From Actinospica acidithermotolerans (GTDB taxonomy: Bacteria > Actinomycetota > Actinomycetes > Streptomycetales > Catenulisporaceae), in assembly GCF_018139625.1 (NCBI RefSeq), contig NZ_JAGSOH010000024.1:1-64000 (forward strand): a stretch of DNA of 64,000 bases, in the 5' to 3' direction. Of the stretch, positions 1 through 64,000 are shown in pieces (the stretch's first letter is position 1; every line of letters begins with the position of its first letter). A program made the translations under genes and the position numbers. The notes beneath the pieces are model-generated. The model was not told the origin of the DNA and did no database searches. It saw only the letters and a program-made list of their open reading frames with translations.

Positions 1-685
1 GGTCGGGGGCGAACGTGGGGACGCCGCCCAGCATGGCAAGGGACTGAGTCAGGGCCTCGTCGGGGTACGGAGCCAGGTAGGCGCCCAGGTTCGCCGCCTC
101 CATGGCGCCGGGGCCGCCTCCGGTGGCCACGGTGAAGCCGGCTCGCGCGACGCTTCTGCCGAGCAGCGCCGCCTGGGTGTAGCCGTCGGTGCCGCGCTCC
201 AGTTCGTGGCCGCCCATGACGCCGACGATGCGCTTGCCCGCCACCCACTCGTCGAGGGCGTCCTCGATCGAGTCGTCGTGCAGGCCGCGCAGGGCGAGGG
301 CCAGTACGTCCTCGCGCGCCTTGGGGCGCCTGGACCACTGGTACGCGAGTGCGTCAGGGGTCTGATCGTACGGCTTCGCCTCGATGCCCTCGTAGAGCTC
401 CTCGGGGGAGTAGAGGCCGACGCGGTACGGGTCGAAGGGCAGGTTCGGCGCGGGCTCGAAGACGAGGGCTCCGCGCTGGCGGAGGTCGGCGGTCACCGTC
501 TCGGTCAGGCCGCAGCCGAGGAACGCGGTGTCCTCGACGTCGGAGGATCTCAGTTCCCAGCCGCGTTCTCGGAGATCCACCGCTTGGATCCGGCAGCCCG
601 CGAGGGTTCCCGGGTGCTTCGAGACGTACCTGTCGAACTGCTCCAGCGACTCGATCTCCACGACGAGCGAGTCTATCCCCCGCAT
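1..685 (-). CDS. LOG-family Rossmann nucleotide-binding protein (3' end outside window)
   Basis: The reading frame is open from an ATG at 685 to the window edge, giving 228 visible residues; the C-terminus lies beyond base 1. A GGAG ribosome-binding site sits about 8 nt before the ATG. The first ~150 residues are not recognised. From residue ~153 a Rossmann strand (IVGVMGGHELERG) begins, followed at 189-202 by GGGPGAMEAANLGA, the signature of the LOG/TIGR00730 ('lysine decarboxylase-like') family that includes cytokinin-riboside phosphoribohydrolases. The long N-terminal extension is unlike the short plant-type LOG enzymes and resembles the larger bacterial relatives, so the substrate is unknown. 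It is divergent from the chitinase. Confidence 0.8.
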   Translation of the reverse strand, partial: MRGIDSLVVEIESLEQFDRYVSKHPGTLAGCRIQAVDLRERGWELRSSDVEDTAFLGCGLTETVTADLRQRGALVFEPAPNLPFDPYRVGLYSPEELYEGIEAKPYDQTPDALAYQWSRRPKAREDVLALALRGLHDDSIEDALDEWVAGKRIVGVMGGHELERGTDGYTQAALLGRSVARAGFTVATGGGPGAMEAANLGAYLAPYPDEALTQSLAMLGGVPTFAPD

Positions 686-744
686 GGTTGCTCCGAGTTA
701 ACGTTTCCACAAGCCGCGATTGACCGTCTCTTAGGCCGGGGGGC

Positions 745-773
745 TTGACGCGGGGAATGGTCTAGTCCAATCT
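745..773 (+). promoter_or_regulatory. Putative chitinase promoter with DasR-type operator (dre)
   Basis: TGGTCTAGTCCA at 758-769 differs by one base from the palindromic core TGGTCTAGACCA bound by the GlcNAc-responsive GntR repressor DasR in streptomycetes. A TTGACG hexamer at 745-750 lies just upstream and a weak -10 would fall at about 768-774, so the operator would occupy the promoter spacer, as described for Streptomyces chitinase genes. The site lies about 70 bp before the chitinase ATG. The assignment is by motif match only. Confidence 0.65.
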
Positions 774-838
774 TCGCTGTACGGCACCACGGTGCAGTGT
801 CGCGCCGGGGCCGTCCGCAGAAAGGGCCTCCCACACCC

Positions 839-2410
839 ATGGCAAGAAATCAACCTACGCATGACAAGCGTGTCCGGGCCGCGCTCGCGGTGGCCACGGC
901 CGCGGCCGTCGCCGTCGCCGGGGCGTTCTTCGCCACCCAGGCTCAGGCCGCCTCGGGCAACCTGCTGACCAACGGAAGCTTCGCCACCGGCAGTCTCTCC
1001 GGCTGGACGTGCGATGCGGGGACCGCGTCGGTGGTCACATCGCCGGTCTACTCCGGGGACACGTACGCGCTGGCGGGCGCGGCGAACAACTCGGACGACG
1101 CGCAGTGCACGCAGACCGTCTCCGTCCAGCCGAACAGCACGTACTCGCTGTCCGGCGAGTTCGAGGGCGACTACGTGTTCCTCGGCGTCAGCGGCGGCTC
1201 TGACACCTGGACGCCCGCCGCCTCCTCGTGGCAGCAGCTGTCGATGAGCTTCACCACGAGCTCGTCGCAGACCTCTGTGACCATCTACACCCACGGCTGG
1301 TACGCCGAGGGCACCTACTACGCCGACAACCTGACGCTCACCGGCGCGGCGGGCGGCGGTTCCACCAGCTCCAGCCCGTCGGCCAGCGCGACCACGACCA
1401 CCGCGTCGCCGTCGCCCACCGCCACGACGGCCTCGGCCTCCGCCTCGCCGACGGCGACCACGGCCTCGCCGACCGCCTCGTCCACCGGGAGCTCCGGTTC
1501 CGGCGGCAGCGGCCTGCCGAAGCACGTGCTGGCCGGCTACTGGCAGGACTTCACCAACGGCGCCGAGTCGATGAGCCTGGCCGGCGTGCCGTCCGGCTAC
1601 AACCTGGTCGACGTCGCGTTCGCCACGGCCGACTCGGCCAACGACGGCGGCGTCACGTTCTCCATCGACTCCGGCCTGTCCACCGCGCTCGGCGGCTACA
1701 CGGCGGCGCAGTTCACCGCCGACGTCGCCACACTGCACTCGCGCGGCCAGAAGGTGATCCTCTCGATCGGCGGGCAGAACGGCACGATCAGCATCGGCTC
1801 GTCGAGCGCCGCGACGAACTTCGCCAACAGCGTCTACAGCCTGATGAAGCAGTACGGCTTCGACGGCGTGGACATCGACCTGGAGAACGGGCTCAACGTC
1901 ACCTACACCGCCCAGGCGCTGCAGGACCTCAGCTCGCTGGACGGCTCGTCGCTGATCATCACGCTCGCTCCGCAGACCATTGACATGCAGTCCACCTCCT
2001 CGGACTACTTCCAGCTCGCGCTCGACATCAAGAGCATCCTGACCATCTCGTACACCCAGTACTACAACTCGGGCTCGATGAACGGCTGCGACGGCAACGT
2101 CTACAGCGAGGGCACCGAGAACTTCCTGACCGCGCTGGCCTGCACCCAGCTGCAGGGCGGCCTGAGCGCGTCGCAGGTCGGCCTCGGCCTGCCCGCGTCG
2201 AGCTCGGCGGCGGGCAGCGGCTACGTCTCGCCCTCCGTGGTCACCGCCGCGCTCGGCTGCCTGGCCAAGGGCACCGGCTGCGGCAGCTTCGTCCCGAGCA
2301 CCACCTACCCGGGCATCGGCGGCGCGATGGACTGGTCCATCAACTGGGACGCCTCCAACGGCTACTCCTTCCTGAACACCGTGGGCGCCTACCTGAGTTC
2401 GCTGCCGTAA
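839..2410 (+). CDS. Secreted GH18 chitinase with N-terminal carbohydrate-binding module
   Basis: An exported enzyme predicted to hydrolyse beta-1,4-GlcNAc polymers outside the cell. The chosen ATG at 839 begins a classical Sec signal peptide (basic start, Ala/Val-rich core, cleavage near AQA-AS at residue ~38); an upstream in-frame GTG at 797 would put a non-signal extension in front. Residues ~38-160 form a beta-rich CBM-like domain (NLLTNGSFATGSLSGW start). A Ser/Thr/Ala/Pro linker covers ~165-215, and the GH18 barrel follows. The catalytic motif DGVDIDLE is at 342-349, with Glu349 as the expected proton donor. At 523 residues it has the size of a Streptomyces two-domain GH18 chitinase. Probable DasR control is noted under the upstream operator. 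Confidence 0.9.
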   Translation: MARNQPTHDKRVRAALAVATAAAVAVAGAFFATQAQAASGNLLTNGSFATGSLSGWTCDAGTASVVTSPVYSGDTYALAGAANNSDDAQCTQTVSVQPNSTYSLSGEFEGDYVFLGVSGGSDTWTPAASSWQQLSMSFTTSSSQTSVTIYTHGWYAEGTYYADNLTLTGAAGGGSTSSSPSASATTTTASPSPTATTASASASPTATTASPTASSTGSSGSGGSGLPKHVLAGYWQDFTNGAESMSLAGVPSGYNLVDVAFATADSANDGGVTFSIDSGLSTALGGYTAAQFTADVATLHSRGQKVILSIGGQNGTISIGSSSAATNFANSVYSLMKQYGFDGVDIDLENGLNVTYTAQALQDLSSLDGSSLIITLAPQTIDMQSTSSDYFQLALDIKSILTISYTQYYNSGSMNGCDGNVYSEGTENFLTALACTQLQGGLSASQVGLGLPASSSAAGSGYVSPSVVTAALGCLAKGTGCGSFVPSTTYPGIGGAMDWSINWDASNGYSFLNTVGAYLSSLP

Positions 2411-2496
2411 CGTGACCCCCCTGTTACTCAATACTTTGGTAAAGGCTGCGTTCCGGTCCTTGTAGCTGCGGAGAGGTGCGTGCCAGGCTCCCGGGC

Positions 2497-3219
2497 ATGG
2501 CACGCACCTATCTGTCGACGCTCTCCCCGCGCCGCCGTTGGGGCATCGCCTCGGCCGCGGCCGGAGTCGCGCTCGCCGTCACGGCGGGACTCGGGGAGCC
2601 CTGGGGCTATTCGGCCGTCAGCGGCCTGCCGAGGGACTCCGGGTCCAGCAACGTCCCCCTGCTCGCCAGCACCCTTCAGGTCTTCCACTGGACGACGGCG
2701 TCCGCGGACCTCGGCGGGAGCAAACCCTGGATCGCGGCGTTCGTGCTCGACCTCGTCTGGCCCCTGCTCATCCTGATCGGAGCCCGCGCGCTCGCCGGCG
2801 GGCTCGCGATGCGCAGAGCCAAGTTCTCCCTGATCATCGGCGTGTGGAGCATCACGACGCTCGCCGGCGCGTTCGCCGGGGTCGTCGCGGGCCTGGTCGA
2901 CCACGGGACGCGCGGCGGGGTCCTGCCCCGTGTCGCGTTCGCGACCACCGCCGCGCACACCGGCGACGTGCTCGCCGTCCAGGCCGCGACGATGGCCCTG
3001 GTCGGCGTGCTGATCGGCTGGCTGCCCGGCGTCGCCGCGGCGATCGCCTACTCGGTCAGGCGCCCCGTCCCCGAGCCGGAGACGACCGGCGAGGAGAAGA
3101 CGCTGACCGGGGACACGGCCACGATGAGCCTGGAGAGCCTCGAGGAGCTGCGGCACGCCCGCCGGGATGACGGCGGCCGCATGCGCGACGCGGGCACCAG
3201 CGAGTTCTTCAGGGTCTGA
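2497..3219 (+). CDS. Conserved integral membrane protein
   Basis: A 240-residue protein with about four hydrophobic segments (near residues 15-35, 75-100, 108-130 and 160-185) and a charged cytosolic tail ending in SEFFRV. I do not recognise a named family. The start is uncertain: an in-frame GTG at 2476 follows a GGAGAG very closely, while the ATG at 2497 (MARTYLST) begins a typical N-terminus with basic residues before the first membrane segment, so I used the ATG. It stands alone between the chitinase and the convergent TetR gene, and no catalytic motif is apparent. Confidence 0.75.
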   Translation: MARTYLSTLSPRRRWGIASAAAGVALAVTAGLGEPWGYSAVSGLPRDSGSSNVPLLASTLQVFHWTTASADLGGSKPWIAAFVLDLVWPLLILIGARALAGGLAMRRAKFSLIIGVWSITTLAGAFAGVVAGLVDHGTRGGVLPRVAFATTAAHTGDVLAVQAATMALVGVLIGWLPGVAAAIAYSVRRPVPEPETTGEEKTLTGDTATMSLESLEELRHARRDDGGRMRDAGTSEFFRV

Positions 3220-3305
3220 GGCGACTCGCACCGCTCCACCTTCGGCCCGCGCGCGTCGACGAGACGTGTCGCGGGCTGAAGCCTTCGCGGCGGGTGCGCC
3301 GGGGC

Positions 3306-3944
3306 TCAGTAGTCGTCCGCGCGCGCCCGCGAGAGTTGCCGCACCTTGGAGGTCGGAGTGCGGCGCTCGTAGCCCAGAAGGGTGTACGCCAGGAAGATGT
3401 TGTGCTCCACCAGATCGTCGAGCGAGTCTGGGCCGTCCGGGCGATACCACTGGGCGACGGCGTTGCACGAGGCGATGATCGAGCGGCGCACGTCGTCCGG
3501 GTACGGGGTGGTGAAGATCCCGGCGGCGACCCCGGCGTCGATCGGCTGCCGGAACCGGTCGCTGGCCTCGCGCTGCCTGGCCCGGTAGCGCTCCCGCTCC
3601 TCGTCCTCCAGCGCGCGGGCCTCGTTCATCAGCATCAGGCTGGCCTCGGAGCGCTCGGCCCGGTAGCGCACGGTCGCGCCGACCACGGCGGCGAGCCTGC
3701 GGGCCGGATCGTGCCCGGCCTCGGCCAGTGCCTCCGCGCAGCGCGCCTGGTAGTCGTCCATCCCCTCGTGCAGTAGTGCGGCGAGAAGCGCCTGCTTGCT
3801 CGGGTAATAGTGGTACAGGGCGGACAGGCTGACCCCTGCCGCCGCGGCGATCTCCCGGATCGAGACCGCGTGGTAGCCCCGCTCCGCGAACTGCGCCGAG
3901 GCCGCGGCGAGCAGGGCCTTGTGGCCTGCGGGGCGAACCGTCAC
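3306..3944 (-). CDS. TetR-family transcriptional regulator
   Basis: A 212-residue repressor. The N-terminus carries a clear TetR helix-turn-helix (FAERGYHAVSIREIAAAAG followed by the recognition segment SALYHYYPSKQALL, residues ~17-55) and a helical ligand domain follows. The GTG start at 3944 is preceded by a strong GGAGGGAG at good spacing; much longer open frames on this strand are only absence of stops. It is divergent from the acyl-CoA dehydrogenase, with a palindromic operator between them (3990-4009), so it most likely represses itself and that gene in response to an acyl-CoA or related ligand. The ligand is inferred from context only. Confidence 0.9.
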   Translation of the reverse strand: MTVRPAGHKALLAAASAQFAERGYHAVSIREIAAAAGVSLSALYHYYPSKQALLAALLHEGMDDYQARCAEALAEAGHDPARRLAAVVGATVRYRAERSEASLMLMNEARALEDEERERYRARQREASDRFRQPIDAGVAAGIFTTPYPDDVRRSIIASCNAVAQWYRPDGPDSLDDLVEHNIFLAYTLLGYERRTPTSKVRQLSRARADDY

Positions 3945-3989
3945 GGCGACTCCCTCCGGGGATGGACAAGTAGTGCTACTGGCGAGTAG

Positions 3990-4009
3990 CTTAACGAGCG
4001 TTCGTTGAG
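3990..4009. promoter_or_regulatory. Putative TetR operator between regulator and acyl-CoA dehydrogenase
   Basis: AACGAGCGTTCGTT at 3993-4006 is a 14-bp palindrome with 6 of 7 base pairs symmetric, close to the AACGAACGTTCGTT type recognised by several actinobacterial TetR regulators of acyl-CoA metabolism. It lies 46 bp before the TetR start and 29 bp before the dehydrogenase start, and so could control both divergent genes. Confidence 0.6.
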
Positions 4010-4037
4010 TTTGCGAGACACAGGATAGGGGTCGGCG

Positions 4038-5195
4038 GTGCTCCGGAGCATTTACAACGAGGACCACGAGGCGTTCCGCGCCATGATCCGGGACTTCATC
4101 GAGTCCGAGGTCGCGCCGGAGTACCACGAGTGGGAGAAGGACGGCCACCCGCCGCGCGAGTTCTACAAGAAGCTCGGCGAGCTCGGCGTCTTCGGCATCA
4201 ACGTGCCGGAGGAGTACGGCGGCGCGGGCGAGACCTCCTACAAGTTCGAGGCCATCATCATGGAGGAGACCGCCCGCGCGGGCGTCACCTTCGGCGCGGC
4301 GGGCATCCACGTCAACCTGGTGCGCCCGTACCTCCTGGCCTTCGCCAGCGAGGAGCAGAAGCAGCGCTGGATGCCGGGCTACATCACCGGCGAGATGATG
4401 GGCGCGCTCGCGATGACCGAGCCCGGCACGGGCTCCGACCTGGCCGGCATCGCCACCACCGCCAAGCTCTCCGCGGACGGCACGCACTACGTGCTCAACG
4501 GCGCCAAGACCTTCATCTCCGGCGGCGTGCTGGCCGACCGGGTGCTGGTCGTGGCCCGCACCTCCCCGGCGACCGCGGAGAACCGGCGCGGCGGCCTGTC
4601 CATCCTGTTCGTGGACACGAAGTCCGAGGGCTACACCGTCGGCAAGAAGCTGGACAAGATCGGCCTGAAGACCTCGGACACCGCCGAGCTGTCCTTCCAG
4701 GACGTGCGGGTGCCGGTCGAGGACCTGCTCGGCGAGGAGGGCCAGGCCTTCAAGTACCTGACCCACAACCTGGTCGAGGAGCGGCTGGCCATCATCGTCG
4801 GCTCGACCGCGCAGGCCGGGGCCGCGATCCGCTTCGCGGTGGACTACGTCAAGGAGCGCAAGGCCTTCGGCCAGCCCGTCAGCTCGTTCCAGAACACGAA
4901 GTTCGTGCTCGCCGACTGCGAGGCCGACTACCAGGCCGCGCAGGCGCTGACCGACCGCGCCATCGAGCTGTTCGACCAGGGCAAGCTGACCCCGGCCGAC
5001 GCCGCCGCCGCGAAGATCTTCACCACCGAGGCGGCCGGCCGGATCATCGACAAGTGCCTGCAGCTGCACGGCGGCTACGGCTACATCAACGAGTACCCGA
5101 TCGCCCGCCTGTACGCCGACACCCGCGTCTCTCGGCTCTACGGCGGCACCTCGGAGATCATGCGCACGATCGTCGCGAAGTCGCTCGGCCTGTAG
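4038..5195 (+). CDS. Acyl-CoA dehydrogenase (LCAD/IVD-type catalytic base)
   Basis: A 385-residue FAD enzyme predicted to introduce a C2-C3 double bond into an acyl-CoA in fatty-acid or branched-chain acid breakdown, passing electrons to ETF. The usual blocks are present: an N-terminal helical domain, the beta-domain motif ALAMTEPGTGSDL (~123-135), and the C-terminal helices with QLHGGYGYINEYPIAR. The late Glu used by short/medium-chain enzymes (YEGTSEI) is Gly here (LYGGTSEI, ~368-375). By family knowledge the base is then expected in helix G, and EERL at 247-250 supplies Glu248, as in long-chain and isovaleryl-CoA dehydrogenases. The GTG start at 4038 follows AGGATAGGGG. Likely regulated by the divergent TetR. 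Confidence 0.92.
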   Translation: MLRSIYNEDHEAFRAMIRDFIESEVAPEYHEWEKDGHPPREFYKKLGELGVFGINVPEEYGGAGETSYKFEAIIMEETARAGVTFGAAGIHVNLVRPYLLAFASEEQKQRWMPGYITGEMMGALAMTEPGTGSDLAGIATTAKLSADGTHYVLNGAKTFISGGVLADRVLVVARTSPATAENRRGGLSILFVDTKSEGYTVGKKLDKIGLKTSDTAELSFQDVRVPVEDLLGEEGQAFKYLTHNLVEERLAIIVGSTAQAGAAIRFAVDYVKERKAFGQPVSSFQNTKFVLADCEADYQAAQALTDRAIELFDQGKLTPADAAAAKIFTTEAAGRIIDKCLQLHGGYGYINEYPIARLYADTRVSRLYGGTSEIMRTIVAKSLGL

Positions 5196-5241
5196 ATCCG
5201 GCCCCGGCGACGGGAATCCCCGCACCGAAGCAGCGCCCCGA

Positions 5242-5270
5242 CGGCCCGCCGGAAAATACCCGGCGGGCCG
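5242..5270 (+). terminator. Hairpin terminator after acyl-CoA dehydrogenase
   Basis: A perfect 11-bp GC stem (5242-5252 with 5260-5270) encloses the 7-nt loop AAAATAC. There is no T-tract, as is common for actinobacterial terminators. It lies 46 nt after the dehydrogenase stop and before the GNAT gene, separating the two. Confidence 0.6.
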
Positions 5271-5296
5271 GACCCGTCTGCGCATAGGGTGGCGGC

Positions 5297-5728
5297 ATGA
5301 TCGACTACGAGATACTCCCGGCCCGGCCGGAGCAGGCGGCGGCGGTGCTGGAGTTCTGGCGCGCGGCGGCCGAGGGCACCAGCATCAGCGACGACCCGGA
5401 CGGTGTCCGGATCCTGATCGAGCGCGACCCCGGGGCGCTGCTGCTCGCCGTGGACGGGGACCGGATCCTCGGCACGGTCATCGCCGGATTCGACGGCTGG
5501 CGCTGCCACCTCTACCGGCTCGCCGTCGACCCGCGGATGCGGCGCCGCGGCATCGGCTCGGCCCTGCTGACGGCCGCGCACCGCCGCTTCGACTCCTTCG
5601 GCGGACGGCGCGCCGACGCGATGGTGCTGGAGCACAACGAGACCGGGCAGTCGGCCTGGAAGGCGGCCGGGTACCGCCGCGAGGACCAGTGGCGCCGCTG
5701 GGTGAAACCCCTCGGCCGAGCGTCCTGA
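5297..5728 (+). CDS. GNAT-family N-acetyltransferase
   Basis: A 143-residue single-domain acetyltransferase. The acetyl-CoA pyrophosphate-binding motif A is clear: LYRLAVDPRMRRRGIGSALL (~75-94), with the R-R-x-G-I-G loop. A motif B-like segment (VLEHNETGQSAWKAAGYRRE) follows. The substrate cannot be told from sequence; small GNATs of this size act on amino acids, antibiotics or protein N-termini. It is transcribed alone between a hairpin terminator and the VOC gene. Confidence 0.88.
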   Translation: MIDYEILPARPEQAAAVLEFWRAAAEGTSISDDPDGVRILIERDPGALLLAVDGDRILGTVIAGFDGWRCHLYRLAVDPRMRRRGIGSALLTAAHRRFDSFGGRRADAMVLEHNETGQSAWKAAGYRREDQWRRWVKPLGRAS

Positions 5729-5828
5729 CCCCGCGCCGACCCGCGCGGACGGCGGGATTTCGGAAATGTCGCAGGGCCCGGCTAGGGTCGGGCCCGTACC
5801 AGTGATCTTCGACGGAGAGGAAGCGCCC

Positions 5829-6203
5829 ATGGCCATCGTCAGCGGTTACGCCAGCGCCTCGATCGACTGCCCGGACCCCGCCGCGCTGCTGGAGTTCTAC
5901 CAGAAGCTGACCGGCTGGAAGACTGTGTTCACATCCGAGGAGTTCTCGGCGATCAGCCCGGACGGCGAGCCGGTCAACGGCCTCGGCTTCCAGCGCGTCG
6001 AGCACTACCGCGCGCCGGAGTGGCCGGGCCACGAGCGCCCGCAGCAGTTCCACCTCGACTTCTACGCCGCCGACCTCGACAAGGCGCAGCAGGAGGCGGT
6101 GGAGATCGGCGCGCGGCTCGCCTCGGTCCAGCCGCAGCCGGACAGGTGGCGGGTGCTGCTCGATCCGGTCGGGCACCCGTTCTGCCTCTGCGTCGAGCCC
6201 TGA
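5829..6203 (+). CDS. VOC/glyoxalase-superfamily protein
   Basis: A 124-residue protein of the vicinal oxygen chelate fold: strand SASIDCPDPAALLEFYQKLTGW at the start, QQFHLDFYAADL in the middle and a terminal strand ending LLDPVGHPFCLCVEP. This layout is typical of small actinobacterial glyoxalase/bleomycin-resistance-like proteins of unassigned function. The ATG at 5829 was chosen over 5766 because GGAGAGG precedes it at the right distance and the fold starts immediately. Confidence 0.85.
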   Translation: MAIVSGYASASIDCPDPAALLEFYQKLTGWKTVFTSEEFSAISPDGEPVNGLGFQRVEHYRAPEWPGHERPQQFHLDFYAADLDKAQQEAVEIGARLASVQPQPDRWRVLLDPVGHPFCLCVEP

Positions 6204-6323
6204 TCCGCGGTGGCGCAAAGACTTTGACCTCGGCGCCGGCCGTACCCTACGGTGGGCGCTCATCGATACGACAGGCTTCGAATTCACAGCGCGGCACGGG
6301 GAGTGCGGCGAAAGGGGGCGGAT

Positions 6324-7061
6324 ATGGCCACGGCCAAGCTGAACCAGATCATCGCGGTGGAGAAGGGCGTCAAGAGCAAGTCCTTCGCGGAGCTGACCGA
6401 GGCTCACCACCTGCTGCTCAAGCCCGCGCTGCTGTCCGGCATCTCGCGCAGCTACCAGCCGAAGGACGACGAGGGCGAGCAGCTGCCGCCGGAGTCGACC
6501 AAGGTGCAGGTGAAGGCCGAGGAGGTGCTGCGCAAGACCGCCGCGACGCTGACCCGGCTCTTCGACGTCACCGCGACGAAGGACTGGGCCAACTGCGTGG
6601 CCCGCGCGGACGTCAAGGTCGACGGCACCGTGCTGCTCGAGGACGTGCCGGTGACCTACCTGCTCTTCCTGGAGAAGCAGCTGACCGACCTGCACACCTT
6701 CGTCAAGAAGCTGCCGGTGCTCGACGCGGCGGAGTCCTGGGCGCAGGATGTGTCCTCGGACAGCTGGAAGACCGATCCGGTGCAGACGTACCGGACCAAG
6801 CGGGTGCCGCGCAACCACGTCAAGGCCGAGGCGACCGAGAAGCACCCGGCGCAGGTCGAGGTGTACTACGAGGACGTCACCATCGGCTACTGGACCACGG
6901 TGAAGTTCTCCGGCGCGCTGCCCGCGCGGCGGGTGAACGAGCTGCTGGACCGGGTCGAGAAGCTGCAGCAGGCCGTGAAGTTCGCCCGGGAGGAGGCCAA
7001 CGGCACCGAGGTGGACGACCGGCAGGTCGGCGAGGCGGTGTTCGGCTTCCTGTTCGGCTGA
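6324..7061 (+). CDS. Conserved actinobacterial protein of unknown function
   Basis: A 245-residue soluble, highly charged protein, rich in Lys/Glu and with no signal peptide or membrane segment. It begins MATAKLNQIIAVEKGVKSKS after an AAAGGGGG ribosome-binding site. The helical C-terminus (ARRVNELLDRVEKLQQAVKF) could form a short coiled coil. I recall similar proteins in many streptomycete genomes but cannot assign a function. It sits directly upstream of the permuted tRNA-like region. Confidence 0.8.
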   Translation: MATAKLNQIIAVEKGVKSKSFAELTEAHHLLLKPALLSGISRSYQPKDDEGEQLPPESTKVQVKAEEVLRKTAATLTRLFDVTATKDWANCVARADVKVDGTVLLEDVPVTYLLFLEKQLTDLHTFVKKLPVLDAAESWAQDVSSDSWKTDPVQTYRTKRVPRNHVKAEATEKHPAQVEVYYEDVTIGYWTTVKFSGALPARRVNELLDRVEKLQQAVKFAREEANGTEVDDRQVGEAVFGFLFG

Positions 7062-7159
7062 GCCGCGCAGCGGACAACTCCATAGACTCCTTCCCGGTTG
7101 AGCCCCGGGGAGGTGGCGCGCAAGCGCAGGCTGAAACTCAGTGATCAGGCTGATGCGTA

Positions 7160-7241
7160 CGGCGTGAAAGTGCAGGTTCGAGTCCTGCCCCCGGCACCCG
7201 CGCCGGGGTGGCCCAACCGGTAGAGGCGGCGCCGCTCTCAA
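7160..7241 (+). tRNA. Putative circularly permuted tRNA, unit 1 (apparent anticodon CUC)
   Basis: The 3' half precedes the 5' half. 3' half: CGGCG 7160-7164, variable loop 7165-7171, T-arm GCAGG-TTCGAGT-CCTGC 7172-7188, acceptor strand CCCCGGC 7189-7195, discriminator A7196. After a 6-nt connector (7196-7201, which includes that A) the 5' half follows: acceptor GCCGGGG 7202-7208 (7/7 complementary), TG, D-arm 7211-7227 with GCC/GGC stem and A14, A15, G18, G19 in the loop, then CGCCG 7230-7234 (5/5 complementary to 7160-7164) and loop CTCTCAA 7235-7241. Reassembled length is 77 nt, a normal tRNA size. U33 and A37 are in place. Amino-acid identity is only suggested (CUC would read Glu GAG). CCA is not encoded. 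Functionality is inferred. Confidence 0.55.
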
Positions 7242-7307
7242 ACTCAGGCTCTCGCTCGAGACTCGGTCATCTCCGTCGATCCCCGAATCGACCGGACGCG
7301 GGCGACC

Positions 7308-7386
7308 ACGTGAGTTGCCGGTTCGAATCCGGCCCGCGCCTCTTCACGGCGCGGTAGGCCTAATGGAAGGGCCGCACGTCTGATCA
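7308..7386 (+). tRNA. Putative circularly permuted tRNA, unit 2 (apparent anticodon GAU)
   Basis: Same order as unit 1. 3' half: ACGTG 7308-7312, variable loop AGTT, T-arm GCCGG-TTCGAAT-CCGGC 7317-7333, acceptor CCGCGCC 7334-7340, discriminator T7341. A 7-nt connector (7341-7347, which includes that T) leads to the 5' half: acceptor GGCGCGG 7348-7354 (7/7), TA, D-arm 7357-7373 (GGCC/GGCC stem, loop TAATGGAAG), G26, CACGT 7375-7379 (5/5 with 7308-7312) and loop CTGATCA 7380-7386. The reassembled length is 73 nt. The flanks 7294-7307 and 7387-7401 pair with each other, so the precursor ends extend the anticodon stem. Weak points are C37 and the D-loop, which lacks canonical A14/A21. Identity (Ile-like GAU) is tentative. 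Confidence 0.55.
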
Positions 7387-7426
7387 GGATGACCCGCGTT
7401 CTTAAACGTGTCGGGGTGTGCAAGTC

Positions 7427-7541
7427 GACGGGCCCGATGGTTCGGTCGCCGCTGCGGTGGAATCCGCACGGTGGCCCGTCAGACGGGATCTGGGTCCCGG
7501 TGGATGGACACTCCGCCGGGACCCGCCGCCTTTTCGGCGGC
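7427..7541 (+). ncRNA. Strongly structured non-coding segment (four nested or serial hairpins)
   Basis: No coding pattern is seen between the tRNA-like units and the clp-like gene, but pairing is dense. GACGGGCC 7427-7434 pairs perfectly with GGCCCGTC 7473-7480 and encloses TGCGG/CCGCA (7453-7457 with 7464-7468). Next comes a 12-bp stem 7492-7503 with 7513-7524 (one G-T pair), then GCCGCC/GGCGGC (7525-7530 with 7536-7541) around TTTTC. The last two hairpins could terminate the tRNA transcript; the first may be a separate RNA domain or leader element. The remaining bases up to 7668 show nothing further that I recognise. Confidence 0.45.
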
Positions 7542-7668
7542 CGGCCGCACCGGCGCGGCGGTTCCGGACCTCGCCCTTTCCATCCCTTTTCGGGCCGTAC
7601 CGGGTTACTGTGAACCGTGCCAGTACTGTGCGATCCCCTGCCTTGACCGGGGAGTAGGGCGGCTGCCG

Positions 7669-8997
7669 ATGTTCGAGCGGTTCACCGATCAGGCGCGGCG
7701 CGTCGTGGTGCTGGCGCAGGAGGAGGCGCGCCTGCTCGACCACTACTACATCGGCACCGAGCACCTGCTCCTCGGACTCCTGCGCGAGGGCGACGGGCTC
7801 GCCGCGCGGGCGCTGGCCGAGCTGGGCGTCGCGCTGGACGACGTGCGCGGGCAGGTGATGTCGATCGTCGGCCACGGCGAGCGGAGGCCGACCGGGCACA
7901 TCCCGTTCACGCCGCGCGCCAAGAAGGTGCTCGAGCTCTCGCTGCGCGAGGCGCTGCGGCTCGGGACGGACTACATCGGCACGGAGCATCTGCTGCTCGG
8001 GCTGATCCGCGAGGGCGAGGGCGTCGCCGCACAGGTGCTGACGCGGCTCGGCACGTCGCTCGACGAGGTGCGCGAGACCGCCGTCGCGATCTACGAGCGG
8101 CTGCCGCCGGAGGAGCGCGAGGAGCCCAGCAGGGCGACCGGCGAGCGGGTGCGCGAGCGCGAGGCGCCGGCCGGGTTCTTCGAGCCAAGATTCCAGCTGC
8201 CGGCCTTCCTGCAGCGTCGCGGCTTCGGCGGCAGGCAATTCGATACGGAGGCGGTCCGCGCGTACACGGTGGCGCCCGTCCCGCGGCCGCCGGTGCGGGC
8301 GGCGGACCCGGTCGTGGAGCGGCCGGCGGAGTCGGACCGGCTGCTCGCGGTGCTGGCCCGGCGCGAGCGCAACAACGCGATGCTGATCGGCCCGAGCGGC
8401 TGCGGCAAGTCTGCCCTGGTGCGCGGCCTCGGGCAGACCCTCGCGGCGAACCTCGGGCCGGCCTCGCTGGACGCCGCGGAGGTCGTGGAGCTCGACCTCG
8501 GGGTCCTGCGCACCTGGGCCGACCGCGTCGTACGGCGCAGCAGGTCGCCGGTCGTGACCGTCGAGAACCTGGATCTGGCGCTGCGGATCGACGACCAGTC
8601 CGGCGGCCGGTTCGTCACCGCGCTGGCGAGCCTCGCAGAGGCGCGGGCGCCGCTGATCTGCACAGCGTCGGCCGAAGCATACGACCGGCTCGGACAGGGC
8701 TATCCCACCCTGGCCAACCGGTTCGAGCCGGTCGAAGTGCCCGAGGCGAGCGCGGAGTTCACGGCGTCCGTGCTGGAGGCCCTGCGGCCCGGTCTCGAGG
8801 AGTTCCACGGGGTCGCGATCGACGAGTCCGCGCTGGCGGCCGCCGTCGAGCTGGCGCCGAGGGTACGCGGCGGCCGGGTGCTGCCGGGCGGTGCGGTGGA
8901 TCTGCTCGACACCGCGGCGGCGCGGCTCGCCGTGGTGCGGGAAACCGAGGGTGACCGGCCGGTGCTCGACGCGTCACGACTGCGCGGCGCGGCCTGA
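7669..8997 (+). CDS. ClpC-like protein: double Clp N-repeat plus one degenerate AAA+ domain
   Basis: A 442-residue protein starting MFERFTDQARRVVVLAQEEA, the classic ClpC N-terminus. Two Clp_N repeats (~1-75 and ~77-150, each with YIGTEHLLLGL) are followed by an Arg/Glu/Pro-rich linker and one AAA+ module with Walker A GPSGCGKS (~242-249). The Walker B region reads SPVVTVENLDLAL instead of the usual hhhhDE, so the catalytic Asp-Glu pair seems lost. The second ATPase ring with ClpP-binding loops of full ClpC (~840 aa) is absent. It may act as an adaptor or decoy binding the same clients as ClpC. The ATG at 7669 follows GGGGAGTAGGGCGG. Confidence 0.85.
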   Translation: MFERFTDQARRVVVLAQEEARLLDHYYIGTEHLLLGLLREGDGLAARALAELGVALDDVRGQVMSIVGHGERRPTGHIPFTPRAKKVLELSLREALRLGTDYIGTEHLLLGLIREGEGVAAQVLTRLGTSLDEVRETAVAIYERLPPEEREEPSRATGERVREREAPAGFFEPRFQLPAFLQRRGFGGRQFDTEAVRAYTVAPVPRPPVRAADPVVERPAESDRLLAVLARRERNNAMLIGPSGCGKSALVRGLGQTLAANLGPASLDAAEVVELDLGVLRTWADRVVRRSRSPVVTVENLDLALRIDDQSGGRFVTALASLAEARAPLICTASAEAYDRLGQGYPTLANRFEPVEVPEASAEFTASVLEALRPGLEEFHGVAIDESALAAAVELAPRVRGGRVLPGGAVDLLDTAAARLAVVRETEGDRPVLDASRLRGAA

Positions 8998-9081
8998 CGG
9001 TTCCGCGGAGTGGACACCCCGCCCGGCTTCGCCATACTGTGGCCGCCGCACCCCGCTCCGTCCCGAAGGAGGCTCGGCACC

Positions 9082-9753
9082 GTGGCGGTCACCGACGAGG
9101 CCATCGAGAAGATCAAGGGCATGATCGTGTCCGGGGCCCTGCAGCCCGGCCAGCGGCTGCCCAAGGAGGCCGACCTCGCCACCGACCTCGGGCTGTCCCG
9201 CAACTCGCTGCGCGAGGCGGTCAAGGCGCTGTCGCTGATGAACATCCTGGACGTCCGGCAGGGCGACGGGACGTACGTGACGAGCCTGGAGTCCCCGCTG
9301 CTGCTCGAGGCGCTGAGCTTCATCGTCGACTTCCACCGGGACGACCAGGTGCTCGAGTTCCTCGCCGTGCGCCGGATCCTCGAGCCGGCCGCCGCCGCGA
9401 TGGCCGCGCGCTCGGTGACCGCCGAGCAGGTGGCCGAGCTGCGCGAGCTGCTCGACGCGGTCGGCCCGGCCGACGGGATCGACAAGCTCATCGCCGCGGA
9501 CCTGGAGTTCCACCGCCGGATCTCCCAGGCCACCGGCAACCGCGTGCTCTGCTCGCTGCTCGAGGGGCTCTCCACGCCGACGACGCGGGCGCGGGTGTGG
9601 CGCGGGCTGACCGAGCCGACCGCGCTGGAGCGCACCCTGGCCGAGCACACCGCCATCCTGGACGCCGTCGAGGCCGGAGACGCCGAGGCGGCCCGGGCGT
9701 GGTCCACGGTGCATATCGCGAACCTGGAGCGCTGGCTCGAATCCGTGCTCTGA
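9082..9753 (+). CDS. FadR-subfamily GntR transcriptional regulator
   Basis: A 223-residue regulator. The winged helix-turn-helix occupies ~1-65, with the family signature GQRLPKEADLATDLGLSRNS and wing QGDGTYVTS. An FCD-type helical ligand domain (~75-220) follows, with likely metal/ligand residues in DLEFHRRISQATGN and ERTLAEHTAILDAVEAGD. The GTG start at 9082 is preceded by GAAGGAGG; an upstream start at 9010 lacks a good site. No metabolic operon is adjacent, so targets are unknown. Confidence 0.88.
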   Translation: MAVTDEAIEKIKGMIVSGALQPGQRLPKEADLATDLGLSRNSLREAVKALSLMNILDVRQGDGTYVTSLESPLLLEALSFIVDFHRDDQVLEFLAVRRILEPAAAAMAARSVTAEQVAELRELLDAVGPADGIDKLIAADLEFHRRISQATGNRVLCSLLEGLSTPTTRARVWRGLTEPTALERTLAEHTAILDAVEAGDAEAARAWSTVHIANLERWLESVL

Positions 9754-9890
9754 TTGGTTCCGTCGGAGACCTCTGCGGTTGGCCCTCCCGTTGCCGGCCG
9801 TCCATCTCAGTGTTCCGCCAAAGTAGTGTGCGAATGTAAGTATCGGCTGTTCGCCGGACCCGCCGGGGGACAGTCGAAGGAGACGTACGA

Positions 9891-11462
9891 GTGGAAGCGA
9901 TTTCCCGTCGTTCGCTGCTGCGCGGGGCCACGGCCGGCGGCCTGATCATCGCCGCCGGGCCGACCGTATGGCTGCAGCCGGCCGTCGCCGGCACCGTCAA
10001 CCCCGAGCAGCTGCACCTGCAGTTCGGCAACGACGCCGCGACCGAGATGACCGCGTCCTGGTCCACGGCCGGCTCGGTGAGCCGCCCGCGGCTGCGCCTC
10101 GGCACCCCGGCCGGCGGTTTCGGCCGCACGATCGAGGCCGAGACCCGCACCTACACCGACGGTCTGAACGGCGTCGAGACGATCACGCACCACGCGCGGA
10201 TCACCGGCCTGCGCCCGGACACGCACTACGTCTACGAGGTCACCCACGACGGCGCCGCCGCGGTCCAGGGCACCTTCCGCACCGCGCCGCTCGGCCGGCA
10301 GGCCTTCCGCTTCACCAGCTTCGGCGACCTCGGCTCCGGCAACCCGGTCTGGTCGAAGTCCTCGATCAACGGCGTCACGGCCGTGCACCAGGTCGAGCAG
10401 TTCGAGCCGATCGTGCACCTGATGAACGGCGACCTGTCGTACGCGAACGTCAACCAGTCGAACCAGCCGGGCTGCTGGGCCGACTTCATTAACAACACGC
10501 AGGTCTCCTCGGCGAACCGGCCGTGGATGCCCGCGCTCGGCAACCACGAGATCGAGATCGGCAACGGCGACCTCGGATACAACTCGTACCTGACGCGGTA
10601 CGCGCTGCCGGACAACGACACCGCGTTCCCGAACAACTGGTACAAGTTCCAGGTCGGCTCGGTGCTGTTCATCTCGCTGGACAACAACGAGGTCGTGTAC
10701 CAGAACTCCGGTGCGTACGACGCGGCCACCGGCCAGGTCATCTACAACCGCGGCTACAGCGACGGCGTGCAGACCGCGTGGCTGGAGCGCACCCTGGCCT
10801 CGGCCCGCGGCGACGACTCGATCGACTGGATCATCGCCTACATGCACCAGCCGGCGATGTCGTCCTCGGCCAGCGGCTCCGGCGGCGACCTGGGTATCCG
10901 TCAGCAGTTCATGGACCTGTTCTACCAGTACGGCGTGGACCTCGTGCTGGCCGGACACGACCACGACTACGAGCGCACCTACGCCGTGCACGGCACCGAC
11001 TCCGGCACCTTCCTGCGGCCGACGGTCGTTTCGACCGACACGGACGTCGTGGACACCTCGAAGGGCCTTGTGCAGCTCGTCCTGGGCGGCGGCGGCACCT
11101 CGTCGCACGACGACGTGTACGGCGCTGCGGATCCGAATGCGGGCAATGTGCCGATCGCGCAGATCTACACCGAGTACGAGGCCTACAAGGTCGCCGCGAA
11201 CGAGACCGAGGACGCGACCTGGTCCGCGGTGCGCGACCCGAACACGACGTACCCGTGGGGCATCGCGGTGTTCGACGTCGACCCGGGCTCGCACCCCGGC
11301 GATCAGACCTCGATCACGATGACCTACTACCACACGCCGGCGGCGACCGCTGCGAATCCGTACCCGGACCCGATCGCCTTCGACACCTTCAAGGCCGTCC
11401 GTCCGCGCCGCGACGGCTGGCAGCACCACAGCTCGCAGGGCAGCCTGGCCACCGCTCGCTGA
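9891..11462 (+). CDS. Tat-exported purple-acid-phosphatase-like metallophosphoesterase
   Basis: A 523-residue secreted phosphatase. The N-terminus has a twin-arginine signal (SRRSLLRGATAGG, residues 5-17) with an AVA-like cleavage site near residue 33, so it is folded before export. A fibronectin-like N-domain (~36-135) precedes the catalytic domain. The dimetal ligand blocks are all visible: GD 145-146, GDLSY 180-184, GNHE 217-220, MHQP ~318-321 and GHDHDYER 355-362. It probably releases phosphate from organic esters outside the cell. The GTG start follows GAAGGAGACG. A GC hairpin follows the stop. Confidence 0.92.
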   Translation: MEAISRRSLLRGATAGGLIIAAGPTVWLQPAVAGTVNPEQLHLQFGNDAATEMTASWSTAGSVSRPRLRLGTPAGGFGRTIEAETRTYTDGLNGVETITHHARITGLRPDTHYVYEVTHDGAAAVQGTFRTAPLGRQAFRFTSFGDLGSGNPVWSKSSINGVTAVHQVEQFEPIVHLMNGDLSYANVNQSNQPGCWADFINNTQVSSANRPWMPALGNHEIEIGNGDLGYNSYLTRYALPDNDTAFPNNWYKFQVGSVLFISLDNNEVVYQNSGAYDAATGQVIYNRGYSDGVQTAWLERTLASARGDDSIDWIIAYMHQPAMSSSASGSGGDLGIRQQFMDLFYQYGVDLVLAGHDHDYERTYAVHGTDSGTFLRPTVVSTDTDVVDTSKGLVQLVLGGGGTSSHDDVYGAADPNAGNVPIAQIYTEYEAYKVAANETEDATWSAVRDPNTTYPWGIAVFDVDPGSHPGDQTSITMTYYHTPAATAANPYPDPIAFDTFKAVRPRRDGWQHHSSQGSLATAR

Positions 11463-11474
11463 CTCGAGTGGGAT

Positions 11475-11511
11475 CCGGGGCCCGCCGCCGGACGAGGTCG
11501 GCGGCCCCCGG
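11475..11511 (+). terminator. GC hairpin between phosphatase and DUF885 gene
   Basis: CCGGGGCCCGCCG-type sequence at 11475 pairs with the CGGCGGCCCCCGG-type arm ending at 11511, around a short loop (GACGAGGT). It lies 12 nt after the phosphatase stop and about 100 nt from the convergent DUF885 stop, so it may serve the phosphatase mainly. Confidence 0.5.
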
Positions 11512-11611
11512 AACGTGTGCGCGGCAGTGCTCCCGCTGAGCGCGCCCGGGCGGCTGCCGTCGATCCGCTGGTCTACGACGGCAGCCGCTGGAACCTGCGC
11601 GAGAGCGTCGC

Positions 11612-13270
11612 TTACAGGGTCCTGAGCACTTCCTGCAGCGGGTCGAGGCCGAGCGAGCCGAGTGCGAGCGCCTGGTCGTGGAACTCCTTGAGGCTGAACG
11701 CGGCGCCCTTGCGCGCCTTCGCCTCCTCGCGGGCCTCCAGCCAGATCTTCTCGCCGAGCTTGTAGGACGGCGCCTGGCCCGGCCAGCCGAGGTAGCGGTT
11801 GAGCTCGAAGCGCAGGTTGGCGTCCTCCATCCGGGAGTGCGCGCGCAGGAACTCCCAGGCGAGATCGGCGTCCCAGGTCTCGCCCTCGCGCCAGCCGGCC
11901 CCCTTCGGCACCGTCAGCTTCAGGTGCACGCCGAGGTCGACGACCACGCGGGCCGCGCGCAGCATCTGCCCGTCGAGCATGCCCATGTGCGCGCCCGGGT
12001 CCTCCAGGTATCCGAGCTCCTCCATCAGCCGCTCGGAGTAGAGCGCCCAGCCCTCGCCGTGCCCGGAGACCCAGCACAGCAGCCGCTGCCAGCGGTTGAG
12101 CCGCTCGCTGTTCGCGATCGTGGCCGAGATCTGCAGGTGGTGGCCGGGGACGCCCTCGTGGTAGACGGTGGTGACCTCCTGCCAGGTGGAGAACTCGTCG
12201 ATGCCGTCCGGCACCGACCACCACATCCGGCCCGGCCGGGTCCAGTCCTCGCTCGGACCGGTGTAGTAGACGCCGCCGTCGCCGGTCGGGGCCAGGCAGG
12301 CCTCGATGCGGCGGGCCTGCTCGGGGATGTCGAAGTGCGTGCCGTGCAGGTCCGCGATGGTCCGGTCGGCGAGTTCCTGCATCCACAGCCGGAAGTTCTC
12401 CCGGCCCGCCACGCGCCGCTTCGGGTCGTTGTCGAGCAGCTCCATCGCCTCGTCGGCCGACGCGCCGGGCTCGATCAGCCCGGCCACCCGCTTCTGCTCG
12501 GCGGCGAGCCGGTGCACCTCGTCCCATCCCCACGCGTACGCCTCGTCCAGGTCGATCGCGGCGCCCAGGAACTCGCGCGAGGCCCGGCTGTAGCGCTCCC
12601 GGCCCACCGCGTCCTCGGCGACGGCCAGCGGCAGCAGTTCGCGGGTGAGGAACTCGCCGATCTCGGCGGTGGCCTGCTCGGCGGCCTGCGCGGCGGCGTC
12701 GAGCTCGCCCTTGAGCGCGCCCGAGGCGTTCAGCGTGCCGACCAGGCCGGAGTAGATGCCGGAGCCCGGCTTGGTCCAGCCCGCGCACTGCTTGGCGACC
12801 TCGACGACCTGCCGCTCGGACGGCGGCCGGCCGGCCCGCGCGGCCTCCAGCAGCGTCTGCCCGAGCTCGCGGTACGCGCGGGGCACCTCGGCCATCCGGC
12901 GGGCGAGGTTGCCGAGCGCCTCCTCGCCCTCGGTGGGCATCAGGTCGAAGACCTGCCGAACCTCGTGGATCCCGCTGGCGATGACGTTGAGCGCGGACGT
13001 GTCGTCGCCCGCCTCGTGCGCCTCGACGGCCAGGCCGAGGCGCTCGACCATGGCCAGCCGGGCGACGCGCTCGGCGTCGTTGCCGGGGGTGAGGGCGGTG
13101 ACGGTCGCGAGCGTCGAGCGGTTGAGCTCGTCGCGCTCGGCGAAGCCGTCCGCGGTCATGTCGGGCAGTTCGTGGTCGTGCCCGGCGATGCCCGCGTAGG
13201 TGGCGAGAGCCGGATCGAGTTCCGCCGAGCGCTCGACGTATTCGTCGGCGATCTGGTTGAGGGTGGTCAT
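11612..13270 (-). CDS. DUF885-family metallopeptidase-like protein
   Basis: A 552-residue mostly helical protein. The motif YHEGVPGHHLQ (HEGVPGHH at about residues 371-378) is the zinc-binding HExxxGHH-type signature of the DUF885 family, distantly related to M32/M3 carboxypeptidases, and the later SGHGEGWALYSERLMEELG (~400-418) supplies the usual third-ligand Glu region. No signal peptide is present, so it is cytosolic. The expected activity is a peptidase or dipeptidase, but the substrate is not known. The gene is single, convergent with the phosphatase. Confidence 0.87.
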   Translation of the reverse strand: MTTLNQIADEYVERSAELDPALATYAGIAGHDHELPDMTADGFAERDELNRSTLATVTALTPGNDAERVARLAMVERLGLAVEAHEAGDDTSALNVIASGIHEVRQVFDLMPTEGEEALGNLARRMAEVPRAYRELGQTLLEAARAGRPPSERQVVEVAKQCAGWTKPGSGIYSGLVGTLNASGALKGELDAAAQAAEQATAEIGEFLTRELLPLAVAEDAVGRERYSRASREFLGAAIDLDEAYAWGWDEVHRLAAEQKRVAGLIEPGASADEAMELLDNDPKRRVAGRENFRLWMQELADRTIADLHGTHFDIPEQARRIEACLAPTGDGGVYYTGPSEDWTRPGRMWWSVPDGIDEFSTWQEVTTVYHEGVPGHHLQISATIANSERLNRWQRLLCWVSGHGEGWALYSERLMEELGYLEDPGAHMGMLDGQMLRAARVVVDLGVHLKLTVPKGAGWREGETWDADLAWEFLRAHSRMEDANLRFELNRYLGWPGQAPSYKLGEKIWLEAREEAKARKGAAFSLKEFHDQALALGSLGLDPLQEVLRTL

Positions 13271-13324
13271 GAACTCAGACCTTAATCCCTCGACCCGGCA
13301 CCCGCCGGATGAATTTCCGCCGCG

Positions 13325-13891
13325 TCAGCTCTCGGCGGTCTGACCGCCGCCGGCGCCCTCGGCACTCGTGCCGCCCTCGGCGCCCGCGTCGTCGCACTCG
13401 CCGTCGGTGCGCGCGTCGATGCCCTCGGGCAGGTCGATCACCGGCACCGGCTCGATGCCCATCTGCTTGGCCATCATCGTCAGCACCTTGTCCTGCGCGA
13501 TCAGGTGCGCCTGCAGCTGCGCGTTCTCGTGCAGCAGCACGCTGACGTCGTGGAACGTGGCCTCGGCGCGCTTGTCGGCGGCGTCCGCCTGCACGTTCTG
13601 GCCGACCATGATGATGGAGAGCAGGACGAGCTGCAGGAAGGTCTGCGCGATCCAGGCGATCAGCGTCCCGGTGCCGCCGCGGATCGCGGAGGGCAGGCTG
13701 AACAGGTCCATGATGCCGAAGGCGTAGGCGCACCACATCGAGCCGACGACCTTGGTGATCCAGATCGCCAGCGCGGTGTTGATCCGGGCCACCGGGCTGC
13801 CTGTGTCGTGCTGGTCGGCGACCTTCACCGGTCCGGCCGCGCGCCGGGCGTGCACATGCGGGTGCGGGATGTGCTCGTAGAGGCTGCTCAT
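13325..13891 (-). CDS. Small membrane protein, DUF1003-like
   Basis: A 188-residue protein with two hydrophobic segments (~residues 38-58 and 72-98) connected by a short loop, then a helical tail ([20 protein letters not shown]) and an acidic Gly/Ala-rich end. The pattern [24 protein letters not shown] followed by a charged helix resembles the DUF1003 architecture, but without the canonical Pro-rich motif, so the family call is tentative. The ATG at 13891 is about 14 nt after GGAGGG. It is divergent from aroQ. Confidence 0.7.
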
Positions 13892-14007
13892 CGGTGGTTC
13901 TGGTCCCTCCGCGTCGAGGCCGCCGTACGCCGGCGGCCGTGGTTGGCGCGCGAGTCTATCCCGGGGCGCACGGTGGCCGATCCGGTCCTGCGGCAAGATG
14001 GTCGATT

Positions 14008-14457
14008 GTGACCGCATCGAAGCTTCCGCTGCTCATCCTCAACGGCCCCAACCTCAACACGCTCGGCACCCGCGAGCCGGAGATCTACGGCCGCGACACG
14101 CTCGCCGACGTCGAGGCGCTGTGCGTGAAGGCCGCCGCCGACTTCGGCCGCACCGTGGACTTCAGGCAGAGCAACCACGAGGGCGTACTCATCGACTGGA
14201 TCCAGGAGGCGCGCACCGCGCACGCCGGCCTGGTGATCAATCCGGCCGGCTACTCGCACACCTCCATCGCGCTGCACGACGCGCTCGCCCTGCTCGAGGG
14301 CAAGCCGATCATCGAGGTGCACATCTCGAACATTCACAAGCGCGAGGACTACCGGCACTTCTCCTACGTCTCATCGGTGGCGGACGGCGTCATCGCGGGC
14401 TGCGGCGTGCAGGGCTACGCGCTCGCGATCGCCCGGGTGTGCACGCTGCTCGGCTGA
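14008..14457 (+). CDS. aroQ: Type II 3-dehydroquinate dehydratase
   Basis: A 149-residue enzyme of the shikimate pathway (3-dehydroquinate to 3-dehydroshikimate). All signature segments are present: [21 protein letters not shown] at the N-terminus with the catalytic Tyr in EIYG, the flexible lid Arg in [30 protein letters not shown], and [15 protein letters not shown] with the catalytic His. Size and motifs fit the dodecameric type II enzyme. The GTG start at 14008 is supported by family length; the ribosome-binding site is weak, so translation may be near-leaderless. No other aro genes are adjacent. Confidence 0.95.
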
Positions 14458-14571
14458 TCCCGGCCGGGCAGCGGGCGAACAGGGCCGAGCGGGCGGACCG
14501 GCGTCCGCTCACCCGGTCGGGCGAAGCGGATTTGACGCTCCGTCAGCCGCCTCGGCACACTGGCACCCTCC

Positions 14572-14592
14572 TTTTGAAAATGACTTTCAAAG
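14572..14592 (+). promoter_or_regulatory. Zur-box-like palindrome upstream of CooC/MinD-like ATPase
   Basis: TGAAAATGACTTTCA at 14575-14589 differs in one position from the TGAAAATGATTTTCA-type boxes bound by the zinc repressor Zur in actinobacteria. Symmetry extends outward (TTTGAAA ... TTTCAAA, 14573-14591). It is an AT-rich island in very GC-rich DNA, 27 bp before the GTG start of the ATPase. Confidence 0.6.
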
Positions 14593-14615
14593 TCTGGATG
14601 CCGAGGGAAGACACC

Positions 14616-15575
14616 GTGCGGATCGCGTTCGTGGGCAAGGGCGGCAGCGGCAAGACGACACTGTCCGCCCTCTTCATCCGGGAGCTGACCCGGCTCGGCC
14701 GCCCGGTCGTGGCGATCGACGCCGACATCAACCAGCACCTCGGGGCGGCGCTCGGCCTCGGCGAGGAACAGCTCGACGGCCTGACGCCGATGAGCGCCGT
14801 GCTGCCGGAGATCAAGGACCACCTGCGCGGCTCCAACCCGCGGATCGCCTCGGCCGACGCGATGGTGAAGACCACGCCGCCCGGCGCCGGCTCCGCGCTG
14901 ATCCGCTTCGCCGAGCCCTCTCCGCTGGACGAGTGGTGCTCGCTGCGGCTGACCGGCGAACTGGAGGGCGCCCGGCTGATGGTGACGGGCGCCTTCGCCG
15001 AGCAGGACCTCGGCGTGGCCTGCTACCACTCGAAGGTCGGCGCGGCGGAGCTCTACCTCAACCACCTCGTCGACGGTCCCGGCCAGTACTGCGTGCTCGA
15101 CATGACGGCGGGCGCCGACGCGTTCGCCTCGGGGCTGTTCACCCGCTTCGACGTGACGTTCCTGGTCGTCGAGCCGACGCGCAAGAGCGTGTCCGTCTAC
15201 CGGCAGTACACGGATTACGCGGCGGAGTACGGCATCCCGGTCCGCGTCGTCGGGAACAAGGTCGTCGACGACGAGGACGCGGCCTTCCTGCGGGCGGAGA
15301 TCGGCGACGCGCTGGTCGGCTGGATGGGCGACTCGCGCTACGTCAGGGCCCTGGATCGCGGGCAGCGGCCGGATTTCGCCAGCTTCGAACCCGCCGGGTC
15401 CGAGCTGCTGACCCGGATGCTCGCCGAGGTGGACGCGGCGGTCCGGGACAGCGCCCGGATGACCTCGCTGGCCCACCTCTTCCACACGAAGAACGCGCTG
15501 GCCTGGGCGAACCGTGCCGCGGGAACGGACGTGTCGCTGCAGATCGACCCGGAATACGTCAGCCCTCTGGTGTAG
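14616..15575 (+). CDS. CooC/MinD-like P-loop ATPase, probable metal-homeostasis ATPase
   Basis: A 319-residue SIMIBI-class ATPase. The deviant Walker A VGKGGSGKTTLS is at residues 6-17, the switch/Walker A' region is VVAIDADINQHLG (~32-44), and a Walker B-like YCVLDMTAGADAFASG (~160) follows. This is the pattern of CooC (nickel insertion into CO dehydrogenase), NifH-like and ArsA-like maturation ATPases. The GTG at 14616 has GAGGGAAG 6 nt upstream; an upstream ATG at 14581 lies inside the palindrome and is unlikely. The Zur-like box suggests expression on zinc limitation, which would fit a metal-delivery role, but this is inference. No metalloenzyme genes are adjacent. Confidence 0.82.
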   Translation: MRIAFVGKGGSGKTTLSALFIRELTRLGRPVVAIDADINQHLGAALGLGEEQLDGLTPMSAVLPEIKDHLRGSNPRIASADAMVKTTPPGAGSALIRFAEPSPLDEWCSLRLTGELEGARLMVTGAFAEQDLGVACYHSKVGAAELYLNHLVDGPGQYCVLDMTAGADAFASGLFTRFDVTFLVVEPTRKSVSVYRQYTDYAAEYGIPVRVVGNKVVDDEDAAFLRAEIGDALVGWMGDSRYVRALDRGQRPDFASFEPAGSELLTRMLAEVDAAVRDSARMTSLAHLFHTKNALAWANRAAGTDVSLQIDPEYVSPLV

Positions 15576-15639
15576 TGCGCACGAGGAGGCCGTGCGGACC
15601 GCGGTGAGCGGTGGCAGGGCGGACTGCCAGCCGCCAGCG

Positions 15640-16881
15640 CTAGGCGACGCCGCGGATCCGGGTCACGAAGACCGAACCGAGGATCGTGACCACCGCGACC
15701 GACACGTAAAGGCTCGGATACCCGCCGAGGTAGGTGACGATCGGCGCGGCGAGCGCGGGGCCGAGCACCTGGGGCGCGGAGTTGGCGATGTTGATGATGC
15801 CGAGGTCCTTGGCGCGGTCCTCGGCGCTCGGCAGCACCTGCGTGATCAGCGCCTGGTCCACGGACAGGTAGACGCCGTAGCCGAGGCCGAGCAGTCCCGC
15901 GCAGACGATCGCGCCGGTCCACGTCTCCCACACGGACAGCAGCAGCGCCGCGAATGCCATCGCGTAGCCCGAGAAGACCACGGCGGGCTTGCGCCGGCCG
16001 GAGCGGTCCGACAGCACTCCGCCCGCCACGACCGTGAGCAGGGTCGTGGCCGTGTAGACGAGGATCAGTACCAGCAGGCCGTTGTCGGGGTCCGAGTACT
16101 TCACCTTGTCGCGCAGGAAGTAGAGCAGGTACAGCGTGCCGAGCGCGTTGCCCAGCTGCACCAGGAACCGCGTTCCCCAGGCCCAGGCGAAGTCAGGGTG
16201 CTGCCGGAAGGGGAAGCGGAACACGGCGAGGGCCGAGCGCGCCTCGAATCGCGGCAGCCGCTCCTTCGGGATCCGCGGGTCCGGGTGGCGCAGCGTCATC
16301 GGCAGCGCCGTGAGCAGCACGAGGACGCCGACCGCGACGTAGCCGGAGACCTGGCCGGTGATGATCTCAGCGACCAGGGCGACGCCGACGACGACGCCGA
16401 GCGACTGGGTGAGCCCGACCCAGCCGGAGACGAGGCCGCGCTGGTTGACGGGGACGCGGTCCGGGACGGCGGCGCTCAGCCCCGCCTGCATCGCGTTGAG
16501 CCCGGCCTGTGCGACGCACCAGCCGAGCGTGACGCCGATCAGGCTGTGCTGGCCGCTGAGCAGCGCGAGCCCCGCGCAGCCGAGCAGCGCTCCCCCCGCG
16601 ATCCACGGCCTGCGCCGGCCGAAGCGCGACGCGGTGGCGTCGGACGCGGCGCCGGCCAGCGGCCCGACCAGCACCGCGACGAGCGCGCCGATCGCCGTGA
16701 CGATCCCGAGTGCGGTGGTCTTGTGTGCGGGATCGATGTCCTGGACCTGGTTCGGCAGAAGTTCCTGCAGCGGGCCGAAATACCCGATGTAGAGGCCGAG
16801 GTTCGCGATCGACAGCAGGCTGATCCAGCCGCGGCGGACGCGCACGCTCGGCGCCGCGAGCTCGGACTCCACGACGGTCAA
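15640..16881 (-). CDS. MFS transporter, likely sugar uptake partner of the glucosidase
   Basis: A 413-residue protein with about 12 hydrophobic segments. The MFS loop 2-3 signature is clear (GAASDATASRFGRRRPWIAGG, ~60-80), and a second one (GGVLSDRSGRRKPAVV) lies in the C-half. The TTG start at 16881 is supported by GGAAGGG 8 nt upstream, which lies inside the end of the upstream glucosidase gene; the two are 4 nt apart and co-transcribed. The context suggests import of a glucoside, or export. Confidence 0.85.
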   Translation of the reverse strand: MTVVESELAAPSVRVRRGWISLLSIANLGLYIGYFGPLQELLPNQVQDIDPAHKTTALGIVTAIGALVAVLVGPLAGAASDATASRFGRRRPWIAGGALLGCAGLALLSGQHSLIGVTLGWCVAQAGLNAMQAGLSAAVPDRVPVNQRGLVSGWVGLTQSLGVVVGVALVAEIITGQVSGYVAVGVLVLLTALPMTLRHPDPRIPKERLPRFEARSALAVFRFPFRQHPDFAWAWGTRFLVQLGNALGTLYLLYFLRDKVKYSDPDNGLLVLILVYTATTLLTVVAGGVLSDRSGRRKPAVVFSGYAMAFAALLLSVWETWTGAIVCAGLLGLGYGVYLSVDQALITQVLPSAEDRAKDLGIINIANSAPQVLGPALAAPIVTYLGGYPSLYVSVAVVTILGSVFVTRIRGVA

Positions 16882-16885
16882 CGGA

Positions 16886-18250
16886 TCAGCCCTTCCGCTG
16901 GGCCGCGAGCGCGGCCCGGTACCAGTGGTACGAGTCCTTCGGGATGCGCCGCAGCGTCTCGAAGTCGACGCGGACCAGGCCGAAGCGCTGGCTGTAGCCC
17001 TCGGCCCACTCGAAGTTGTCCAGCAGCGACCAGGTCAGATAGCCGCGCACGTCCACCCCGGCCTCGATCGCCCGATACAGGGCGTTGATGTGGCTCTCGA
17101 GGTACTCGATCCTGGCCGCGTCGTGGACGGCGCCGACCGTGCCGTCCTCGTCCGCCGCAGCGGGCTCGTCGGCCGTCGAGCAGCCGTTCTCGGTGATCGT
17201 GATCGGCGGCAGCGCGTCGCCGTACCGCTCCTTGAGGCCGACCAGCAGCTCGGTCAGCCCTTCCGGGATCACCGGCCAGCCGAACGCGGTCCTCGGCACG
17301 CCCTCGAACTCGCGGAAATCGAAGGGCAGCCCGGTCGCGGCCGGATCCGCGGCGGCGATGCGCGTCGGATTGTAGTAGTTGACGCCGAGGCCGTCGATGC
17401 GGGTGCTGATGATCTCCAGGTCGCCGGGCTCGACGAACTCGGGGTCGGCGGGCAGCCCCATCGCGCTCAGATCGGGGTACGTGCCGAGCAGGATCGGGTC
17501 GAGGAACAGCCGGTTGTGGAAGGCGTCGTAGATCTCGGCGGCGGCGGCGTCCTCGGGCTGCTCGGAAGCGGCTCGAACCGGCGTGCAGTTGTTCGCGATC
17601 AGCACTTCCTCGGCGCCGCTCCCGCGCAGTACCGCCGTGGCCAGGCCGTGCGCCAAGAGTTGGTGGTGCGCGACCGGCATCGCGTCGAACATCAGCGCCT
17701 CGCCGGGCGCGTGCATGCCGAACGCGTAGCCGTAGGCAAGGTGCACGATCGGCTCGTTGAGCGTGATCCAGCTCTTCACGCGGTCGCCGAGCCGGGCCGT
17801 GACAACGGCCGAGTAGTCGGCGAAGTGGTACGCCGTGTCACGGTTCATCCAGCCGCCCGCGTCCTGCAGCGCCTGCGGCAGGTCCCAGTGCAGCAGCGTC
17901 GGCAGCGGCTTGATGCCGTGCTCCAGGAGGGCGTCGACCAGGCGGTCGTAGAAGCCGAGCCCCGCGGTGTTCGGGGTGCCGCGGCCGGTCGGCTGCACGC
18001 GCGGCCAGGCGATCGAGAAGCGGTACGCGTCGATGCCCAAGTCCGCCATCAGGGCCACGTCCTCGGGCCAGCGGTGGTAGTGGTCGCACGCCACGTCGCC
18101 GGTGTCGCCGTTCTTGATCCGGCCGGGCTGGTGGGTGAACGTGTCCCAGATCGACGGTCCCCGGCCGTCCTCGCGGACCGCCCCTTCGATCTGATACGAG
18201 GCGGTCGACACGCCCCACCGGAAACCCTGGGGAAAGCCGGGCAGCACCAC
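16886..18250 (-). CDS. GH1 family beta-glucosidase
   Basis: A 454-residue intracellular glycosidase (no signal peptide). N-terminal FPQGFRWGVSTASYQIEGA is diagnostic of GH1. The acid/base Glu is in WITLNEP and the nucleophile in ITITENG, both intact; the end is EWAEGYSQRFGLVRVDFETL. It should cleave beta-glucosides such as cellobiose. Tandem GTG codons at 18250 and 18247 both have a nearby GAGGA and a GGAGGG; I used the first. Upstream, TGAACCGACGTTCA (18275-18288) is a symmetric site that could bind a LacI- or TetR-type regulator. Forms an operon with the following MFS gene. Confidence 0.93.
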   Translation of the reverse strand: MVLPGFPQGFRWGVSTASYQIEGAVREDGRGPSIWDTFTHQPGRIKNGDTGDVACDHYHRWPEDVALMADLGIDAYRFSIAWPRVQPTGRGTPNTAGLGFYDRLVDALLEHGIKPLPTLLHWDLPQALQDAGGWMNRDTAYHFADYSAVVTARLGDRVKSWITLNEPIVHLAYGYAFGMHAPGEALMFDAMPVAHHQLLAHGLATAVLRGSGAEEVLIANNCTPVRAASEQPEDAAAAEIYDAFHNRLFLDPILLGTYPDLSAMGLPADPEFVEPGDLEIISTRIDGLGVNYYNPTRIAAADPAATGLPFDFREFEGVPRTAFGWPVIPEGLTELLVGLKERYGDALPPITITENGCSTADEPAAADEDGTVGAVHDAARIEYLESHINALYRAIEAGVDVRGYLTWSLLDNFEWAEGYSQRFGLVRVDFETLRRIPKDSYHWYRAALAAQRKG

Positions 18251-18274
18251 GTTCCTCGTACCCTCCGCTGAATG

Positions 18275-18288
18275 TGAACCGACGTTCA
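18275..18288. promoter_or_regulatory. Putative operator in the GH1 / F420-oxidoreductase divergent region
   Basis: TGAACCGACGTTCA is an inverted repeat (TGAAC/GTTCA with a 4-bp centre) lying 25 bp before the glucosidase start and 60 bp before the divergent oxidoreductase. No regulator gene is adjacent and the motif does not match the CebR consensus I know. Confidence 0.35.
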
Positions 18289-18347
18289 GGAGAGTGTCGG
18301 GCAGCGGCTGCCGTCGCGCAAGACTCGGCCGGTGACAGGATGGGGCC

Positions 18348-19268
18348 ATGGAATTGAGAATCTTCACCGAACCCCAGCAGGGCGCGAGCTACGAGACGCT
18401 GCTGGCCGTCGCGAAGGCCGCGGAGCGGCTCGGCTTCGACGGGTTCTTCCGCTCCGACCACTACCTGAAGATGGGCTCGGTCGACGGCCTGCCGGGGCCG
18501 AGCGACGCGTGGATCACGCTGGCCGGCCTGGCCCGCGAGACCAGCCGGCTGCGGCTCGGCACGCTGGTGTCCCCGGTGACCTTCCGGCTGCCCGGCCAGC
18601 TCGCGATCATCGTCGCGCAGGTGGACGCGATGTCCGGCGGCCGGGTGGAACTCGGCCTCGGCGCGGGGTGGTTCGAGCAGGAGCACACCGCCTACGGCAT
18701 CCCGTTCCCGGAGAACAAGCACGCCCTGCTCGAGGAGCAGCTGGCCGTCGTCACAGGCCTGTGGGGCACGCCGGTGGGGGAGACCTTCAGCCACAACGGC
18801 AAGAACTACCGGCTCGTCGACAGCCCCGCGCTGCCGAAGCCCGCGCAGCCGCAGGTCCCGCTGATCATCGGCGGCGGCGGCCTCAAGCGCACGCCGCGGC
18901 TGGCCGCGCAGTACGCCGCGGACTTCAACTCCGGCTTCGCGAGCATCGAGGACACCCGCGAGCGCTACCGCATCGTGGACGAGGCCTGCCGCAAGATCGA
19001 CCGCGACCCGAAGACGCTCACCCACTCGATCGCCCAGGTCGTCTGCGTCGGCCGGGACGAGGCTGAGATCGCCCGCCGCGCGGCCGCGATCGGCCGCGAG
19101 GTCGACGAGCTGCGCGAGAACGGCCTGACCGGAACCCCGGCCGAGGTGGTCGCCAAGCTGCAGGCCTACGCCGCCGCGGGCGCCGAGCGCGCCTACCTGC
19201 AGGTCCTGGACCTGTCGGACCTCGAACACCTCGAGCTGATCGCCGCCGAGATCCTGCCGAACGTCTAG
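18348..19268 (+). CDS. LLM-class F420-dependent oxidoreductase
   Basis: A 306-residue TIM-barrel flavin/F420 enzyme of the bacterial luciferase family. Typical features are GFDGFFRSDHYLKMG (~36-50), RLGTLVSPVTFRLPGQLAI, the strongly conserved GRVELGLGAGWFEQEHTAYG (~97-116) and PLIIGGGGLKRTPRLAAQYA (~170). It resembles the TIGR03560-type F420-dependent oxidoreductases of actinobacteria. The substrate is unknown; a role in cofactor-F420 redox chemistry of small molecules is likely. It is monocistronic. Confidence 0.9.
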   Translation: MELRIFTEPQQGASYETLLAVAKAAERLGFDGFFRSDHYLKMGSVDGLPGPSDAWITLAGLARETSRLRLGTLVSPVTFRLPGQLAIIVAQVDAMSGGRVELGLGAGWFEQEHTAYGIPFPENKHALLEEQLAVVTGLWGTPVGETFSHNGKNYRLVDSPALPKPAQPQVPLIIGGGGLKRTPRLAAQYAADFNSGFASIEDTRERYRIVDEACRKIDRDPKTLTHSIAQVVCVGRDEAEIARRAAAIGREVDELRENGLTGTPAEVVAKLQAYAAAGAERAYLQVLDLSDLEHLELIAAEILPNV

Positions 19269-19269
19269 C

Positions 19270-19480
19270 CGGGCCGCTCCGGGCCGGCCCGGGTCGCTCT
19301 GGCCGGCCGGGCTCCGGCTCGGGTGCTCGGTCCGCTCCGGTCCGCTCTGGCCGGCCCGGCCGCTCCGGGTCGGCTGCCCGGTCCGCTCCGGCTCGCCCTG
19401 GCCTGCCCGGCCGCTCGGGCCCGCCGCGGCTCGCTCCGGGGCGGCCCGGGCGAGCCGGAGCGGACCGGGGCCGGAGCGGA
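19270..19480. repeat. Degenerate GC-only repeat tract
   Basis: About 210 bp made almost entirely of variants of CGGTCCGCTC, CTGGCCGGCCCGG and CCGCTCCGGGC, with scattered inverted copies. No coding pattern is seen. It lies downstream of the F420 oxidoreductase and could fold into extensive GC hairpins. Confidence 0.55.
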
Positions 19481-19490
19481 TTCTCGGGAG

Positions 19491-19555
19491 ATCTTTAGCC
19501 GACTTTTTAAAGATAGTCGTACCGGCTTGGGATGAATCTTGCTATAACGGACGCC
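19491..19555 (+). promoter_or_regulatory. AT-rich promoter with TATAAC -10 and inverted repeat
   Basis: An AT-rich patch after the GC repeats holds ATCTTTA/TAAAGAT (19491-19497 and 19508-19514) and a good -10, TATAAC at 19543-19548. Seven bases separate it from the ATG at 19556, so transcription should start at or next to that ATG, giving a leaderless mRNA. Confidence 0.5.
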
Positions 19556-20038
19556 ATGGATCAGCCCGACCCGGAGCCCGTGACGCCCGAGCACTGCCCG
19601 AGCTGCGCGAGCGCCGCCGGCGTCGTAAGCGCTGCGTCATCACCCGGTGACGGTTCGTGGCTGGATGTGCGGCTGCCCGATCGGGTCGCCTGGTCCGGGC
19701 TCTGGCTGTGCGCCGCGGGCTGCGCAGTCCTCGGCGTCGTCGCCTGGATCCTCGCCCCCTCGACCGGCTGGTACCAGGCCGCCGCCGTCTTCGTGATCTT
19801 CGCGTTGACCTTCGCCGGTCTCGGGGTCTGGCAGACGCGGCTCAACCGCAGCCGGATGCTCGGCGCCCTGCCGCTCGTGCACAAGACCCACGCCCGCGCG
19901 CTCTACTGCCGGGTCTGCGAATGCGTGTACTTCAACAGCCTCAAGCTCCCTGCCGGCATGCCGGTCGGCACGGCGATGACCGCCGCCGAGTATCGCAGGA
20001 GGCTGTGGTACGCCTGCGGCTTCACGAAGCCGATCTGA
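19556..20038 (+). CDS. Membrane protein with split zinc-ribbon cysteines
   Basis: A 160-residue protein. Cys pairs CPSC (~residues 13-16) and CRVC (~119-122) on either side of two membrane segments (~45-68 and 70-92) could form a cytosolic zinc ribbon. The ATG at 19556 is preferred to 19532 because the -10 hexamer lies between them, implying a leaderless start. The 3' end overlaps the convergent MFS gene by 17 bp. The function is unknown; similar small proteins are common in actinobacteria. Confidence 0.7.
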   Translation: MDQPDPEPVTPEHCPSCASAAGVVSAASSPGDGSWLDVRLPDRVAWSGLWLCAAGCAVLGVVAWILAPSTGWYQAAAVFVIFALTFAGLGVWQTRLNRSRMLGALPLVHKTHARALYCRVCECVYFNSLKLPAGMPVGTAMTAAEYRRRLWYACGFTKPI

Positions 20039-21260
20039 CCCGCAGCGTCTGCCAGCCCCAGAGCAGCACCGTGCACGCGCCGAATCCCGCGCCGAGCGCG
20101 CACACCCCGCTCCAGCCGTCCGCCGCGTAGATCACGCTGGCGAGCGCCGAGCCGATCACGCCGCCGGCGAAGTAGCAGGTCATGTACGCGGAGGTCAGCC
20201 GGCTGCGCGCGTCCGGGCGGAGCCGGTAGATCTCCGACTGGTTCGTGATGTGCATCGACTGGCAGGCGAAGTCGAACACCACGATGCCCAGGACCAGCAG
20301 CGGTATCGACGTCCGCGCGAACGCGGCGGGAAGCCAGGCCGCCGTCAGCAGCACGGCGCTCAGGATCGTCATGCGCCCGGCGCCGCCGCGGTCCGCGTTG
20401 CGGCCGGCGAGCGGGGCGGCGAGCGCGCCGGCCATCCCCGCGAGGCCGAACAGGCCGATCAGCCCCGTGGACAGATAGTGCGGCGATCCGGCGAGCATCA
20501 GCCCCAGCGGCGCCCACAGCGTGCTGAAGCCCGCGAACGCGAGCGCGCCGTAGACCGCGCGGATCCGCAGCAGCGGCTCCTCGCGCATCAGCGCGAGCAC
20601 CGAGCGAAGCAGAGCGCCGTAACGGATGTCGGTGGACACCGAACCGCGCGGCAGCCGGAAGCGCAGGATCAGCGCGAGCAGCAGCATGAGTCCGGCGGCG
20701 AACCAGTAGACCGAGCGCCAGCCGCCGAACTGCGCGAGGTATCCGGAGACGGTCCGGGCCGCGAGGATGCCGAGCAGCAGCCCGCTCATCACCGTGCCGA
20801 CGACCCGCCCCCGCTGCTCGGGAGACGCGAGGTCCGCAGAGAACGCGACCAGGATCTGAGCCGTCGCGGCGAAGACGCCGATCAGCGCGGAGGTGACGTA
20901 GAACACCGAGCCGGTCGACGAGGTGCCGCACACCGCGAGCGTGGCCGCGTTCAGGCAGCACATGACCGTCACCAGGCGGCGGCGTTCGAGCAGGTCGCCG
21001 AGCGGGACGGCGAGGATGAGGCCGAGGGCGTACCCGAACTGCGTGACGGTCACGGTCAGGCCCGCGCCCGCCGAGCTCAGGTGCAGGTCGTCGCGGACGT
21101 AGGCGAGCAGCGGTTGCGCGTAGTACAGGTTCGCGACCGTCGAGCCGATGGCGATCGCGAGCAGCAGCACGGTCGCGTTCGTCAAAGGTCTGTTCGCGGG
21201 CGCGGAGGCCGGGGCGGGGGAGTCGGTCAGGTGCGCGGCCTCGGTTCTCGGCTTACCCAT
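20022..21260 (-). CDS. MFS exporter (DHA1/AraJ-like)
   Basis: A 412-residue protein with 12 predicted membrane helices. It shows the N-half pattern VANLYYAQPLLAYVRDDLHL and loop 2-3 VPLGDLLERRRLVTV, as in COG2814 arabinose-efflux-like and YnfM-like drug/metabolite exporters. The ATG at 21260 (MGKPRTEAAH) is chosen because an upstream start at 21299 adds a non-hydrophobic extension without a better ribosome-binding site. It overlaps the end of the convergent zinc-ribbon gene. The substrate is unknown. Confidence 0.86.
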   Translation of the reverse strand: MGKPRTEAAHLTDSPAPASAPANRPLTNATVLLLAIAIGSTVANLYYAQPLLAYVRDDLHLSSAGAGLTVTVTQFGYALGLILAVPLGDLLERRRLVTVMCCLNAATLAVCGTSSTGSVFYVTSALIGVFAATAQILVAFSADLASPEQRGRVVGTVMSGLLLGILAARTVSGYLAQFGGWRSVYWFAAGLMLLLALILRFRLPRGSVSTDIRYGALLRSVLALMREEPLLRIRAVYGALAFAGFSTLWAPLGLMLAGSPHYLSTGLIGLFGLAGMAGALAAPLAGRNADRGGAGRMTILSAVLLTAAWLPAAFARTSIPLLVLGIVVFDFACQSMHITNQSEIYRLRPDARSRLTSAYMTCYFAGGVIGSALASVIYAADGWSGVCALGAGFGACTVLLWGWQTLRVRSAS

Positions 21261-21530
21261 GGTCCCGAGCCTACCGGGGGGATCCACTGAGCAGACCACT
21301 CGCTCGATCCGGTGAGATTCGGCGCCGTCCGGATTTTCCGAGCCGGATTTGCCGCATCACTATCCCCGAGAGCTTCTTCAGGGTCGCCGCGGCGGAAGGA
21401 GGAACCGGCTGGGACAGGGAGAAATGGTTCGTGGGAATGTGTAGGTCGCCGCGCGGCGGCCGTCGGAAGACCCGGCGGCCACCGCGCGGTCCTTCCGCCT
21501 TCGGAGCCGACCCTCCGTCCGCGATCCCGG

Positions 21531-21710
21531 TCCCCGGACTCGGCGTTCCGTCCCCGGGACCCGTCCTTCCGTCCCCTGGACTCGACGTTCCGTCCCTGGG
21601 ACCCGTCCTTCCGGTCCCCGGGCGCGGCCTTCCGTACCCTCGACTCGACGTTCCGCCCCCCGGACCCGTCATTCCGGTCCCCGGGCGCGGCCTTCCGTCC
21701 CTGTTCCCGG
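21531..21710. repeat. Imperfect 21-bp tandem repeat array
   Basis: About eight and a half copies of a 20-22-bp unit ending TTCCGT or TTCCGGT, alternating CCCCGGACTCGACGTTCCGT-like and CCCGGGACCCGTCCTTCCGT-like forms. It lies in the gene-free stretch 21261-21734 downstream of the DUF6083 gene. Because the unit is a multiple of three, several frames stay open, but codon choice is unlike neighbouring genes. Confidence 0.75.
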
Positions 21711-21734
21711 CCCGGGTCGCCGTTCGCCGCGGCC

Positions 21735-22118
21735 TCAGCCTTCGGCGCGGGCCCGCCGGCGCACCCGCAGCGCGCGCCACATCTGCAGCAGCTCCCGGTC
21801 CTCCGGCATCGCCTCGTCAGGGCACACCGCCCGGTGGTGGATCCGGCTCCAGCCGCCCGAGTCCCGTCCGGGCCACAGCCGCCCGCGCACGACGTGCCGC
21901 GCGGCTTCCTCAGGCACCCGCGCGCTCGGGTACTCGCCCGGCACCACCGCGTCGTACCCCTCGCCCTGCGCGAGCGGGAAAACCTCCACCGGCTGCTCGC
22001 ACTTCGGGCAGCGGTCCACGCCCCGCCGCCGGTACCGGCGCGGCTCGCGCGCGCCCGCCGGACGGCCAGGCTTCGGCTCGGTCCCCTCCGCCTCGAAGTC
22101 CCATAGCGCATCCTGCAC
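21735..22118 (-). CDS. DUF6083-like protein with zinc-knuckle Cys pair
   Basis: A 127-residue protein with CPKC (residues ~37-40) and a later HHRAVCP (~94-100), arranged as in actinobacterial DUF6083 proteins, which also carry the EVFPL and IHHRAVCP segments. It probably binds zinc; the biological role is unknown. The ATG at 22118 is preceded by GGGTGGGACC. It is followed directly by the 21-bp tandem repeats. Confidence 0.75.
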   Translation of the reverse strand: MQDALWDFEAEGTEPKPGRPAGAREPRRYRRRGVDRCPKCEQPVEVFPLAQGEGYDAVVPGEYPSARVPEEAARHVVRGRLWPGRDSGGWSRIHHRAVCPDEAMPEDRELLQMWRALRVRRRARAEG

Positions 22119-22251
22119 GGTCCCACCCTAGTCTGACCTTCATGGATCGCGTGGATGCTTCACGCCGGCCGACCGGCGTCCGCGCGTTCTGGCTTGGCAA
22201 CATGCGAGGATCCGGTGACGGTCGGGCATTCATGACGGGACGGAGCGGGCT

Positions 22252-22668
22252 GTGAGGCTGACGGAGGAGGCATGCCGCGCCGCGTTCGGTGCGGCGCGGG
22301 TCGCGCGGCTGGCCACCGCCGGCGCGGACGGTGCCCCGCACGTTGTGCCGGTGACGTTCGCGCTCGACGGCGACAGCGTGTACTTCGCCGTCGATGCGAA
22401 GCCGAAGAGCTCCGCGCGCCTCAGGCGGCTCCGGAACATCAGGGAGAATCCGCAGGTCAGTCTGCTCGTCGATGAATACGACGAGGAGTGGGAGCGGCTG
22501 TGGTGGGTGCGGGCCGACGGGCTTGCCAGGGTCCTCGGGAGCGGCGCGGAGGCGGCGCGAGAGCTGCTGCGTGCACGGTATCCGCAGTACGCCGACGTGG
22601 CCATGGACGGTCCGGTCGTCGAGATCTCGGTAGAGCGCTGGAGCGGCTGGCGCTACGCAGGACATTGA
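22252..22668 (+). CDS. PPOX-class F420-dependent protein (TIGR03668-like)
   Basis: A 138-residue split beta-barrel protein. RVARLATAGADGAPHVVPVTFALDGDSVYFAVD at the start, and a tail WSGWRYAGH, are characteristic of the TIGR03668 group of the pyridoxamine-phosphate-oxidase superfamily, whose members bind F420 (or flavin) and reduce small substrates. The GTG start at 22252 follows GGACGGAGCGGG. With the LLM-class enzyme nearby it points to an F420-using host. Confidence 0.85.
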   Translation: MRLTEEACRAAFGAARVARLATAGADGAPHVVPVTFALDGDSVYFAVDAKPKSSARLRRLRNIRENPQVSLLVDEYDEEWERLWWVRADGLARVLGSGAEAARELLRARYPQYADVAMDGPVVEISVERWSGWRYAGH

Positions 22669-22741
22669 CGCCGGTTTCTGCTCTGAGCTAATAAGCGGCG
22701 ATCCGGTTGCCCGGGAGAGTGCGGCCGCGCAAGATCGGTAT

Positions 22742-23779
22742 ATGCGTATTCTCATCATCGGCGGAGGCCGGTTCCTCGGGCGGGCCTTCGCGGCCGAGGC
22801 GCTGGCCGCCGGCCATCAGGTCACGGTCTTCAACCGCGGTCGGCAGAGCACCGAGCTCGCCGGCGTCCGGGTAGTGCGCGGCGATCGCGAGAAACCCGAG
22901 GATCTGGCAAGGCTCGCCGAGAGCGCGCCCGAGCCGGCCGACGGCGGCCCGGGGTGGGACGCGGTCGTCGATACCTGCGGCTACCAGCCGAAGATCGTCG
23001 GCGAGTCGGCGCGGGCGCTGCGTGACAAGGCGCGCGCGTACCTGTTCATCTCGAGTCTGAACGCGTACCCGAGCTGGGCTGGGGAGCCGGTTCGCGACGG
23101 CTCGCCGAAATACGAGTGCGGTCCGGACGAGACGGAGGGCGAATACGGTCCGCTCAAGGCGGGCTGCGAGCGGGCGGTGCTTGAGCACTTTCCGGACCGC
23201 ACGATCTGCATCGACGCGGGCCTGATCCTGGGCCCGCACGAGACCTCCGGCCGCCTCACCTGGTGGCTCAAGCGGATCGCGCGCGGCGGCGACGTGCTCG
23301 CTCCCGGAGACCCGAAGCTCCCCATCGGCCCGATCGACGCCCGCGATATCGCGCTCTTCGGCCTGCGCTGCATCGAGAACGGCGAGTACGGCGCGTTCCC
23401 GACGGTCGGGCCCGCGACGGAGACCTTCGGCGACCTGCTCGAAGCCTGCGTCCGGGAGACGGGCTCCGGAGCCCGGCTGCGCTGGGCCGGCGACGAATTC
23501 CTGCGAGCCCACGAGATCCCCGAGTGGACCGGCCTGCCGGCCTGGTCGGCCAGGGACGGCGCGGGCGCGGCGGTCTGGGACGTGCGCTCGGAGCTCGCCC
23601 TCGAGGCCGGACTGCGCTGCCGTCCGCTCGCCGAGACCGTGCGCGACACGTGGGCCTGGCTGCGCGAGGTCGAGGGCCTGGAGGACGGGCAGGGCCGGAT
23701 CAACGGCCACGGCATCGCGCCGGAGGTGGAGGCGGCGGCCCTCAAGGACCTGGTCGGCGAGGACGGCGACCTGCGCTGA
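22742..23779 (+). CDS. NAD(P)-dependent epimerase/reductase (extended SDR-like)
   Basis: A 345-residue Rossmann enzyme. The N-terminal dinucleotide motif is MRILIIGGGRFLGRAFAAEA (GxGxxxG-like). A YGPLKAG block (~134-140) matches the YxxxK active-site pair, and SLNAYPSW supplies the Ser region. It resembles isoflavone-reductase/epimerase-like proteins of actinobacteria with unknown substrate. The C-terminus overlaps the convergent YhhN gene by 38 bp. Confidence 0.85.
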   Translation: MRILIIGGGRFLGRAFAAEALAAGHQVTVFNRGRQSTELAGVRVVRGDREKPEDLARLAESAPEPADGGPGWDAVVDTCGYQPKIVGESARALRDKARAYLFISSLNAYPSWAGEPVRDGSPKYECGPDETEGEYGPLKAGCERAVLEHFPDRTICIDAGLILGPHETSGRLTWWLKRIARGGDVLAPGDPKLPIGPIDARDIALFGLRCIENGEYGAFPTVGPATETFGDLLEACVRETGSGARLRWAGDEFLRAHEIPEWTGLPAWSARDGAGAAVWDVRSELALEAGLRCRPLAETVRDTWAWLREVEGLEDGQGRINGHGIAPEVEAAALKDLVGEDGDLR

Positions 23780-24458
23780 TGCTGAGGTTCATCAGACCAC
23801 TGACGAGGAGGTACTGGCCGAGGATGTAGGTCGCCATGACGGCGAATCCCGTGCCGCGCGGCATGTGCCAGTGTGCGAGCCCGCCCGCGATCATCGAGTC
23901 GGAGAGGACGAAGAGCGCGCCGCCGATGCGGGTCCGGCGATCGCCCGCGAAAGCGTGGATTCCCATGAATATCAACAGAAGACTGTAACCGGTGATCGGT
24001 ATGCGCATGCCGGGGGCGACGCCAGGCAGGAGGTTGTCGATCAGCACGATCCAGACGACGCCGTAGAGCAGCGCGCCGGCGGCCATCGTCCGTCGCCGGT
24101 CGCGGCGGACCCCGCAGCGACCGAAAAGGGTGATGTAGCACAGGTGCGTCGCGGCGAAGCCGGCCATGCCGACGAGGAACCACGTGCCGCCGAACAGCAG
24201 CATCGTGTCGCCGATCGTCGAGCCGAGGAGCGCGCCCAGCAGCAGGGGCGGGGTGGGCCGGCCCTGGGCGAGTAGCGCGGCCGCGAGCAGCGGCATGAGC
24301 AGCGGCTTGGTGAGATCGAAGCCGATCCGGGGCCCGGCCGCCTCGAATATGAGGTTCAGCGCGGCGAGCGTCGCGAACGCCGGGAGCGCGTAGCGCGGCC
24401 AGACCGGTATCGGAGCCGAGGGCGTGAGCTGCCGGCTGGTCGCGGCGTCGGGACTCAT
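23742..24458 (-). CDS. YhhN-family membrane protein (lysoplasmalogenase-like)
   Basis: A 238-residue protein with about eight hydrophobic helices. The pattern LTKPLLMPLLAAALL, GALLGSTIGDTMLLFG (conserved GD) and LLIFMGIHAFAGDRR followed by GGALFVLSDSMIA (conserved D) fits the YhhN/TMEM86 family, which cleaves the vinyl ether bond of lysoplasmalogen in animals; the bacterial substrate is unclear. The ATG at 24458 lies only 24 bp from the divergent methyltransferase start. A much longer frame on this strand is a shadow of the methyltransferase. Confidence 0.82.
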   Translation of the reverse strand: MSPDAATSRQLTPSAPIPVWPRYALPAFATLAALNLIFEAAGPRIGFDLTKPLLMPLLAAALLAQGRPTPPLLLGALLGSTIGDTMLLFGGTWFLVGMAGFAATHLCYITLFGRCGVRRDRRRTMAAGALLYGVVWIVLIDNLLPGVAPGMRIPITGYSLLLIFMGIHAFAGDRRTRIGGALFVLSDSMIAGGLAHWHMPRGTGFAVMATYILGQYLLVSGLMNLSISAGRRPRRPGP

Positions 24459-24482
24459 GAACGCAGAAGGTACCGTATCGCC

Positions 24483-25334
24483 ATGCCAGTGGAATTGGAC
24501 GGGCCCGAGTGGGAAGTCGTCGTCGGCAGGCTGCGGACCGGCGGCTGCGTGTTCGCGGAGGACGAGGCGCGCCTGCTGCTCGCGGAGGCGGACGACCGTG
24601 CCGCGCTCGACGCGATGATCACGCGCCGGGTCGAGGGCTCGCCGCTGGAACTCGTCCTCGGCTGGGCCGACTTCGGCGGCGTGCGGATCGCGGTCGAGCC
24701 CGGGGTGTTCGTGCCACGGCAACGGACGCGGTTCCTTGCGTACCTCGCGTCCGGCTTCCTCGCACCCGGAGAGGCCGTCGTGGACCTGTGCTGCGGTGCC
24801 GGACCGATCGGCGCCTCGCTGCTGGAGGCGATGCGGCAGCGCGGCGACGGCCGGATCGAACTGCACGCCGCGGACATCGACGAGGCGGCCGTCCGCTGCG
24901 CCCGCAAGAACCTCGCGACGGCGATCGAGTCGGGCGACGCCTTCGTCTACCAGGGCGACCTCGACGCACCGCTCCCGGCGAGGCTCACCGGCAAAGTCAG
25001 CATCCTGACGGCCAACGTACCGTACGTCCCCACCACCGAGATCCAACTGCTCCCGTCCGAGGCGCGCGACTACGAGCCCTTGAACGCGCTCGACGGCGGC
25101 CCGGACGGCCTGGACCTCCTCCGCCGCGTGGCGACAGAGGCCGCCCCCCGCTGGCTCCGGCCCGACGGCCGGCTGCTGATCGAGGTCAGCGACCGCCAGC
25201 AGGACGCCGCCATCGCCGCCTTCCGCGCCGCCGGACTCGAGCCGAGCGTGCACGAGTCGGCGGACTACGCCTCGACCGTGTTGATCGGTCGCTTCGTCGG
25301 CGGCCGGTTCAGATCCAGCCTTCGAGCGCGGTGA
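24483..25334 (+). CDS. PrmC-like N5-glutamine methyltransferase paralogue
   Basis: A 283-residue class I SAM methyltransferase. The PrmC-type N-domain (SPLELVLGWADFGGVRIAV, FVPRQRTRFL) precedes motif I VVDLCCGAGPIGASLL (~99-114). The catalytic NPPY of PrmC/HemK is replaced by ANVPYVPT (~176-183), as in the PrmC-related family TIGR03704, so the target may not be the release-factor Gln. Its last codons lie inside a 72-bp perfect direct repeat shared with the end of the neighbouring hydrolase. Confidence 0.86.
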   Translation: MPVELDGPEWEVVVGRLRTGGCVFAEDEARLLLAEADDRAALDAMITRRVEGSPLELVLGWADFGGVRIAVEPGVFVPRQRTRFLAYLASGFLAPGEAVVDLCCGAGPIGASLLEAMRQRGDGRIELHAADIDEAAVRCARKNLATAIESGDAFVYQGDLDAPLPARLTGKVSILTANVPYVPTTEIQLLPSEARDYEPLNALDGGPDGLDLLRRVATEAAPRWLRPDGRLLIEVSDRQQDAAIAAFRAAGLEPSVHESADYASTVLIGRFVGGRFRSSLRAR

Positions 25335-25427
25335 GCAGGGCGACGTAGTCGAGTACGGCGGACTACGCCTCGACCGTGTTGATCGGTCGCTTCGTCGGCG
25401 GCCGGTTCAGATCCAGCCTTCGAGCGC
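25258..25427. repeat. 72-bp perfect direct repeat at the junction of two convergent genes
   Basis: 25258-25329 and 25356-25427 are identical (offset 98 bp). The first copy contains the methyltransferase 3' end; both copies contain, on the minus strand, the last codons ALEGWI-stop of an alpha/beta hydrolase. Between them, 25330-25355 decodes on the minus strand as a diverged hydrolase tail (about DYVALLT before ALEGWI). This looks like a tandem-duplication or recombination scar. Confidence 0.85.
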
Positions 25428-26159
25428 CGTCATGAAGCCCTCGAAGTCGTCGCGGTGAATGGAGTGGCCGGCACCAGGCACGGTGCGGATCTCGAAGCCG
25501 CGCTCGCGGAGCGTCTCAGCGTCCTGCGTGTCGAGCATCTGGCTGGCCGCGGCGAGCATGATGAGGGAGGGCACGTCGGGGCGCAGCGGTAGTCCACTGC
25601 CTCCGCCCGCGGTCTCGGCTTCCTCGTCCGGCGCCGAGTGCGCGTGGCTCGACAGGTCCAGCGCCGTCCGCCGGTCCCAGGCGGCGAACGTGGCTAGTTC
25701 GAGTTCGATGGTCTCGGCATCCCAGCGCGGGGCCATCATGGCGATCGAGTCGTACGTCGCGGTGTCGGCGAACTCGACGAACACCGCCGGATCGAACCCG
25801 TCGTCCCGCCGCGCTATGCGCCAGGCGGGATCGACGTACACCGCGCGCCCGGCCCGCAGCCCCGCCTCGACCGCGTCGAGCACCGCGAGCCCGCCGAGCG
25901 AGTGGCCGATCGCCACCTCGACGCCGGTCAGGCCCAGAGCCTCGACCGTCTCTACGATGTCCGTTCCGTATCCCGCTGCCGGATACGCGTCCGACCGATC
26001 CGATGCGCCGTGGCCGCGCAGGTCGACGCCGATGACGCGGTAGCCGTGCCCGGCCAGCGCCGGGCCGACCCGGTGCCACGTGCGTGAGTCGGACATGATG
26101 CCGTGGACGAGCAGCGCCGCGCGTTCGCCCGCGCCCCACTCCCTGGTGTTGAGCTTCAT
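25407..26159 (-). CDS. Alpha/beta hydrolase
   Basis: A 250-residue esterase/hydrolase. The oxyanion HG is in LLVHGIMSDSRTWHRVG (~17-33), the nucleophile elbow in IGHSLGGLAV (Ser ~87), and the catalytic His in PGAGHSIHRDD near residue 235. Arg/His-rich loops match the general AB_hydrolase_1 family; the substrate is unknown. Its 3' end lies in the 72-bp direct repeat. The gene ends convergent to the methyltransferase. Confidence 0.88.
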   Translation of the reverse strand: MKLNTREWGAGERAALLVHGIMSDSRTWHRVGPALAGHGYRVIGVDLRGHGASDRSDAYPAAGYGTDIVETVEALGLTGVEVAIGHSLGGLAVLDAVEAGLRAGRAVYVDPAWRIARRDDGFDPAVFVEFADTATYDSIAMMAPRWDAETIELELATFAAWDRRTALDLSSHAHSAPDEEAETAGGGSGLPLRPDVPSLIMLAAASQMLDTQDAETLRERGFEIRTVPGAGHSIHRDDFEGFMTALEGWI

Positions 26160-26257
26160 GCCTTGGAAGGTACACGTCCGGACGATGGCTATTGCGGGAC
26201 TTACGAGGTAACGTTAGTACCGGTGTAATCATGTAATCGAGCGTCGGGAGCATGCTC

Positions 26258-26833
26258 ATGAACAAGGGAATGGGACCGGGTCGCGGCCGCTGGGGCGGCG
26301 CCGCTCAGCAGAACCCCGAGCCGCTGTCCGCCGAGCAGGCCACGGCCTGGTTCGCGGGGCGGCTGCCGGACGGCTGGTTCACCGCGTCGCCCGAGGTCAC
26401 CGTGGATCGCGAGGAGATTCTCGTCGTCGGCACGCTGCCGGACCTCACCGACGAGTTCACCGACGCTGCCGCGCGGGCGGCCGCGCACGCCGGCCGGATC
26501 AGCCGTTTCCGCGAGCAGACGCGGGACGAGCGGATCGAGATCGCCCGGCAGGCGGAGCACCGGTTCGGCCGCAAGGTCGCCTGGGGCGCGACGCTCGGCG
26601 AGACGACCGAGCTCTTCACGGTGCTTTCGGTGCCGGTGATGACGCGGCTGCGGCAGCCCGAGCGCATCGTGCTGGACACGCTCGTGGCCGCGGGCGTCGC
26701 GCGCTCCCGGTCGGAGGCGCTGGCCTGGGCGGTGCGGCTGGTCGGCCAGCACGCGGACGGCTGGCTCGGCGAACTGCGCGAGGCGATGACCCGCGTGGAG
26801 GACCTGCGGAACCAGGGCCCGGATCTGGACTGA
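26258..26833 (+). CDS. Conserved actinobacterial protein with possible ribbon-helix-helix C-terminus
   Basis: A 191-residue protein starting MNKGMGPGRGRWGG. Segments TDEFTDAAARAAAHAGRISRFREQTRDERIEIA and FGRKVAWGATLGETTELFT are conserved-looking but unnamed to me. The C-terminal part (VLDTLVAAGVARSRSEALAWAVRLVG) resembles an RHH DNA-binding fold. The ATG at 26258 has GGGAG at 7-nt spacing; 26252 is too close to it. The upstream region 26207-26240 is AT-rich and contains the 8-bp palindrome TAACGTTA, a possible promoter/operator. Confidence 0.72.
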   Translation: MNKGMGPGRGRWGGAAQQNPEPLSAEQATAWFAGRLPDGWFTASPEVTVDREEILVVGTLPDLTDEFTDAAARAAAHAGRISRFREQTRDERIEIARQAEHRFGRKVAWGATLGETTELFTVLSVPVMTRLRQPERIVLDTLVAAGVARSRSEALAWAVRLVGQHADGWLGELREAMTRVEDLRNQGPDLD

Positions 26834-26836
26834 GCC

Positions 26837-27111
26837 GGGGTGAATGACCTGCGGCCGCGTGGTCTGCTCAGCCGACTGACTCGGGTTGAGTGCTCGGCGG
26901 CCGTGGGCGCTGCTCAGCCGTCCGCGTCGGGGTGAATAACCTGCCGGCGCGTGGTCTGCTCAGCCGACTGACTCGGGTGAATGCTTTGCGGGCCTGTGGT
27001 CTGCTCAGCCGTCCGAGTCGGGGTGAATAACCTGCCGGCGTTTGGTCTGCTTAGCCAACTGGGCCGAGGTGAATGTCCTGCGGGCGTGGGCTCTGCTCAG
27101 CCGTTCAGCGG
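26837..27111. repeat. Six-copy ~46-bp tandem repeat
   Basis: Six imperfect copies of a 43-47-bp unit of the type GGGGTGAATAACCTGC(CGGCG)TGGTCTGCTCAGCCG(ACTGACTC) fill the gap between the hypothetical gene and the thioesterase. The core CTGCTCAGCCG recurs in nearly every unit. Copies 1/3 and 2/4 are closest to each other, suggesting expansion of a dimer. Confidence 0.85.
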
Positions 27112-27145
27112 GAGGACCATCAGCTCAGCAGGAGGACCATCAGCG
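27106..27145. repeat. 20-bp tandem duplication at the thioesterase 3' end
   Basis: 27106-27125 and 27126-27145 share CAGC(G/A)GGAGGACCATCAGC. The inner copy encodes the thioesterase C-terminus and the outer copy follows its stop, so the present tail (LMVLLLS) probably replaced an older LMVLPLNG-type end by duplication. Confidence 0.75.
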
Positions 27146-27584
27146 AGGAGGTGGCGGTGGCGATGAGCTTGCCGGACTCGTCGGTGAGCGTCGCCTCCGC
27201 CGTGCGGACCTTGCGGCCGCGGTGGACGACCTTGCCCTCGGCGCGCAGTTCGCCGCCGTCGATGTAGCCGGGTCTGATGTAGCGGACCGAGATGTCCAGC
27301 GAGGTGTAGGCCTGGTTGGCGGGCAGCGTCGTGTGCACGGCGCAGCCCATCGCCGAGTCGAGCAGGGTGGCCGCGATGCCGCCGTGCAGCTGGCCGAGGG
27401 GGTTGGCGAAGTCGGGGCGGGTCTTGCAGGTGAACACGATCCGGCCGTCCTCGACCTCGGGGCACCGGATGTCCAGCAGCGAGGCGAGGCCGGTCGGGTC
27501 CATCGCGCCGTCGCGGTAGAGCTCGAACAGGCGCAGGCCGGTGAGCTGCGACGGCGGCTGGGCGGGTTCCTGCTGGGCGGTCAC
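27120..27584 (-). CDS. PaaI-family acyl-CoA thioesterase
   Basis: A 154-residue hotdog-fold thioesterase. The signature FANPLGQLHGGIAATLLDSAMG (HGG at ~67-69, with the conserved Asp) and IRPGYIDGGELRAEGKVVHRGRKVRTAEA are typical of the PaaI/4HBT group that hydrolyses phenylacetyl- or similar acyl-CoAs. The GTG start at 27584 has GGAGG 5-6 nt upstream. It is divergent from a TetR gene, with TTGAC half-sites between. A 20-bp duplication has altered its last codons. Confidence 0.9.
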   Translation of the reverse strand: MTAQQEPAQPPSQLTGLRLFELYRDGAMDPTGLASLLDIRCPEVEDGRIVFTCKTRPDFANPLGQLHGGIAATLLDSAMGCAVHTTLPANQAYTSLDISVRYIRPGYIDGGELRAEGKVVHRGRKVRTAEATLTDESGKLIATATSSLMVLLLS

Positions 27585-27629
27585 GGCGGTCCTCCGGAGG
27601 CGTCGTCGTATACGTCTGCTGCTGCGAGG

Positions 27630-27671
27630 TTGACGACGTCAAGTTGACAGTGTGAACCTGGCGCGTGTCAA
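27630..27671. promoter_or_regulatory. Cluster of TTGAC half-sites between thioesterase and TetR genes
   Basis: TTGACGACGTCAA (27630-27642) is a perfect palindrome with a 3-bp centre, and TTGACA (27644-27649) with TGTCAA (27666-27671) forms a second, spaced inverted repeat. The cluster lies between divergent genes and is the expected place for autoregulation by the TetR protein; TTGACA may also act as a -35. Confidence 0.5.
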
Positions 27672-27680
27672 CATGGCGGG

Positions 27681-28400
27681 ATGAGCGGTACTGAGCGCGC
27701 GGTGCGGGCGCGCACGCGGGCGCGCCCCGGCGAAGGGCAGCTGCTGCGCGAGGAGATCCTGCTCGCGGCGCAGACGCTGCTCGACGAGGCCGGGGACGAG
27801 TCCGCGCTGACTCTGCGCGCGGTCGCGACGCGCACGGGTGTGAGCACCCCGGCCGTCTACCGGCACTTCGCCGACAAGAGCGCCCTGATCGCCGCCGTCT
27901 GCATGCGCGTGTGGGAGACGCTCGGCGCCGTCGTGCGCGAGGCGATCGAGGCGGCGGCCGACGACCCTTTCCAGGGGCTACGGCACGGCGCCGTGGCATA
28001 CATGCGGTTCGGTCTGCAGCATCCGGTGCAATACCGGCTGCTGATGATGGGGGCGCCGCGCCCCGGCGAGCCCGGGCCGCAGCAGGAGGCTGCGATGGCT
28101 TGCCTGCGGTACCTCACCGAGGCCGTCGAACCGTGCGTCGCCGCGGGGGTGCTGCGCGGCGACCCGCAGCAGATCGCGTTGCGCGCGCTGGCCACCGTGC
28201 ACGGCTGCACCGCTCTGGTGATCGCGCACCCGTACTTCCCGTGGCCGCAGGACCCCGACGACTTCCTGGACGCTGCCGCGCGCACGTCGGGCCTTGGGAC
28301 CGCGGCTCTCGGCTGGCTCGAGAGCGAGCCGCGTGAGGCCGCGCCGACGACCGCGCAGTACGCCGAGGCCTTCCGCGACTGGGCCGCCGCGCTGCGCTAA
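27681..28400 (+). CDS. TetR/AcrR-family regulator
   Basis: A 239-residue regulator. The helix-turn-helix spans ~25-70, with ALTLRAVATRTGVSTPAVYRHFADKSALI. The C-terminal domain contains AYMRFGLQHPVQYRLLMM, the TetR_C 'WHG' pattern. The ATG at 27681 lacks an obvious ribosome-binding site. Divergence from the PaaI thioesterase, with symmetric sites between, suggests that it controls the thioesterase and itself. Confidence 0.88.
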   Translation: MSGTERAVRARTRARPGEGQLLREEILLAAQTLLDEAGDESALTLRAVATRTGVSTPAVYRHFADKSALIAAVCMRVWETLGAVVREAIEAAADDPFQGLRHGAVAYMRFGLQHPVQYRLLMMGAPRPGEPGPQQEAAMACLRYLTEAVEPCVAAGVLRGDPQQIALRALATVHGCTALVIAHPYFPWPQDPDDFLDAAARTSGLGTAALGWLESEPREAAPTTAQYAEAFRDWAAALR

Positions 28401-28560
28401 CCCGCGTCTTCAGCCTATCGCCGGGTTCGCGGCGCCTGCCACGCACGCTCGCGGCGTTGCGAGGACGGTTGCAGACGACGAGTATGCGCCCGCTCCTGCG
28501 CCTTGCGAGCGCGCACGTCAGACGCCGCGGCCTGATCCGACGCTAGCTTGAAGCCGCCGC

Positions 28561-29259
28561 TTAGTTCGAGGGGTCATAGACGATGCCCTGCATGGCCGCG
28601 CGCGTGCTCGGACCGAGGTGCACGACGTACCACTCGCCGCGCCAGGAGATCAGCGAGAAGACCCCGATCGACTCCGCGTGCCCGTTGACCTCGTAGTTCA
28701 GCCTGGTGCCGTAGACGCGGTAGTACGAGCCCTTGTTGTACTCGACGCCCGGCTCGATCCATTCGGCGTTCGACTCGGGCACGTCCATGCTCACGAAGCG
28801 GGCGTCGGCGGCCGGGCCGAGGTGGTCGTGAGCGGCCTGGATGTCCAGGTCGTACCAGGCGATCAGCCGGTTCTGATAGTCGGCGTCGATGTCCCAGATC
28901 GCCTTGACCTGCCGGTAGGCGGTGAGCGGGAAGAAGAACGCGTGAGCGAGCTGCGGCTTGTCCTGGACGATCGCCTGCCAGAGCGAGTACGCGCCGACCT
29001 GGAACTGCGCGTCGCGGTCGCCGGGCAGCACGTTCGTCTGCGGCAGCGTGCCCGGGTCGACGGTCGCGGCGGCGGTCGCGCTCGCGGTGGGGGAGGGCGC
29101 CGCGCTGTGCGGGGCGGCCGGCGTCGGCTTCGCCTGCACCGCCTTGACCTGCCGGCTTCCGGCCGTGCCGCCCTCGGCCGCGGATGTTCCGCATCCGGCG
29201 GCGAGCAGGGCCGCCGCCGTGGCCGCCGCGGCGAGGAACACGTGGGTTCTGCGAGGCAT
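28561..29259 (-). CDS. Secreted lipoprotein of unknown function
   Basis: About 232 residues. Signal peptide MPRRTHVFLAAAATAAALL ends in the lipobox LAAG-C, so the mature protein is lipid-anchored. A Pro/Ala/Ser/Thr stretch (~45-70) precedes a folded domain with many aromatic residues (YSLWQAIVQDKPQLAHAFFFPL, AIWDIDADYQNRL, SYYRVYGTRLNYEVN, GEWYVVHLGP). The layout resembles actinobacterial lipoproteins with an extracytoplasmic NTF2-like or unnamed domain. Start choice is uncertain: ATGs at 29271, 29268 and 29259 share one GGAGG. Confidence 0.78.
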   Translation of the reverse strand: MPRRTHVFLAAAATAAALLAAGCGTSAAEGGTAGSRQVKAVQAKPTPAAPHSAAPSPTASATAAATVDPGTLPQTNVLPGDRDAQFQVGAYSLWQAIVQDKPQLAHAFFFPLTAYRQVKAIWDIDADYQNRLIAWYDLDIQAAHDHLGPAADARFVSMDVPESNAEWIEPGVEYNKGSYYRVYGTRLNYEVNGHAESIGVFSLISWRGEWYVVHLGPSTRAAMQGIVYDPSN

Positions 29260-29412
29260 ACGCGTCATCATCCTCCGTACGGCGGCGGGGTCCGGCTCTC
29301 CCTTCCCAGCACTCTGCGCGCGGGCCCGCCGACCCGCCGCATGACGCTCCGTCAGCGCCGCGAAGCTCACCGGATCGGCGCAAAGACATCCGTTCTACAG
29401 CTATTCATACCT

Positions 29413-29426
29413 ATACATCCGTGTAT
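29413..29426. promoter_or_regulatory. AT-rich divergent promoter region with palindrome
   Basis: ATACATCCGTGTAT has perfect 5-bp arms. The surrounding 29385-29450 is unusually AT-rich for this genome and lies between the divergent lipoprotein and phosphodiester glycosidase genes, so promoters and a regulator site are likely here. The regulator is unknown. Confidence 0.4.
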
Positions 29427-29500
29427 CGTCGTAAATGCCAGATATGATGGCCGGTCAGGGGGCCGGTCGCGCCCGATCCACTGCGCGAGGAATCAAGCTG

Positions 29501-30748
29501 ATGAACCCGGTACCTGAGCCCGATGCGTCCGTCGCCGAGGTCGAGAACGAGGCCGAGGCCCAGACCGCGGAGCGGCGGCCGGACGGCGAGAAACCGCAGG
29601 ATCCGAAGAAGGCTCGGCGCAAACGGCGGCGCAGGTACGTGCTGCGCGGCCTGCTCGCCGTCTTCGTGCTGGTCGTCGGCTACGTCGGCGTCACCCTTCC
29701 GCCGTACCTCACCGCGCCGGGGACCGACCCGTTCGCCGCCCGGGTGGCCGAATGGGCGCGCGATCACCACATGGGCATGCTGGTGACCTGGCTGGAGAAC
29801 GAGACCTACACCGCTCCGGCCACCGGCGGGAAGCTGAACTCCGGTCAGCTCGCGCAGCTCAAGTCGAAGAACCAGGACACCTCGGGCACGCGGGAGAACC
29901 TCAAGCTCGCGCCCGCCGACTCGCCGGCGAACATCACGCCGTTCGCCTCCGGGTCCGTCCCCGGCGAGGGCGTCTTCTCCCCGGCCGTGATCGGCCCGCT
30001 CGGCAACCCGATCGTCGAGACCGCCGCGCTGCGCCCGGACGCCGAGCACACCTCCAACCTGGCGTACGTGGCCTGGCTCAACCAGCACGCGCTCTCGTTC
30101 ACCCTCAATCCCGGCTACGACCAGCCCGGCGGCACCTGGGCCGAGCCCGACTACATCAGCCCGTCCATGCGCGACCGCCTCGTCGCGACCTGGAACGGCG
30201 GCTTCAAGGTCAGCCCGGACGACGCGATGGGCGGCTTCTACGAGGACGGACGCACCGCCGTGCCGCTCGTGGACGGCAAGGCCGCCGAGGTCTTCTACAA
30301 GGACGGCACCCTCAAGATCGGCGCCTGGGGCCGCGACCTGTCGATGACCCCGGACGTGGCCGCCGTGCGCGAGAACCTCAACCTGCTGGTGGACGACGGC
30401 AACGTCACCGTCGGCGAGTACGACGGCTCCGGAGCCGATTGGGGGTACACGATCCGCGGCTGGTACTACATCGCCCGTTCGGGCGTAGGCGTCACCGCGA
30501 AGGGCGACATCGTGTACGTCGGCGGCACCGAGCTCTCCGTCTACACGCTCGCCAAGCTGCTCAAGGCGGCCGGCGCGGTCTACGGGATGGAGCTCGACAT
30601 CAACCCGGACTGGACGTCGTTCATGACCTATGACGGCCTGCGGAATCCGCAGAACCTCACCGCCACCAAGCTCTGGGACTTCAACCCGCCCGCGGACCGC
30701 TACTTCTCGCCCTCCGACCGGGACTTCGTCAGCGTGCACGCGCGCTGA
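29501..30748 (+). CDS. Phosphodiester glycosidase (NAGPA/DUF2233) family protein, membrane-anchored
   Basis: A 415-residue protein. An acidic cytosolic N-terminus and a KKARRKRRRR stretch precede one membrane segment (~50-72), leaving the rest outside. The large C-terminal domain contains ATWNGGFKVSPDDAMGGFYEDG, VVSP-like LNLLVDDGNVT, ARSGVGVTAKGDIVYVGG and a late MELDINPDW, the pattern of phosphodiester glycosidase domains (NAGPA; e.g. removal of GlcNAc from phosphodiesters, or cell-wall polymers). The start at 29501 was chosen over 29435 because GAGGAA lies upstream. The envelope substrate is inferred. Confidence 0.83.
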   Translation: MNPVPEPDASVAEVENEAEAQTAERRPDGEKPQDPKKARRKRRRRYVLRGLLAVFVLVVGYVGVTLPPYLTAPGTDPFAARVAEWARDHHMGMLVTWLENETYTAPATGGKLNSGQLAQLKSKNQDTSGTRENLKLAPADSPANITPFASGSVPGEGVFSPAVIGPLGNPIVETAALRPDAEHTSNLAYVAWLNQHALSFTLNPGYDQPGGTWAEPDYISPSMRDRLVATWNGGFKVSPDDAMGGFYEDGRTAVPLVDGKAAEVFYKDGTLKIGAWGRDLSMTPDVAAVRENLNLLVDDGNVTVGEYDGSGADWGYTIRGWYYIARSGVGVTAKGDIVYVGGTELSVYTLAKLLKAAGAVYGMELDINPDWTSFMTYDGLRNPQNLTATKLWDFNPPADRYFSPSDRDFVSVHAR

Positions 30749-30801
30749 GCCCGCGTCTTCGACGGGTCCCGTGGCCGGCCGGGCGATGGCGGCGGCCTGC
30801 C

Positions 30802-31197
30802 TCAGGAAGTCACCCGCACGACGGTCACGGGGCCGGCCGCGCACTTGGCCGCGGCCTGCGAGAGCGGGCCGCCCACGACGCCGATCGGGGCGCCGCTCTG
30901 CTGGATCATCGTGACGGCGGCGAGGAAGTCCTGCCAGGACTCGGTGGCCGCGGCGAACCGCACCACGCAGGCCGCCTCCGCCGGCGTGTTGTTGATCGGC
31001 GAGCCCGCCAGCGCGATCTCGCCCGCGTTCTTCTGGGCGCCGCTCCAGTTCCCCGCGGTGTTCGGGGCGTTGCTCGCGGTGCTGCCGGATGTGGGCGGGG
31101 TGGTGGTCGTGCAGCTCGCGAGGGCGGCGCACAGGCCGGATGCTGCGGCGGCGAGTGCGAGCCGGCGACGCCAGGGCCCGCTAGTCGAGAGATCCAT
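30802..31197 (-). CDS. Small secreted lipoprotein
   Basis: 131 residues: MDLSTSGPWRRRLALAAA leader with lipobox LAS-C (~residue 29), then a Thr/Ser/Pro/Asn-rich segment and a small domain with two further Cys (EAACVVRF, AAKCAAG) that could form a disulfide. No family is recognised. It is divergent from the thioredoxin-reductase-like gene. Very long frames around it are shadows of that gene. Confidence 0.72.
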   Translation of the reverse strand: MDLSTSGPWRRRLALAAAASGLCAALASCTTTTPPTSGSTASNAPNTAGNWSGAQKNAGEIALAGSPINNTPAEAACVVRFAAATESWQDFLAAVTMIQQSGAPIGVVGGPLSQAAAKCAAGPVTVVRVTS

Positions 31198-31395
31198 ACA
31201 TCGAGCATCCGACGGGACGGGCCCGCGCGCGCAGCGCAGTAGCCAGTTCGGGGCATCGCGGCGCGTGCGGCCGCCGGCGGGCCGGGTGCCGCCGGCCCGG
31301 GCCCCGTTGGCCCGAACGGTCGGATCACCGCGCGGATATCCGTACCTTTCCTTACATTGGGACTTGCCCGGACCCACGACGAGAGAGGCAGCGCG

Positions 31396-33177
31396 ATGAC
31401 GGCTGGCAACGGTCCCCAGTCCTCCATTCTGGTGGTCGACTCCGACCCCATCGAGCGCGACGCGACGGTGGAGGGCCTGCGCCGCCACCTCGGCCAGGCC
31501 TGCCGCGTCTTCGGCGCCGGCGGCCTGCGCGAGGCCTCGGAGGTCCTCGCCCACCTGCACATCGAGGGCCGCGCGGTGGCCCTCGCCGTCTGCGCGCATC
31601 GGCTCGCCGACGGCACCGGGGTGGAGCTGTTCAGCCACATCCGGCGCTCCTCGCCCGCGACCAAGCGGCTGCTGCTGACCACGATGGACCAGGCCGACTC
31701 CGCGCTGCAGGCCATCAGCCTGGCGCAGACCGACCGGTACGCCGTGCTGCCGGCGCATCCGATCGAGGTGCGCATCCTGCCGATCGTCGACGACCTGCTC
31801 GGCGAGTGGTTCGGCGAGCACTCGGCCGCCGAGATGGGGGTCACCGTCCTCGGCCACCGCTTCGCCGCGGCCAGCTACACCGTCAAGGACTACCTGACCC
31901 GGAGCCTGGTCCCGTTCACCTGGATGGACCTCGGCGAGGACCCCGAGGCGCAGGCGATGGCCAAGGACCTCAACCTGCCGAACCCGGCGCCGACCGTGGT
32001 GCTGCTGGAGGACGGCCGGACCCTGTACGACCCCTCCATCGCCGAGCTCGCGGGCGCGCTGGGCCTGACCCAGGAGGCGACCCGGCAGTCCTACGACCTG
32101 ATCGTCGTCGGCGGCGGACCCGCGGGCCTCGCGGCGGCCGTCTACGGGGCCTGCGAGGGCCTGAGCGTCGTCGTCATCGAGGACGACTGCCCCGGCGGCC
32201 AGGCCAGCATGAGCACGAAGGTGGAGAACCACCTCGGCTTCCCGGCGGGGCTGAGCGGCGCCGACTTCGCGCACCGCGCGCTCGCCCAGGCCCGCCGCCT
32301 CGGCGTCGAGTGGTGCTCGGCGAAGGTCGCCACCGGGCTGGTCCCGGGCGACGGCTCGCACATGGTCACGCTGGACAACGGCAACTCCCTGGTCGGCCGC
32401 AGCGTGCTGGTCGCGACCGGCATGACCTGGCGGCAGCTCGACGCCCCCGGGGTGGAGGAGCTGCACAACGCAGGCGTCTACTACGGCAGCTCGGAGACCG
32501 AGGCCCGGCAGTCCGCGGGCGAGGACGTGGTCCTGGTCGGCTCCGGCAACCCGGCGGGCCACGCCGCGCTCCAGTTCGCCGAGCACGCCCGGACCGTGAC
32601 CCTCGTCGTGCGCGAGGACGAGCTGCGCGCGGGCGGCATGTCCGAGACCCTCGCCGACCAGATCCTGCAGCGCCCGAACATCAGGGTCCGGGTGGACACC
32701 GAGATCGGGGAGGTGCGCGGCTACGGCCGGCTCGAGAAGGTCGTGCTGCTGGAGAGCGCCACCGGCGAGACCGAGATCATCCCCGCCACCGGCCTCTACA
32801 TCATGTTCGGCACGGTTCCGTCCTCCGAGTGGGTGCAGGGCGTCGTCGCGGTGGACGAGCTCGGCTTCATCCTCACCGACAACGAGATCGGCCGCCGTCC
32901 CGAGCTGCTGCCCGAGCCTTGGCACGCCCCGCGTCCGCCGTACCTGTCGGAGACCTCGGTACCCGGCGTCTTCGCCGCCGGCGACGTGCGCGCGGGATCG
33001 GTCAAGCGCATCGGCTCGGCCGTCGGACAGGGCGCCGTCGCGGTCGCCGCGGTCGCGCAGTACCTGCACGCGCTCAACGAGTCCGCGAAGCTGGAGGACC
33101 GGCCGCAGCTGGTCAGCGGCGCGGACGAGGGCCACATGCTGGAAGCCGCGGGCGACGGGGACATCCAGCCCGACTGA
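31396..33177 (+). CDS. Thioredoxin-reductase-like FAD oxidoreductase with N-terminal receiver-like and thioredoxin-fold domains
   Basis: A 593-residue three-part protein. Residues ~8-130 resemble a response-regulator receiver (SSILVVDSDPIERDATVEGL), but the phospho-acceptor region (LAVCAHRLADGTG) lacks the Asp. Residues ~145-225 look like a glutaredoxin/thioredoxin fold without a CxxC. Residues ~235-560 form a TrxR-like module: FAD motif DLIVVGGGPAGLAAAVYGA, GGQASMSTKVENHLGFP, NADPH motif VVLVGSGNPAGHAA, and C-terminal FAAGDVRAGSVKRIGSAVGQG. The redox CxxC normally between the two nucleotide motifs is replaced by VYYGSSETEA. It therefore probably does not act as a thioredoxin reductase, though FAD and NAD(P)H binding look intact. 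Confidence 0.88.
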   Translation: MTAGNGPQSSILVVDSDPIERDATVEGLRRHLGQACRVFGAGGLREASEVLAHLHIEGRAVALAVCAHRLADGTGVELFSHIRRSSPATKRLLLTTMDQADSALQAISLAQTDRYAVLPAHPIEVRILPIVDDLLGEWFGEHSAAEMGVTVLGHRFAAASYTVKDYLTRSLVPFTWMDLGEDPEAQAMAKDLNLPNPAPTVVLLEDGRTLYDPSIAELAGALGLTQEATRQSYDLIVVGGGPAGLAAAVYGACEGLSVVVIEDDCPGGQASMSTKVENHLGFPAGLSGADFAHRALAQARRLGVEWCSAKVATGLVPGDGSHMVTLDNGNSLVGRSVLVATGMTWRQLDAPGVEELHNAGVYYGSSETEARQSAGEDVVLVGSGNPAGHAALQFAEHARTVTLVVREDELRAGGMSETLADQILQRPNIRVRVDTEIGEVRGYGRLEKVVLLESATGETEIIPATGLYIMFGTVPSSEWVQGVVAVDELGFILTDNEIGRRPELLPEPWHAPRPPYLSETSVPGVFAAGDVRAGSVKRIGSAVGQGAVAVAAVAQYLHALNESAKLEDRPQLVSGADEGHMLEAAGDGDIQPD

Positions 33178-33281
33178 CCGACCCGACTGACCGACCCGAC
33201 CGGTCAGCCTGGACGGGTGCCTGCCCGATCGCCCCTCGGACCGCGGTGGAGTCCGAGGGCGATGACTGTCCAGGCGCGGGC

Positions 33282-34127
33282 TTACCCCAGTTCCAGCGAC
33301 ATCACCCCGTAGACCAGCGACTGCTGCAGGGACCTGATGGGCCCGGTGTACATCCGGGCGGTGCGCGAGGACGGAGTCAGTCCGTGCAGCTCGGCGAGGT
33401 TGCGGGCCACGTGGTGCGGCTCGGGGATGTCGATCGCGACCGTCGCGTCCCCCGCCTCGCGCAGCAGCGAGGCGAGGACGGCGGCGGCGTCGCGCGGGGT
33501 GGTGGCCAGCAGCGGGCCGATGCGCACGCCCTCGTTGGCCGGGCGAAGCACCCCGTAGCCGGTCAGCAGACCGTCGCGGAACCGGGCGCGGGTGACGTGC
33601 CGCGGGTCGGCGGCCCAGCGCGAGGCGAAGGGGTGCCGGTCGGCCGGGTGCCCCGCGGCGTCGAGGGCGGCGAGCAGGTCGAGGTGCTCGGGTCCGACCG
33701 GGACGACCCCCTCGACGTCCTCCGCCTTGTGCTCCAGGTTCGGCCTGCCCCGGTAGCGGACGGTCGTGTAGGCGGGCAGGAAGCCCTGCGTGCGGTAGTT
33801 GTCCTGCTGGTCGGGGACGCCGTCGAGGCCGATCGTGCGGGAACCGGCGTGCTGCATGCCGGCCTTCCAGGTCGCGATGCCGAACCCCTGCCCGCGCCGG
33901 TCCGGGCGGACCAGGTAGTAGCCGAGGAAAGCGTAGTCGGGGGAGTAGTTGACCACGCTGATCGCGGAGACGACCTTGCCGTCCAGCCTACCGAGCAGGA
34001 ACCCGCGGGGGTCCTGCATCAGGAAGTGCTCGGAGTCGTGCCGGCCGGGGTTCCAGCCCTCCTTGGCCGCCCACAGCACGACCTGGTCCCATTCGCCCGG
34101 ACGCGCCGGACCGATCTCGAAGCCCAT
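33282..34127 (-). CDS. GNAT acetyltransferase with C-terminal second domain
   Basis: A 281-residue protein. The N-terminal GNAT domain carries motif A YLVRPDRRGQGFGIATWKA (~70-88). The second half (~125-281: ARFRDGLLTGYGVLRPANEGVRIGPLLA, then AVAIDIPEPHHVA) matches the Acetyltransf_18-type tandem arrangement of YitH/HolE-like proteins. The ATG at 34127 (MGFEIGPARPGEWD) begins the domain directly. It lies 50 bp downstream of an amino-acid permease in the same direction, so it may be co-transcribed and act on a transported amine or amino acid. Confidence 0.86.
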   Translation of the reverse strand: MGFEIGPARPGEWDQVVLWAAKEGWNPGRHDSEHFLMQDPRGFLLGRLDGKVVSAISVVNYSPDYAFLGYYLVRPDRRGQGFGIATWKAGMQHAGSRTIGLDGVPDQQDNYRTQGFLPAYTTVRYRGRPNLEHKAEDVEGVVPVGPEHLDLLAALDAAGHPADRHPFASRWAADPRHVTRARFRDGLLTGYGVLRPANEGVRIGPLLATTPRDAAAVLASLLREAGDATVAIDIPEPHHVARNLAELHGLTPSSRTARMYTGPIRSLQQSLVYGVMSLELG

Positions 34128-34177
34128 GTTCAGTCGTTCTCTCGTTCGCTTGGTCGGTGCCAGGCCGCTCACGCGGC

Positions 34178-35692
34178 TCACATCAGATCGGGGTCGATGA
34201 CGGCCTGCTCGGGGGTGATCGTGTTGCGCGGGCCGTGGAAGGTGCGCCGGGCGCTGACGAACCACCAGACCGTGGCCACCGCGAGCACGACGGCCAGCGC
34301 GATCGGCGCGTAGTTGAAGTTGTCGTGCGTGATCGGGCTGTACTGCGGCAGCATGAACAGGATATTGCTGACCCCGATCCAGACGACGGCCAGCAGCGCG
34401 ATCGGCCGCCCCTTCGCGCCCAGGTTCCACGGTCCGGCCTCGAACCCGCCGCCGAGCCGCAGCCGCAGCAGGATCGGGATGCCGTACGCGGTGAACAGGC
34501 CGACGACGTTGACTGAGACGACCGCGGTGAACGCGGCGCTGTTCCACCAGCCCGGGAGCGTCAGCACGATCGAGCAGCCCGCCGCCAGCCAGACCGCCGC
34601 TACCGGGGTGTGGGTGCGCGCCGAGAGCCGGTGCCACAGGCCGCTGCCGGGGATCGCGCCGTCCCGGCTGAACGCCCAGATCTGCCGCGAGTTCGAGGTC
34701 ATGTTCGCCAGGCCGCAGAACAGCAGCGCGACCACCGGGAACAGCAGCAGCAGCTTCGCGCCGGTCAGGCCGACCGCGTCCACGAGGACCTGCGCCGGCG
34801 GCACGCTCGCCGAGGACTCCTTGGACCAGTTCTGGCTCGCGTAGACGAGGGAGAGCACGAGCACGAGCCCGAAGACGGCCGAGAAGCGGATCGACTGGGT
34901 GATGCCCTTCGGCGCGCTCGTCGCGGCGCCCTGCGTCTCCTCGCTCATGTGGAAGGAGCCGTCGAAGCCGGTGTACGTCCACGAGGTCACGAGCAGGCCG
35001 AGCAGGCCCCCGTACAGGCCGTTCGAGAAGCCGGTGTTGTTGACGAACGCGCCCGCGTAGTTCAGCGGCTCGTGATGCGAGGGCGCGAAGGCGAGTGAGA
35101 CCGCGATGACGACGACGCCGCCGAGCAGCCACCACACGGAGATCCGGTTGATCATGCCGACCGTGCGCACGGCGAAGGTGTTGAGCAGGCCGTGCAGCAC
35201 GAGCAGGCCCGCGGCGATCAGCACCGTGTTGTGCAGCGTCGCCGTGTAGCTCGGCCACTGCATGCTGATCCAGGCCTGCAGGAAGGTCGCGGCGGCGAAG
35301 TCGGTGGCCGCCGTGCCGCCGATCTGCCCGGCGAAGTTGAGCCAGCCCGTGTACCAGGACCAGGCGGCCTTGTTCCGCTTGGCCAGCCGCGCCGAGGCGT
35401 AGTAGAGGGCGCCGGAGGTGGGGTAGGCGGAGGCTATCTCGGCCATCGCCGCGCCGACCGCGAGCACGAGCACCGAGACGGCGATCCAGCCGAATATCAG
35501 GATGCGCGGACCGCCGGCCAGCATGCCGAAGCCGAACGCCGAGAACACGCCAGCGAGCACGTTGATGATGGTGGCGGAGATCGCGAAATTGTCGAAGGTC
35601 TTGAAGCCGCGGGCCAGTTCCCGCTGGTAGCCGAGTTGGTTGAGGGTCGCCTCGTCTTCGGCGACCTGTGCGGCTACGTCCGTGGTGGTCAT
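34178..35692 (-). CDS. APC-family amino acid/GABA permease
   Basis: 504 residues with 12 hydrophobic segments. The N-terminus (RELARGFKTFDNFAISATIINVLAG), EIASAYPTSGALYYASARLA and the central GFDGSFHMSEET block (the amino-acid-binding region with conserved E-E) are typical of the ACT/BAT group of APC transporters, which includes GabP-like and choline/GABA permeases. The predicted substrate is an amino acid or GABA; the direction is proton-coupled uptake. An upstream gene of unknown function ends 63 bp away on the same strand. Confidence 0.9.
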   Translation of the reverse strand: MTTTDVAAQVAEDEATLNQLGYQRELARGFKTFDNFAISATIINVLAGVFSAFGFGMLAGGPRILIFGWIAVSVLVLAVGAAMAEIASAYPTSGALYYASARLAKRNKAAWSWYTGWLNFAGQIGGTAATDFAAATFLQAWISMQWPSYTATLHNTVLIAAGLLVLHGLLNTFAVRTVGMINRISVWWLLGGVVVIAVSLAFAPSHHEPLNYAGAFVNNTGFSNGLYGGLLGLLVTSWTYTGFDGSFHMSEETQGAATSAPKGITQSIRFSAVFGLVLVLSLVYASQNWSKESSASVPPAQVLVDAVGLTGAKLLLLFPVVALLFCGLANMTSNSRQIWAFSRDGAIPGSGLWHRLSARTHTPVAAVWLAAGCSIVLTLPGWWNSAAFTAVVSVNVVGLFTAYGIPILLRLRLGGGFEAGPWNLGAKGRPIALLAVVWIGVSNILFMLPQYSPITHDNFNYAPIALAVVLAVATVWWFVSARRTFHGPRNTITPEQAVIDPDLM

Positions 35693-35755
35693 GGGGAGGG
35701 TCCTCCGGTCAAGTGGATGAGGATGCGGCGCCGGTGCGGCGGCGCGCGGTGCGGG

Positions 35756-36814
35756 TCAGCCGCGGCGGCAGTCGCGGTAGACGCGGGAGAGCACCTTCTC
35801 CGGCGGTCCGTGCCGGGACCAGGGGAAGGGGCTGGCGTACGGGTGCACGTGCTGGAAGACCCGCCAGGCCGGCCCGAACCGCCCGCCCCGGTGCAGCGCC
35901 TCCGCCAGCACGCTGAGATCGGAGACGGTGGCCGAGGCCGGCGGGCCGTCGGTCGCGTTCGGGCCGAACCAGGCGCGGCTGAGCTCCTCGGCCACCGGGT
36001 CGACGGCCTTCTCGCCGCGCAGCTCCAGATCGAGCATCTCCAGCAGGGTGCGCCGGCGCTGCTCGGCCTGCGGCTCCACCGGGCCGCGAGCGGTCAGGTG
36101 CCCGAGCAGCTGGTGGATCTTCGCGACCCGCTGCGGATCCGGTTCGACGGGCCCGGAGCCGTGGTCCTGCTCCAGGTCGGCGAACAGCGGCAGCAGCTGG
36201 TTGATGCCGTACGGCGGCCCGACCGAGGCGAGGTACGCGGCGGTGTCGGACGTCAGCTCGGCGCTGCCGCCGTGCCGCGGGTAGCACAGCGCGAGCAGCC
36301 GCTGGCCCGCCTCCCGGTTGCCCGGATGGCGCGCCTCGACCTCCCGCCACAGCGCCCAGGCCGGGTCGCCGCCCGTGCCCGGCGGCCGGGCCGGGACGCC
36401 GCCCTGCCCGGCCCCGCGCAGCCGGTGCAGCGTCAGCTCGATGACGAAGGGCGTCGGATCGGCCGGCCACGCCCGGTGCGCGGCCGTGCAGGCCTTCGCG
36501 GCGATCGCCTCGAGCGCCTCGCGGTCCCGGCGCGCGGTCAGCGCCCGGTGCGCCGCGACCCTTGCGTAGAGCAGCAGCGCGTCCGGGTTCTCCGGCTCCT
36601 GCTTGGCCCAGTTCTCCGCCACGTTGCTGCCCGCCGCGGTCGCGGCCAGCACCAGCGTGCGGAACGCGCGGGCGTCGTGGTTCCCGGCCGTCCGGGTGTC
36701 GGCCAGGGCCTCGCGGGCGGCGCCCACGCGCAGCGCCGCGACGTCCCCGCGGGCGACGGCGAGCACCCGGTCGGGGCCCGCGGGGTCCCAGTCGAAGGCG
36801 GGGGACGAGCTCAC
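35756..36814 (-). CDS. Helical repeat protein of unknown function (TPR-like)
   Basis: A 352-residue soluble helical protein rich in Ala/Arg/Leu. Segments such as NPDALLLYARVAAHRALTARRDREALEAIA and VLAEALHRGGRFGPAWRVFQHV are TPR-like in spacing, and the end HPYASPFPWSRHGPPEKVLSRVYRDC is distinctive. I recognise no catalytic motif. Proteins of this kind recur in actinobacteria. The ATG at 36814 was used. The gap up to 37111 holds only scattered short palindromes and a TTGACC hexamer at about 37007. Confidence 0.75.
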   Translation of the reverse strand: MSSSPAFDWDPAGPDRVLAVARGDVAALRVGAAREALADTRTAGNHDARAFRTLVLAATAAGSNVAENWAKQEPENPDALLLYARVAAHRALTARRDREALEAIAAKACTAAHRAWPADPTPFVIELTLHRLRGAGQGGVPARPPGTGGDPAWALWREVEARHPGNREAGQRLLALCYPRHGGSAELTSDTAAYLASVGPPYGINQLLPLFADLEQDHGSGPVEPDPQRVAKIHQLLGHLTARGPVEPQAEQRRRTLLEMLDLELRGEKAVDPVAEELSRAWFGPNATDGPPASATVSDLSVLAEALHRGGRFGPAWRVFQHVHPYASPFPWSRHGPPEKVLSRVYRDCRRG

Positions 36815-37111
36815 ATCTGCTCCGTACTGTGTGTCAGCGGCCCCTCGCGCAGGTGGGTGGAGGGAGGGGGCGACGAGGTGTTCCGGTGCCCGGCTGTAGC
36901 CGACCGGTCACGGATAACGGGCAGTACCGTACCGGAGGGCCGGAGAAAGATACAAGAGGTCGTACTTACCGGCCGTATCCGCGCGGGTACCGGCATTCCG
37001 TGCAATTGACCGCCGCACGGGCCGATGCACATTGCTGATGCAATCCCGTTCGGGCGCCTCCCCGGCATGGCGGCTCGATCCGGGCGGCGCCGCCGCCTAC
37101 CCTCGGGGACC

Positions 37112-38563
37112 ATGGCCGACGAGTACCTGGATCTGTCCACCCCGACCCTGGGCCCGCCGACGCAGGCCGTCGCGGACGCGGGCGACGAGGGTTACGCGAA
37201 GAGCCTGGCGCCGCGGCACGTCGGCATGATCGCCATCGGCGGCGCGATCGGCACCGGCCTGCTGCTCGGCGCGGGCGGGAAACTGCTGGTCGCCGGGCCC
37301 GCGCTGGCGCTCTCGTACGCGGTCGCCGGGGTGTTCGCCTACTTCGTCGTGCGCGCGCTCGGCGAGCTGACGCTGCACCGGCCGTCCTCAGGGTCCTTCG
37401 TCAGCTACGCGCGAGAGTTCATGGGCGAGCCCGGTGCGTACATCGCGGGCTGGATGTACGTGCTCAACTGGTCCACGACCGGCATGGCCGACAGCACCGC
37501 CGTCGCGCTCTACATGCACTACTGGGCCGCTTTCCGGTCCGTCCCGCAGTGGCTGCTCGCGCTCTGCGCGCTGATCGTGGTATTGACAATCAACCTTGTA
37601 TCCGTGCGTCTTTTCGGGGAAATCGAATTCTGGTTCGCGCTCATCAAGGTGACGGCGATCGCGTCATTCCTGGTCGTCGGCGTTTGGCTGCTCGGCACCG
37701 GCCACGAGGTGGCCGGCCGCACGCCCGGGATCAGCCTGATCCGCGAGAACGGCGGCTTCTTCCCGCTCGGCGTGCTCCCGGTCTTCACCGTCCTGCAGAG
37801 CGTCGTGTTCGCGTACGCGGGCGTCGAGATGGTCGGCATCACCGCCGGCGAGACGAAGGACCCCGCGAAGGTCGTCCCGCGCGCCGTGCGCTCGGTGACC
37901 TGGCGGATCGCCCTGTTCTACGTCTGCAGCGTGCTGATGCTCGCCCTGCTGCTGCCGTGGAACCGGTACTCCGCCTCGGAGAGCCCGTTCGTCACGGTGC
38001 TGTCGAAGATCGGCGTGCCCGGCATCGGCGGCGTCATGAACCTCGTCGTGCTCACGGCCGCGATGTCGAGCCTCAACTCCGGCTTCTACAGCACGGGCCG
38101 GGTGCTGCGCTCCATGGCCGCCGCCGGCTCGGCGCCGCGCTTCACCGGGCTGATGAACGCGCGGCACGTGCCCTACGGCGGTATCCTTTTCACCTGCGCG
38201 TTCGCCACGTTCGGCGTCGGGCTGAACGCCTGGCTCCCCGGCCAGGCCTTCGACATCGTGGTCAACTTCGCGGCCCTCGGCGTCGCCACCACCTGGATCA
38301 TGGTCATGCTCTGCCACCTCCTGTTCGTCCGCCGCACCCGCGCAGCGGGTCCCGGCGGGCCGGTCCGGCCGGGGTTCCGGCTCCGGGGCTGGCCCTGGGT
38401 CAACGCGGCCACGGTCCTGTTCCTGCTCGCGATCGTGGTCGACATGGGCGCGCAGGGCGGGGCCACCGGCCGGTGGACCGTCGCGGCGATCCCGGTGATC
38501 GCGGCCGTGCTGCTGACCGGCTGGGTGCTCTCCCGCCGCCGACTGCCGGACCGCAGCCGGTGA
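37112..38563 (+). CDS. AAT-family amino acid permease
   Basis: A 483-residue transporter with 12 hydrophobic helices. AIGGAIGTGLLLGAG (helix 1), ALGELTLHRPSSGSFVSYAREFMGEPGAYIAGW, and FAYAGVEMVGITAGETKDPAKVVPRAVRSV are hallmarks of the AAT subfamily (GABA, proline, asparagine permeases). The ATG at 37112 is preferred to 37025 because the latter adds an Arg-rich non-family extension. Its stop codon overlaps the start of the P-type ATPase (GTGA), so the two are translationally coupled. Confidence 0.92.
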   Translation: MADEYLDLSTPTLGPPTQAVADAGDEGYAKSLAPRHVGMIAIGGAIGTGLLLGAGGKLLVAGPALALSYAVAGVFAYFVVRALGELTLHRPSSGSFVSYAREFMGEPGAYIAGWMYVLNWSTTGMADSTAVALYMHYWAAFRSVPQWLLALCALIVVLTINLVSVRLFGEIEFWFALIKVTAIASFLVVGVWLLGTGHEVAGRTPGISLIRENGGFFPLGVLPVFTVLQSVVFAYAGVEMVGITAGETKDPAKVVPRAVRSVTWRIALFYVCSVLMLALLLPWNRYSASESPFVTVLSKIGVPGIGGVMNLVVLTAAMSSLNSGFYSTGRVLRSMAAAGSAPRFTGLMNARHVPYGGILFTCAFATFGVGLNAWLPGQAFDIVVNFAALGVATTWIMVMLCHLLFVRRTRAAGPGGPVRPGFRLRGWPWVNAATVLFLLAIVVDMGAQGGATGRWTVAAIPVIAAVLLTGWVLSRRRLPDRSR

Positions 38564-40953
38564 CGCTCGTGCAGTCCGGCCTGACCGGGGCCCAGGTCGC
38601 CGAGCGCGTCGCGGCCGGCCGGACCAACCGCGTGCCGACCCGCTCCAGCCGCTCGCTCGGCGCGATCGTCCGGGCGAACGTCCTCACCTGGTTCAACGGG
38701 CTCATCGGCTCGCTGTTCGTGATCATGCTGATCGTCGGGCCGATCCAGGACGCCCTGTTCGGGTTCGTGATCATCTTCAACTCGCTGATCGGCATCGTGC
38801 AGGAGTGGCGGGCCAAGCGCACGCTCGACTCGCTCGCCATCGTCGGCGAGGCCCGGCCGCGGGTGCGCCGCGACGGCGCCGAGGTGCAGGTCCGGACGGG
38901 TGACATCGTCCTCGACGACGTCATCCTCCTGGGCCCGGGCGAGAAGATCCCGGTCGACGGCGCCGTCCTGGAGTCCACCGCCCTCGAGGTGGACGAATCG
39001 CTGCTCACCGGCGAGTCCGATCCGGTCCGCAAGGACGTCGGCGACGAGGCGCTGTCCGGCTCGTTCGTCGTCGCCGGGCAGGGCGCGATGCGCGCGGAGC
39101 GAGTCGGCGCCGACGCGCACGCCGCGCAGCTCGCCGCCGAGGCCCAGGAGTTCACGCTCGTGCGCTCCGAGCTGCGCGACGGCATCGCGCAGATCATCAA
39201 GTATCTGACGTATCTGCTGGTGCCCGCCGGGATCCTGCAGATCATCGTGCAGACGGCCATCGCGGGCGGCCTGCGCAACGGCATCAGCCGGACCGTCGCC
39301 GGGATCGTGCCGATGGTGCCGGAAGGGCTCGTGCTGCTCACGTCCGTGGCCTTCGCGGTCGGCGTGGTGCGGCTCGGCCGGCGCAACTGCCTGGTGCAGG
39401 AGCTGCCCGCGATCGAGGGCCTGGCCCGCGTCGACACCGTGTGCCTCGACAAGACCGGCACGCTCACCGAAGGCGGCATGCGGCTCGCCGGCATCGAGCC
39501 GCTGGCCGCGGAGGCCACCGAAGCGCAGGTCCGCGAGGTCCTCGGCGCCCTCGGCGCGCTCGAGGAGCGGCCGAACGCGACCATGCTGGCGATCATCGAG
39601 GCGTGCCCCGCGCCCGTGGCAAGCTGGTCGGCGCAGACCGTGGCCGCCTTCTCCTCGGCGCGGAAGTGGAGCGGCGCGACCTTCGCGGACGGCCGCGGCA
39701 CGTGGCTGATCGGCGCGCCGGACATCCTCGGCGCAGGCACGTACGCCGCCGAGCGGGCCGAGCGGGTCGGCGCCGGCGGACTGCGCGTTCTGCTGCTGGC
39801 GAACTCGCCGAAGGAGCTGTCGGCCGAGGGCGCGAACTCGACCGCCGACATGGACCCGCGCCCCATCGCCCTGATCACGCTGGAGCAGCGGATCCGCGAC
39901 GACGCAGCGCCGACACTCGCGTACTTCGAGCGGCAGAAGGTGCACCTCAAGGTCATCTCCGGGGACAACGCCGTCTCGGTCGGCGCCGTCGCCCAGACCC
40001 TCGGACTGCCCGGCGCGGAGCACCCGGTCGACGCGGGCGGTCTGACGCCCGGCTTCGCCGACGATTTCGCCGCGGAGATCGCGGACAACTCGGTCTTCGG
40101 CCGCGTGACGCCGCGTCAGAAGCAGCAGATGGTCCTCGCCCTGCAAGGCCGCGGCCGCACGGTCGCGATGACCGGCGACGGCGTGAACGACGTGCTCGCG
40201 CTGAAGAACGCGGACATCGGCATCGCGATGGGCGCCGGCTCCGGCGCGGCCAGGGCCGTCGCCCAGATCGTGCTGCTCGACGAGCGCTTCGCCACGCTGC
40301 CCAGCGTCGTCGCCGAGGGCAGGCGGGTGGTCGGGAACATCGAGCGCGTCTCGAACCTGTTCCTGGTGAAGTCCTTCGAGTCGTTCCTGCTCGTCGTGCT
40401 CACCGGCATCGGCCGGCTGCCGTACCCGTTCCTGCCGCGCCACTCCACCCTCATCGGCGCGCTCACGATCGGGATCCCGTCCTTCTTCCTCGCCCTCGCC
40501 CCGAACCTCGCGCGCGCCCGCACCGGCTTCGTCAAGCGCGTCCTGCGCTTCGCCATCCCGGCGGGGCTGGTCAACGGCGTGGCCGCGTTCGTGTCCTATT
40601 ACCTCGCACGGCTGGCCCCCGGGGCGTCGCTGCCGACCGAGCAGACCTCGGCGATGATCACGCTGTTCACGGCGAGCCTCGCGGTCCTCCTGCTGGTCGC
40701 CCGGCCGTACGTGTGGTGGAAGGCCGTACTGGTCGGCACGATGGCCGCGCTGTTCATCCTCGTCACGGCGCTGCCGCTCGGCCGCCATTTCTTCCAGCTC
40801 CAGTTCGGCGCCTGGCAGCAGACGGTCCTCTCCTTCGCGGTCGCGGCGGTGGCGGCCGTCGTGCTGGAGATCCTCTGGCGCTGGTCCCGCGCCCGCGACG
40901 CCGAGACCACGCGAACGGAGGAGATCACGCGAACGGAGGAGCCTGCCCTCTGA
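38560..40953 (+). CDS. CtpE-like cation-translocating P-type ATPase
   Basis: A 797-residue P-type ATPase. Motifs in order are actuator TGES (~150), the transmembrane cation site PMVPEGLVLLTS (~252-263), phosphorylation DKTGTLTEG (~296-304), and hinge TGDGVND (~540). There is no N-terminal heavy-metal domain. The combination and size match mycobacterial CtpE, a calcium pump; the ion here is inferred. The GTG start at 38560 overlaps the permease stop by four bases. Coupling of an amino acid permease with a cation pump is unusual. The C-terminal tail ends with a duplicated TRTEE motif. Confidence 0.92.
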   Translation: MTLVQSGLTGAQVAERVAAGRTNRVPTRSSRSLGAIVRANVLTWFNGLIGSLFVIMLIVGPIQDALFGFVIIFNSLIGIVQEWRAKRTLDSLAIVGEARPRVRRDGAEVQVRTGDIVLDDVILLGPGEKIPVDGAVLESTALEVDESLLTGESDPVRKDVGDEALSGSFVVAGQGAMRAERVGADAHAAQLAAEAQEFTLVRSELRDGIAQIIKYLTYLLVPAGILQIIVQTAIAGGLRNGISRTVAGIVPMVPEGLVLLTSVAFAVGVVRLGRRNCLVQELPAIEGLARVDTVCLDKTGTLTEGGMRLAGIEPLAAEATEAQVREVLGALGALEERPNATMLAIIEACPAPVASWSAQTVAAFSSARKWSGATFADGRGTWLIGAPDILGAGTYAAERAERVGAGGLRVLLLANSPKELSAEGANSTADMDPRPIALITLEQRIRDDAAPTLAYFERQKVHLKVISGDNAVSVGAVAQTLGLPGAEHPVDAGGLTPGFADDFAAEIADNSVFGRVTPRQKQQMVLALQGRGRTVAMTGDGVNDVLALKNADIGIAMGAGSGAARAVAQIVLLDERFATLPSVVAEGRRVVGNIERVSNLFLVKSFESFLLVVLTGIGRLPYPFLPRHSTLIGALTIGIPSFFLALAPNLARARTGFVKRVLRFAIPAGLVNGVAAFVSYYLARLAPGASLPTEQTSAMITLFTASLAVLLLVARPYVWWKAVLVGTMAALFILVTALPLGRHFFQLQFGAWQQTVLSFAVAAVAAVVLEILWRWSRARDAETTRTEEITRTEEPAL

Positions 40954-40975
40954 CGCGCGCGGGTAGAGCGACGCC

Positions 40976-41614
40976 GTGGCGCTCAGACGGGTTCTCGGGT
41001 GGGTGGCACTCGGGGTCGTCGCGCTCGGCGCGCTGAAGATCGCGCATTCGCAGCAGCCGGCGCAGGGGCCGCCGAGCCCGGCCGCGTCCGCGTACCTGCC
41101 GCCGGCGCCGGCCCCGGGATCGGTGTTCGCTGCGCCGCTCGGGGGATCGCAGCCGGTGCGGATCGACATTCCGGACGTGGACATCCACGCCGTGCTCGTG
41201 AAGGTCGGCCTCCAGGCGGACGGCAGCGTCGGGGCGCCGCCGTTGGACCAGGCGCAGAAGGCGGCCTGGTACGACGGGAGCCCGAGCCCCGGCCAGGCCG
41301 GGCCGTCCATCATCGACGCGCACGTGGACTCGCGGGAGACCAAGGGCTTCCGCGGCGCGTTCTACAATCTCGGCCAGGTCCAGCCGGGCGAGCAGATCCA
41401 CGTCACCCGTTCGGACCATGTCGTCGCGACATTCACGGTCGACTCGGTCCAGCAGGCTCCCAAGAGCGCGTTTCCCACCAGCCGCGTCTACGGGAGCGTG
41501 CCCTATGCCGCATTGCGCCTGATCACCTGCGGTGGTGACTTCGATTACGCCAGAGGAACCTACAAGGACAATACGATCGTGTATGCCCACATGACGGATA
41601 CGAGCACGAACTGA
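40976..41614 (+). CDS. Class F sortase
   Basis: A 212-residue membrane-anchored transpeptidase-like protein. One N-terminal membrane segment precedes a Pro/Ala/Ser-rich linker and the sortase barrel. The catalytic triad is visible: His in IIDAHVDS (~residue 106-ish), Cys in LRLITCGGDFD (~183) and Arg in DYARGTYKDN (~191). Class F sortases are the actinobacterial type; LPXTG-like substrates are not encoded nearby. It starts 22 bp after the ATPase stop and ends 10 bp before the MprF-like gene, suggesting co-transcription. Confidence 0.9.
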   Translation: MALRRVLGWVALGVVALGALKIAHSQQPAQGPPSPAASAYLPPAPAPGSVFAAPLGGSQPVRIDIPDVDIHAVLVKVGLQADGSVGAPPLDQAQKAAWYDGSPSPGQAGPSIIDAHVDSRETKGFRGAFYNLGQVQPGEQIHVTRSDHVVATFTVDSVQQAPKSAFPTSRVYGSVPYAALRLITCGGDFDYARGTYKDNTIVYAHMTDTSTN

Positions 41615-41624
41615 GGCCCACCCG

Positions 41625-44222
41625 ATGGCCGCGACGCCCACCGCCAGCGCAACCTCGGAGGAGACGAAGCCGCCCCGCCGCTCGGTCCCCGAGAACCTGG
41701 CGCGGCGCTGGGTCCGCACAGGCCTCACCCTCGCGAGGGTCGTCCGCGGGGCGCCGCTCACGCTCGTGCTCGTCGCGGCTCTGTGGATTCTCGCGCTCGC
41801 GACCCACAGCCTGGCCTACGGGCCGAGCGACGAACTCATGAGCCACGTCGGGCTCGACACGACGGCGATATCCTCCGGCCGCGTCTGGACGCTCGTCACG
41901 TACTCCTTCTGGTGCCAGAACGTGTGGGCCTATCTGGCGAACACGGCCCTGCTCCTCCTCTTCGTCGTACCGGCGGAGCGGAGGCTCGGCACGTGGCGCA
42001 CGGTCGCCCTGCTGGCGCTGTGCCAGATCGGCGGCGCGGCGCTCGCGATCGGTGCGATCGAGGCAGGGTCCAGCGCCGGCGACCTCTGGCTGCAGAGCAC
42101 GGTCGGCGCGCAGTACAACACGGCGGTCGGCGCGTCCGTCGGCGTCGTCGGGCTCGGCCTGGCGCTCAGCGCGCGCATGACGACGCTCTGGCGCCGCCGC
42201 ACCCGGCTGCTCCTCGTCATCGGCACGATGCTGTTCCTGTTCTACGACGGCGGCGTGATCGACATCTCCCGCGCGTTCGCCGCGCTCGTCGGCGTCGGCG
42301 TCGGCTTCGCGCTGCTCCAGCCCCGGATCCGGCCGCGCCGACTGCGCCTGGCGAGTTCGCACGCGGAGACGCGCGTCCTGGTGGCGGTGTTCGCGCTCAC
42401 CTCGGCGCTCGGTCCGCTGATCGCGTGGATTACGAATAACCCTTACGGCCCAATGGCGATCCTGGTGAACCTCTTCATCGACGAGGCGCCGACCCAGGAC
42501 GACATCCACGACTACTGCACCAGGACGTCCGACTACTACGACCCCGTCGCCTGCCGGGCCAGCGAGGCCGAGCACGTCCTCGCCGGCACGCCCGCGATCC
42601 TCGTGCTCTTCGTCCCCGTCCTCGTTCTCGGCGTCATCGCCTACGGCCTCTGGCGCGGACGGCGGATGGCGTGGGTCTCGGCCCTCGTGTGCGAGGTCGT
42701 GCTGGGCATCGTGACGGTCCGATATGCGCAGATGCTCGTCGGCCTGACCGAGGCCCAGCCGGACGAGGCGGGCGTGCCGACCGCGATCAAGATCTACACC
42801 GGCCTGATCATGTGCATTCCGGTCGGCGTCGTGATCGTCCTGCTGCTCACGCGCCGCCACTTCGCCCTCCGCGCCCCGCGCTGGACAGCCCTCAAGCTGC
42901 TCGGCACGCTCGTCGCCGCGTTCCTCGTCGTCGGCACGATCTACGTCAACTGGGCCTACCGCGTACGCGGCGAGTGGTCACCGGACGCGACCGTCAGCGC
43001 CCTGCTCGCGGACTACCCGAAGCGGCTCTTCTCGCCGACGTGGCTGACGCTCGTCAACGAGAACACGGCGGCCGTCATCCCCGAAGGCGGCATCGCCAAG
43101 GTGCTCTACATTGCCGTCGGGCCGGTCTTCTGGTCGATAGCCCTCGGCGGCCTCCTGCTGACCTTCCGCCGCACGGCGAGCCGCGGCGCGGGAGAAAAGA
43201 GCCAGGCCGACCGGCTGCTGCGCGAGTACGGCGGATCGCCGCTGTCCTACATGACGACGTGGCCCGGCAACGACTACTGGATCAGCCCGGACGGCACGGC
43301 CGCCGTGGCGTATCGCGTGATCGGCGGCATAGCCCTGACCACCGGCGATCCCTTCGGCAAGCCGGATGCGCGAGCGGCGGCGGCGGAGGGCTTCGCGCGC
43401 TATTGCGACAGCCAGGGCTGGAGCCCGTGCTTCTACAGCGTCACCGGGGAGACGCGCTCGCACCTCGTCCAGGGGCTGGGCTGGAGCGCGGTGCAGGTCG
43501 CCGAGGACACGGTGCTCGACCTGCCCGAGCTTAAGTTCAGCGGAAAGAAGTGGCAGGACGTGCGCACGGCCCTCAACAAGGCGGCGAAGGAGGGCATCAC
43601 CGCGCAGTGGTTCACCTTCCCAACCGCGCCGCTCGCCGTGCAGCAGCACATCAGGGAGCTGTCCGAGGAGTGGGTCGCGGACAAGGGCCTGCCGGAGATG
43701 GGATTCACCCTCGGCGGCCTCAGCGAACTGCAGGACCCGCGCGTGCGATGCCTCGTAGCGCTCGACGAGCAGGACCGGCTGCACGGCGTGACGAGTTGGC
43801 TGCCTGTCTACCAGGACGGCGAGACGGTCGGCTGGACGCTCGACTTCATGCGCCGCTCGTCAGACGGATTCCGCGGCGTGATGGAGTTCCTGATCGCCTC
43901 GGCGGCACTCGGCTTCCAGGAAGAGGGTGCCCGATTCCTCAGCCTCTCCGGCGCGCCGCTGGCCCGGATCGACCGCGAGCAGCCCTCGCCCGCCCCGCTT
44001 CAGCGCGTGCTCGACATCGTAGGGAGGACCCTGGAACCCGTCTACGGCTTCCGCTCGCTGCTCGCCTTCAAGGCGAAGTTCCAGCCGCGGTATCTCCCGC
44101 TGTACATGTGCTACCCGGACCCGGCCGCGCTCCCCGCGATCGGCAACGCGATCGGCCGCGCGTACCTCCCCCACACGAACGCCGCCCAGATGGTCCGCCT
44201 CAGCCGGAAACTGATGAGCTGA
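41625..44222 (+). CDS. MprF-like lipid aminoacyltransferase (rhomboid-like membrane domain + DUF2156)
   Basis: An 865-residue protein. The first ~500 residues are hydrophobic, with a rhomboid-like section (SGRVWTLVTYSFWCQN, NTALLLLFVVPAERRLGTW, GASVGVVGLGLAL) but no obvious GxSG/His protease dyad. The C-terminal ~330 residues are DUF2156 (GNAT-fold aminoacyl-phosphatidylglycerol synthase domain): GDPFGKPDARAAAAEGFARY, RTALNKAAKEGITA, LDFMRRSSDGFRGVMEFLI and SLSGAPLARID. By family it transfers an aminoacyl group from tRNA to membrane lipid, lowering surface charge. It is convergent with a membrane esterase. Confidence 0.86.
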   Translation: MAATPTASATSEETKPPRRSVPENLARRWVRTGLTLARVVRGAPLTLVLVAALWILALATHSLAYGPSDELMSHVGLDTTAISSGRVWTLVTYSFWCQNVWAYLANTALLLLFVVPAERRLGTWRTVALLALCQIGGAALAIGAIEAGSSAGDLWLQSTVGAQYNTAVGASVGVVGLGLALSARMTTLWRRRTRLLLVIGTMLFLFYDGGVIDISRAFAALVGVGVGFALLQPRIRPRRLRLASSHAETRVLVAVFALTSALGPLIAWITNNPYGPMAILVNLFIDEAPTQDDIHDYCTRTSDYYDPVACRASEAEHVLAGTPAILVLFVPVLVLGVIAYGLWRGRRMAWVSALVCEVVLGIVTVRYAQMLVGLTEAQPDEAGVPTAIKIYTGLIMCIPVGVVIVLLLTRRHFALRAPRWTALKLLGTLVAAFLVVGTIYVNWAYRVRGEWSPDATVSALLADYPKRLFSPTWLTLVNENTAAVIPEGGIAKVLYIAVGPVFWSIALGGLLLTFRRTASRGAGEKSQADRLLREYGGSPLSYMTTWPGNDYWISPDGTAAVAYRVIGGIALTTGDPFGKPDARAAAAEGFARYCDSQGWSPCFYSVTGETRSHLVQGLGWSAVQVAEDTVLDLPELKFSGKKWQDVRTALNKAAKEGITAQWFTFPTAPLAVQQHIRELSEEWVADKGLPEMGFTLGGLSELQDPRVRCLVALDEQDRLHGVTSWLPVYQDGETVGWTLDFMRRSSDGFRGVMEFLIASAALGFQEEGARFLSLSGAPLARIDREQPSPAPLQRVLDIVGRTLEPVYGFRSLLAFKAKFQPRYLPLYMCYPDPAALPAIGNAIGRAYLPHTNAAQMVRLSRKLMS

Positions 44223-44244
44223 AAAGCCGAAGGATCTGATCCGG

Positions 44245-45576
44245 CTATGGCGTGAGCATCAGCTGCCGGCTCAGCCAATCGAGGTTCTTCTCCAGCCCTG
44301 GCCGCCATACCTGCCAACCGTGGCCGCCGGGCAGTTCCTCGTATGCGACCTGCATCGCGGCACCCTTGCATGCCGCGTAGACGCGCTGCTGCTGCGGCCG
44401 GTACGTGCCGTCGTCCGAGCCCGAAACGACCATTCCGTGCAATTCCGGGAACTTCTTCGTCTTCATGATCGTAAGAGGGTCAACAGCGAGAAACGCGGCG
44501 GTGTCGCCGCCGAAAGCCTTGCCGATGCTCTCCTGCAGGGAGCCGAGCGTCGGCTGGTCCTGACCCGAGATGGAGATGAAGGTATGGAACACGCCCGGCT
44601 TGTTCACCGCGAATTGCAGCGCGCAGGTTCCGCCGTAGGAAAGGCCTGCGACGGCCCACTGCGCTGGATCGGTGTCCACCTGAAACGTCTTCTCGATCCA
44701 GGCGGGTACGTCCTCGGTGAGGTAGGTCTCGGCCTTGCCGAGCCGCGAGTCCATGCACATCGGGTTGCCGAACTCGGAGCCGGTGGCGTCCGCCATGACC
44801 ACGATCGGGGCGAGGCCGTGATGCCGGGCGGCGTAGGCGTTCATCATGTTCACGATGTCGCCGCCGTCCACCCAGTCGCTCGGCGAGCCCGGCTGCCCGG
44901 CGAGCAGCAGCAGGACGGGCAGGCGGGGCCGCGGCGTGGCCTCGTAGGCGGGTGGCAGATAGATCCACGCGTCGCGGGCGTGGAAGCCCGAGCGCGTGCC
45001 CGGGATCGCGGCGGAGGTGAGCGTGCCACCTGACGGCATGCCCGCCGGAGCCTGCCAGACCTCGGACAGGTAACTGCCGGCCGGCGCGACGACGAGCGGC
45101 TTGCTGCCGACCACGTCCTTGAGCGGCGTCGCCTGCGTGGTCAGGGACCTGAGCGCGTCCCGCAGCGTCGGGAACTGGTCGTAGACGCGATTGATCCCGT
45201 TGAGCCCGAAGACCACTGCGATCAGCACCGCGACCCCCGCGGCCAGCCGCGGCCGCCAACCCTTGCGCCGGATCGCCTGCACGGCTCCGAGCACGACCGC
45301 GCCGAGCACCACGCCGATCCAGGCGACCACGTCCGTCGGCAGGTCGTCCGGGAACGGTCGCCAGACGCGGTCTACGAACAGCCCGATGCCCACCGAGAGG
45401 AGGAAGGTCCCGAGCAGGATCGCCGGAACCCAGCGCCGCCACCACCGCTCATCGCGCCCGTACAGCAGCACGAGCAGGGCGCCCAGCCCCAGCAGCGTCA
45501 GGGCGAGCGGCGTGAGCCCGGAGACGATCGACCAGTCGAGCGGCCCCTCGGCCGCGACGCGGATCCCGGGGCGCAT
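44245..45576 (-). CDS. Membrane-anchored esterase (antigen-85-like alpha/beta hydrolase)
   Basis: A 443-residue protein. Four membrane helices (~18-40, 48-70, 84-102 and 112-130) precede an external alpha/beta-hydrolase domain of the esterase D/antigen 85 type: LLLLAGQPGSPSDWVDGG, nucleophile elbow VAGLSYGGTCAL (Ser ~322), acid region VVSGSDDGTYRP and His in ELPGGHGWQVW. The convergent neighbour is an MprF-like synthase; in other bacteria MprF homologues are paired with an aminoacyl-lipid hydrolase, so this could be the antagonistic hydrolase, as a hypothesis. Confidence 0.85.
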   Translation of the reverse strand: MRPGIRVAAEGPLDWSIVSGLTPLALTLLGLGALLVLLYGRDERWWRRWVPAILLGTFLLSVGIGLFVDRVWRPFPDDLPTDVVAWIGVVLGAVVLGAVQAIRRKGWRPRLAAGVAVLIAVVFGLNGINRVYDQFPTLRDALRSLTTQATPLKDVVGSKPLVVAPAGSYLSEVWQAPAGMPSGGTLTSAAIPGTRSGFHARDAWIYLPPAYEATPRPRLPVLLLLAGQPGSPSDWVDGGDIVNMMNAYAARHHGLAPIVVMADATGSEFGNPMCMDSRLGKAETYLTEDVPAWIEKTFQVDTDPAQWAVAGLSYGGTCALQFAVNKPGVFHTFISISGQDQPTLGSLQESIGKAFGGDTAAFLAVDPLTIMKTKKFPELHGMVVSGSDDGTYRPQQQRVYAACKGAAMQVAYEELPGGHGWQVWRPGLEKNLDWLSRQLMLTP

Positions 45577-45669
45577 GGAACAGGAACTTAGCCGCGCGCA
45601 GGGCTTGTGCGCACCTCGACACGGCCGTTCCATGACGGTCTGGACCGATTTGGGAGGCAGACTGGTGGA

Positions 45670-46548
45670 GTGACATCGCGTGAGATCGTCCCCGGATCGC
45701 TGCCCTCGGCCGGCGCCGCGGCTAGCCCGACCGGCTCGGCGACCGGCCCCCTGCACCTGCACGTGCTGCACGAGATGGTGGGCCGCGTCGCCGCGAACTC
45801 GGTCGACGTGACCGTGCACATCGACGACAGCGCCAGCCGCACCGTGCAGTTCGCGATGCTGTGCAGCTTCGTGGGCACGTTCGCGCTGACCCGGCTCGTC
45901 GTGCGGATGATCAGGAAGGGCATCGGGCCGTTCGGGAACGTGCAGGTGGGCGCCGTGCACGTGCACCACCTCGTGCCGGGCATCGTGATCATGCTGGTGA
46001 CCGGCCCGGTGGAGTTCATCATCGCGCCGCACGGGGCTGTGCGAACCGTGCTGGCCTGCATCTTCGCGGCCGGCGCCGCGCTGACGCTGGACGAGTACGC
46101 GCTCTGGCTGCACCTGACCGACGTCTACTGGGAGGAGGAGGGCCGGAAATCGGTCGACGCCGTCGTCGCGGTGTCCGGGCTCGCCACCCTCGCCATGATC
46201 GTGTCCAACCCGTTCGAGCGGACCGAGGGCGAGAGCCTGTGGCTCTACTTCGCGTACCTGTTCCTGACGCTCGCCTTCGTCATCGTGGCCGTGTACAAGG
46301 GCAGGCTCTTCCTGGGGCCGGCCGGCGTGCTGGTGCTGCCGCTCGGGATCTACGCGGCGATGCGGCTGGCCAAGCCCGGGTCCCCGTGGTTCAGCCGCTT
46401 CTACGCGCCCGGATCGAAGAAGTACGAGAAATCGGTCCGCAGGGCGTCCAGGGTCGGTCTCGAGGACCGGCTGAAGCAGCTGGTGAGCGGCATGCCCCAC
46501 CCCGCGAACAACTGGCACCTGGCCGACCGCCACAAGTCGGATGAATAG
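45670..46548 (+). CDS. Polytopic membrane protein of unknown function
   Basis: A 292-residue protein with about six hydrophobic segments (~residues 55-78, 100-120, 125-145, 170-185, 195-215 and 225-240). A conserved-looking HVHHLVPGIVIML and LDEYALWLHLTDVYWEEEGR lie on the membrane boundary; the His/Glu pattern could bind metal. The GTG at 45670 follows GGGAGG at suitable spacing and skips an unlikely basic extension. I do not recognise a named family. Confidence 0.78.
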   Translation: MTSREIVPGSLPSAGAAASPTGSATGPLHLHVLHEMVGRVAANSVDVTVHIDDSASRTVQFAMLCSFVGTFALTRLVVRMIRKGIGPFGNVQVGAVHVHHLVPGIVIMLVTGPVEFIIAPHGAVRTVLACIFAAGAALTLDEYALWLHLTDVYWEEEGRKSVDAVVAVSGLATLAMIVSNPFERTEGESLWLYFAYLFLTLAFVIVAVYKGRLFLGPAGVLVLPLGIYAAMRLAKPGSPWFSRFYAPGSKKYEKSVRRASRVGLEDRLKQLVSGMPHPANNWHLADRHKSDE

Positions 46549-46602
46549 TCGGCTTAGGCAGCCCTGCCGGATCCCGAGAGACGAGTGCTGGACAATGGCC
46601 GC

Positions 46603-47829
46603 ATGAAGCAGGCCGTGCTCGTGCTCAACGTGGGTTCCTCGTCGATCAAGTACCAGTTGCTCGAACTCGAGCCGGCGGGCGAAGGCGCCCGGGAGCCCGG
46701 CGCCCGCCTCGCGACCGGGATCGTCGACCGGATCGGCGGCGAGGGCGCGGGCACGCTCACGCACAAGCAGCCGGACGACCCGCAGCCGTACGAGGTCTCC
46801 GACACCTTCGCCGACCACGAGCAGGCGCTCGCGGCCGTGCTCGGCGCGTTCCGCGACGCCGGACCCGATCTCGCGAAGATCGAGCTGAAGGCGGTCGGGC
46901 ACCGCGTCGTGCACGGCGGCTCCGAGTTCATTCAGGCGACGGTGATCGACGACGCCGTCCTGGCGAAGGTCACGGAGATGATCCCGCTGGCGCCGCTGCA
47001 CAACCCGGCGAACATCACCGGCATCGAGGGTGCCCGGCGCGCGTTCCCGGACGTGCCTCAGGTCGCCGTCTTCGACACGGCGTTCCACCAGACACTCCCG
47101 GAAGCCGCGTACACGTACGCGGTGCCGAGCGAGTGGCGCGAGCGATACGCCGTGCGCAGATATGGCTTCCACGGTACGTCGCACGAGTACGTCTCGCGCC
47201 GTGCCGCTGCGATCCTCGGCCGGCCGGTCGCCGAAACGAACGTCATCGTGCTGCACCTCGGCAACGGCGCGAGTGTGAGCGCGGTCGCGGGCGGCAGGAG
47301 CGTCGAGACGTCGATGGGGCTCACGCCGCTCGAAGGGCTCGTCATGGGCACCCGCAGCGGCGACATCGACCCGGCGATCCCGGCGTACCTCCAGCGCGTC
47401 GCAGGGCTGGATTCCGCGGCCGTCGAGCGCGAACTCAACCGGTCGAGCGGGCTGCTCGGCCTGGCGGGTAGCAACGACCTGCGCGACGTGAACAAGAAGG
47501 CGGACGCCGGGGATCCGGCCGCGCGCCTGGCGCTCGACGTGTACCGCCACCGGCTCCGGAAGTACATCGGCGCCTACTACGCCGTGCTCGGGCGCGTCGA
47601 CGCTGTCGTGTTCACCGCCGGTGTCGGCGAGAACGATCCGCGCACCAGGTCGCAGAGCCTCGCAGGCCTCGAGCGCCTCGGCATCGCCGTCGACGACGCG
47701 CGCAACGAGTCCACCGCGGATCGCGGCGAGCGGTTCATCTCCCCGGACGGCGCGGAGGTGGCCGTCCTCGTCGTGCCCACGGACGAGGAAATCGAGATCG
47801 CCCGGCAGGCACTCGGTGCAGTGAGCTGA
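46603..47829 (+). CDS. ackA: Acetate kinase
   Basis: A 408-residue ASKHA-fold kinase interconverting acetate/ATP and acetyl phosphate/ADP. Diagnostic blocks are VLVLNVGSSSIKYQLLE (signature 1), AVGHRVVHGG, PLAPLHNPANITGIE, VAVFDTAFHQTLPE, RRYGFHGTSHEYV, VIVLHLGNGASVSAV, MGTRSGDIDPAIP and VFTAGVGENDPRTR. The ATG at 46603 places signature 1 at the N-terminus. The usual partner pta is not adjacent in this window. Confidence 0.96.
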   Translation: MKQAVLVLNVGSSSIKYQLLELEPAGEGAREPGARLATGIVDRIGGEGAGTLTHKQPDDPQPYEVSDTFADHEQALAAVLGAFRDAGPDLAKIELKAVGHRVVHGGSEFIQATVIDDAVLAKVTEMIPLAPLHNPANITGIEGARRAFPDVPQVAVFDTAFHQTLPEAAYTYAVPSEWRERYAVRRYGFHGTSHEYVSRRAAAILGRPVAETNVIVLHLGNGASVSAVAGGRSVETSMGLTPLEGLVMGTRSGDIDPAIPAYLQRVAGLDSAAVERELNRSSGLLGLAGSNDLRDVNKKADAGDPAARLALDVYRHRLRKYIGAYYAVLGRVDAVVFTAGVGENDPRTRSQSLAGLERLGIAVDDARNESTADRGERFISPDGAEVAVLVVPTDEEIEIARQALGAVS

Positions 47830-47904
47830 TCAGTCGGTCCCGTGACCCGCTCCGCTCGGGTGAATACGGGTGACCCAATACCGTCGGCCACCGTTGGTAT
47901 CGGC

Positions 47905-48930
47905 ATGGACGCTGAGAATCTCGACGCTCTCAACCCCACCGAACTCGACGAAATGCTCGAGCGCGCCCTAGACCCGCAGGTGCCGGTCGAGGTGCTCTAC
48001 GCCGTGCTCGACCGCATCGGCCCGGCAGGGGAAACCCCGAACACTCCGAACGCTCTACCTGGCCAGGCCGCTCCGACGCCGCCGGCCACGGTGCAGGCCG
48101 CTGTGCCCGCAGACGCGGACGCCGCGACCACGGTCATCCCGGCGGTCTCCGCCCAGGTGCACCCGAAGCCGCCGCCTGCAGCGCTCGTCCGATCACAGCC
48201 GCAACATATGCAATTGCAAACCCCGCAATCGCCGTTGCCGTCGCAGTTGCCGTCGCCCTCGCTTTCGGATTCGCAGTCAGCAACCGTTCCGCAATCCGGA
48301 ATTCCGCCCCATTCCCCGCCGCAGCATTTCCCTCACCCCCAGCCCGCAGACCCGATCACCGCCACCTGCGCCCAGATTCCGGATCCCGCCGCTCTCGCTC
48401 CGACGAATCCCGTCGCCGCCGCCCGCACCTCGTTTCCGGATGCCGCCGCTCTCGTTCCGACGAATCCCGTCATCGCCGCCCCCGCCTCGTTTCCGGATGC
48501 CGCCGCTCTCGCTCCGACGAATCCCATCACCGCGTATGTCTCGGTTCCAGGCCCGCCGACCACCGCGAACGCGATGCCCCCACATGTCGCCGGGCCGACT
48601 CATACGCCTGAGAATCCGATCACCGCGCAGTACGCGGACCCGGCACCAGCCTCCGCGCAGCCGTGGGAACCCGGTCCGGCGACCGCCGATCCCGACTCGT
48701 CGCAGCCCTCGAATCCGAATCCGAGTCCGAATCCGTATCCGTATCCGTATCCGTATCCGAATCCGAATCCGAACGCGAACCCCGCCACGCCTGCGCCGGC
48801 GAGACCCGCGCGGCAGCAGCCGAAGTTCGCGGCGCCCGCATCGCATCCGTCGCGCGGTGCGCATGCGCCTACTCGGCGGGAGTCGCCGCCACCGCCCGAC
48901 GGGGCAGCCGACGACCGGCCGCCGGCTTGA
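47905..48930 (+). CDS. Pro/Ala-rich repeat protein
   Basis: A 341-residue protein. The first ~40 residues (MDAENLDALNPTELDEMLER ... VPVEVLYAVLDRIG) look like a folded acidic helix pair; the remainder is Pro/Ala/Ser/Gln-rich and probably disordered. Three 19-residue repeats of the form FPDAAALAPTNPVxAAxxS are encoded at 48376-48546, and a PNPNPYPYPYP tract at 48711-48774. Codon third positions are less GC-biased in the middle, consistent with low constraint. No signal peptide is seen. The start at 47905 was chosen over 47842 because the conserved-looking helix starts there. Confidence 0.65.
   Translation: MDAENLDALNPTELDEMLERALDPQVPVEVLYAVLDRIGPAGETPNTPNALPGQAAPTPPATVQAAVPADADAATTVIPAVSAQVHPKPPPAALVRSQPQHMQLQTPQSPLPSQLPSPSLSDSQSATVPQSGIPPHSPPQHFPHPQPADPITATCAQIPDPAALAPTNPVAAARTSFPDAAALVPTNPVIAAPASFPDAAALAPTNPITAYVSVPGPPTTANAMPPHVAGPTHTPENPITAQYADPAPASAQPWEPGPATADPDSSQPSNPNPSPNPYPYPYPYPNPNPNANPATPAPARPARQQPKFAAPASHPSRGAHAPTRRESPPPPDGAADDRPPA
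48376..48546 (+). repeat. Three in-frame 57-bp tandem repeats
   Basis: Units 48376-48432, 48433-48489 and 48490-48546 differ by a few bases and each encodes 19 residues within the Pro/Ala-rich protein, so copy number can change without frameshift. Confidence 0.85.
48711..48774 (+). repeat. Hexanucleotide microsatellite (AATCCG/TATCCG)
   Basis: About ten uninterrupted 6-bp units, (A/T)ATCCG with one AGTCCG, encode alternating Pro-Asn, Pro-Ser and Pro-Tyr. The first and last thirds read Pro-Asn and the middle reads Pro-Tyr, a pattern expected from slippage. Confidence 0.85.
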
Positions 48931-49084
48931 GGTTGGGAGCGCTGACGGTGCAGGTCAGAGCATGAGGACACTGATGTGTACGCGTCGCTGATCTCGGTGT
49001 TCTTCGGAGAGTTCATTGGCGTTTCACCGCCAGGACACGCATCTTGTCTGGACAAGTGGCGGCGTTCGCGGCAGGTTTCTCGGC

Positions 49085-51154
49085 ATGTCTCCGATATCCC
49101 GTCGCACCCTCATTGGCTCCGCCGCCGCCGTCGGCACCGGCGCGGCGCTCGGTGTCGTTCCGCTGCGCGCCGCGCGCGCTTCGGCGGCCAGCACCGGCAC
49201 GATCACCGACGTGAAGCACGTGGTGATCCTGATGCAGGAGAACCGCTCCTTCGACCACTACTTCGGCACGCTGCAGGGCGTGCGCGGGTTCGGCGACCGC
49301 GCGACGATCCTGCTGCCCGGCGGCTACAGCGTCTTCGACCAGCCGAACGGGTCCTCGCGGCAGTACCCGTGGAACCTCAGCAACGGCTCGGGGAACGCCG
49401 TCGCGAGCGCCGAGACGCTGGCTCAGTGCGACGGATCGCTCGACCACGGCTGGTCTACGCAGCACGAGGCGTGGGACGGCGGCAAGATGGACGACTGGAT
49501 CTCGGCCAAGGGCTCGTCCCGGACGATGGGATATCTGACCCGCTCGGACATCCCGTTCCACTACGCGCTCGCCGACGCCTACACGGTCTGCGACGCGTAC
49601 CACTGCTCGATTCTCAGCGCGACCGGGCCGAACCGGACGTATCTGTGGTCCGGGATGATCGACCCGAACGGGACCGCTGGCGGTCCCGCGTACGACGGCG
49701 GATCCGAGTCGGGGCTGAGCTGGCAGACGTACGCCGAGGCGCTGCAGGACGCGGGGGTGTCCTGGAAGGTGTACCAGGTCGCCAGTGACAACTTCGGTGA
49801 CAACGGTCTCGCCTACTTCAAGCAGTTCGCGAACGCGGCGACCAGTTCGCCGCTGTACGAGCGGGGTATGGCCTCGGTGTCGACGGCGTCCGGATCCACG
49901 CCGCTGGACATCGCGGCCGCGATCAAGGCGGACGTGGTCGCCGGGACGCTGCCGCAGGTGTCCTGGATCGTGGCGAACCAGCAGTGCTCCGAGCACCCGG
50001 ACGCTCCGCCGGAGGACGGCGCGCAGTTCGTGAACGAGGTGCTCACGGCGCTGTCTGCGAACTCGGACGTGTTCGACTCCACGGTGCTGTTCCTCAACTA
50101 CGACGAGAACGACGGGTTCTTCGACCACGTGCCGCCGCCGGTGCCGCCGGCCGGGACCGCGGGCGAGTTCATTCAGAGCGGCACTGCGATCGGCCTCGGG
50201 TACCGGGTACCGATGGTCATCGCCTCGCCGTGGACGCGCGGCGGCTGGGTCGATTCGCAGACGTACGACCACACCTCCGTCATCCGCTTCATGGAGACGT
50301 GGACCACGGCGCTCGGCACGCCCGCACTGTGCTCGAACATCTCCGCGTGGCGGCGCGAGATCTGCGGCGACCTGACCGGCGCGTTCGACTTCGCCAACCC
50401 GGTCTATGGCCTGCCGACCACGCTGCCCGCGACGACCTCGACGATCAGCCAGTCGCTGTGCAACATCGAACTCAACCCGTCCGCCGACACGAACGCGATG
50501 CCGACGCAGGAGTCCGGCACCCGCTCGGCGCGGGCGCTGCCGTACCAGCCGGACGGCTACGTCTCCTCGATCGAGTACGACGCCAACGGCAAGATCCTGC
50601 TCTGGCTGAAGATGGCCAACGAGGGCGCGCAGGCCACCAGCGCGGCCACCTTCGCCGTGTACGCGAACGCGGACCGCAGCGGCGGACCGTGGCAGTACAC
50701 GGTCCCGGCGTACTCGGCGAGCGCGGGCGACGGCGTCGTCACCGACTTCTTCAACATCGGCACCGGGTACGGCGCGGGCGCGTACGACCTGACGATGACC
50801 GGGCCGAACCGCTTCCTGCGCCGCTTCCAGGGCAACGCGACGACCGCCGGCAAGTACACGGAGGTCACCAGCCACTATGCCGTCTCGCCGAACCTGAACG
50901 AGCAGTCGCTCTGGCTGACGATGACGAACACCGGCACCTCCTCGGTCACCTTCACGGTCACGTCGAACCACTACCGCTCCGACGGCCCGTGGACGTACTC
51001 GGTGGCGGCGGGCGCGAGCGTGTCGGACTACTGGAACCAGGTCGCGTACTGCAACGGCTGGTACGACTTCACGATCACCGTGAGCAGCGACTCGTCCTGG
51101 TCCCGCCGCTTCACCGGCCACATCGAGACGGGCGCGGCCAGCGTCACCGGCTGA
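49085..51154 (+). CDS. Tat-exported phosphocholine-type phospholipase C
   Basis: A 689-residue secreted phosphoesterase. Twin-arginine signal ISRRTLIGSAAAVGTGAAL (residues 4-22) with cleavage near ARA-SA. The catalytic alkaline-phosphatase-superfamily domain begins HVVILMQENRSFDHYFG (Asn/Glu metal ligands) and contains NYDENDGFFDHVPPP (~335) and a later YDHTSVIRFME. Two C-terminal DUF756 beta-sandwich modules follow (~510-600 and ~605-685), each ending in RRF. It matches bacterial non-hemolytic PLC, predicted to cleave phosphatidylcholine-like lipids. The start at 49085 is chosen to place the Tat motif near the N-terminus. Confidence 0.93.
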   Translation: MSPISRRTLIGSAAAVGTGAALGVVPLRAARASAASTGTITDVKHVVILMQENRSFDHYFGTLQGVRGFGDRATILLPGGYSVFDQPNGSSRQYPWNLSNGSGNAVASAETLAQCDGSLDHGWSTQHEAWDGGKMDDWISAKGSSRTMGYLTRSDIPFHYALADAYTVCDAYHCSILSATGPNRTYLWSGMIDPNGTAGGPAYDGGSESGLSWQTYAEALQDAGVSWKVYQVASDNFGDNGLAYFKQFANAATSSPLYERGMASVSTASGSTPLDIAAAIKADVVAGTLPQVSWIVANQQCSEHPDAPPEDGAQFVNEVLTALSANSDVFDSTVLFLNYDENDGFFDHVPPPVPPAGTAGEFIQSGTAIGLGYRVPMVIASPWTRGGWVDSQTYDHTSVIRFMETWTTALGTPALCSNISAWRREICGDLTGAFDFANPVYGLPTTLPATTSTISQSLCNIELNPSADTNAMPTQESGTRSARALPYQPDGYVSSIEYDANGKILLWLKMANEGAQATSAATFAVYANADRSGGPWQYTVPAYSASAGDGVVTDFFNIGTGYGAGAYDLTMTGPNRFLRRFQGNATTAGKYTEVTSHYAVSPNLNEQSLWLTMTNTGTSSVTFTVTSNHYRSDGPWTYSVAAGASVSDYWNQVAYCNGWYDFTITVSSDSSWSRRFTGHIETGAASVTG

Positions 51155-51193
51155 CCCGCCGGGGGAGAGCGCGCGGCGGCGGCGAATCCACCT

Positions 51194-51208
51194 CTAGGCC
51201 CGGCCTAG
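51194..51208. promoter_or_regulatory. Palindrome CTAGGCCCGGCCTAG upstream of the FadR regulator
   Basis: A perfect 6-bp-arm inverted repeat with a 3-bp centre, 73-87 bp before the regulator start. The position suits autoregulation, but it does not share sequence with the site upstream of the glnA-like operon. Confidence 0.35.
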
Positions 51209-51280
51209 ACGCGCCGCCGCCGCCGCGCGCACAATGACCCGGCAGCGGTGGAACACGGATCGGGCGGGAGAGGCGGCGCG

Positions 51281-52027
51281 GTGGACGAGGCGACGGCGGC
51301 CACTCCCGTGGCGGCCTCGGGCTTTCCGGCCTTCCAGGCCGTGCGCACCGGCAACGCGTTCGAGGAGACCGTCGAGCGGATCCTGCGCTCGGTGAAGCTC
51401 GGCGCGATCCGCCCGGGCGAGCGGCTGCCGCCGGAGCGCGAGCTCGCCGCGCAGCTCCGGGTCAGCCGGGACACGCTGCGCGAGGCGATCCACGCGCTCG
51501 CCGCCGAGGGCATCGTCGCCAGCACCCGGGGCCGCTCCGGCGGCACCAGGGTGCTGCGGCGCCCGGGACCGCCGCCGCCGGAGCGGCTGCCGGAGCTGCT
51601 CGGCGACCTGCCCGGCGGCCTCGAGGACGCGCTCACCTTCCGGCACGTCGTCGAGACCGGCGCCGCCGAGGCCGCGGCGCGCCGGCGGCTCGGCGCCGCG
51701 GAACGCAGGCTGCTGATACAGCGGATGGACGCGGCCGAGCAGGCCGAGTCCGCCGACTACCGGATCGCCGACACGCGCTACCACCTGGCGCTCGCCGAGC
51801 TGTCCGGCTCCACGCAGCTGGCCGGGGCGGTCGCCGAGGCCCGGCTGCGCGTCAACGACCTGCTCGACGCCATCCCCATGCTGGAGGCCAACCTCCGGCA
51901 CTCCTGCGAGCAGCACCGCCGCATCGGCGCCGCAGTCCTCGAAGGCGACGCCGAGACAGCACGCCGCGCCATGGCCGAGCACCTCGAGGGCACCGCCGTG
52001 CTGCTGCGCGGCTTCCTCGCAGGCTGA
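51281..52027 (+). CDS. FadR-subfamily GntR regulator, probable regulator of the downstream operon
   Basis: A 248-residue regulator. The winged HTH at ~25-90 has GERLPPERELAAQLRVSRDTLREAIHALA and wing TRGRSGGTRVL. The FCD domain carries DTRYHLALAELSGST and CEQHRRIGAAVLEGDAETA. The GTG at 51281 has GGGAGAGG upstream; 51248 is possible. It precedes the polyamine-type operon in the same direction with a 120-bp gap that contains a symmetric site, so it likely controls that operon. Confidence 0.88.
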   Translation: MDEATAATPVAASGFPAFQAVRTGNAFEETVERILRSVKLGAIRPGERLPPERELAAQLRVSRDTLREAIHALAAEGIVASTRGRSGGTRVLRRPGPPPPERLPELLGDLPGGLEDALTFRHVVETGAAEAAARRRLGAAERRLLIQRMDAAEQAESADYRIADTRYHLALAELSGSTQLAGAVAEARLRVNDLLDAIPMLEANLRHSCEQHRRIGAAVLEGDAETARRAMAEHLEGTAVLLRGFLAG

Positions 52028-52081
52028 GACACCCGTCCCGAGCCGAAGCGGGCGGCGGGTTTCCGCCCCTCGGACGGGCTC

Positions 52082-52117
52082 TTGACTTTCACCGCCCAAT
52101 GGACGAATCTCCGTCCA
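52082..52117 (+). promoter_or_regulatory. Promoter and operator of the glnA-like/puuD/aldh/SDR operon
   Basis: TTGACT at 52082-52087 with a GAATCT-like -10 at 52105-52110 (17-bp spacing) is a plausible promoter. TGGACG/CGTCCA arms (52100-52105 and 52112-52117) flank the -10, so a repressor bound there would block polymerase. TGG...CCA ends are common in FadR-type operators. Confidence 0.5.
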
Positions 52118-52147
52118 AAAGCTTATCGCTGCCTCGGAGGCGGGTGC

Positions 52148-53563
52148 ATGAACAGCATCGACGGCACAACCGGCAGACCCGGCATCGACGGCACAACCGG
52201 CAGGCGTCCCGGCATGCTCACCCTCGACCGCCTGCGCGCGCTGGTCGCGGAGGGCGCCGTGGACACCGTCGAGGTCTCGCTCACCGACATGCAGGGTCGC
52301 TTGCAGGGCAAGCGGATGTCGGCCGAGTACTTCCTCGACGTGGTCGTCCCGCAGGAGACCGAGGCGTGCAGCTACCTGCTCGCCGTCGACGTCGACATGA
52401 ACACGGTCGCCGGGTACGAGCTGTCCTCCTGGGAGACCGGCTACGGCGACTTCGTGCTCAAGCCGGATCTCAGCACCTTGCGGATGATCCCCTGGCAGCC
52501 GGGCACGGCCGGCGTCCTGGCCGACGTGCTCTGGGAGAGCGGCGAGCCCGTTCCCGCGTCCCCGCGCCAGTTGCTGCGCCGCCAGCTCGACCGGCTCGCC
52601 GAGCGCGGGCTCGTCGCGTACGCGGGCACCGAGCTGGAGTTCATCGTCTTCAACGACACCTACGAGCAGGCGTGGGAGCGCAACTACGACGGCCTGACCT
52701 CGGCCAATCAGTACAACGTCGACTACTCGATGCTCGGCACCGCGCGCATCGAGCCGCTGCTGCGCGCGATACGCAACGGGATGACGGGCGCCGGCCTCTA
52801 CGTCGAGTCGGCGAAGGGCGAGTGCAACCCCGGCCAGCACGAGATCGCCTTCCGCTACGCCGACGCGTTGACGACCTGCGACAACCACTCGATCTACAAG
52901 ACCGGCGCCAAGAACATCGCCGCGCAGCAGGGCCGCAGCCTCACCTTCATGGCGAAGTACGACGAGCGCGAGGGCAACTCCTGCCACATCCACCTGAGCC
53001 TTCGCTCCGCCGCGGACGACGCGGCCGTGCTGGCGGGAGACGGCGAGCACGGTTTCTCCAAGGTCATGGAGCACTTCCTGGCCGGCCAGCTGGCCCACGC
53101 CAGGGACCTGACGCTGCTCTACGCGCCGAACATCAACTCCTACAAGCGCTACGCCCGCGGAAGCTTCGCGCCGACGACCGTCGCCTGGGGCCGCGACAAC
53201 CGCACCTGCTCGATGCGCGTCGTCGGCCACGGCCGCGGCCTGCGCGTGGAGAACCGCGTGCCGGGCGGCGATGTGAACCCGTACCTGGCCGTCGCCGGGA
53301 TGATCGCCGCGGGGCTCGACGGCATCGACCGAGAGCTCCCGCTGGAGCCCGAGTTCCACGGCAACGCGTACGGCGCCGACCGTGCCCAGGTGCCGGGCAA
53401 CCTCCGTGACGCGGCCGACCTGTTCGCGGCCAGCGACCTGGCCAAGTCGGCCTTCGGCGAGGACGTCGTCGCGCACTACCTCAACGCGGCGCGGATAGAG
53501 ATCAACGCGTTCGAGGCGGCCGTGACGGACTGGGAGCGACGCAGAGGGTTCGAGCGCCTGTGA
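52148..53563 (+). CDS. Glutamine-synthetase-family gamma-glutamyl-amine ligase (GlnA3/PuuA-like)
   Basis: A 471-residue GS-fold ligase. The GS grasp and catalytic blocks are present: VEVSLTDMQGRLQGKRM, AGTELEFIVFNDTYEQAW (metal Glu pair), VESAKGECNPGQHEIAFRYADAL, NSCHIHLSL (His), NINSYKRYARGSFAPTTVAWGRDNR (ATP/Glu loop) and VENRVPGGDVNPYLAVA. By context with PuuD and an aldehyde dehydrogenase it should join glutamate to a polyamine or monoamine rather than to ammonia. The ATG follows CTCGGAGG. The N-terminus carries a small IDGTTGR repeat. The stop overlaps puuD. Confidence 0.9.
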   Translation: MNSIDGTTGRPGIDGTTGRRPGMLTLDRLRALVAEGAVDTVEVSLTDMQGRLQGKRMSAEYFLDVVVPQETEACSYLLAVDVDMNTVAGYELSSWETGYGDFVLKPDLSTLRMIPWQPGTAGVLADVLWESGEPVPASPRQLLRRQLDRLAERGLVAYAGTELEFIVFNDTYEQAWERNYDGLTSANQYNVDYSMLGTARIEPLLRAIRNGMTGAGLYVESAKGECNPGQHEIAFRYADALTTCDNHSIYKTGAKNIAAQQGRSLTFMAKYDEREGNSCHIHLSLRSAADDAAVLAGDGEHGFSKVMEHFLAGQLAHARDLTLLYAPNINSYKRYARGSFAPTTVAWGRDNRTCSMRVVGHGRGLRVENRVPGGDVNPYLAVAGMIAAGLDGIDRELPLEPEFHGNAYGADRAQVPGNLRDAADLFAASDLAKSAFGEDVVAHYLNAARIEINAFEAAVTDWERRRGFERL

Positions 53564-54261
53564 GCATGCGACCGAGGATCGGCATCAGCACGTACCGCGA
53601 GCTGACGTCGTGGGGAGTCTGGAAGCAGGCCGCAGCGGTCGTTCCGGCCACGTACGTGGACTGCGTCGCGCAGGCGGGCGGCCTTCCGCTGCTGCTGCCG
53701 CCGATCGACGACACGAGCGCCGCCGGGCAGATCGTCGCGGAGCTCGACGGCCTGGTCGTCACCGGCGGACCGGACGTCGATCCCGCGCGCTACCAGGAGG
53801 TGCCGCACGCGTTCACGGACGAGCCGAGGGTGCAGCGTGACGCGTGGGAGCTCGCCCTGCTCGCCGCCGCGCTGGACCGCGACATCCCGGTCCTCGGCGT
53901 CTGCCGCGGCGCGCAGCTGCTCAACGTGCTGCACGGCGGTTCGCTCGTCCAGCACATCGAGGGCCACAAGGCGGGCATCGCCGTCTTCAAGGGCACGGAG
54001 GTCGGCCTGGACCAGGACATGCTCCCCGGCTCTGTCCTCGGCTGGAGCGTCACCGTGTCCTGCTACCACCACCAGGCGATCGGCCGACTCGGCGAGGGCC
54101 TGGCCGTGACCGGCCGCGCGCCCGACGGCACGATCGAGGCGGTGGCCGTGCCCGGCAAGACCTTCGCGGTGGGCGTGCAGTGGCACCCGGAGCAGGATCG
54201 TGAGCTGCGTCTGTTCGCGGCTCTCGTCGAACAGAGCGAGAAGAGAGCCGCAGACCGATGA
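53560..54261 (+). CDS. Gamma-glutamyl-GABA hydrolase (PuuD-like class I amidotransferase)
   Basis: A 233-residue peptidase C26 enzyme. The nucleophile Cys lies in PVLGVCRGAQLLNVLHGGSL (~112), and the catalytic His-Glu in GVQWHPEQD (~204-210). TGGPDVDPARY supplies the oxyanion region. It should remove the gamma-glutamyl group from the oxidised intermediate. It starts by GTGA overlap with the ligase and ends by ATGA overlap with the aldehyde dehydrogenase, showing tight translational coupling. Confidence 0.9.
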   Translation: MSMRPRIGISTYRELTSWGVWKQAAAVVPATYVDCVAQAGGLPLLLPPIDDTSAAGQIVAELDGLVVTGGPDVDPARYQEVPHAFTDEPRVQRDAWELALLAAALDRDIPVLGVCRGAQLLNVLHGGSLVQHIEGHKAGIAVFKGTEVGLDQDMLPGSVLGWSVTVSCYHHQAIGRLGEGLAVTGRAPDGTIEAVAVPGKTFAVGVQWHPEQDRELRLFAALVEQSEKRAADR

Positions 54262-55622
54262 GCGAGCCCACCTACACGGTGCTCAACCCGGCCACCGAGC
54301 AGCCGATCGCCGAGATTCCCATGGCGTCGGTGGACGACGTGGACGAGGCGGTCGCCCGCGCGAACGCGGCGTTTCCGGCGTGGCGCGATGTGGCTCCGGG
54401 CGACCGTGCCCGGCTGCTGCGCCGATTCGCGCGACGCATCGACGAGGAGATCGAGGCACTCGCGCAGCTGGAGGTCGCGAACTCAGGTCACCCGATCGGC
54501 TCAGCGCGCTGGGAGGCGGGTAACGCGCGTGACCTGTTCGAGTACTACGCGGGTGCCCCTGAACGGCTGACCGGGCATCAGATCCCGGTGCCCGGCGGCA
54601 TCGACATCACGTTCAAGGAACCGGTCGGCGTCGTCGGGGTGATCGCGCCGTGGAACTTCCCGATGCCGATCGCCGCGTGGGGTGTCGCGCCCGCGCTCGC
54701 CGCCGGGAACACGGTGATCCTCAAGCCCGCAGAGAACACGCCGCTGACCGCGCTGCGGCTGGCCGAGCTCGCGCTCGAGGCGGGGATCGCGCCGGACGTC
54801 TTCCAGGTGCTGCCCGGCACCGGACCGCTCGCGGGCTCCCGGCTCGTCGAGCACCGCGGCGTGGCGAAGATCGTCTTCACCGGCTCCACGCGCGTCGGCC
54901 GCGAGATCGCCGCGAAGGCGGCCAGCCGGATCATCCCGGTGACGCTGGAGCTCGGCGGCAAGAGCGCGAACATCGTCTTCGCCGACGCCGACCTCGAGCA
55001 GGCCGCGGCCGCCGCCCCCGGAGCCGTGTTCGACAACGCCGGCCAGGACTGCTGCGCACGGAGCCGGATCCTGGTGCAGCGCACCGTCTACGACCGGTTC
55101 CTGGAGCTGCTGGAGCCGGCCGTGAAGGCCATCCGAGTCGGCGACCCGACACAGGAGAGCACGGACATGGGTCCGCTCATCTCCGCCGCGCAGCGCGAGC
55201 GGGTGCGCTCGTACGTGCCCGCCGACGCGCCGATCGCCTTCCGCGGCGACGCGCCCGACGGTCCCGGCTTCTGGTACCCGCCGACCGTGCTCGCGCCCGT
55301 CCACCGCGCGTCTCGGATCGCAGCGGAGGAGATCTTCGGGCCGGTCGTCGCCGTGATGCCCTTCGAGGACGAGGCCGACGCGATCGAGCTCGCCAACGCC
55401 ACGAGCTACGGCCTGTCCGGCTCCGTCTGGACGCGGGACATCGGCTGCGCGCTGCGGACGGTCCGCGCCGTGCGCGCCGGGAACCTCTCGGTCAACTCCA
55501 ACTCCTCGGTCCGCTACTGGACCCCGTTCGGCGGCTACAAGGAGTCCGGCCTCGGCCGCGAGCTCGGCCCGGACGCGCTCGACGCGTTCACCGAGACCAA
55601 GAACGTCTTCATCGCACACTGA
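54258..55622 (+). CDS. NAD(P)-dependent aldehyde dehydrogenase (PuuC-like)
   Basis: A 454-residue ALDH. The cofactor/oxyanion Asn is in APWNFPMPIAAW, the Lys in VILKPAENTPLTAL, the Gly loop in VFTGSTRVGREIA, the general base Glu in VTLELGGKSANIVF, and the nucleophile Cys in FDNAGQDCCARSRILV (~257). The end FGGYKESGLGRELGPDAL is typical of the gamma-glutamyl-aminoaldehyde/betaine-aldehyde group. In this operon it should oxidise the gamma-glutamyl-amino-aldehyde to the acid. Confidence 0.93.
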   Translation: MSEPTYTVLNPATEQPIAEIPMASVDDVDEAVARANAAFPAWRDVAPGDRARLLRRFARRIDEEIEALAQLEVANSGHPIGSARWEAGNARDLFEYYAGAPERLTGHQIPVPGGIDITFKEPVGVVGVIAPWNFPMPIAAWGVAPALAAGNTVILKPAENTPLTALRLAELALEAGIAPDVFQVLPGTGPLAGSRLVEHRGVAKIVFTGSTRVGREIAAKAASRIIPVTLELGGKSANIVFADADLEQAAAAAPGAVFDNAGQDCCARSRILVQRTVYDRFLELLEPAVKAIRVGDPTQESTDMGPLISAAQRERVRSYVPADAPIAFRGDAPDGPGFWYPPTVLAPVHRASRIAAEEIFGPVVAVMPFEDEADAIELANATSYGLSGSVWTRDIGCALRTVRAVRAGNLSVNSNSSVRYWTPFGGYKESGLGRELGPDALDAFTETKNVFIAH

Positions 55623-55639
55623 CCGAAAGAGAGAACCTC

Positions 55640-56422
55640 ATGGTGGAGCGTTACGCCGGGAAGGCGGCCGTCGTCACCGGCGGCGCCAGCGGCATCGGCC
55701 TGGCCACGGCGCGCCGGCTCGCCTCGGAAGGGGCGAACGTCGTCATCGCGGACCTCGACGAGTCGGCGGGAACGAAGGCGGCCAAGGAGGTCGGCGGCCT
55801 TTTCGTGCAGACCGATGTGACGAACCGCGAGCAGGTCGAGGCGCTGTTCCAGACGACCGTGGACCGCTTCGGCTCTCTCGACCTGGCCTTCAACAACGCC
55901 GGCATCTCGCCCCCGGACGACGACTCGATCCTGGACACCGGCATCGAGGCCTGGCGCAAGGTGCAGGAGGTCAACCTGACCAGCGTCTACCTGTGCTGCA
56001 AGGCGGCCATCCCGCACATGCAGAAGCAGTACGCCGAGTCAGGCCGCAAGAGCTCGATCGTGAACACGGCCTCTTTCGTCGCGCTGATGGGCGCCGCCAC
56101 CTCACAGATCTCGTACACAGCCTCGAAGGGCGCGGTGCTCGCGATGAGCCGCGAGCTCGGCGTCCAGTTCGCGCGCGAGGGCATCCGGGTCAACGCGCTG
56201 TGCCCGGGGCCCGTGAACACGCCGCTGCTGCAGGAGCTCTTCGCCAAGGACCCGGAGCGAGCGGCGCGCCGCCTGGTGCACATCCCCGCCGGCCGCTTCG
56301 CCGAGCCGGAGGAGATCGCGGCGGCCGTCGCGTTCCTCGGCAGCGACGACGCGTCCTTCATCACCGCCTCCACGTTCGTCGTGGACGGCGGCATCTCCGG
56401 CGCCTACGTCACGCCGCTTTAG
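55640..56422 (+). CDS. Short-chain dehydrogenase/reductase
   Basis: A 260-residue classical SDR. Cofactor motif VVTGGASGIGLATARRLA with an Asp after the second strand (IADLDE), suggesting NAD(H). NNAG motif in LAFNNAGISPP. Catalytic Ser in IVNTASFVALMG, YTASK as the YxxxK pair (Tyr ~161), and CPGPVNTPL. It follows the ALDH by 17 bp with GAAAGAGAG before the ATG, so it belongs to the operon; the substrate may be an alcohol or keto intermediate. The final 4 bp overlap the convergent DSD1-type gene. Confidence 0.92.
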   Translation: MVERYAGKAAVVTGGASGIGLATARRLASEGANVVIADLDESAGTKAAKEVGGLFVQTDVTNREQVEALFQTTVDRFGSLDLAFNNAGISPPDDDSILDTGIEAWRKVQEVNLTSVYLCCKAAIPHMQKQYAESGRKSSIVNTASFVALMGAATSQISYTASKGAVLAMSRELGVQFAREGIRVNALCPGPVNTPLLQELFAKDPERAARRLVHIPAGRFAEPEEIAAAVAFLGSDDASFITASTFVVDGGISGAYVTPL

Positions 56423-57522
56423 GCGTTCGCGCCGCGAGCGGCTACCGGCCAGCTGTCCATGTGCGTGCCCTGCTGTACGACGACCAGTTCGGCCGCGAGG
56501 TTGACCGCGTTGCACACGTGGTTCGGGACGATCGCGACCCGATCCCCGAGGCGCGGCGCGGTCACGCGCTCGGGGAGCTGCACGACAGCGTGATGCTCGG
56601 ACAGCTGGACGACCTTCGAGCCCGGATACTCGGGCACCAGCCCGTAGCCCGGCGACCAGGCGTTCGGGTCCGCCCCGAGCACCTTGCTCCCGGAGTCGAG
56701 TACGAAGCGGTCCGCCGCCGGGACGCTCACCACGGTCCCCGCGGCGGCCAGCGCCACATCCTCCACGCCGCAGGAGCCGAGCGCGACCTGCATCGCGTCG
56801 TTGAACACGTAGACGCCGGGCCGCAGCTCGTTGATCTGGCCGTCCTCACGCAGCGCCGCGGTCGGCGTCGAGCCGCCGCTGACGATCACCGGCTCGATCC
56901 CGGCGCCCCGAAGCGACGCCGCGGCGGCGACTAACGCAGCCTCCTGATCGCGCGCGGCCCGCATCCGGACCTCGGTCGGCGTCACGTCCTCGGCGTGCGC
57001 CATGCCGTGGCCGGGGAACGTGAACACGCCGTCCACGGTCAGCCCGAGCTCGGCCGCCTCACGCGCGAGGGCGCCGGCGTCTGTCGGCTGCACGCCGGTC
57101 CGGTGATGCCCGCTGTCGATCTCGATGAGCACGCTTGCGCCGGTACCGACGATCCGCCGCGCGCTCTCGATCGAGTCGACGCCGACCTGCACGCGCGCCC
57201 CGGCCGCCAGCTTGGCCAGCCGCCGCTGCTTGCCTTCGTCGAGCCAGAGCGGATAGGCGATGAACAGATCGGTGACCCGGCCCGCCGCGAACACCTCGGC
57301 CTCCCCGATCGTCGCCACCGTCAGTCCGACTGCTCCCGCAGTGAGCTGCTTCTCCGCGATCTGCGGGCACTTGTGCGTCTTCGCGTGCGGGCGCAGCGCG
57401 AATCCGCCCGCGCGCGCCGCCTCGGCCATCCGCCCGATGTTCCGGTCCAGGGTGTCGACGTCCACGACGAGCGCGGGCGTGGTCGGTGCGGCCTGCGCGG
57501 CGGCGGTCAGGTGACTCGGCAC
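56419..57522 (-). CDS. DSD1-type PLP enzyme (D-threonine aldolase / D-serine dehydratase family)
   Basis: A 367-residue alanine-racemase-fold enzyme. The PLP Lys lies in LRPHAKTHKCPQIA (~43-56), the phosphate-binding region is IVSGGSTPTAA, and the zinc/metal pair is in PNHVCNAVNL (~340-349: His and Cys), as in D-threonine aldolases and D-serine dehydratases. TPALVVDVDTLDRNI begins the family. It likely acts on a beta-hydroxy-D-amino acid. It is convergent with the SDR gene, overlapping 4 bp. Confidence 0.89.
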   Translation of the reverse strand: MPSHLTAAAQAAPTTPALVVDVDTLDRNIGRMAEAARAGGFALRPHAKTHKCPQIAEKQLTAGAVGLTVATIGEAEVFAAGRVTDLFIAYPLWLDEGKQRRLAKLAAGARVQVGVDSIESARRIVGTGASVLIEIDSGHHRTGVQPTDAGALAREAAELGLTVDGVFTFPGHGMAHAEDVTPTEVRMRAARDQEAALVAAAASLRGAGIEPVIVSGGSTPTAALREDGQINELRPGVYVFNDAMQVALGSCGVEDVALAAAGTVVSVPAADRFVLDSGSKVLGADPNAWSPGYGLVPEYPGSKVVQLSEHHAVVQLPERVTAPRLGDRVAIVPNHVCNAVNLAAELVVVQQGTHMDSWPVAARGANA

Positions 57523-57580
57523 GGATCGGCTCCCTCGGTCGGCGGCGTCGGCGATCTTCCGCCTCAGTCTCGCCGATCGC

Positions 57581-58837
57581 TCACGTGAGCGCCAGCGGCA
57601 CCCAGCCGGACACGACCGTGCCGCGTGCCGAGGACTCGACGGTCAGCGCGCCGCCCACGGCCTCCGCGCGGTCCGCCATGTTCCGCAGCCCGCTGCCCTC
57701 GCGCTCGTGCGCCTGGTCGTCCGCGACGAAGCCGGGACCCTCGTCGCGTACCTCGAAGCGGAGCTGGCCGGATCCGTGTTCAAGCAGGATGTGCAGCGCG
57801 GCGCCGGGGGAGTGCTTCGCAGCGTTCTGTATCGCTTCCGCGCAGCAGAAGTAGGCCGCGGCCTCCAGTTCCGCGCGGAACCTGAGGCCGTCCGTCGCGT
57901 CGGCCACCTCGGTGTGCCCATCGACCCCGAGTTCCTCGGCGAGCTCGTGCACCGCGGCCGCGAGCCCGGACCGCCGCAGCACCTCCGGATCGAGTCCGCG
58001 CAGCGTCTGATGCAGCCCGGCCGACGCGTTGTCGATCTGCGTGACGAGGTTGTCGAGTGCGCGCCGCGCGGCGTCGGTCTTTCCGGCCTTCGCGAGGTGC
58101 GTGACCAGCCCGAGCCCGAGGCGCACGGCCGTCAGCCCGGGCTGCGCGCCATCGTGCAGGTCACGCTCCAGCTCCCGCCGTTCACTGTCCTGAGCCGCGA
58201 CGATCCGCCAGCGCGCGGCGCGGATCTCGGCGGTCCGCCGCTGCACGTCGGCGATCCGATGTTCGAGCTCGATGGTGAGGCTCGCGTTGTGCAGGATCAC
58301 GCCCGCGCTTTGCGTCAGGCTCTCGATCAGCCCCTTTCGACGCGGCGCCGGCGCGTGTCCCGGCTCGGCGGGCAGTTCCAGCGCGCCGACGACCGTGCCC
58401 TGATAGCCGATCGCGACGTCGTGGACAGGGCCCGCCACTTCGCGCTCGGGCCAGGCGTAACGCGCGTGGCCGCCGCCTTCCAGGTCGAGCCGGACCGCCG
58501 CGCTCCCGGTTCCGAGGCCGACCGCGGCGATCCGAGCCAGCTCCCGCAGCGCCTGCTCGCCGTCGGCACCCTGGCCGAGGGCCGTGATCTGCGCGATCGC
58601 CGAGCTCGCGGAGATCCGGCGGCCGTAGACGAGCCGGTCGGCCCACGATTCGAGCCGCCGCCTACCCGGGTCGAACAGCACCGCGACCAGCCCGGCGGCC
58701 GCGACCTGCGGCGGCGCGAGCCAGTCCGAGTCGAGGCCGAAAGCTGCGTCCGCCCTCGCCACGCCGAAGACGTACGCCGCGCCGATCGCCGCCACCAGCA
58801 GCGCGTATATCAGTGTCCGATTGAAGACGCGGGCCAT
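57581..58837 (-). CDS. Membrane sensor histidine kinase (NarX/DesK-type)
   Basis: A 418-residue kinase. Two membrane segments occur in the first ~55 residues, followed by a GAF-like sensor (~70-185), a linker helix, and the HisKA_3 dimerisation box ERRELERDLHDGAQPGL with phospho-acceptor His (~residue 228). The HATPase has an N-box CCAEAIQNAAKHS and G-box VRDEGPGF ... GSGLRNMADRAEAVGG, all intact. It is transcribed immediately after the degenerate sensor (TGATG overlap) and divergent from a response regulator, its expected partner. Confidence 0.9.
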   Translation of the reverse strand: MARVFNRTLIYALLVAAIGAAYVFGVARADAAFGLDSDWLAPPQVAAAGLVAVLFDPGRRRLESWADRLVYGRRISASSAIAQITALGQGADGEQALRELARIAAVGLGTGSAAVRLDLEGGGHARYAWPEREVAGPVHDVAIGYQGTVVGALELPAEPGHAPAPRRKGLIESLTQSAGVILHNASLTIELEHRIADVQRRTAEIRAARWRIVAAQDSERRELERDLHDGAQPGLTAVRLGLGLVTHLAKAGKTDAARRALDNLVTQIDNASAGLHQTLRGLDPEVLRRSGLAAAVHELAEELGVDGHTEVADATDGLRFRAELEAAAYFCCAEAIQNAAKHSPGAALHILLEHGSGQLRFEVRDEGPGFVADDQAHEREGSGLRNMADRAEAVGGALTVESSARGTVVSGWVPLALT

Positions 58838-60027
58838 CAGACCGCCACCGCCGTCCGCATCGGCACCGTGAGCTCGGCGAGATGCGCACCGCCGAGCCGC
58901 AGGCGGCCGTCGAGGGCGGCGACCCGATCGCGGATCGCCTCCAGCGTGCCGGGGTCCCAGTCCACTTCCGCGCCGCTCAGCCGGATCCGGAGATCGTCGC
59001 CGTCGATGGCATCGACGTGAACGTCGATGTCCTCGGTGACCGGATCGAGCAGAGCCGCGACGCAGAAATAGACGCCGACCTCGTACCGCGCCTCGAACCG
59101 CGGCAGCTCGGGCCCGCTGAACTTCGCGGTCCCTGGAAGATCCGCGACGAGGTTGCCGAGCGCCGCGCGCAGTCCGTGATCGGTCAGCGTCGCCGGATAG
59201 ACGCCGTGCACGATCCGCCGGAAGTCCTGGACCGCCGCATCGACCAGCTCCGTCAGCTCGGCGAGCCCCGGCCCCCAGTCCTCCGCGTCCGGCAGGGCGA
59301 GGGCGCGATCGCGGCAGGTGGCCAGGGCGCTGCCGACGGAGTCCTGGATCTGGGTGCCGAGCCGGTTCCGTGCCTCGTCCCGCGCCGCCGCGACACGCCG
59401 CCGTGACCGGTTCAGTTCGACCGCCTGCGCCTCCCGCAGACGAAGCTGCTCGGCCAGTTCAGCGGTGAGTTCGCAGTTGCGCAGCACCGTTCCCGCCGCG
59501 TCGGCCAACGACGCGGCCAGCCGCCGGTCGGACGCGCTCAGCCCGCGCCGCGACGGTTCGAGGACGAGGTGTCCCAGCGCCCTGCCGTCGGCCGTGATCG
59601 GGAAGAAGTCGGCGGACACCGACACCGGCAGCGTCTCCTCGACGCCGACGACCCGCGCCGCCCTCGCCGAGGTCGCCCGGACGGCGATATCCGCGAGGCG
59701 CCCGAGCGCGTCCTCCGAAGGCGCCGCCCACCGGACCCCGGCCACGGTCTCGGACAGCGCCGCGTACGGATCGGCGCCGGCGGCCGGCCACGCCTGCCCG
59801 AGCAGCCGCGTGACGAGCCGGCGCAGCGGACCGAGTCCGAGCCCTGACGCCGTGGCCGCGAGCACCCACACCGGCAGGATCCAGGAGTCCGGCGCATCCG
59901 GCCAGAAGTGCAGCTCACCGGCCACCAGGCCCTCGTAGACGGCGAGCACGAACCCGAGCGAGACCACCGCCTGGGTTCCCCGCCGAACCAGCGGGTACAG
60001 TGCGATCAGCGTGGGTGGCCGGGTCAT
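58837..60027 (-). CDS. Degenerate histidine-kinase-like sensor (pseudokinase)
   Basis: A 396-residue protein. About two hydrophobic segments lie near the N-terminus (~15-70), followed by a GAF-like domain (~90-185), a coiled linker (EQLRLREAQAVELNRSRRRV) and a region aligned with HisKA_3. The His position reads NRLGTQIQDSVGSALAT, with no His. The ATPase-like C-domain has VGVYFCVAALLDPVTEDI in place of the N-box, and no G-box glycines are seen. It probably cannot phosphorylate but may sense and heterodimerise with the coupled active kinase. The stop overlaps the start of that kinase by one base. Confidence 0.85.
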   Translation of the reverse strand: MTRPPTLIALYPLVRRGTQAVVSLGFVLAVYEGLVAGELHFWPDAPDSWILPVWVLAATASGLGLGPLRRLVTRLLGQAWPAAGADPYAALSETVAGVRWAAPSEDALGRLADIAVRATSARAARVVGVEETLPVSVSADFFPITADGRALGHLVLEPSRRGLSASDRRLAASLADAAGTVLRNCELTAELAEQLRLREAQAVELNRSRRRVAAARDEARNRLGTQIQDSVGSALATCRDRALALPDAEDWGPGLAELTELVDAAVQDFRRIVHGVYPATLTDHGLRAALGNLVADLPGTAKFSGPELPRFEARYEVGVYFCVAALLDPVTEDIDVHVDAIDGDDLRIRLSGAEVDWDPGTLEAIRDRVAALDGRLRLGGAHLAELTVPMRTAVAV

Positions 60028-60053
60028 CCGCGCGCTCCAGGGGAGGGGTGGTC

Positions 60054-60716
60054 GTGCCGATCCGGGTCGTTCTGGCCGAGGACAACTACCTGCTGCGCGC
60101 CGGCACCTCGGCGCTGCTCGACGCGCTGGACGACGTCGAGCTCCTCGCCGCCGTGGCCGACCTGGACGAGCTGCTCGCGGCCGTCGAGGAGCACCGGCCC
60201 GACGTGGTGATCACCGACATCCGGATGCCGCCGGACCACGGCACCGAGGGGCTGCGGGCCGCCGCCCGGATCCGTGCCGAGCACCCGGGCACCGGCGTCA
60301 TCCTGCTGACCCAGTTCGCCGATCCGCAGTACGCGTACGAGTTCCTGCGCGGCGGGGCGGCGGGCGCCGGGTACCTGCTCAAGGAGCGGATCGGCGACCT
60401 CTCCGAGCTGGAGCGCTCGCTGCGCCAGGTCGCCTCCGGCGGCTCGGCGCTGGACCCGCAGCTCGTGGAGGCGCTGGTCACCCGCACCGAGCGGGCCGAG
60501 GGCTCGCCGCTGGCCGGACTCACCCCGCGCGAGCGCGACGTGCTCGAGCAGATGGCCCAGGGCAAGAGCAACGCGGCGATCGCCAAGGCCCTGGTGCTCA
60601 CCGAGCGGGCCGTTCAGAAGCATATCAACTCCCTGTTCTCCAAGCTGGGCCTGGGCGACGCCGCGGAGCTCGACCGCCGGGTCGCCGCGGTGCTCACGCT
60701 CCTGGAATCCCGATAA
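60054..60716 (+). CDS. NarL/FixJ-family response regulator
   Basis: A 220-residue two-domain regulator. The receiver has acidic pair LAEDN (~7-11), phospho-acceptor Asp in VVITDIRMPPDHG (~53) and Lys in YLLKERIG (~104). The C-terminal LuxR HTH is GLTPRERDVLEQMAQGKSNAAIAKAL ... HINSLFSKLGL. The GTG at 60054 is supported by GGGGAGGGG at 5-9 nt. It is divergent from the two sensors across about 26 bp and is their presumed output. Confidence 0.93.
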   Translation: MPIRVVLAEDNYLLRAGTSALLDALDDVELLAAVADLDELLAAVEEHRPDVVITDIRMPPDHGTEGLRAAARIRAEHPGTGVILLTQFADPQYAYEFLRGGAAGAGYLLKERIGDLSELERSLRQVASGGSALDPQLVEALVTRTERAEGSPLAGLTPRERDVLEQMAQGKSNAAIAKALVLTERAVQKHINSLFSKLGLGDAAELDRRVAAVLTLLESR

Positions 60717-60742
60717 CAGCACACGCATCCCGTCGACCGGAA

Positions 60743-60779
60743 GGGTGCACGCATCCCCGCGCGGGGGATGCGTGCACCC
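60743..60779. terminator. Perfect 16-bp hairpin after the response regulator
   Basis: GGGTGCACGCATCCCC (60743-60758) pairs perfectly with 60764-60779 around the 5-nt loop GCGCG. There is no T-tract. It lies 26 nt after the response-regulator stop and 112 nt before the next gene, so it is most simply a terminator; the same symmetry could also be a protein-binding site. Confidence 0.6.
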
Positions 60780-60890
60780 CCCGCCTACCCGCATGCCTGC
60801 ATGATCGCCGCCCGCCCTCCCGCCGAGCAGTATCGATGTCGGAAACCAGTCCGATTTTCTCGAAGCTCATCAGGGACCTGGGGAGGGACC

Positions 60891-62654
60891 ATGAAGAAGC
60901 TTGTCATCGGTGCCGCGGCGGCCATCGCCGCCGGCACCGTCGCCGGATGCGGCGCGCACGCCTACACCGCCTCAGTCGTCAACCAGGCGAACGCGCAGGG
61001 GCGGCAGAACGGCACCACTGCGAGCGCGGCGGCCTCCACGCAGCCGGTCGGCTACACGTACACCACGGTCGACGACCCGGCCGACCCGACCTTCAACCAG
61101 CTGCTCGGCATCAACCGGAACGGGATCATCGCCGGCTACTTCGGCTCCGGCGCCGCCGGCCACCCGAACAAGGGCTACCGAGTCAGCGACCACGAACTGT
61201 CCGACTTCGTGAACGAGAACTTTCCCGGTTCCGTGCAGACGCAGGTCACCGGCGTGAACGACGCCGACGTGACGGTCGGATTCTGGTCCGCGACCAACAA
61301 CGCCGACAACACGAACGGCAACACCGGTTTCTACCGGATCGACGGCAGCTACCACAGCGTCGCGTATCCGACGTCGAACAACGCTTCGCCGGCGGTCAAC
61401 CAGCTACTCGGCATCAACGACGACGGCGACGCAGTGGGCTTCTACACTGACGCCGCCGGTGCGAACCACGGCTACATCTACAGCATCCATAGCCACCACT
61501 TCCGCACGGTCACGGTCTCGGGACAGGGGGCTGCGAGCGTCACCGCCGCGGGCATCGACAACAACGGCGACATCGCGGGGTTCTTCACCGCCGCGAGCGG
61601 CGCGCAGGACGGCTTCCTGCTCACCGACGGCGGCCGGCAGACCGTGCTCGCCTACCCCGGTGCCACGATGACCCAGGCCCTCGGCGTCAACGACCACGGC
61701 GAGGTCGTCGGCGTCTACCAGACCGGCAGCGGCAACAGTGCGCAGACGCACGGCTTCACCTGGACCCGCGCTGGCTCGTTCCACACCGTGGACGACCCGA
61801 ACGGCGTCGGCGCGACCACCGTCAACGGCGTGAACGACAACGGCGACCTGGTCGGCTTCTACACCGACGCGCAGGGCAACACCGACGGGATGCTGGCCAC
61901 GCCGGCCAGCACCAAGAAGATCGTCGAGCACCTGTCGCTGAACCCGATGCCCACGGGCACCGTGACGATCAGCCGCGACTCCGACGGCACGATCGCGGCG
62001 CACGTCGTCGCCACCGGCCTGACCCCCGGCTCCGCGCACACGGTCGAGATCGACACCGCCGACGGCGCGAGCGCCGTCCGCCTCGGCTCCTTCACCGCGG
62101 ACGGGACCGGGGACGCGAACACGACCCTGACCTCGGACTCGCCCGCCGGCGAGGTCTCCTCGGGCGACCGGTTCGTCCTCCGGCTCGGCCTGACCGGCAG
62201 CGATGCGAACGACAACGCGCTGGCCCGCGAACCGATCGCGCAGACCGGGCACCTGTCGGACGGCTACGGGACGTACGAACTGCACGCCGTGGACGTCGAC
62301 GTGAACGGCACGGCGCAGGGCCAGCTCAGCGGCAACGCGACCGTCGTCTACGACCCGACCGCGAAGACGCTGTCCGTCACCGTCAACGCCAGCGGCCTGA
62401 CCCCGGGCATGCACGCCGCGCACATCCACCAGGGCAGCTGCCGGTCGCAGGGCTCTGTGCTCTATATGCTGATGGACTACCAGGCTGACGAGCACGGCAA
62501 CGTCGTCGACGAGACGCGCACGCTCAGCGGCGTCAACCAGCCGCCGGCCGAGGGCACCTGGTACCTGAACCTGCACCTCGGCGACAGCAACAGCATCCTG
62601 AGCAACGGTTCCCCGACGCTGAGCTTCCGCCCGCTGCTGTGCGCTAACGGCTGA
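60891..62654 (+). CDS. HAF-repeat lipoprotein with C-terminal CHRD-like domain
   Basis: A 587-residue exported lipoprotein. The leader MKKLVIGAAAAIAAGTVAGC gives lipobox VAG-C at residue 20. From ~50 to ~340 there are about six HAF-type repeats with the core G(I/V)NDxGxxVGF (QLLGINDDGDAVGFYT, TAAGIDNNGDIAGFFT, ALGVNDHGEVVGVYQT, VNGVNDNGDLVGFYT), which should form a beta-propeller-like extracellular domain. The C-terminal part (~345-587) contains two beta-sandwich segments with NASGLTPGMHAAHIHQGSC, CHRD-like. The function is unknown; GGGAGG precedes the ATG at 60891. Confidence 0.83.
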   Translation: MKKLVIGAAAAIAAGTVAGCGAHAYTASVVNQANAQGRQNGTTASAAASTQPVGYTYTTVDDPADPTFNQLLGINRNGIIAGYFGSGAAGHPNKGYRVSDHELSDFVNENFPGSVQTQVTGVNDADVTVGFWSATNNADNTNGNTGFYRIDGSYHSVAYPTSNNASPAVNQLLGINDDGDAVGFYTDAAGANHGYIYSIHSHHFRTVTVSGQGAASVTAAGIDNNGDIAGFFTAASGAQDGFLLTDGGRQTVLAYPGATMTQALGVNDHGEVVGVYQTGSGNSAQTHGFTWTRAGSFHTVDDPNGVGATTVNGVNDNGDLVGFYTDAQGNTDGMLATPASTKKIVEHLSLNPMPTGTVTISRDSDGTIAAHVVATGLTPGSAHTVEIDTADGASAVRLGSFTADGTGDANTTLTSDSPAGEVSSGDRFVLRLGLTGSDANDNALAREPIAQTGHLSDGYGTYELHAVDVDVNGTAQGQLSGNATVVYDPTAKTLSVTVNASGLTPGMHAAHIHQGSCRSQGSVLYMLMDYQADEHGNVVDETRTLSGVNQPPAEGTWYLNLHLGDSNSILSNGSPTLSFRPLLCANG

Positions 62655-62694
62655 GCTTCCACGAGGGCGGGGTGAACCCGCGGAGGGGAACGCA

Positions 62695-62725
62695 GGGACC
62701 CGGTCCAGTGGGCGGACCGGGTCCC
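62695..62725. terminator. Bidirectional hairpin terminator
   Basis: GGGACCCGGTCC (62695-62706) pairs perfectly with GGACCGGGTCCC (62714-62725), loop AGTGGGC. It lies between the convergent ends of the HAF-repeat gene (stop 62654) and the hydrolase (stop 62766), so it can serve both. Confidence 0.7.
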
Positions 62726-62779
62726 TGTGCCGGTTCTCTGCGGGCTCCTGGTCCCTGTGCCGGTTCTAGGCGGGCTCCT
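62720..62779. repeat. 30-bp tandem repeat covering the hydrolase stop codon
   Basis: 62720-62749 and 62750-62779 are two copies of GGTCCCTGTGCCGGTTCT(CT/AG)GCGGGCTCCT. The inner copy contains the hydrolase stop (TAG at 62766-62768 on the minus strand); the outer copy lacks it, so a point change in one copy sets the present C-terminus. Confidence 0.8.
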
Positions 62780-63683
62780 CGGCCTCGATCTCGCTCACGA
62801 ACCGCTCGATCATGCCCGCGACCTCGGCCGCCCGGCGGGTGAGCGCACCCCAGTGGCCGCATTCGAGGGTCTCGCGCCGCAGGTCCGGCGCCCACCGCTC
62901 AAGCCCCTCGGCGAGCGCCGGGCTGACGAACCTATCGTGCAAAGGACTGATGATCAGAACCGGAATCTTCGCGAAGCGGAACTCCGGCTGCGCCAGCCTC
63001 CTGATCATGTTCGCGCGGTAGAGGTTGATCCCGCGCACGGCGTCGGCCTCGAGCGTCGCCTGCGGATGCCCCGGGCTCGGCTCGATGCCCTCGGCCTTCC
63101 GGAGCAGGTCGCCCCAGTGGCGGGCGAGCCAGTACCGCCAGAGCAGCGGCGCGGCGAACGGGATGTGGAACGCGTAGATGTACCAGGACTTCGTCGCCTG
63201 CGTCAGGTACTGCGCGAGGTGGCGGGGCGTGGGCCGGCGGAGGCGGTCGCGGAACCAGAAGGCCGTGTGGTCGAGGCAGGGCCCCGAGATCGTGGTGAAC
63301 GAGGCGATGCGGCGTTCCGCGCGCGGATCGGTCGCCGCGTGCCAGGCCTGGATGGAGCCCCAGTCGTGCGCCACGACGTGGACCGGCCGGTCCGGGCTCA
63401 CGGCGTCGGCCACGGCGAACAGATCGTCGGCCAGCTGATCGAGCCCGTAGTCCCGCGTGCCGCGCGGTGCGTCCGAGGCCCCGGCTCCGCGTACGTCGTA
63501 CCGCGCGGTGTGGAAGCGCCCGGCCAGCCGCTCACGGACCGCGTCCCAGACGTCGTGGGTATCCGGGTATCCGTGCACGAACAGCAGGCACGGACCGTCG
63601 GCCGCGTTCTCGAACACGGCGAGTCGCAGGCCGCGGGACGAGACGCGGCGCCGCGATTCGGCGTAAGCTGTGAGCTCGGCCAT
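62766..63683 (-). CDS. Epoxide-hydrolase-like alpha/beta hydrolase
   Basis: A 305-residue hydrolase. The HGYPDT oxyanion motif (LLFVHGYPDTHDVWDAV, ~34-50), the nucleophile Asp in VVAHDWGSIQAW (~107) and the catalytic His in LECGHWGALTRR (~282) are the epoxide hydrolase/haloalkane dehalogenase pattern, where Asp replaces Ser. The same domain is found fused to SDRs in actinobacteria; here it stands alone. The ATG at 63683 follows CGGAGTT. A perfect 14-bp palindrome 41 bp upstream suggests TetR-type control. Confidence 0.88.
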   Translation of the reverse strand: MAELTAYAESRRRVSSRGLRLAVFENAADGPCLLFVHGYPDTHDVWDAVRERLAGRFHTARYDVRGAGASDAPRGTRDYGLDQLADDLFAVADAVSPDRPVHVVAHDWGSIQAWHAATDPRAERRIASFTTISGPCLDHTAFWFRDRLRRPTPRHLAQYLTQATKSWYIYAFHIPFAAPLLWRYWLARHWGDLLRKAEGIEPSPGHPQATLEADAVRGINLYRANMIRRLAQPEFRFAKIPVLIISPLHDRFVSPALAEGLERWAPDLRRETLECGHWGALTRRAAEVAGMIERFVSEIEAEEPA

Positions 63684-63723
63684 GAGAACTCCGATCGACC
63701 GTACGTCCTGGTGAGTGGATATT

Positions 63724-63737
63724 ACTTACCGGTAAGT
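63724..63737. promoter_or_regulatory. Perfect palindromic operator ACTTACCGGTAAGT
   Basis: A 14-bp perfect palindrome in an AT-rich patch between the hydrolase start (63683) and the next gene (63818). The size and AT-rich ends fit a TetR-family operator. No TetR gene lies beside it within the window. Confidence 0.6.
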
Positions 63738-63817
63738 CACCTCGAAAGGGCCCGCTTCGGCCCGAGCGCCCGGGCCCGTTGCGGCCACCTCAAGATCCGC
63801 ATACCGTTTCCTGTGGG

Positions 63818-64000
63818 ATGAGCAGCCAGTTCGCATCTGACACTCCGCCACCCGGCCGATCCGGCCGGCTCGTGCGCGCGATGCCGTACGTCCTGATCGT
63901 CGCCGCGGTCATCGCCGATCTCGCGACGCCGAAGGACATCAGCTTCGCGGCCACGCTCTCCGTGCCGCCCGCGCTCGGCGTCCCGGTCACCCCGCTGCGC
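63818..64000 (+). CDS. N-terminus of a membrane protein (possible PP2C/SpoIIE-type phosphatase), cut by window end
   Basis: Only 61 residues are visible: MSSQFASDTPPPGRSGRLVR, then a hydrophobic segment MPYVLIVAAVIADLATP and a second hydrophobic stretch ending the window. In streptomycetes this layout (basic leader, then YxLIxxxxxxDLxTP) is frequent at the start of membrane-anchored PP2C-family serine phosphatases, but no catalytic motif is in view, so this is a guess. No strong ribosome-binding site precedes the ATG. Confidence 0.55.
   Translation, partial: MSSQFASDTPPPGRSGRLVRAMPYVLIVAAVIADLATPKDISFAATLSVPPALGVPVTPLR

What the first reader, a model, noticed from the sequence alone, without database searches (positions are those of the whole stretch)
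7160..7241. Tandem gene pair, unit 1: tRNA halves in reversed (circularly permuted) order
A perfect T-arm and acceptor 3' strand (CCCCGGC) is followed, only 6 nt later, by a complementary acceptor 5' strand (GCCGGGG) and a D-arm with A14, A15, G18, G19. The anticodon stem strands CGCCG and CGGCG lie at the far ends of the unit and pair 5/5. Rejoining gives a 77-nt cloverleaf with loop CTCTCAA (U33, A37). Circularly permuted tRNA genes are known from algae and some archaea; I am not aware of this being a standard feature of actinobacteria. In bacteria permutation is familiar for two-piece tmRNA.
Basis: partly seen in the sequence, partly recalled or inferred. Interest (0 to 1): 0.93.

Follow-up and report, generated by a model that had tools for sequence, protein, structure and literature searches.

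The report
Twin tRNA-mimic RNA beside DUF7873 gene
Right after a gene for a protein of unknown function (DUF7873) the DNA holds two tRNA look-alikes written in swapped order, and that gene followed by at least one such look-alike recurs in soil actinobacteria and in phages of very different hosts, so this is likely an undescribed RNA-protein partnership and probably not a tRNA used for decoding.

Summary
T-arm, acceptor and D-arm lie in permuted order twice (7160-7241 and 7308-7386); ARAGORN accepts both units once rotated, and none of 500 shuffles of unit 1. A decoding permuted tRNA is not the best reading. Both units are weak full-length matches to YrlA, Rfam's family of tRNA-mimicking Y RNAs (30.9 and 35 bits, cut-off 69), but this genome has no detectable Ro60/TROVE gene. 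Instead the pair follows a DUF7873 gene. In 60 related genomes 35 of 35 DUF7873 loci carry the unit-2 RNA, and all 34 full-length hits of 57 bits or more lie beside DUF7873. The arrangement recurs in phages of Actinobacteria, Proteobacteria and Cyanobacteria. Every unit-2 helix that I counted covaries. I propose a DUF7873-bound RNA that presents tRNA-shaped heads to tRNA-binding machinery; the partnership and the action are inferred. A relaxed scan finds no tRNA-like first head in 12 of 13 proteobacterial-type phage loci read. This is a new variant of the tRNA-mimic RNA kind; no held paper names DUF7873.

The parts
6324..7061 (+). DUF7873 (PF25283) gene, 245 aa from ATG 6324; predicted partner protein
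   Evidence: Pfam 397.5 bits, cut-off 27; 35 of 35 DUF7873 loci in 60 relatives carry the unit-2 RNA next to it; AlphaFold2 pLDDT 94.3
7125..7159 (+). 5' scaffold strand of unit 1, with the CUnAR repeats conserved in relatives
   Evidence: alignment A8; own 5'/3' flanks hybridise better than the mean swapped pairing in 33 of 43 loci
7160..7196 (+). unit 1, 3' half of the tRNA-like head: stem CGGCG, T-arm, acceptor 3' strand, base 73
   Evidence: sequence; RNAalifold T and acceptor stems with both-side changes
7196..7201 (+). unit 1 linker (ACCCGC); in relatives often A73-CCA
   Evidence: CCA after position 73 in 20 of 43 first units
7202..7241 (+). unit 1, 5' half of the tRNA-like head: acceptor 5' strand, D-arm, stem CGCCG, then CTCTCAA
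   Evidence: sequence
7242..7264 (+). 3' scaffold strand of unit 1 (CUCAGGCUCUCGCUCGAGACUC)
   Evidence: invariant T and A columns in A8
7281..7302 (+). 5' scaffold strands of unit 2: CCCCGA 7281-7286, internal loop AUCGACC 7287-7293, GGACGCGGG 7294-7302
   Evidence: helices 1 and 2, all 13 counted pairs with changes on both sides
7308..7340 (+). unit 2, 3' half: stem ACGTG, T-arm, acceptor 3' strand
   Evidence: the ACGTG/CACGT stem itself was not among the pairs counted
7341..7347 (+). unit 2 linker (TCTTCAC); position 73 is U here and U or G in 38 of 43 loci
7348..7386 (+). unit 2, 5' half: acceptor 5' strand, D-arm, stem CACGT, then CTGATCA
7393..7416 (+). 3' scaffold strands of unit 2: CCCGCGUUC 7393-7401, internal loop UUAAACGUG 7402-7410, UCGGGG 7411-7416
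   Evidence: helices 1 and 2; TTAAA in 33 of 43 loci against 4 of 43 antisense

Best explanation
The finding is the first half of a predicted structured RNA with two tRNA-like heads in permuted order, encoded directly downstream of a DUF7873 gene, and it likely works as a DUF7873-bound tRNA mimic, not as a tRNA that decodes. Shown by sequence and comparison: the permuted T-arm/acceptor/D-arm heads, the covarying stems of unit 2, the conserved internal loops, and the tight linkage to DUF7873 in the actinobacteria and phages examined. Inferred: the RNA is transcribed together with or just after the DUF7873 message; DUF7873 binds the scaffold stems (the AUCGA/UUAAACG loop of unit 2 and the CUnAR repeats of unit 1); the heads are seen as tRNA by tRNA enzymes, so that some acceptor tips are opened at the linker to leave tRNA-like ends (encoded CCA in a good part of loci); and the complex then occupies, recruits or diverts tRNA-binding machinery (RNase P/Z, CCA-adding enzyme, EF-Tu, or a tRNA-cutting enzyme). 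In phages this would protect or redirect translation next to the phage tRNA genes; in actinobacteria the module looks taken over as a chromosomal gene.
For: Both units match RF02553 YrlA over the full model (30.9 and 35 bits, E 1.2e-4 and 7.9e-6). DUF7873 directly upstream, same strand, in 19 of 19 relatives' loci fetched because of the RNA, while none of the 10 other window genes tested is found there at E 1e-8. Among 60 genomes 35 of 35 DUF7873 loci have the unit-2 RNA; 34 of 34 full-length model hits of at least 57 bits are beside DUF7873. 211 of 240 viral and genome loci have at least one tRNA-like unit downstream, 111 have two, controls zero upstream and antisense. The unit-2 model, built from the window, actinobacterial-type phage and Streptomyces sequences only, finds the RNA in 77 of 80 proteobacterial-type phage loci. 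Covariation: 92.0% of cells paired against 59.1% shuffled, 372 double changes against 117.7, score 0.881 against 0.253, 0 of 500 shuffles; sliding the partners by 1-3 columns drops the score to 0.198 or less. CCA exactly after position 73 in 20 and 14 of 43 de-duplicated loci, at most 2 at nine other offsets. TROVE not detected in the own genome, in 10 of 34 DUF7873 genomes or in 12 of 14 DUF7873 phages.
Against: No expression, binding or phenotype data. The outer stems of unit 1 were not found by RNAalifold and rest on a modest swap test (own better than the mean swap in 33 of 43, yet 29% of single swaps do as well); a proposed crossing helix failed (25 of 41). In proteobacterial-type phages two units pass the strict scan in only 3 of 79 loci (21 of 79 in a relaxed scan whose extra hits I did not verify), and a relaxed scan upstream of unit 2 finds no first head in 12 of 13 loci read. 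Several linkers are hairpins that extend the acceptor stem (L114, L133, L143), which speaks against obligatory opening. The window's own linkers encode no CCA. At E up to 0.1 only one of four further loci (L095, not L069, L070 or L243) shows a YrlA match. ARAGORN reads a native-order tRNA across the scaffold and unit 1 in 24 of 61 two-unit loci (none in the window itself); its upstream acceptor strand pairs no better than swapped ones (5.70 against 5.94 of 7), so I take it as chance. The AlphaFold2 model has no clear relative, so RNA binding by DUF7873 rests on linkage alone.
Confidence: 0.62

Rival explanations
1. A Ro60-type Y RNA: the units are YrlA RNAs that work with a Ro60 orthologue encoded elsewhere, and DUF7873 is a chance or minor neighbour.
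For: Rfam scores (30.9, 35) are close to those of the pair that sits before a TROVE gene in a relative (34.8, 37.7); that pair is also tandem. Ro60 and YrlA form an RNP with PNPase in other bacteria (PMC8394870, passages read).
Against: No TROVE match in the own genome, in 10 of 34 DUF7873 genomes or in 12 of 14 DUF7873 phages. The full-length unit-2 model separates the DUF7873-linked RNAs (34 hits of 57-128 bits) from hits within 4 kb of TROVE (28 of the hits classed, all below 57 bits).
Confidence: 0.1
2. Permuted tRNA genes: the transcript is cut and joined into ~77-nt tRNAs that decode.
For: ARAGORN accepts both rotated units; CCA after position 73 in many relatives; permuted tRNA genes exist in some archaea and algae (recalled).
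Against: Covarying scaffold stems lie beyond the 'anticodon' stem; the genome has ordinary tRNA-Glu(ctc) and tRNA-Ile(gat); no first head was found in 12 of 13 proteobacterial-type phage loci read.
Confidence: 0.05
3. Two-piece RNA of the permuted-tmRNA type: the linker is excised by tRNA-processing enzymes, the acceptor ends are CCA-completed and charged, and the charged head acts on the ribosome.
For: Same gene order as permuted tmRNA (recalled); CCA and a biased base 73 (A in 35 of 43 first units, U or G in 38 of 43 second units).
Against: No match to the Rfam tmRNA models in the window at E up to 5; hairpin linkers in some loci; no tag reading frame was looked for.
Confidence: 0.13
4. A 3' UTR element of the DUF7873 message: RNase P/Z cuts at the tRNA-like heads control message stability, with no RNA product of its own.
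For: Same strand; the T-stem of unit 1 starts 76-145 nt after the DUF7873 match in the 15 relatives with two units; tRNA-like elements can be cleaved by RNase P (recalled).
Against: Conserved internal loops and long covarying scaffold stems go beyond a cleavage signal.
Confidence: 0.1

Closest known systems
YrlA Y RNAs (Rfam RF02553), partners of bacterial Ro60/Rsr
   Same: tRNA-like T, acceptor and D arms in permuted order on a basal stem; full-length match to the family model; tandem pairs also occur before a TROVE gene
   Different: score below the curated cut-off; neighbour gene is DUF7873, not TROVE; a unit-2 model with its own scaffold stems and loops separates the two; CCA at the acceptor tip in many loci
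Permuted (two-piece) tmRNA, Rfam RF04321
   Same: order T-arm, acceptor 3' strand, linker, acceptor 5' strand, D-arm (family layout recalled)
   Different: no model match in the window; tag reading frame not looked for
Circularly permuted tRNA genes of algae and archaea (recalled)
   Same: 3' half before 5' half with a short linker
   Different: no defined anticodon loop; scaffold stems lie beyond the stem
DUF7873, PF25283 (unknown function)
   Same: the upstream gene is a full member (397.5 bits)
   Different: no described RNA partner is known to me; no paper in the held library contains the name

Membership tests
YrlA Y RNA (RF02553) | score at or above the Rfam gathering threshold (69 bits) | tested here: not met
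   30.9 and 35 bits; but the pair beside a TROVE gene in L027 also scores only 34.8 and 37.7, so this threshold separates little
YrlA Y RNA (RF02553) | tRNA-like module of T, acceptor and D arms on a basal stem | tested here: met
YrlA Y RNA (RF02553) | encoded near a Ro60/Rsr (TROVE) gene | tested here: not met
   no TROVE match in the own genome; DUF7873 is the constant neighbour
YrlA Y RNA (RF02553) | binds Ro60 | not testable with these tools
   needs pull-down
Ro60/TROVE family (for the DUF7873 protein) | TROVE domain by sequence | tested here: not met
   Pfam lists only DUF7873 plus a chance SYCE1 hit at E 0.64; BLASTP against a TROVE protein (partial frame) of L027 finds nothing above chance, best E 4.6
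Ro60/TROVE family (for the DUF7873 protein) | ring fold of Ro60 | tested here: inconclusive
   fold searches name no Ro60 chain among the 50 rows shown each, which does not exclude it
Permuted tRNA gene | halves in reversed order that form a cloverleaf when rotated | tested here: met
Permuted tRNA gene | one anticodon kept among orthologues | tested here: inconclusive
   with 72 junctions allowed per locus ARAGORN offers 55 and 43 isotype/anticodon readings over 61 loci; the commonest is callable in 55 of 61 first units and 36 of 61 second units. The test is too permissive to decide
Permuted tRNA gene | mature ~77-nt joined and charged RNA | not testable with these tools
   needs RNA data
Permuted tmRNA (RF04321) / tmRNA (RF00023) | match to the family model | tested here: not met
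   no tmRNA or tmRNA_permuted row for window 6950-7700 at E up to 5 (one lower-scoring overlapping row of a shared clan is not shown there)
Permuted tmRNA (RF04321) / tmRNA (RF00023) | tag peptide reading frame | not tested
   -

The most novel reading that the evidence does not exclude
A previously undescribed ribonucleoprotein, DUF7873 plus a scaffold RNA carrying one or two permuted tRNA heads with their own CCA ends, used by large phages to take hold of the host's tRNA machinery and kept by Streptomyces and relatives as a cellular gene.
Probability: 0.35. Interest if true: 0.92.

Novelty: new variant of a known kind. Interest (0 to 1): 0.8.

Why it matters
It ties a large Pfam family without known function (6807 homologues among the candidates scored, 73 phage records) to a specific structured RNA, and it would extend tRNA mimicry beyond Ro60 Y RNAs and tmRNA. 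Because gene and RNA sit together in little more than a kilobase, deletion and pull-down would test it directly. It also warns annotators: the units are missed by tRNA finders in native order or misread by them, fall below Rfam's threshold, and one phage record has a suppressor tRNA annotated over the spot.

Tried and rejected

The literature search is limited: Chen 2014, Sim and Wolin 2018 and Sim 2020 are not held, so I cannot exclude that they mention such RNAs; PMC7765460 (passages read) says that several phages were reported to have YrlA, citing Sim and Wolin 2018. Searches made.

Full report
What is there. The window (an Actinospica genome by inference: its same-genus relative G001 has the locus on a contig of 13,724 bases, the length of the Actinospica durhamensis contig found) holds two head-to-tail units between a DUF7873 gene and a gene with Clp N domains. 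Each unit runs: 3' strand of a stem, T-arm with a TTCGA loop, acceptor 3' strand, short linker, acceptor 5' strand, D-arm, 5' strand of the stem. Rotated, both units pass ARAGORN (Glu-ctc, Ile-gat); of 500 shuffles of unit 1 none does at the default setting and 9 at a relaxed one.

What it resembles. Rfam at its curated thresholds finds nothing in the window. At E up to 5 both units match YrlA over the whole model with 30.9 and 35 bits. YrlA RNAs are tRNA-mimicking Y RNAs, partners of Ro60 (PMC8394870, passages read). Yet the own genome has no TROVE match. A relative, G037, has a different tandem pair right before a TROVE gene (L027), which scores 34.8 and 37.7 bits: so the Rfam score does not tell the two classes apart, but the neighbour gene does. 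Of four further DUF7873 loci searched at E up to 0.1, one (L095, 38.2 bits) shows YrlA and three do not.

The constant neighbour. A DNA search found matches in 24 of 60 genomes (the 60 include the own genome). I fetched wider stretches for 19 of the 24; left out were the own genome, G013 (contig ends there) and G023, G041 and G047, whose 23-44-base matches held no proper unit in my scans. DUF7873 lies directly upstream on the same strand in 19 of 19 at 76-88% protein identity, and none of the ten other window genes tested is there; that strict scan sees two units in 15 of the 19 and one in 4. A covariance model of unit 2 (R1, 16 sequences including the window) was run on the 60 genomes (run with stricter filters, weak rows not all listed). 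DUF7873 occurs in 34 of 60, 35 genes in all. 35 of 35 have a unit-2 hit of at least 53 bits within 1 kb, and 34 of 34 full-length hits of at least 57 bits are beside DUF7873; of the listed weaker hits down to about 32 bits, 13 are near DUF7873 (G013's unit 2 cut by a contig end, and hits on the other unit), 28 within 4 kb of a TROVE match and 53 elsewhere, which I did not check one by one. DUF7873 and TROVE are not tightly linked: both 24, DUF7873 only 10, TROVE only 12, neither 14 (Fisher p 0.068). In a wider draw DUF7873 is in 7 of 396 genomes of the phylum, all in the own family or one family of the same order, so in bacteria it is local; the control genome Deinobacterium chartae also has a match.

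Phages. tblastn finds DUF7873 in 73 phage records (Vibrio 29, Gordonia 12, Rhizobium 12, Klebsiella 7, Serratia 6, Arthrobacter 3, Pseudanabaena 2, Rhodococcus 1, Microcoleus 1). Six diverse ones were read first and 6 of 6 have two units after the gene; in five they fill an unannotated gap right after it, in Gordonia phage Keelan they come after a tRNA-Thr gene and under a small annotated frame. Of nine more phage records, two have two units by the scan (in Ziko one of them with a 6/7 acceptor), six have one, and one (Microcoleus phage, L078) none; in L078 a HEARO element lies between DUF7873 and a weak model hit. A Nonomuraea record has two. From IMG/VR and GTDB contigs I fetched 246 loci; 240 have at least 500 nt downstream: 211 of 240 have at least one unit, 111 two; by set 68 of 76, 58 of 79, 6 of 6 and 79 of 79; upstream and antisense controls 0, single-base shuffles 0.05 in total. 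Many of these loci are near relatives, so they are not 240 independent cases. Model R1, which was built from the window, actinobacterial-type phage and Streptomyces sequences, finds unit 2 after DUF7873 in 77 of 80 proteobacterial-type loci. Leaving out calls within 500 nt after DUF7873, ARAGORN finds 229 tRNAs in 36 of 80 loci of the first phage set, 98 in 29 of 80 of the second, 3 in 2 of 6 cyanobacterial-type ones and 1 in 1 of 80 chromosomal loci: the phage copies often sit among tRNA genes, the chromosomal ones hardly ever.

Structure. From the two-unit loci 43 remain after removing sequences more than 0.72 alike. Of these, 38 unit-2 regions (A7) and 33 unit-1 regions (A8) were aligned; I left out 5 and 10, the ones that looked most divergent. 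Unit 2: RNAalifold gives 31 pairs, 28 with double changes; counted on 28 pairs chosen from it, 92.0% of cells pair against 59.1% in shuffles, score 0.881 against 0.253, and slid partners give 0.198 or less. The loci had been picked by T-arm and acceptor pairing and a D-loop GG motif, so those stems are favoured by choice; the D-stem pairs and both scaffold helices were not selected for pairing and covary (helix 2: eight pairs, 12 to 23 double changes each). The structure came from the same alignment, which leans the counts. The short stem next to the head (the 'anticodon' stem) did not align and is not in these counts. Unit 1: 15 pairs, 14 with double changes (T, acceptor, D). Swap control: own flanks hybridise better than the mean swapped ones for unit 1 in 36 of 43 (proximal) and 33 of 43 (distal), for unit 2 in 38 and 42 of 43; still 22%, 29%, 21% and 10% of single swaps do as well. 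Invariant letters mark internal loops: AUCRA and UUAAACG in unit 2, CUnAR repeats and UAUYGCUC in unit 1. In 13 proteobacterial-type loci printed, a relaxed scan finds a tRNA-like first head in one (L071); in L168 I read a plain hairpin there with the scaffold letters kept. I therefore take unit 2 as the core and unit 1 as an optional second head.

Acceptor tips. Linkers range from 4 to several tens of bases. CCA sits exactly after position 73 in 20 of 43 first and 14 of 43 second units (about 0.7 expected each; no more than 2 at nine other offsets), and base 73 is A in 35 of 43 first and U or G in 38 of 43 second units. This is what one expects of real tRNA ends, or of heads derived from tRNA genes. 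Against obligatory opening, several linkers are hairpins stacked on the acceptor (by eye).

Protein. AlphaFold2 on 105 sequences gives pLDDT 94.3 and pTM 0.71 for the best of five models (the other four 93.4, 93.4, 77.3, 62.6): helices and one long beta hairpin. N86, A217, A221 and N222 are invariant in those 105 (numbering of its first row). No known fold matches well.

Mechanism. I commit to a DUF7873-bound tRNA mimic. Shown: anatomy, covariation, linkage. Inferred: expression, binding, action on tRNA machinery, and phage benefit. A decoding tRNA is unlikely (ordinary tRNA-Glu-ctc and tRNA-Ile-gat are present).

Novelty. No Rfam family is reached at threshold over the units in 20 loci searched; no held paper contains DUF7873. 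That bacterial Y RNAs mimic tRNA is known. I recall from the abstract of Chen 2014 that likely Y RNAs near Ro60 were reported in bacteria and phages; that paper could not be read. I file this as a new variant of the tRNA-mimic RNA kind.

Noticed in passing
L027:1440-1850: A second, different tandem pair of tRNA-like units lies right before a TROVE (Ro60-type) gene in relative G037, about 95 kb from its DUF7873 locus; 28 model hits in the 60 genomes lie within 4 kb of TROVE matches.
   Followed up: partly
L078:3441-3650: In Microcoleus phage My-WqHQDG a HEARO RNA-and-ORF element sits between DUF7873 and a weak hit of the tRNA-like RNA, as if inserted there.
   Followed up: no
L077:3518-3597: Klebsiella phage vB_KpM_FBKp24 is annotated with a suppressor tRNA (tRNA-Sup-TTA) that overlaps the first part of the second tRNA-like unit; likely a mis-annotation.
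   Followed up: no
L067:2063-2591: Gordonia phage Phendrix carries a tmRNA match (89 bits, cut-off 47) inside its tRNA array, upstream of DUF7873, with no feature of that kind in the record's table.
   Followed up: no
L121:2501-3226: The DUF7873 frame of one viral contig has a TAG at codon 12, which may point to a recoded stop in that phage or a later start.
   Followed up: no
L328-L331 (Rhizobium phages RHph_Y65 and RHph_TM30): These two phages encode both DUF7873 with its RNA and, about 6 kb away, a TROVE match in a 529-aa open frame.
   Followed up: no
G003:C1 3313871-3314596 and 6402497-6403222: One relative has two DUF7873 loci, each with a full-length unit-2 hit.
   Followed up: no
L243 and other Streptomyces loci, from about 60 nt before the unit-1 T-stem: ARAGORN reads a native-order tRNA (often Phe-gaa) over the scaffold and unit 1 in 24 of 61 loci; the acceptor pairing is no better than in swapped controls.
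   Followed up: yes
window 7492-7540: Downstream of the pair lie a 13-bp hairpin (12 of 13 paired) and a second G+C-rich hairpin, a possible end of transcription; the terminator scan did not score it.
   Followed up: no
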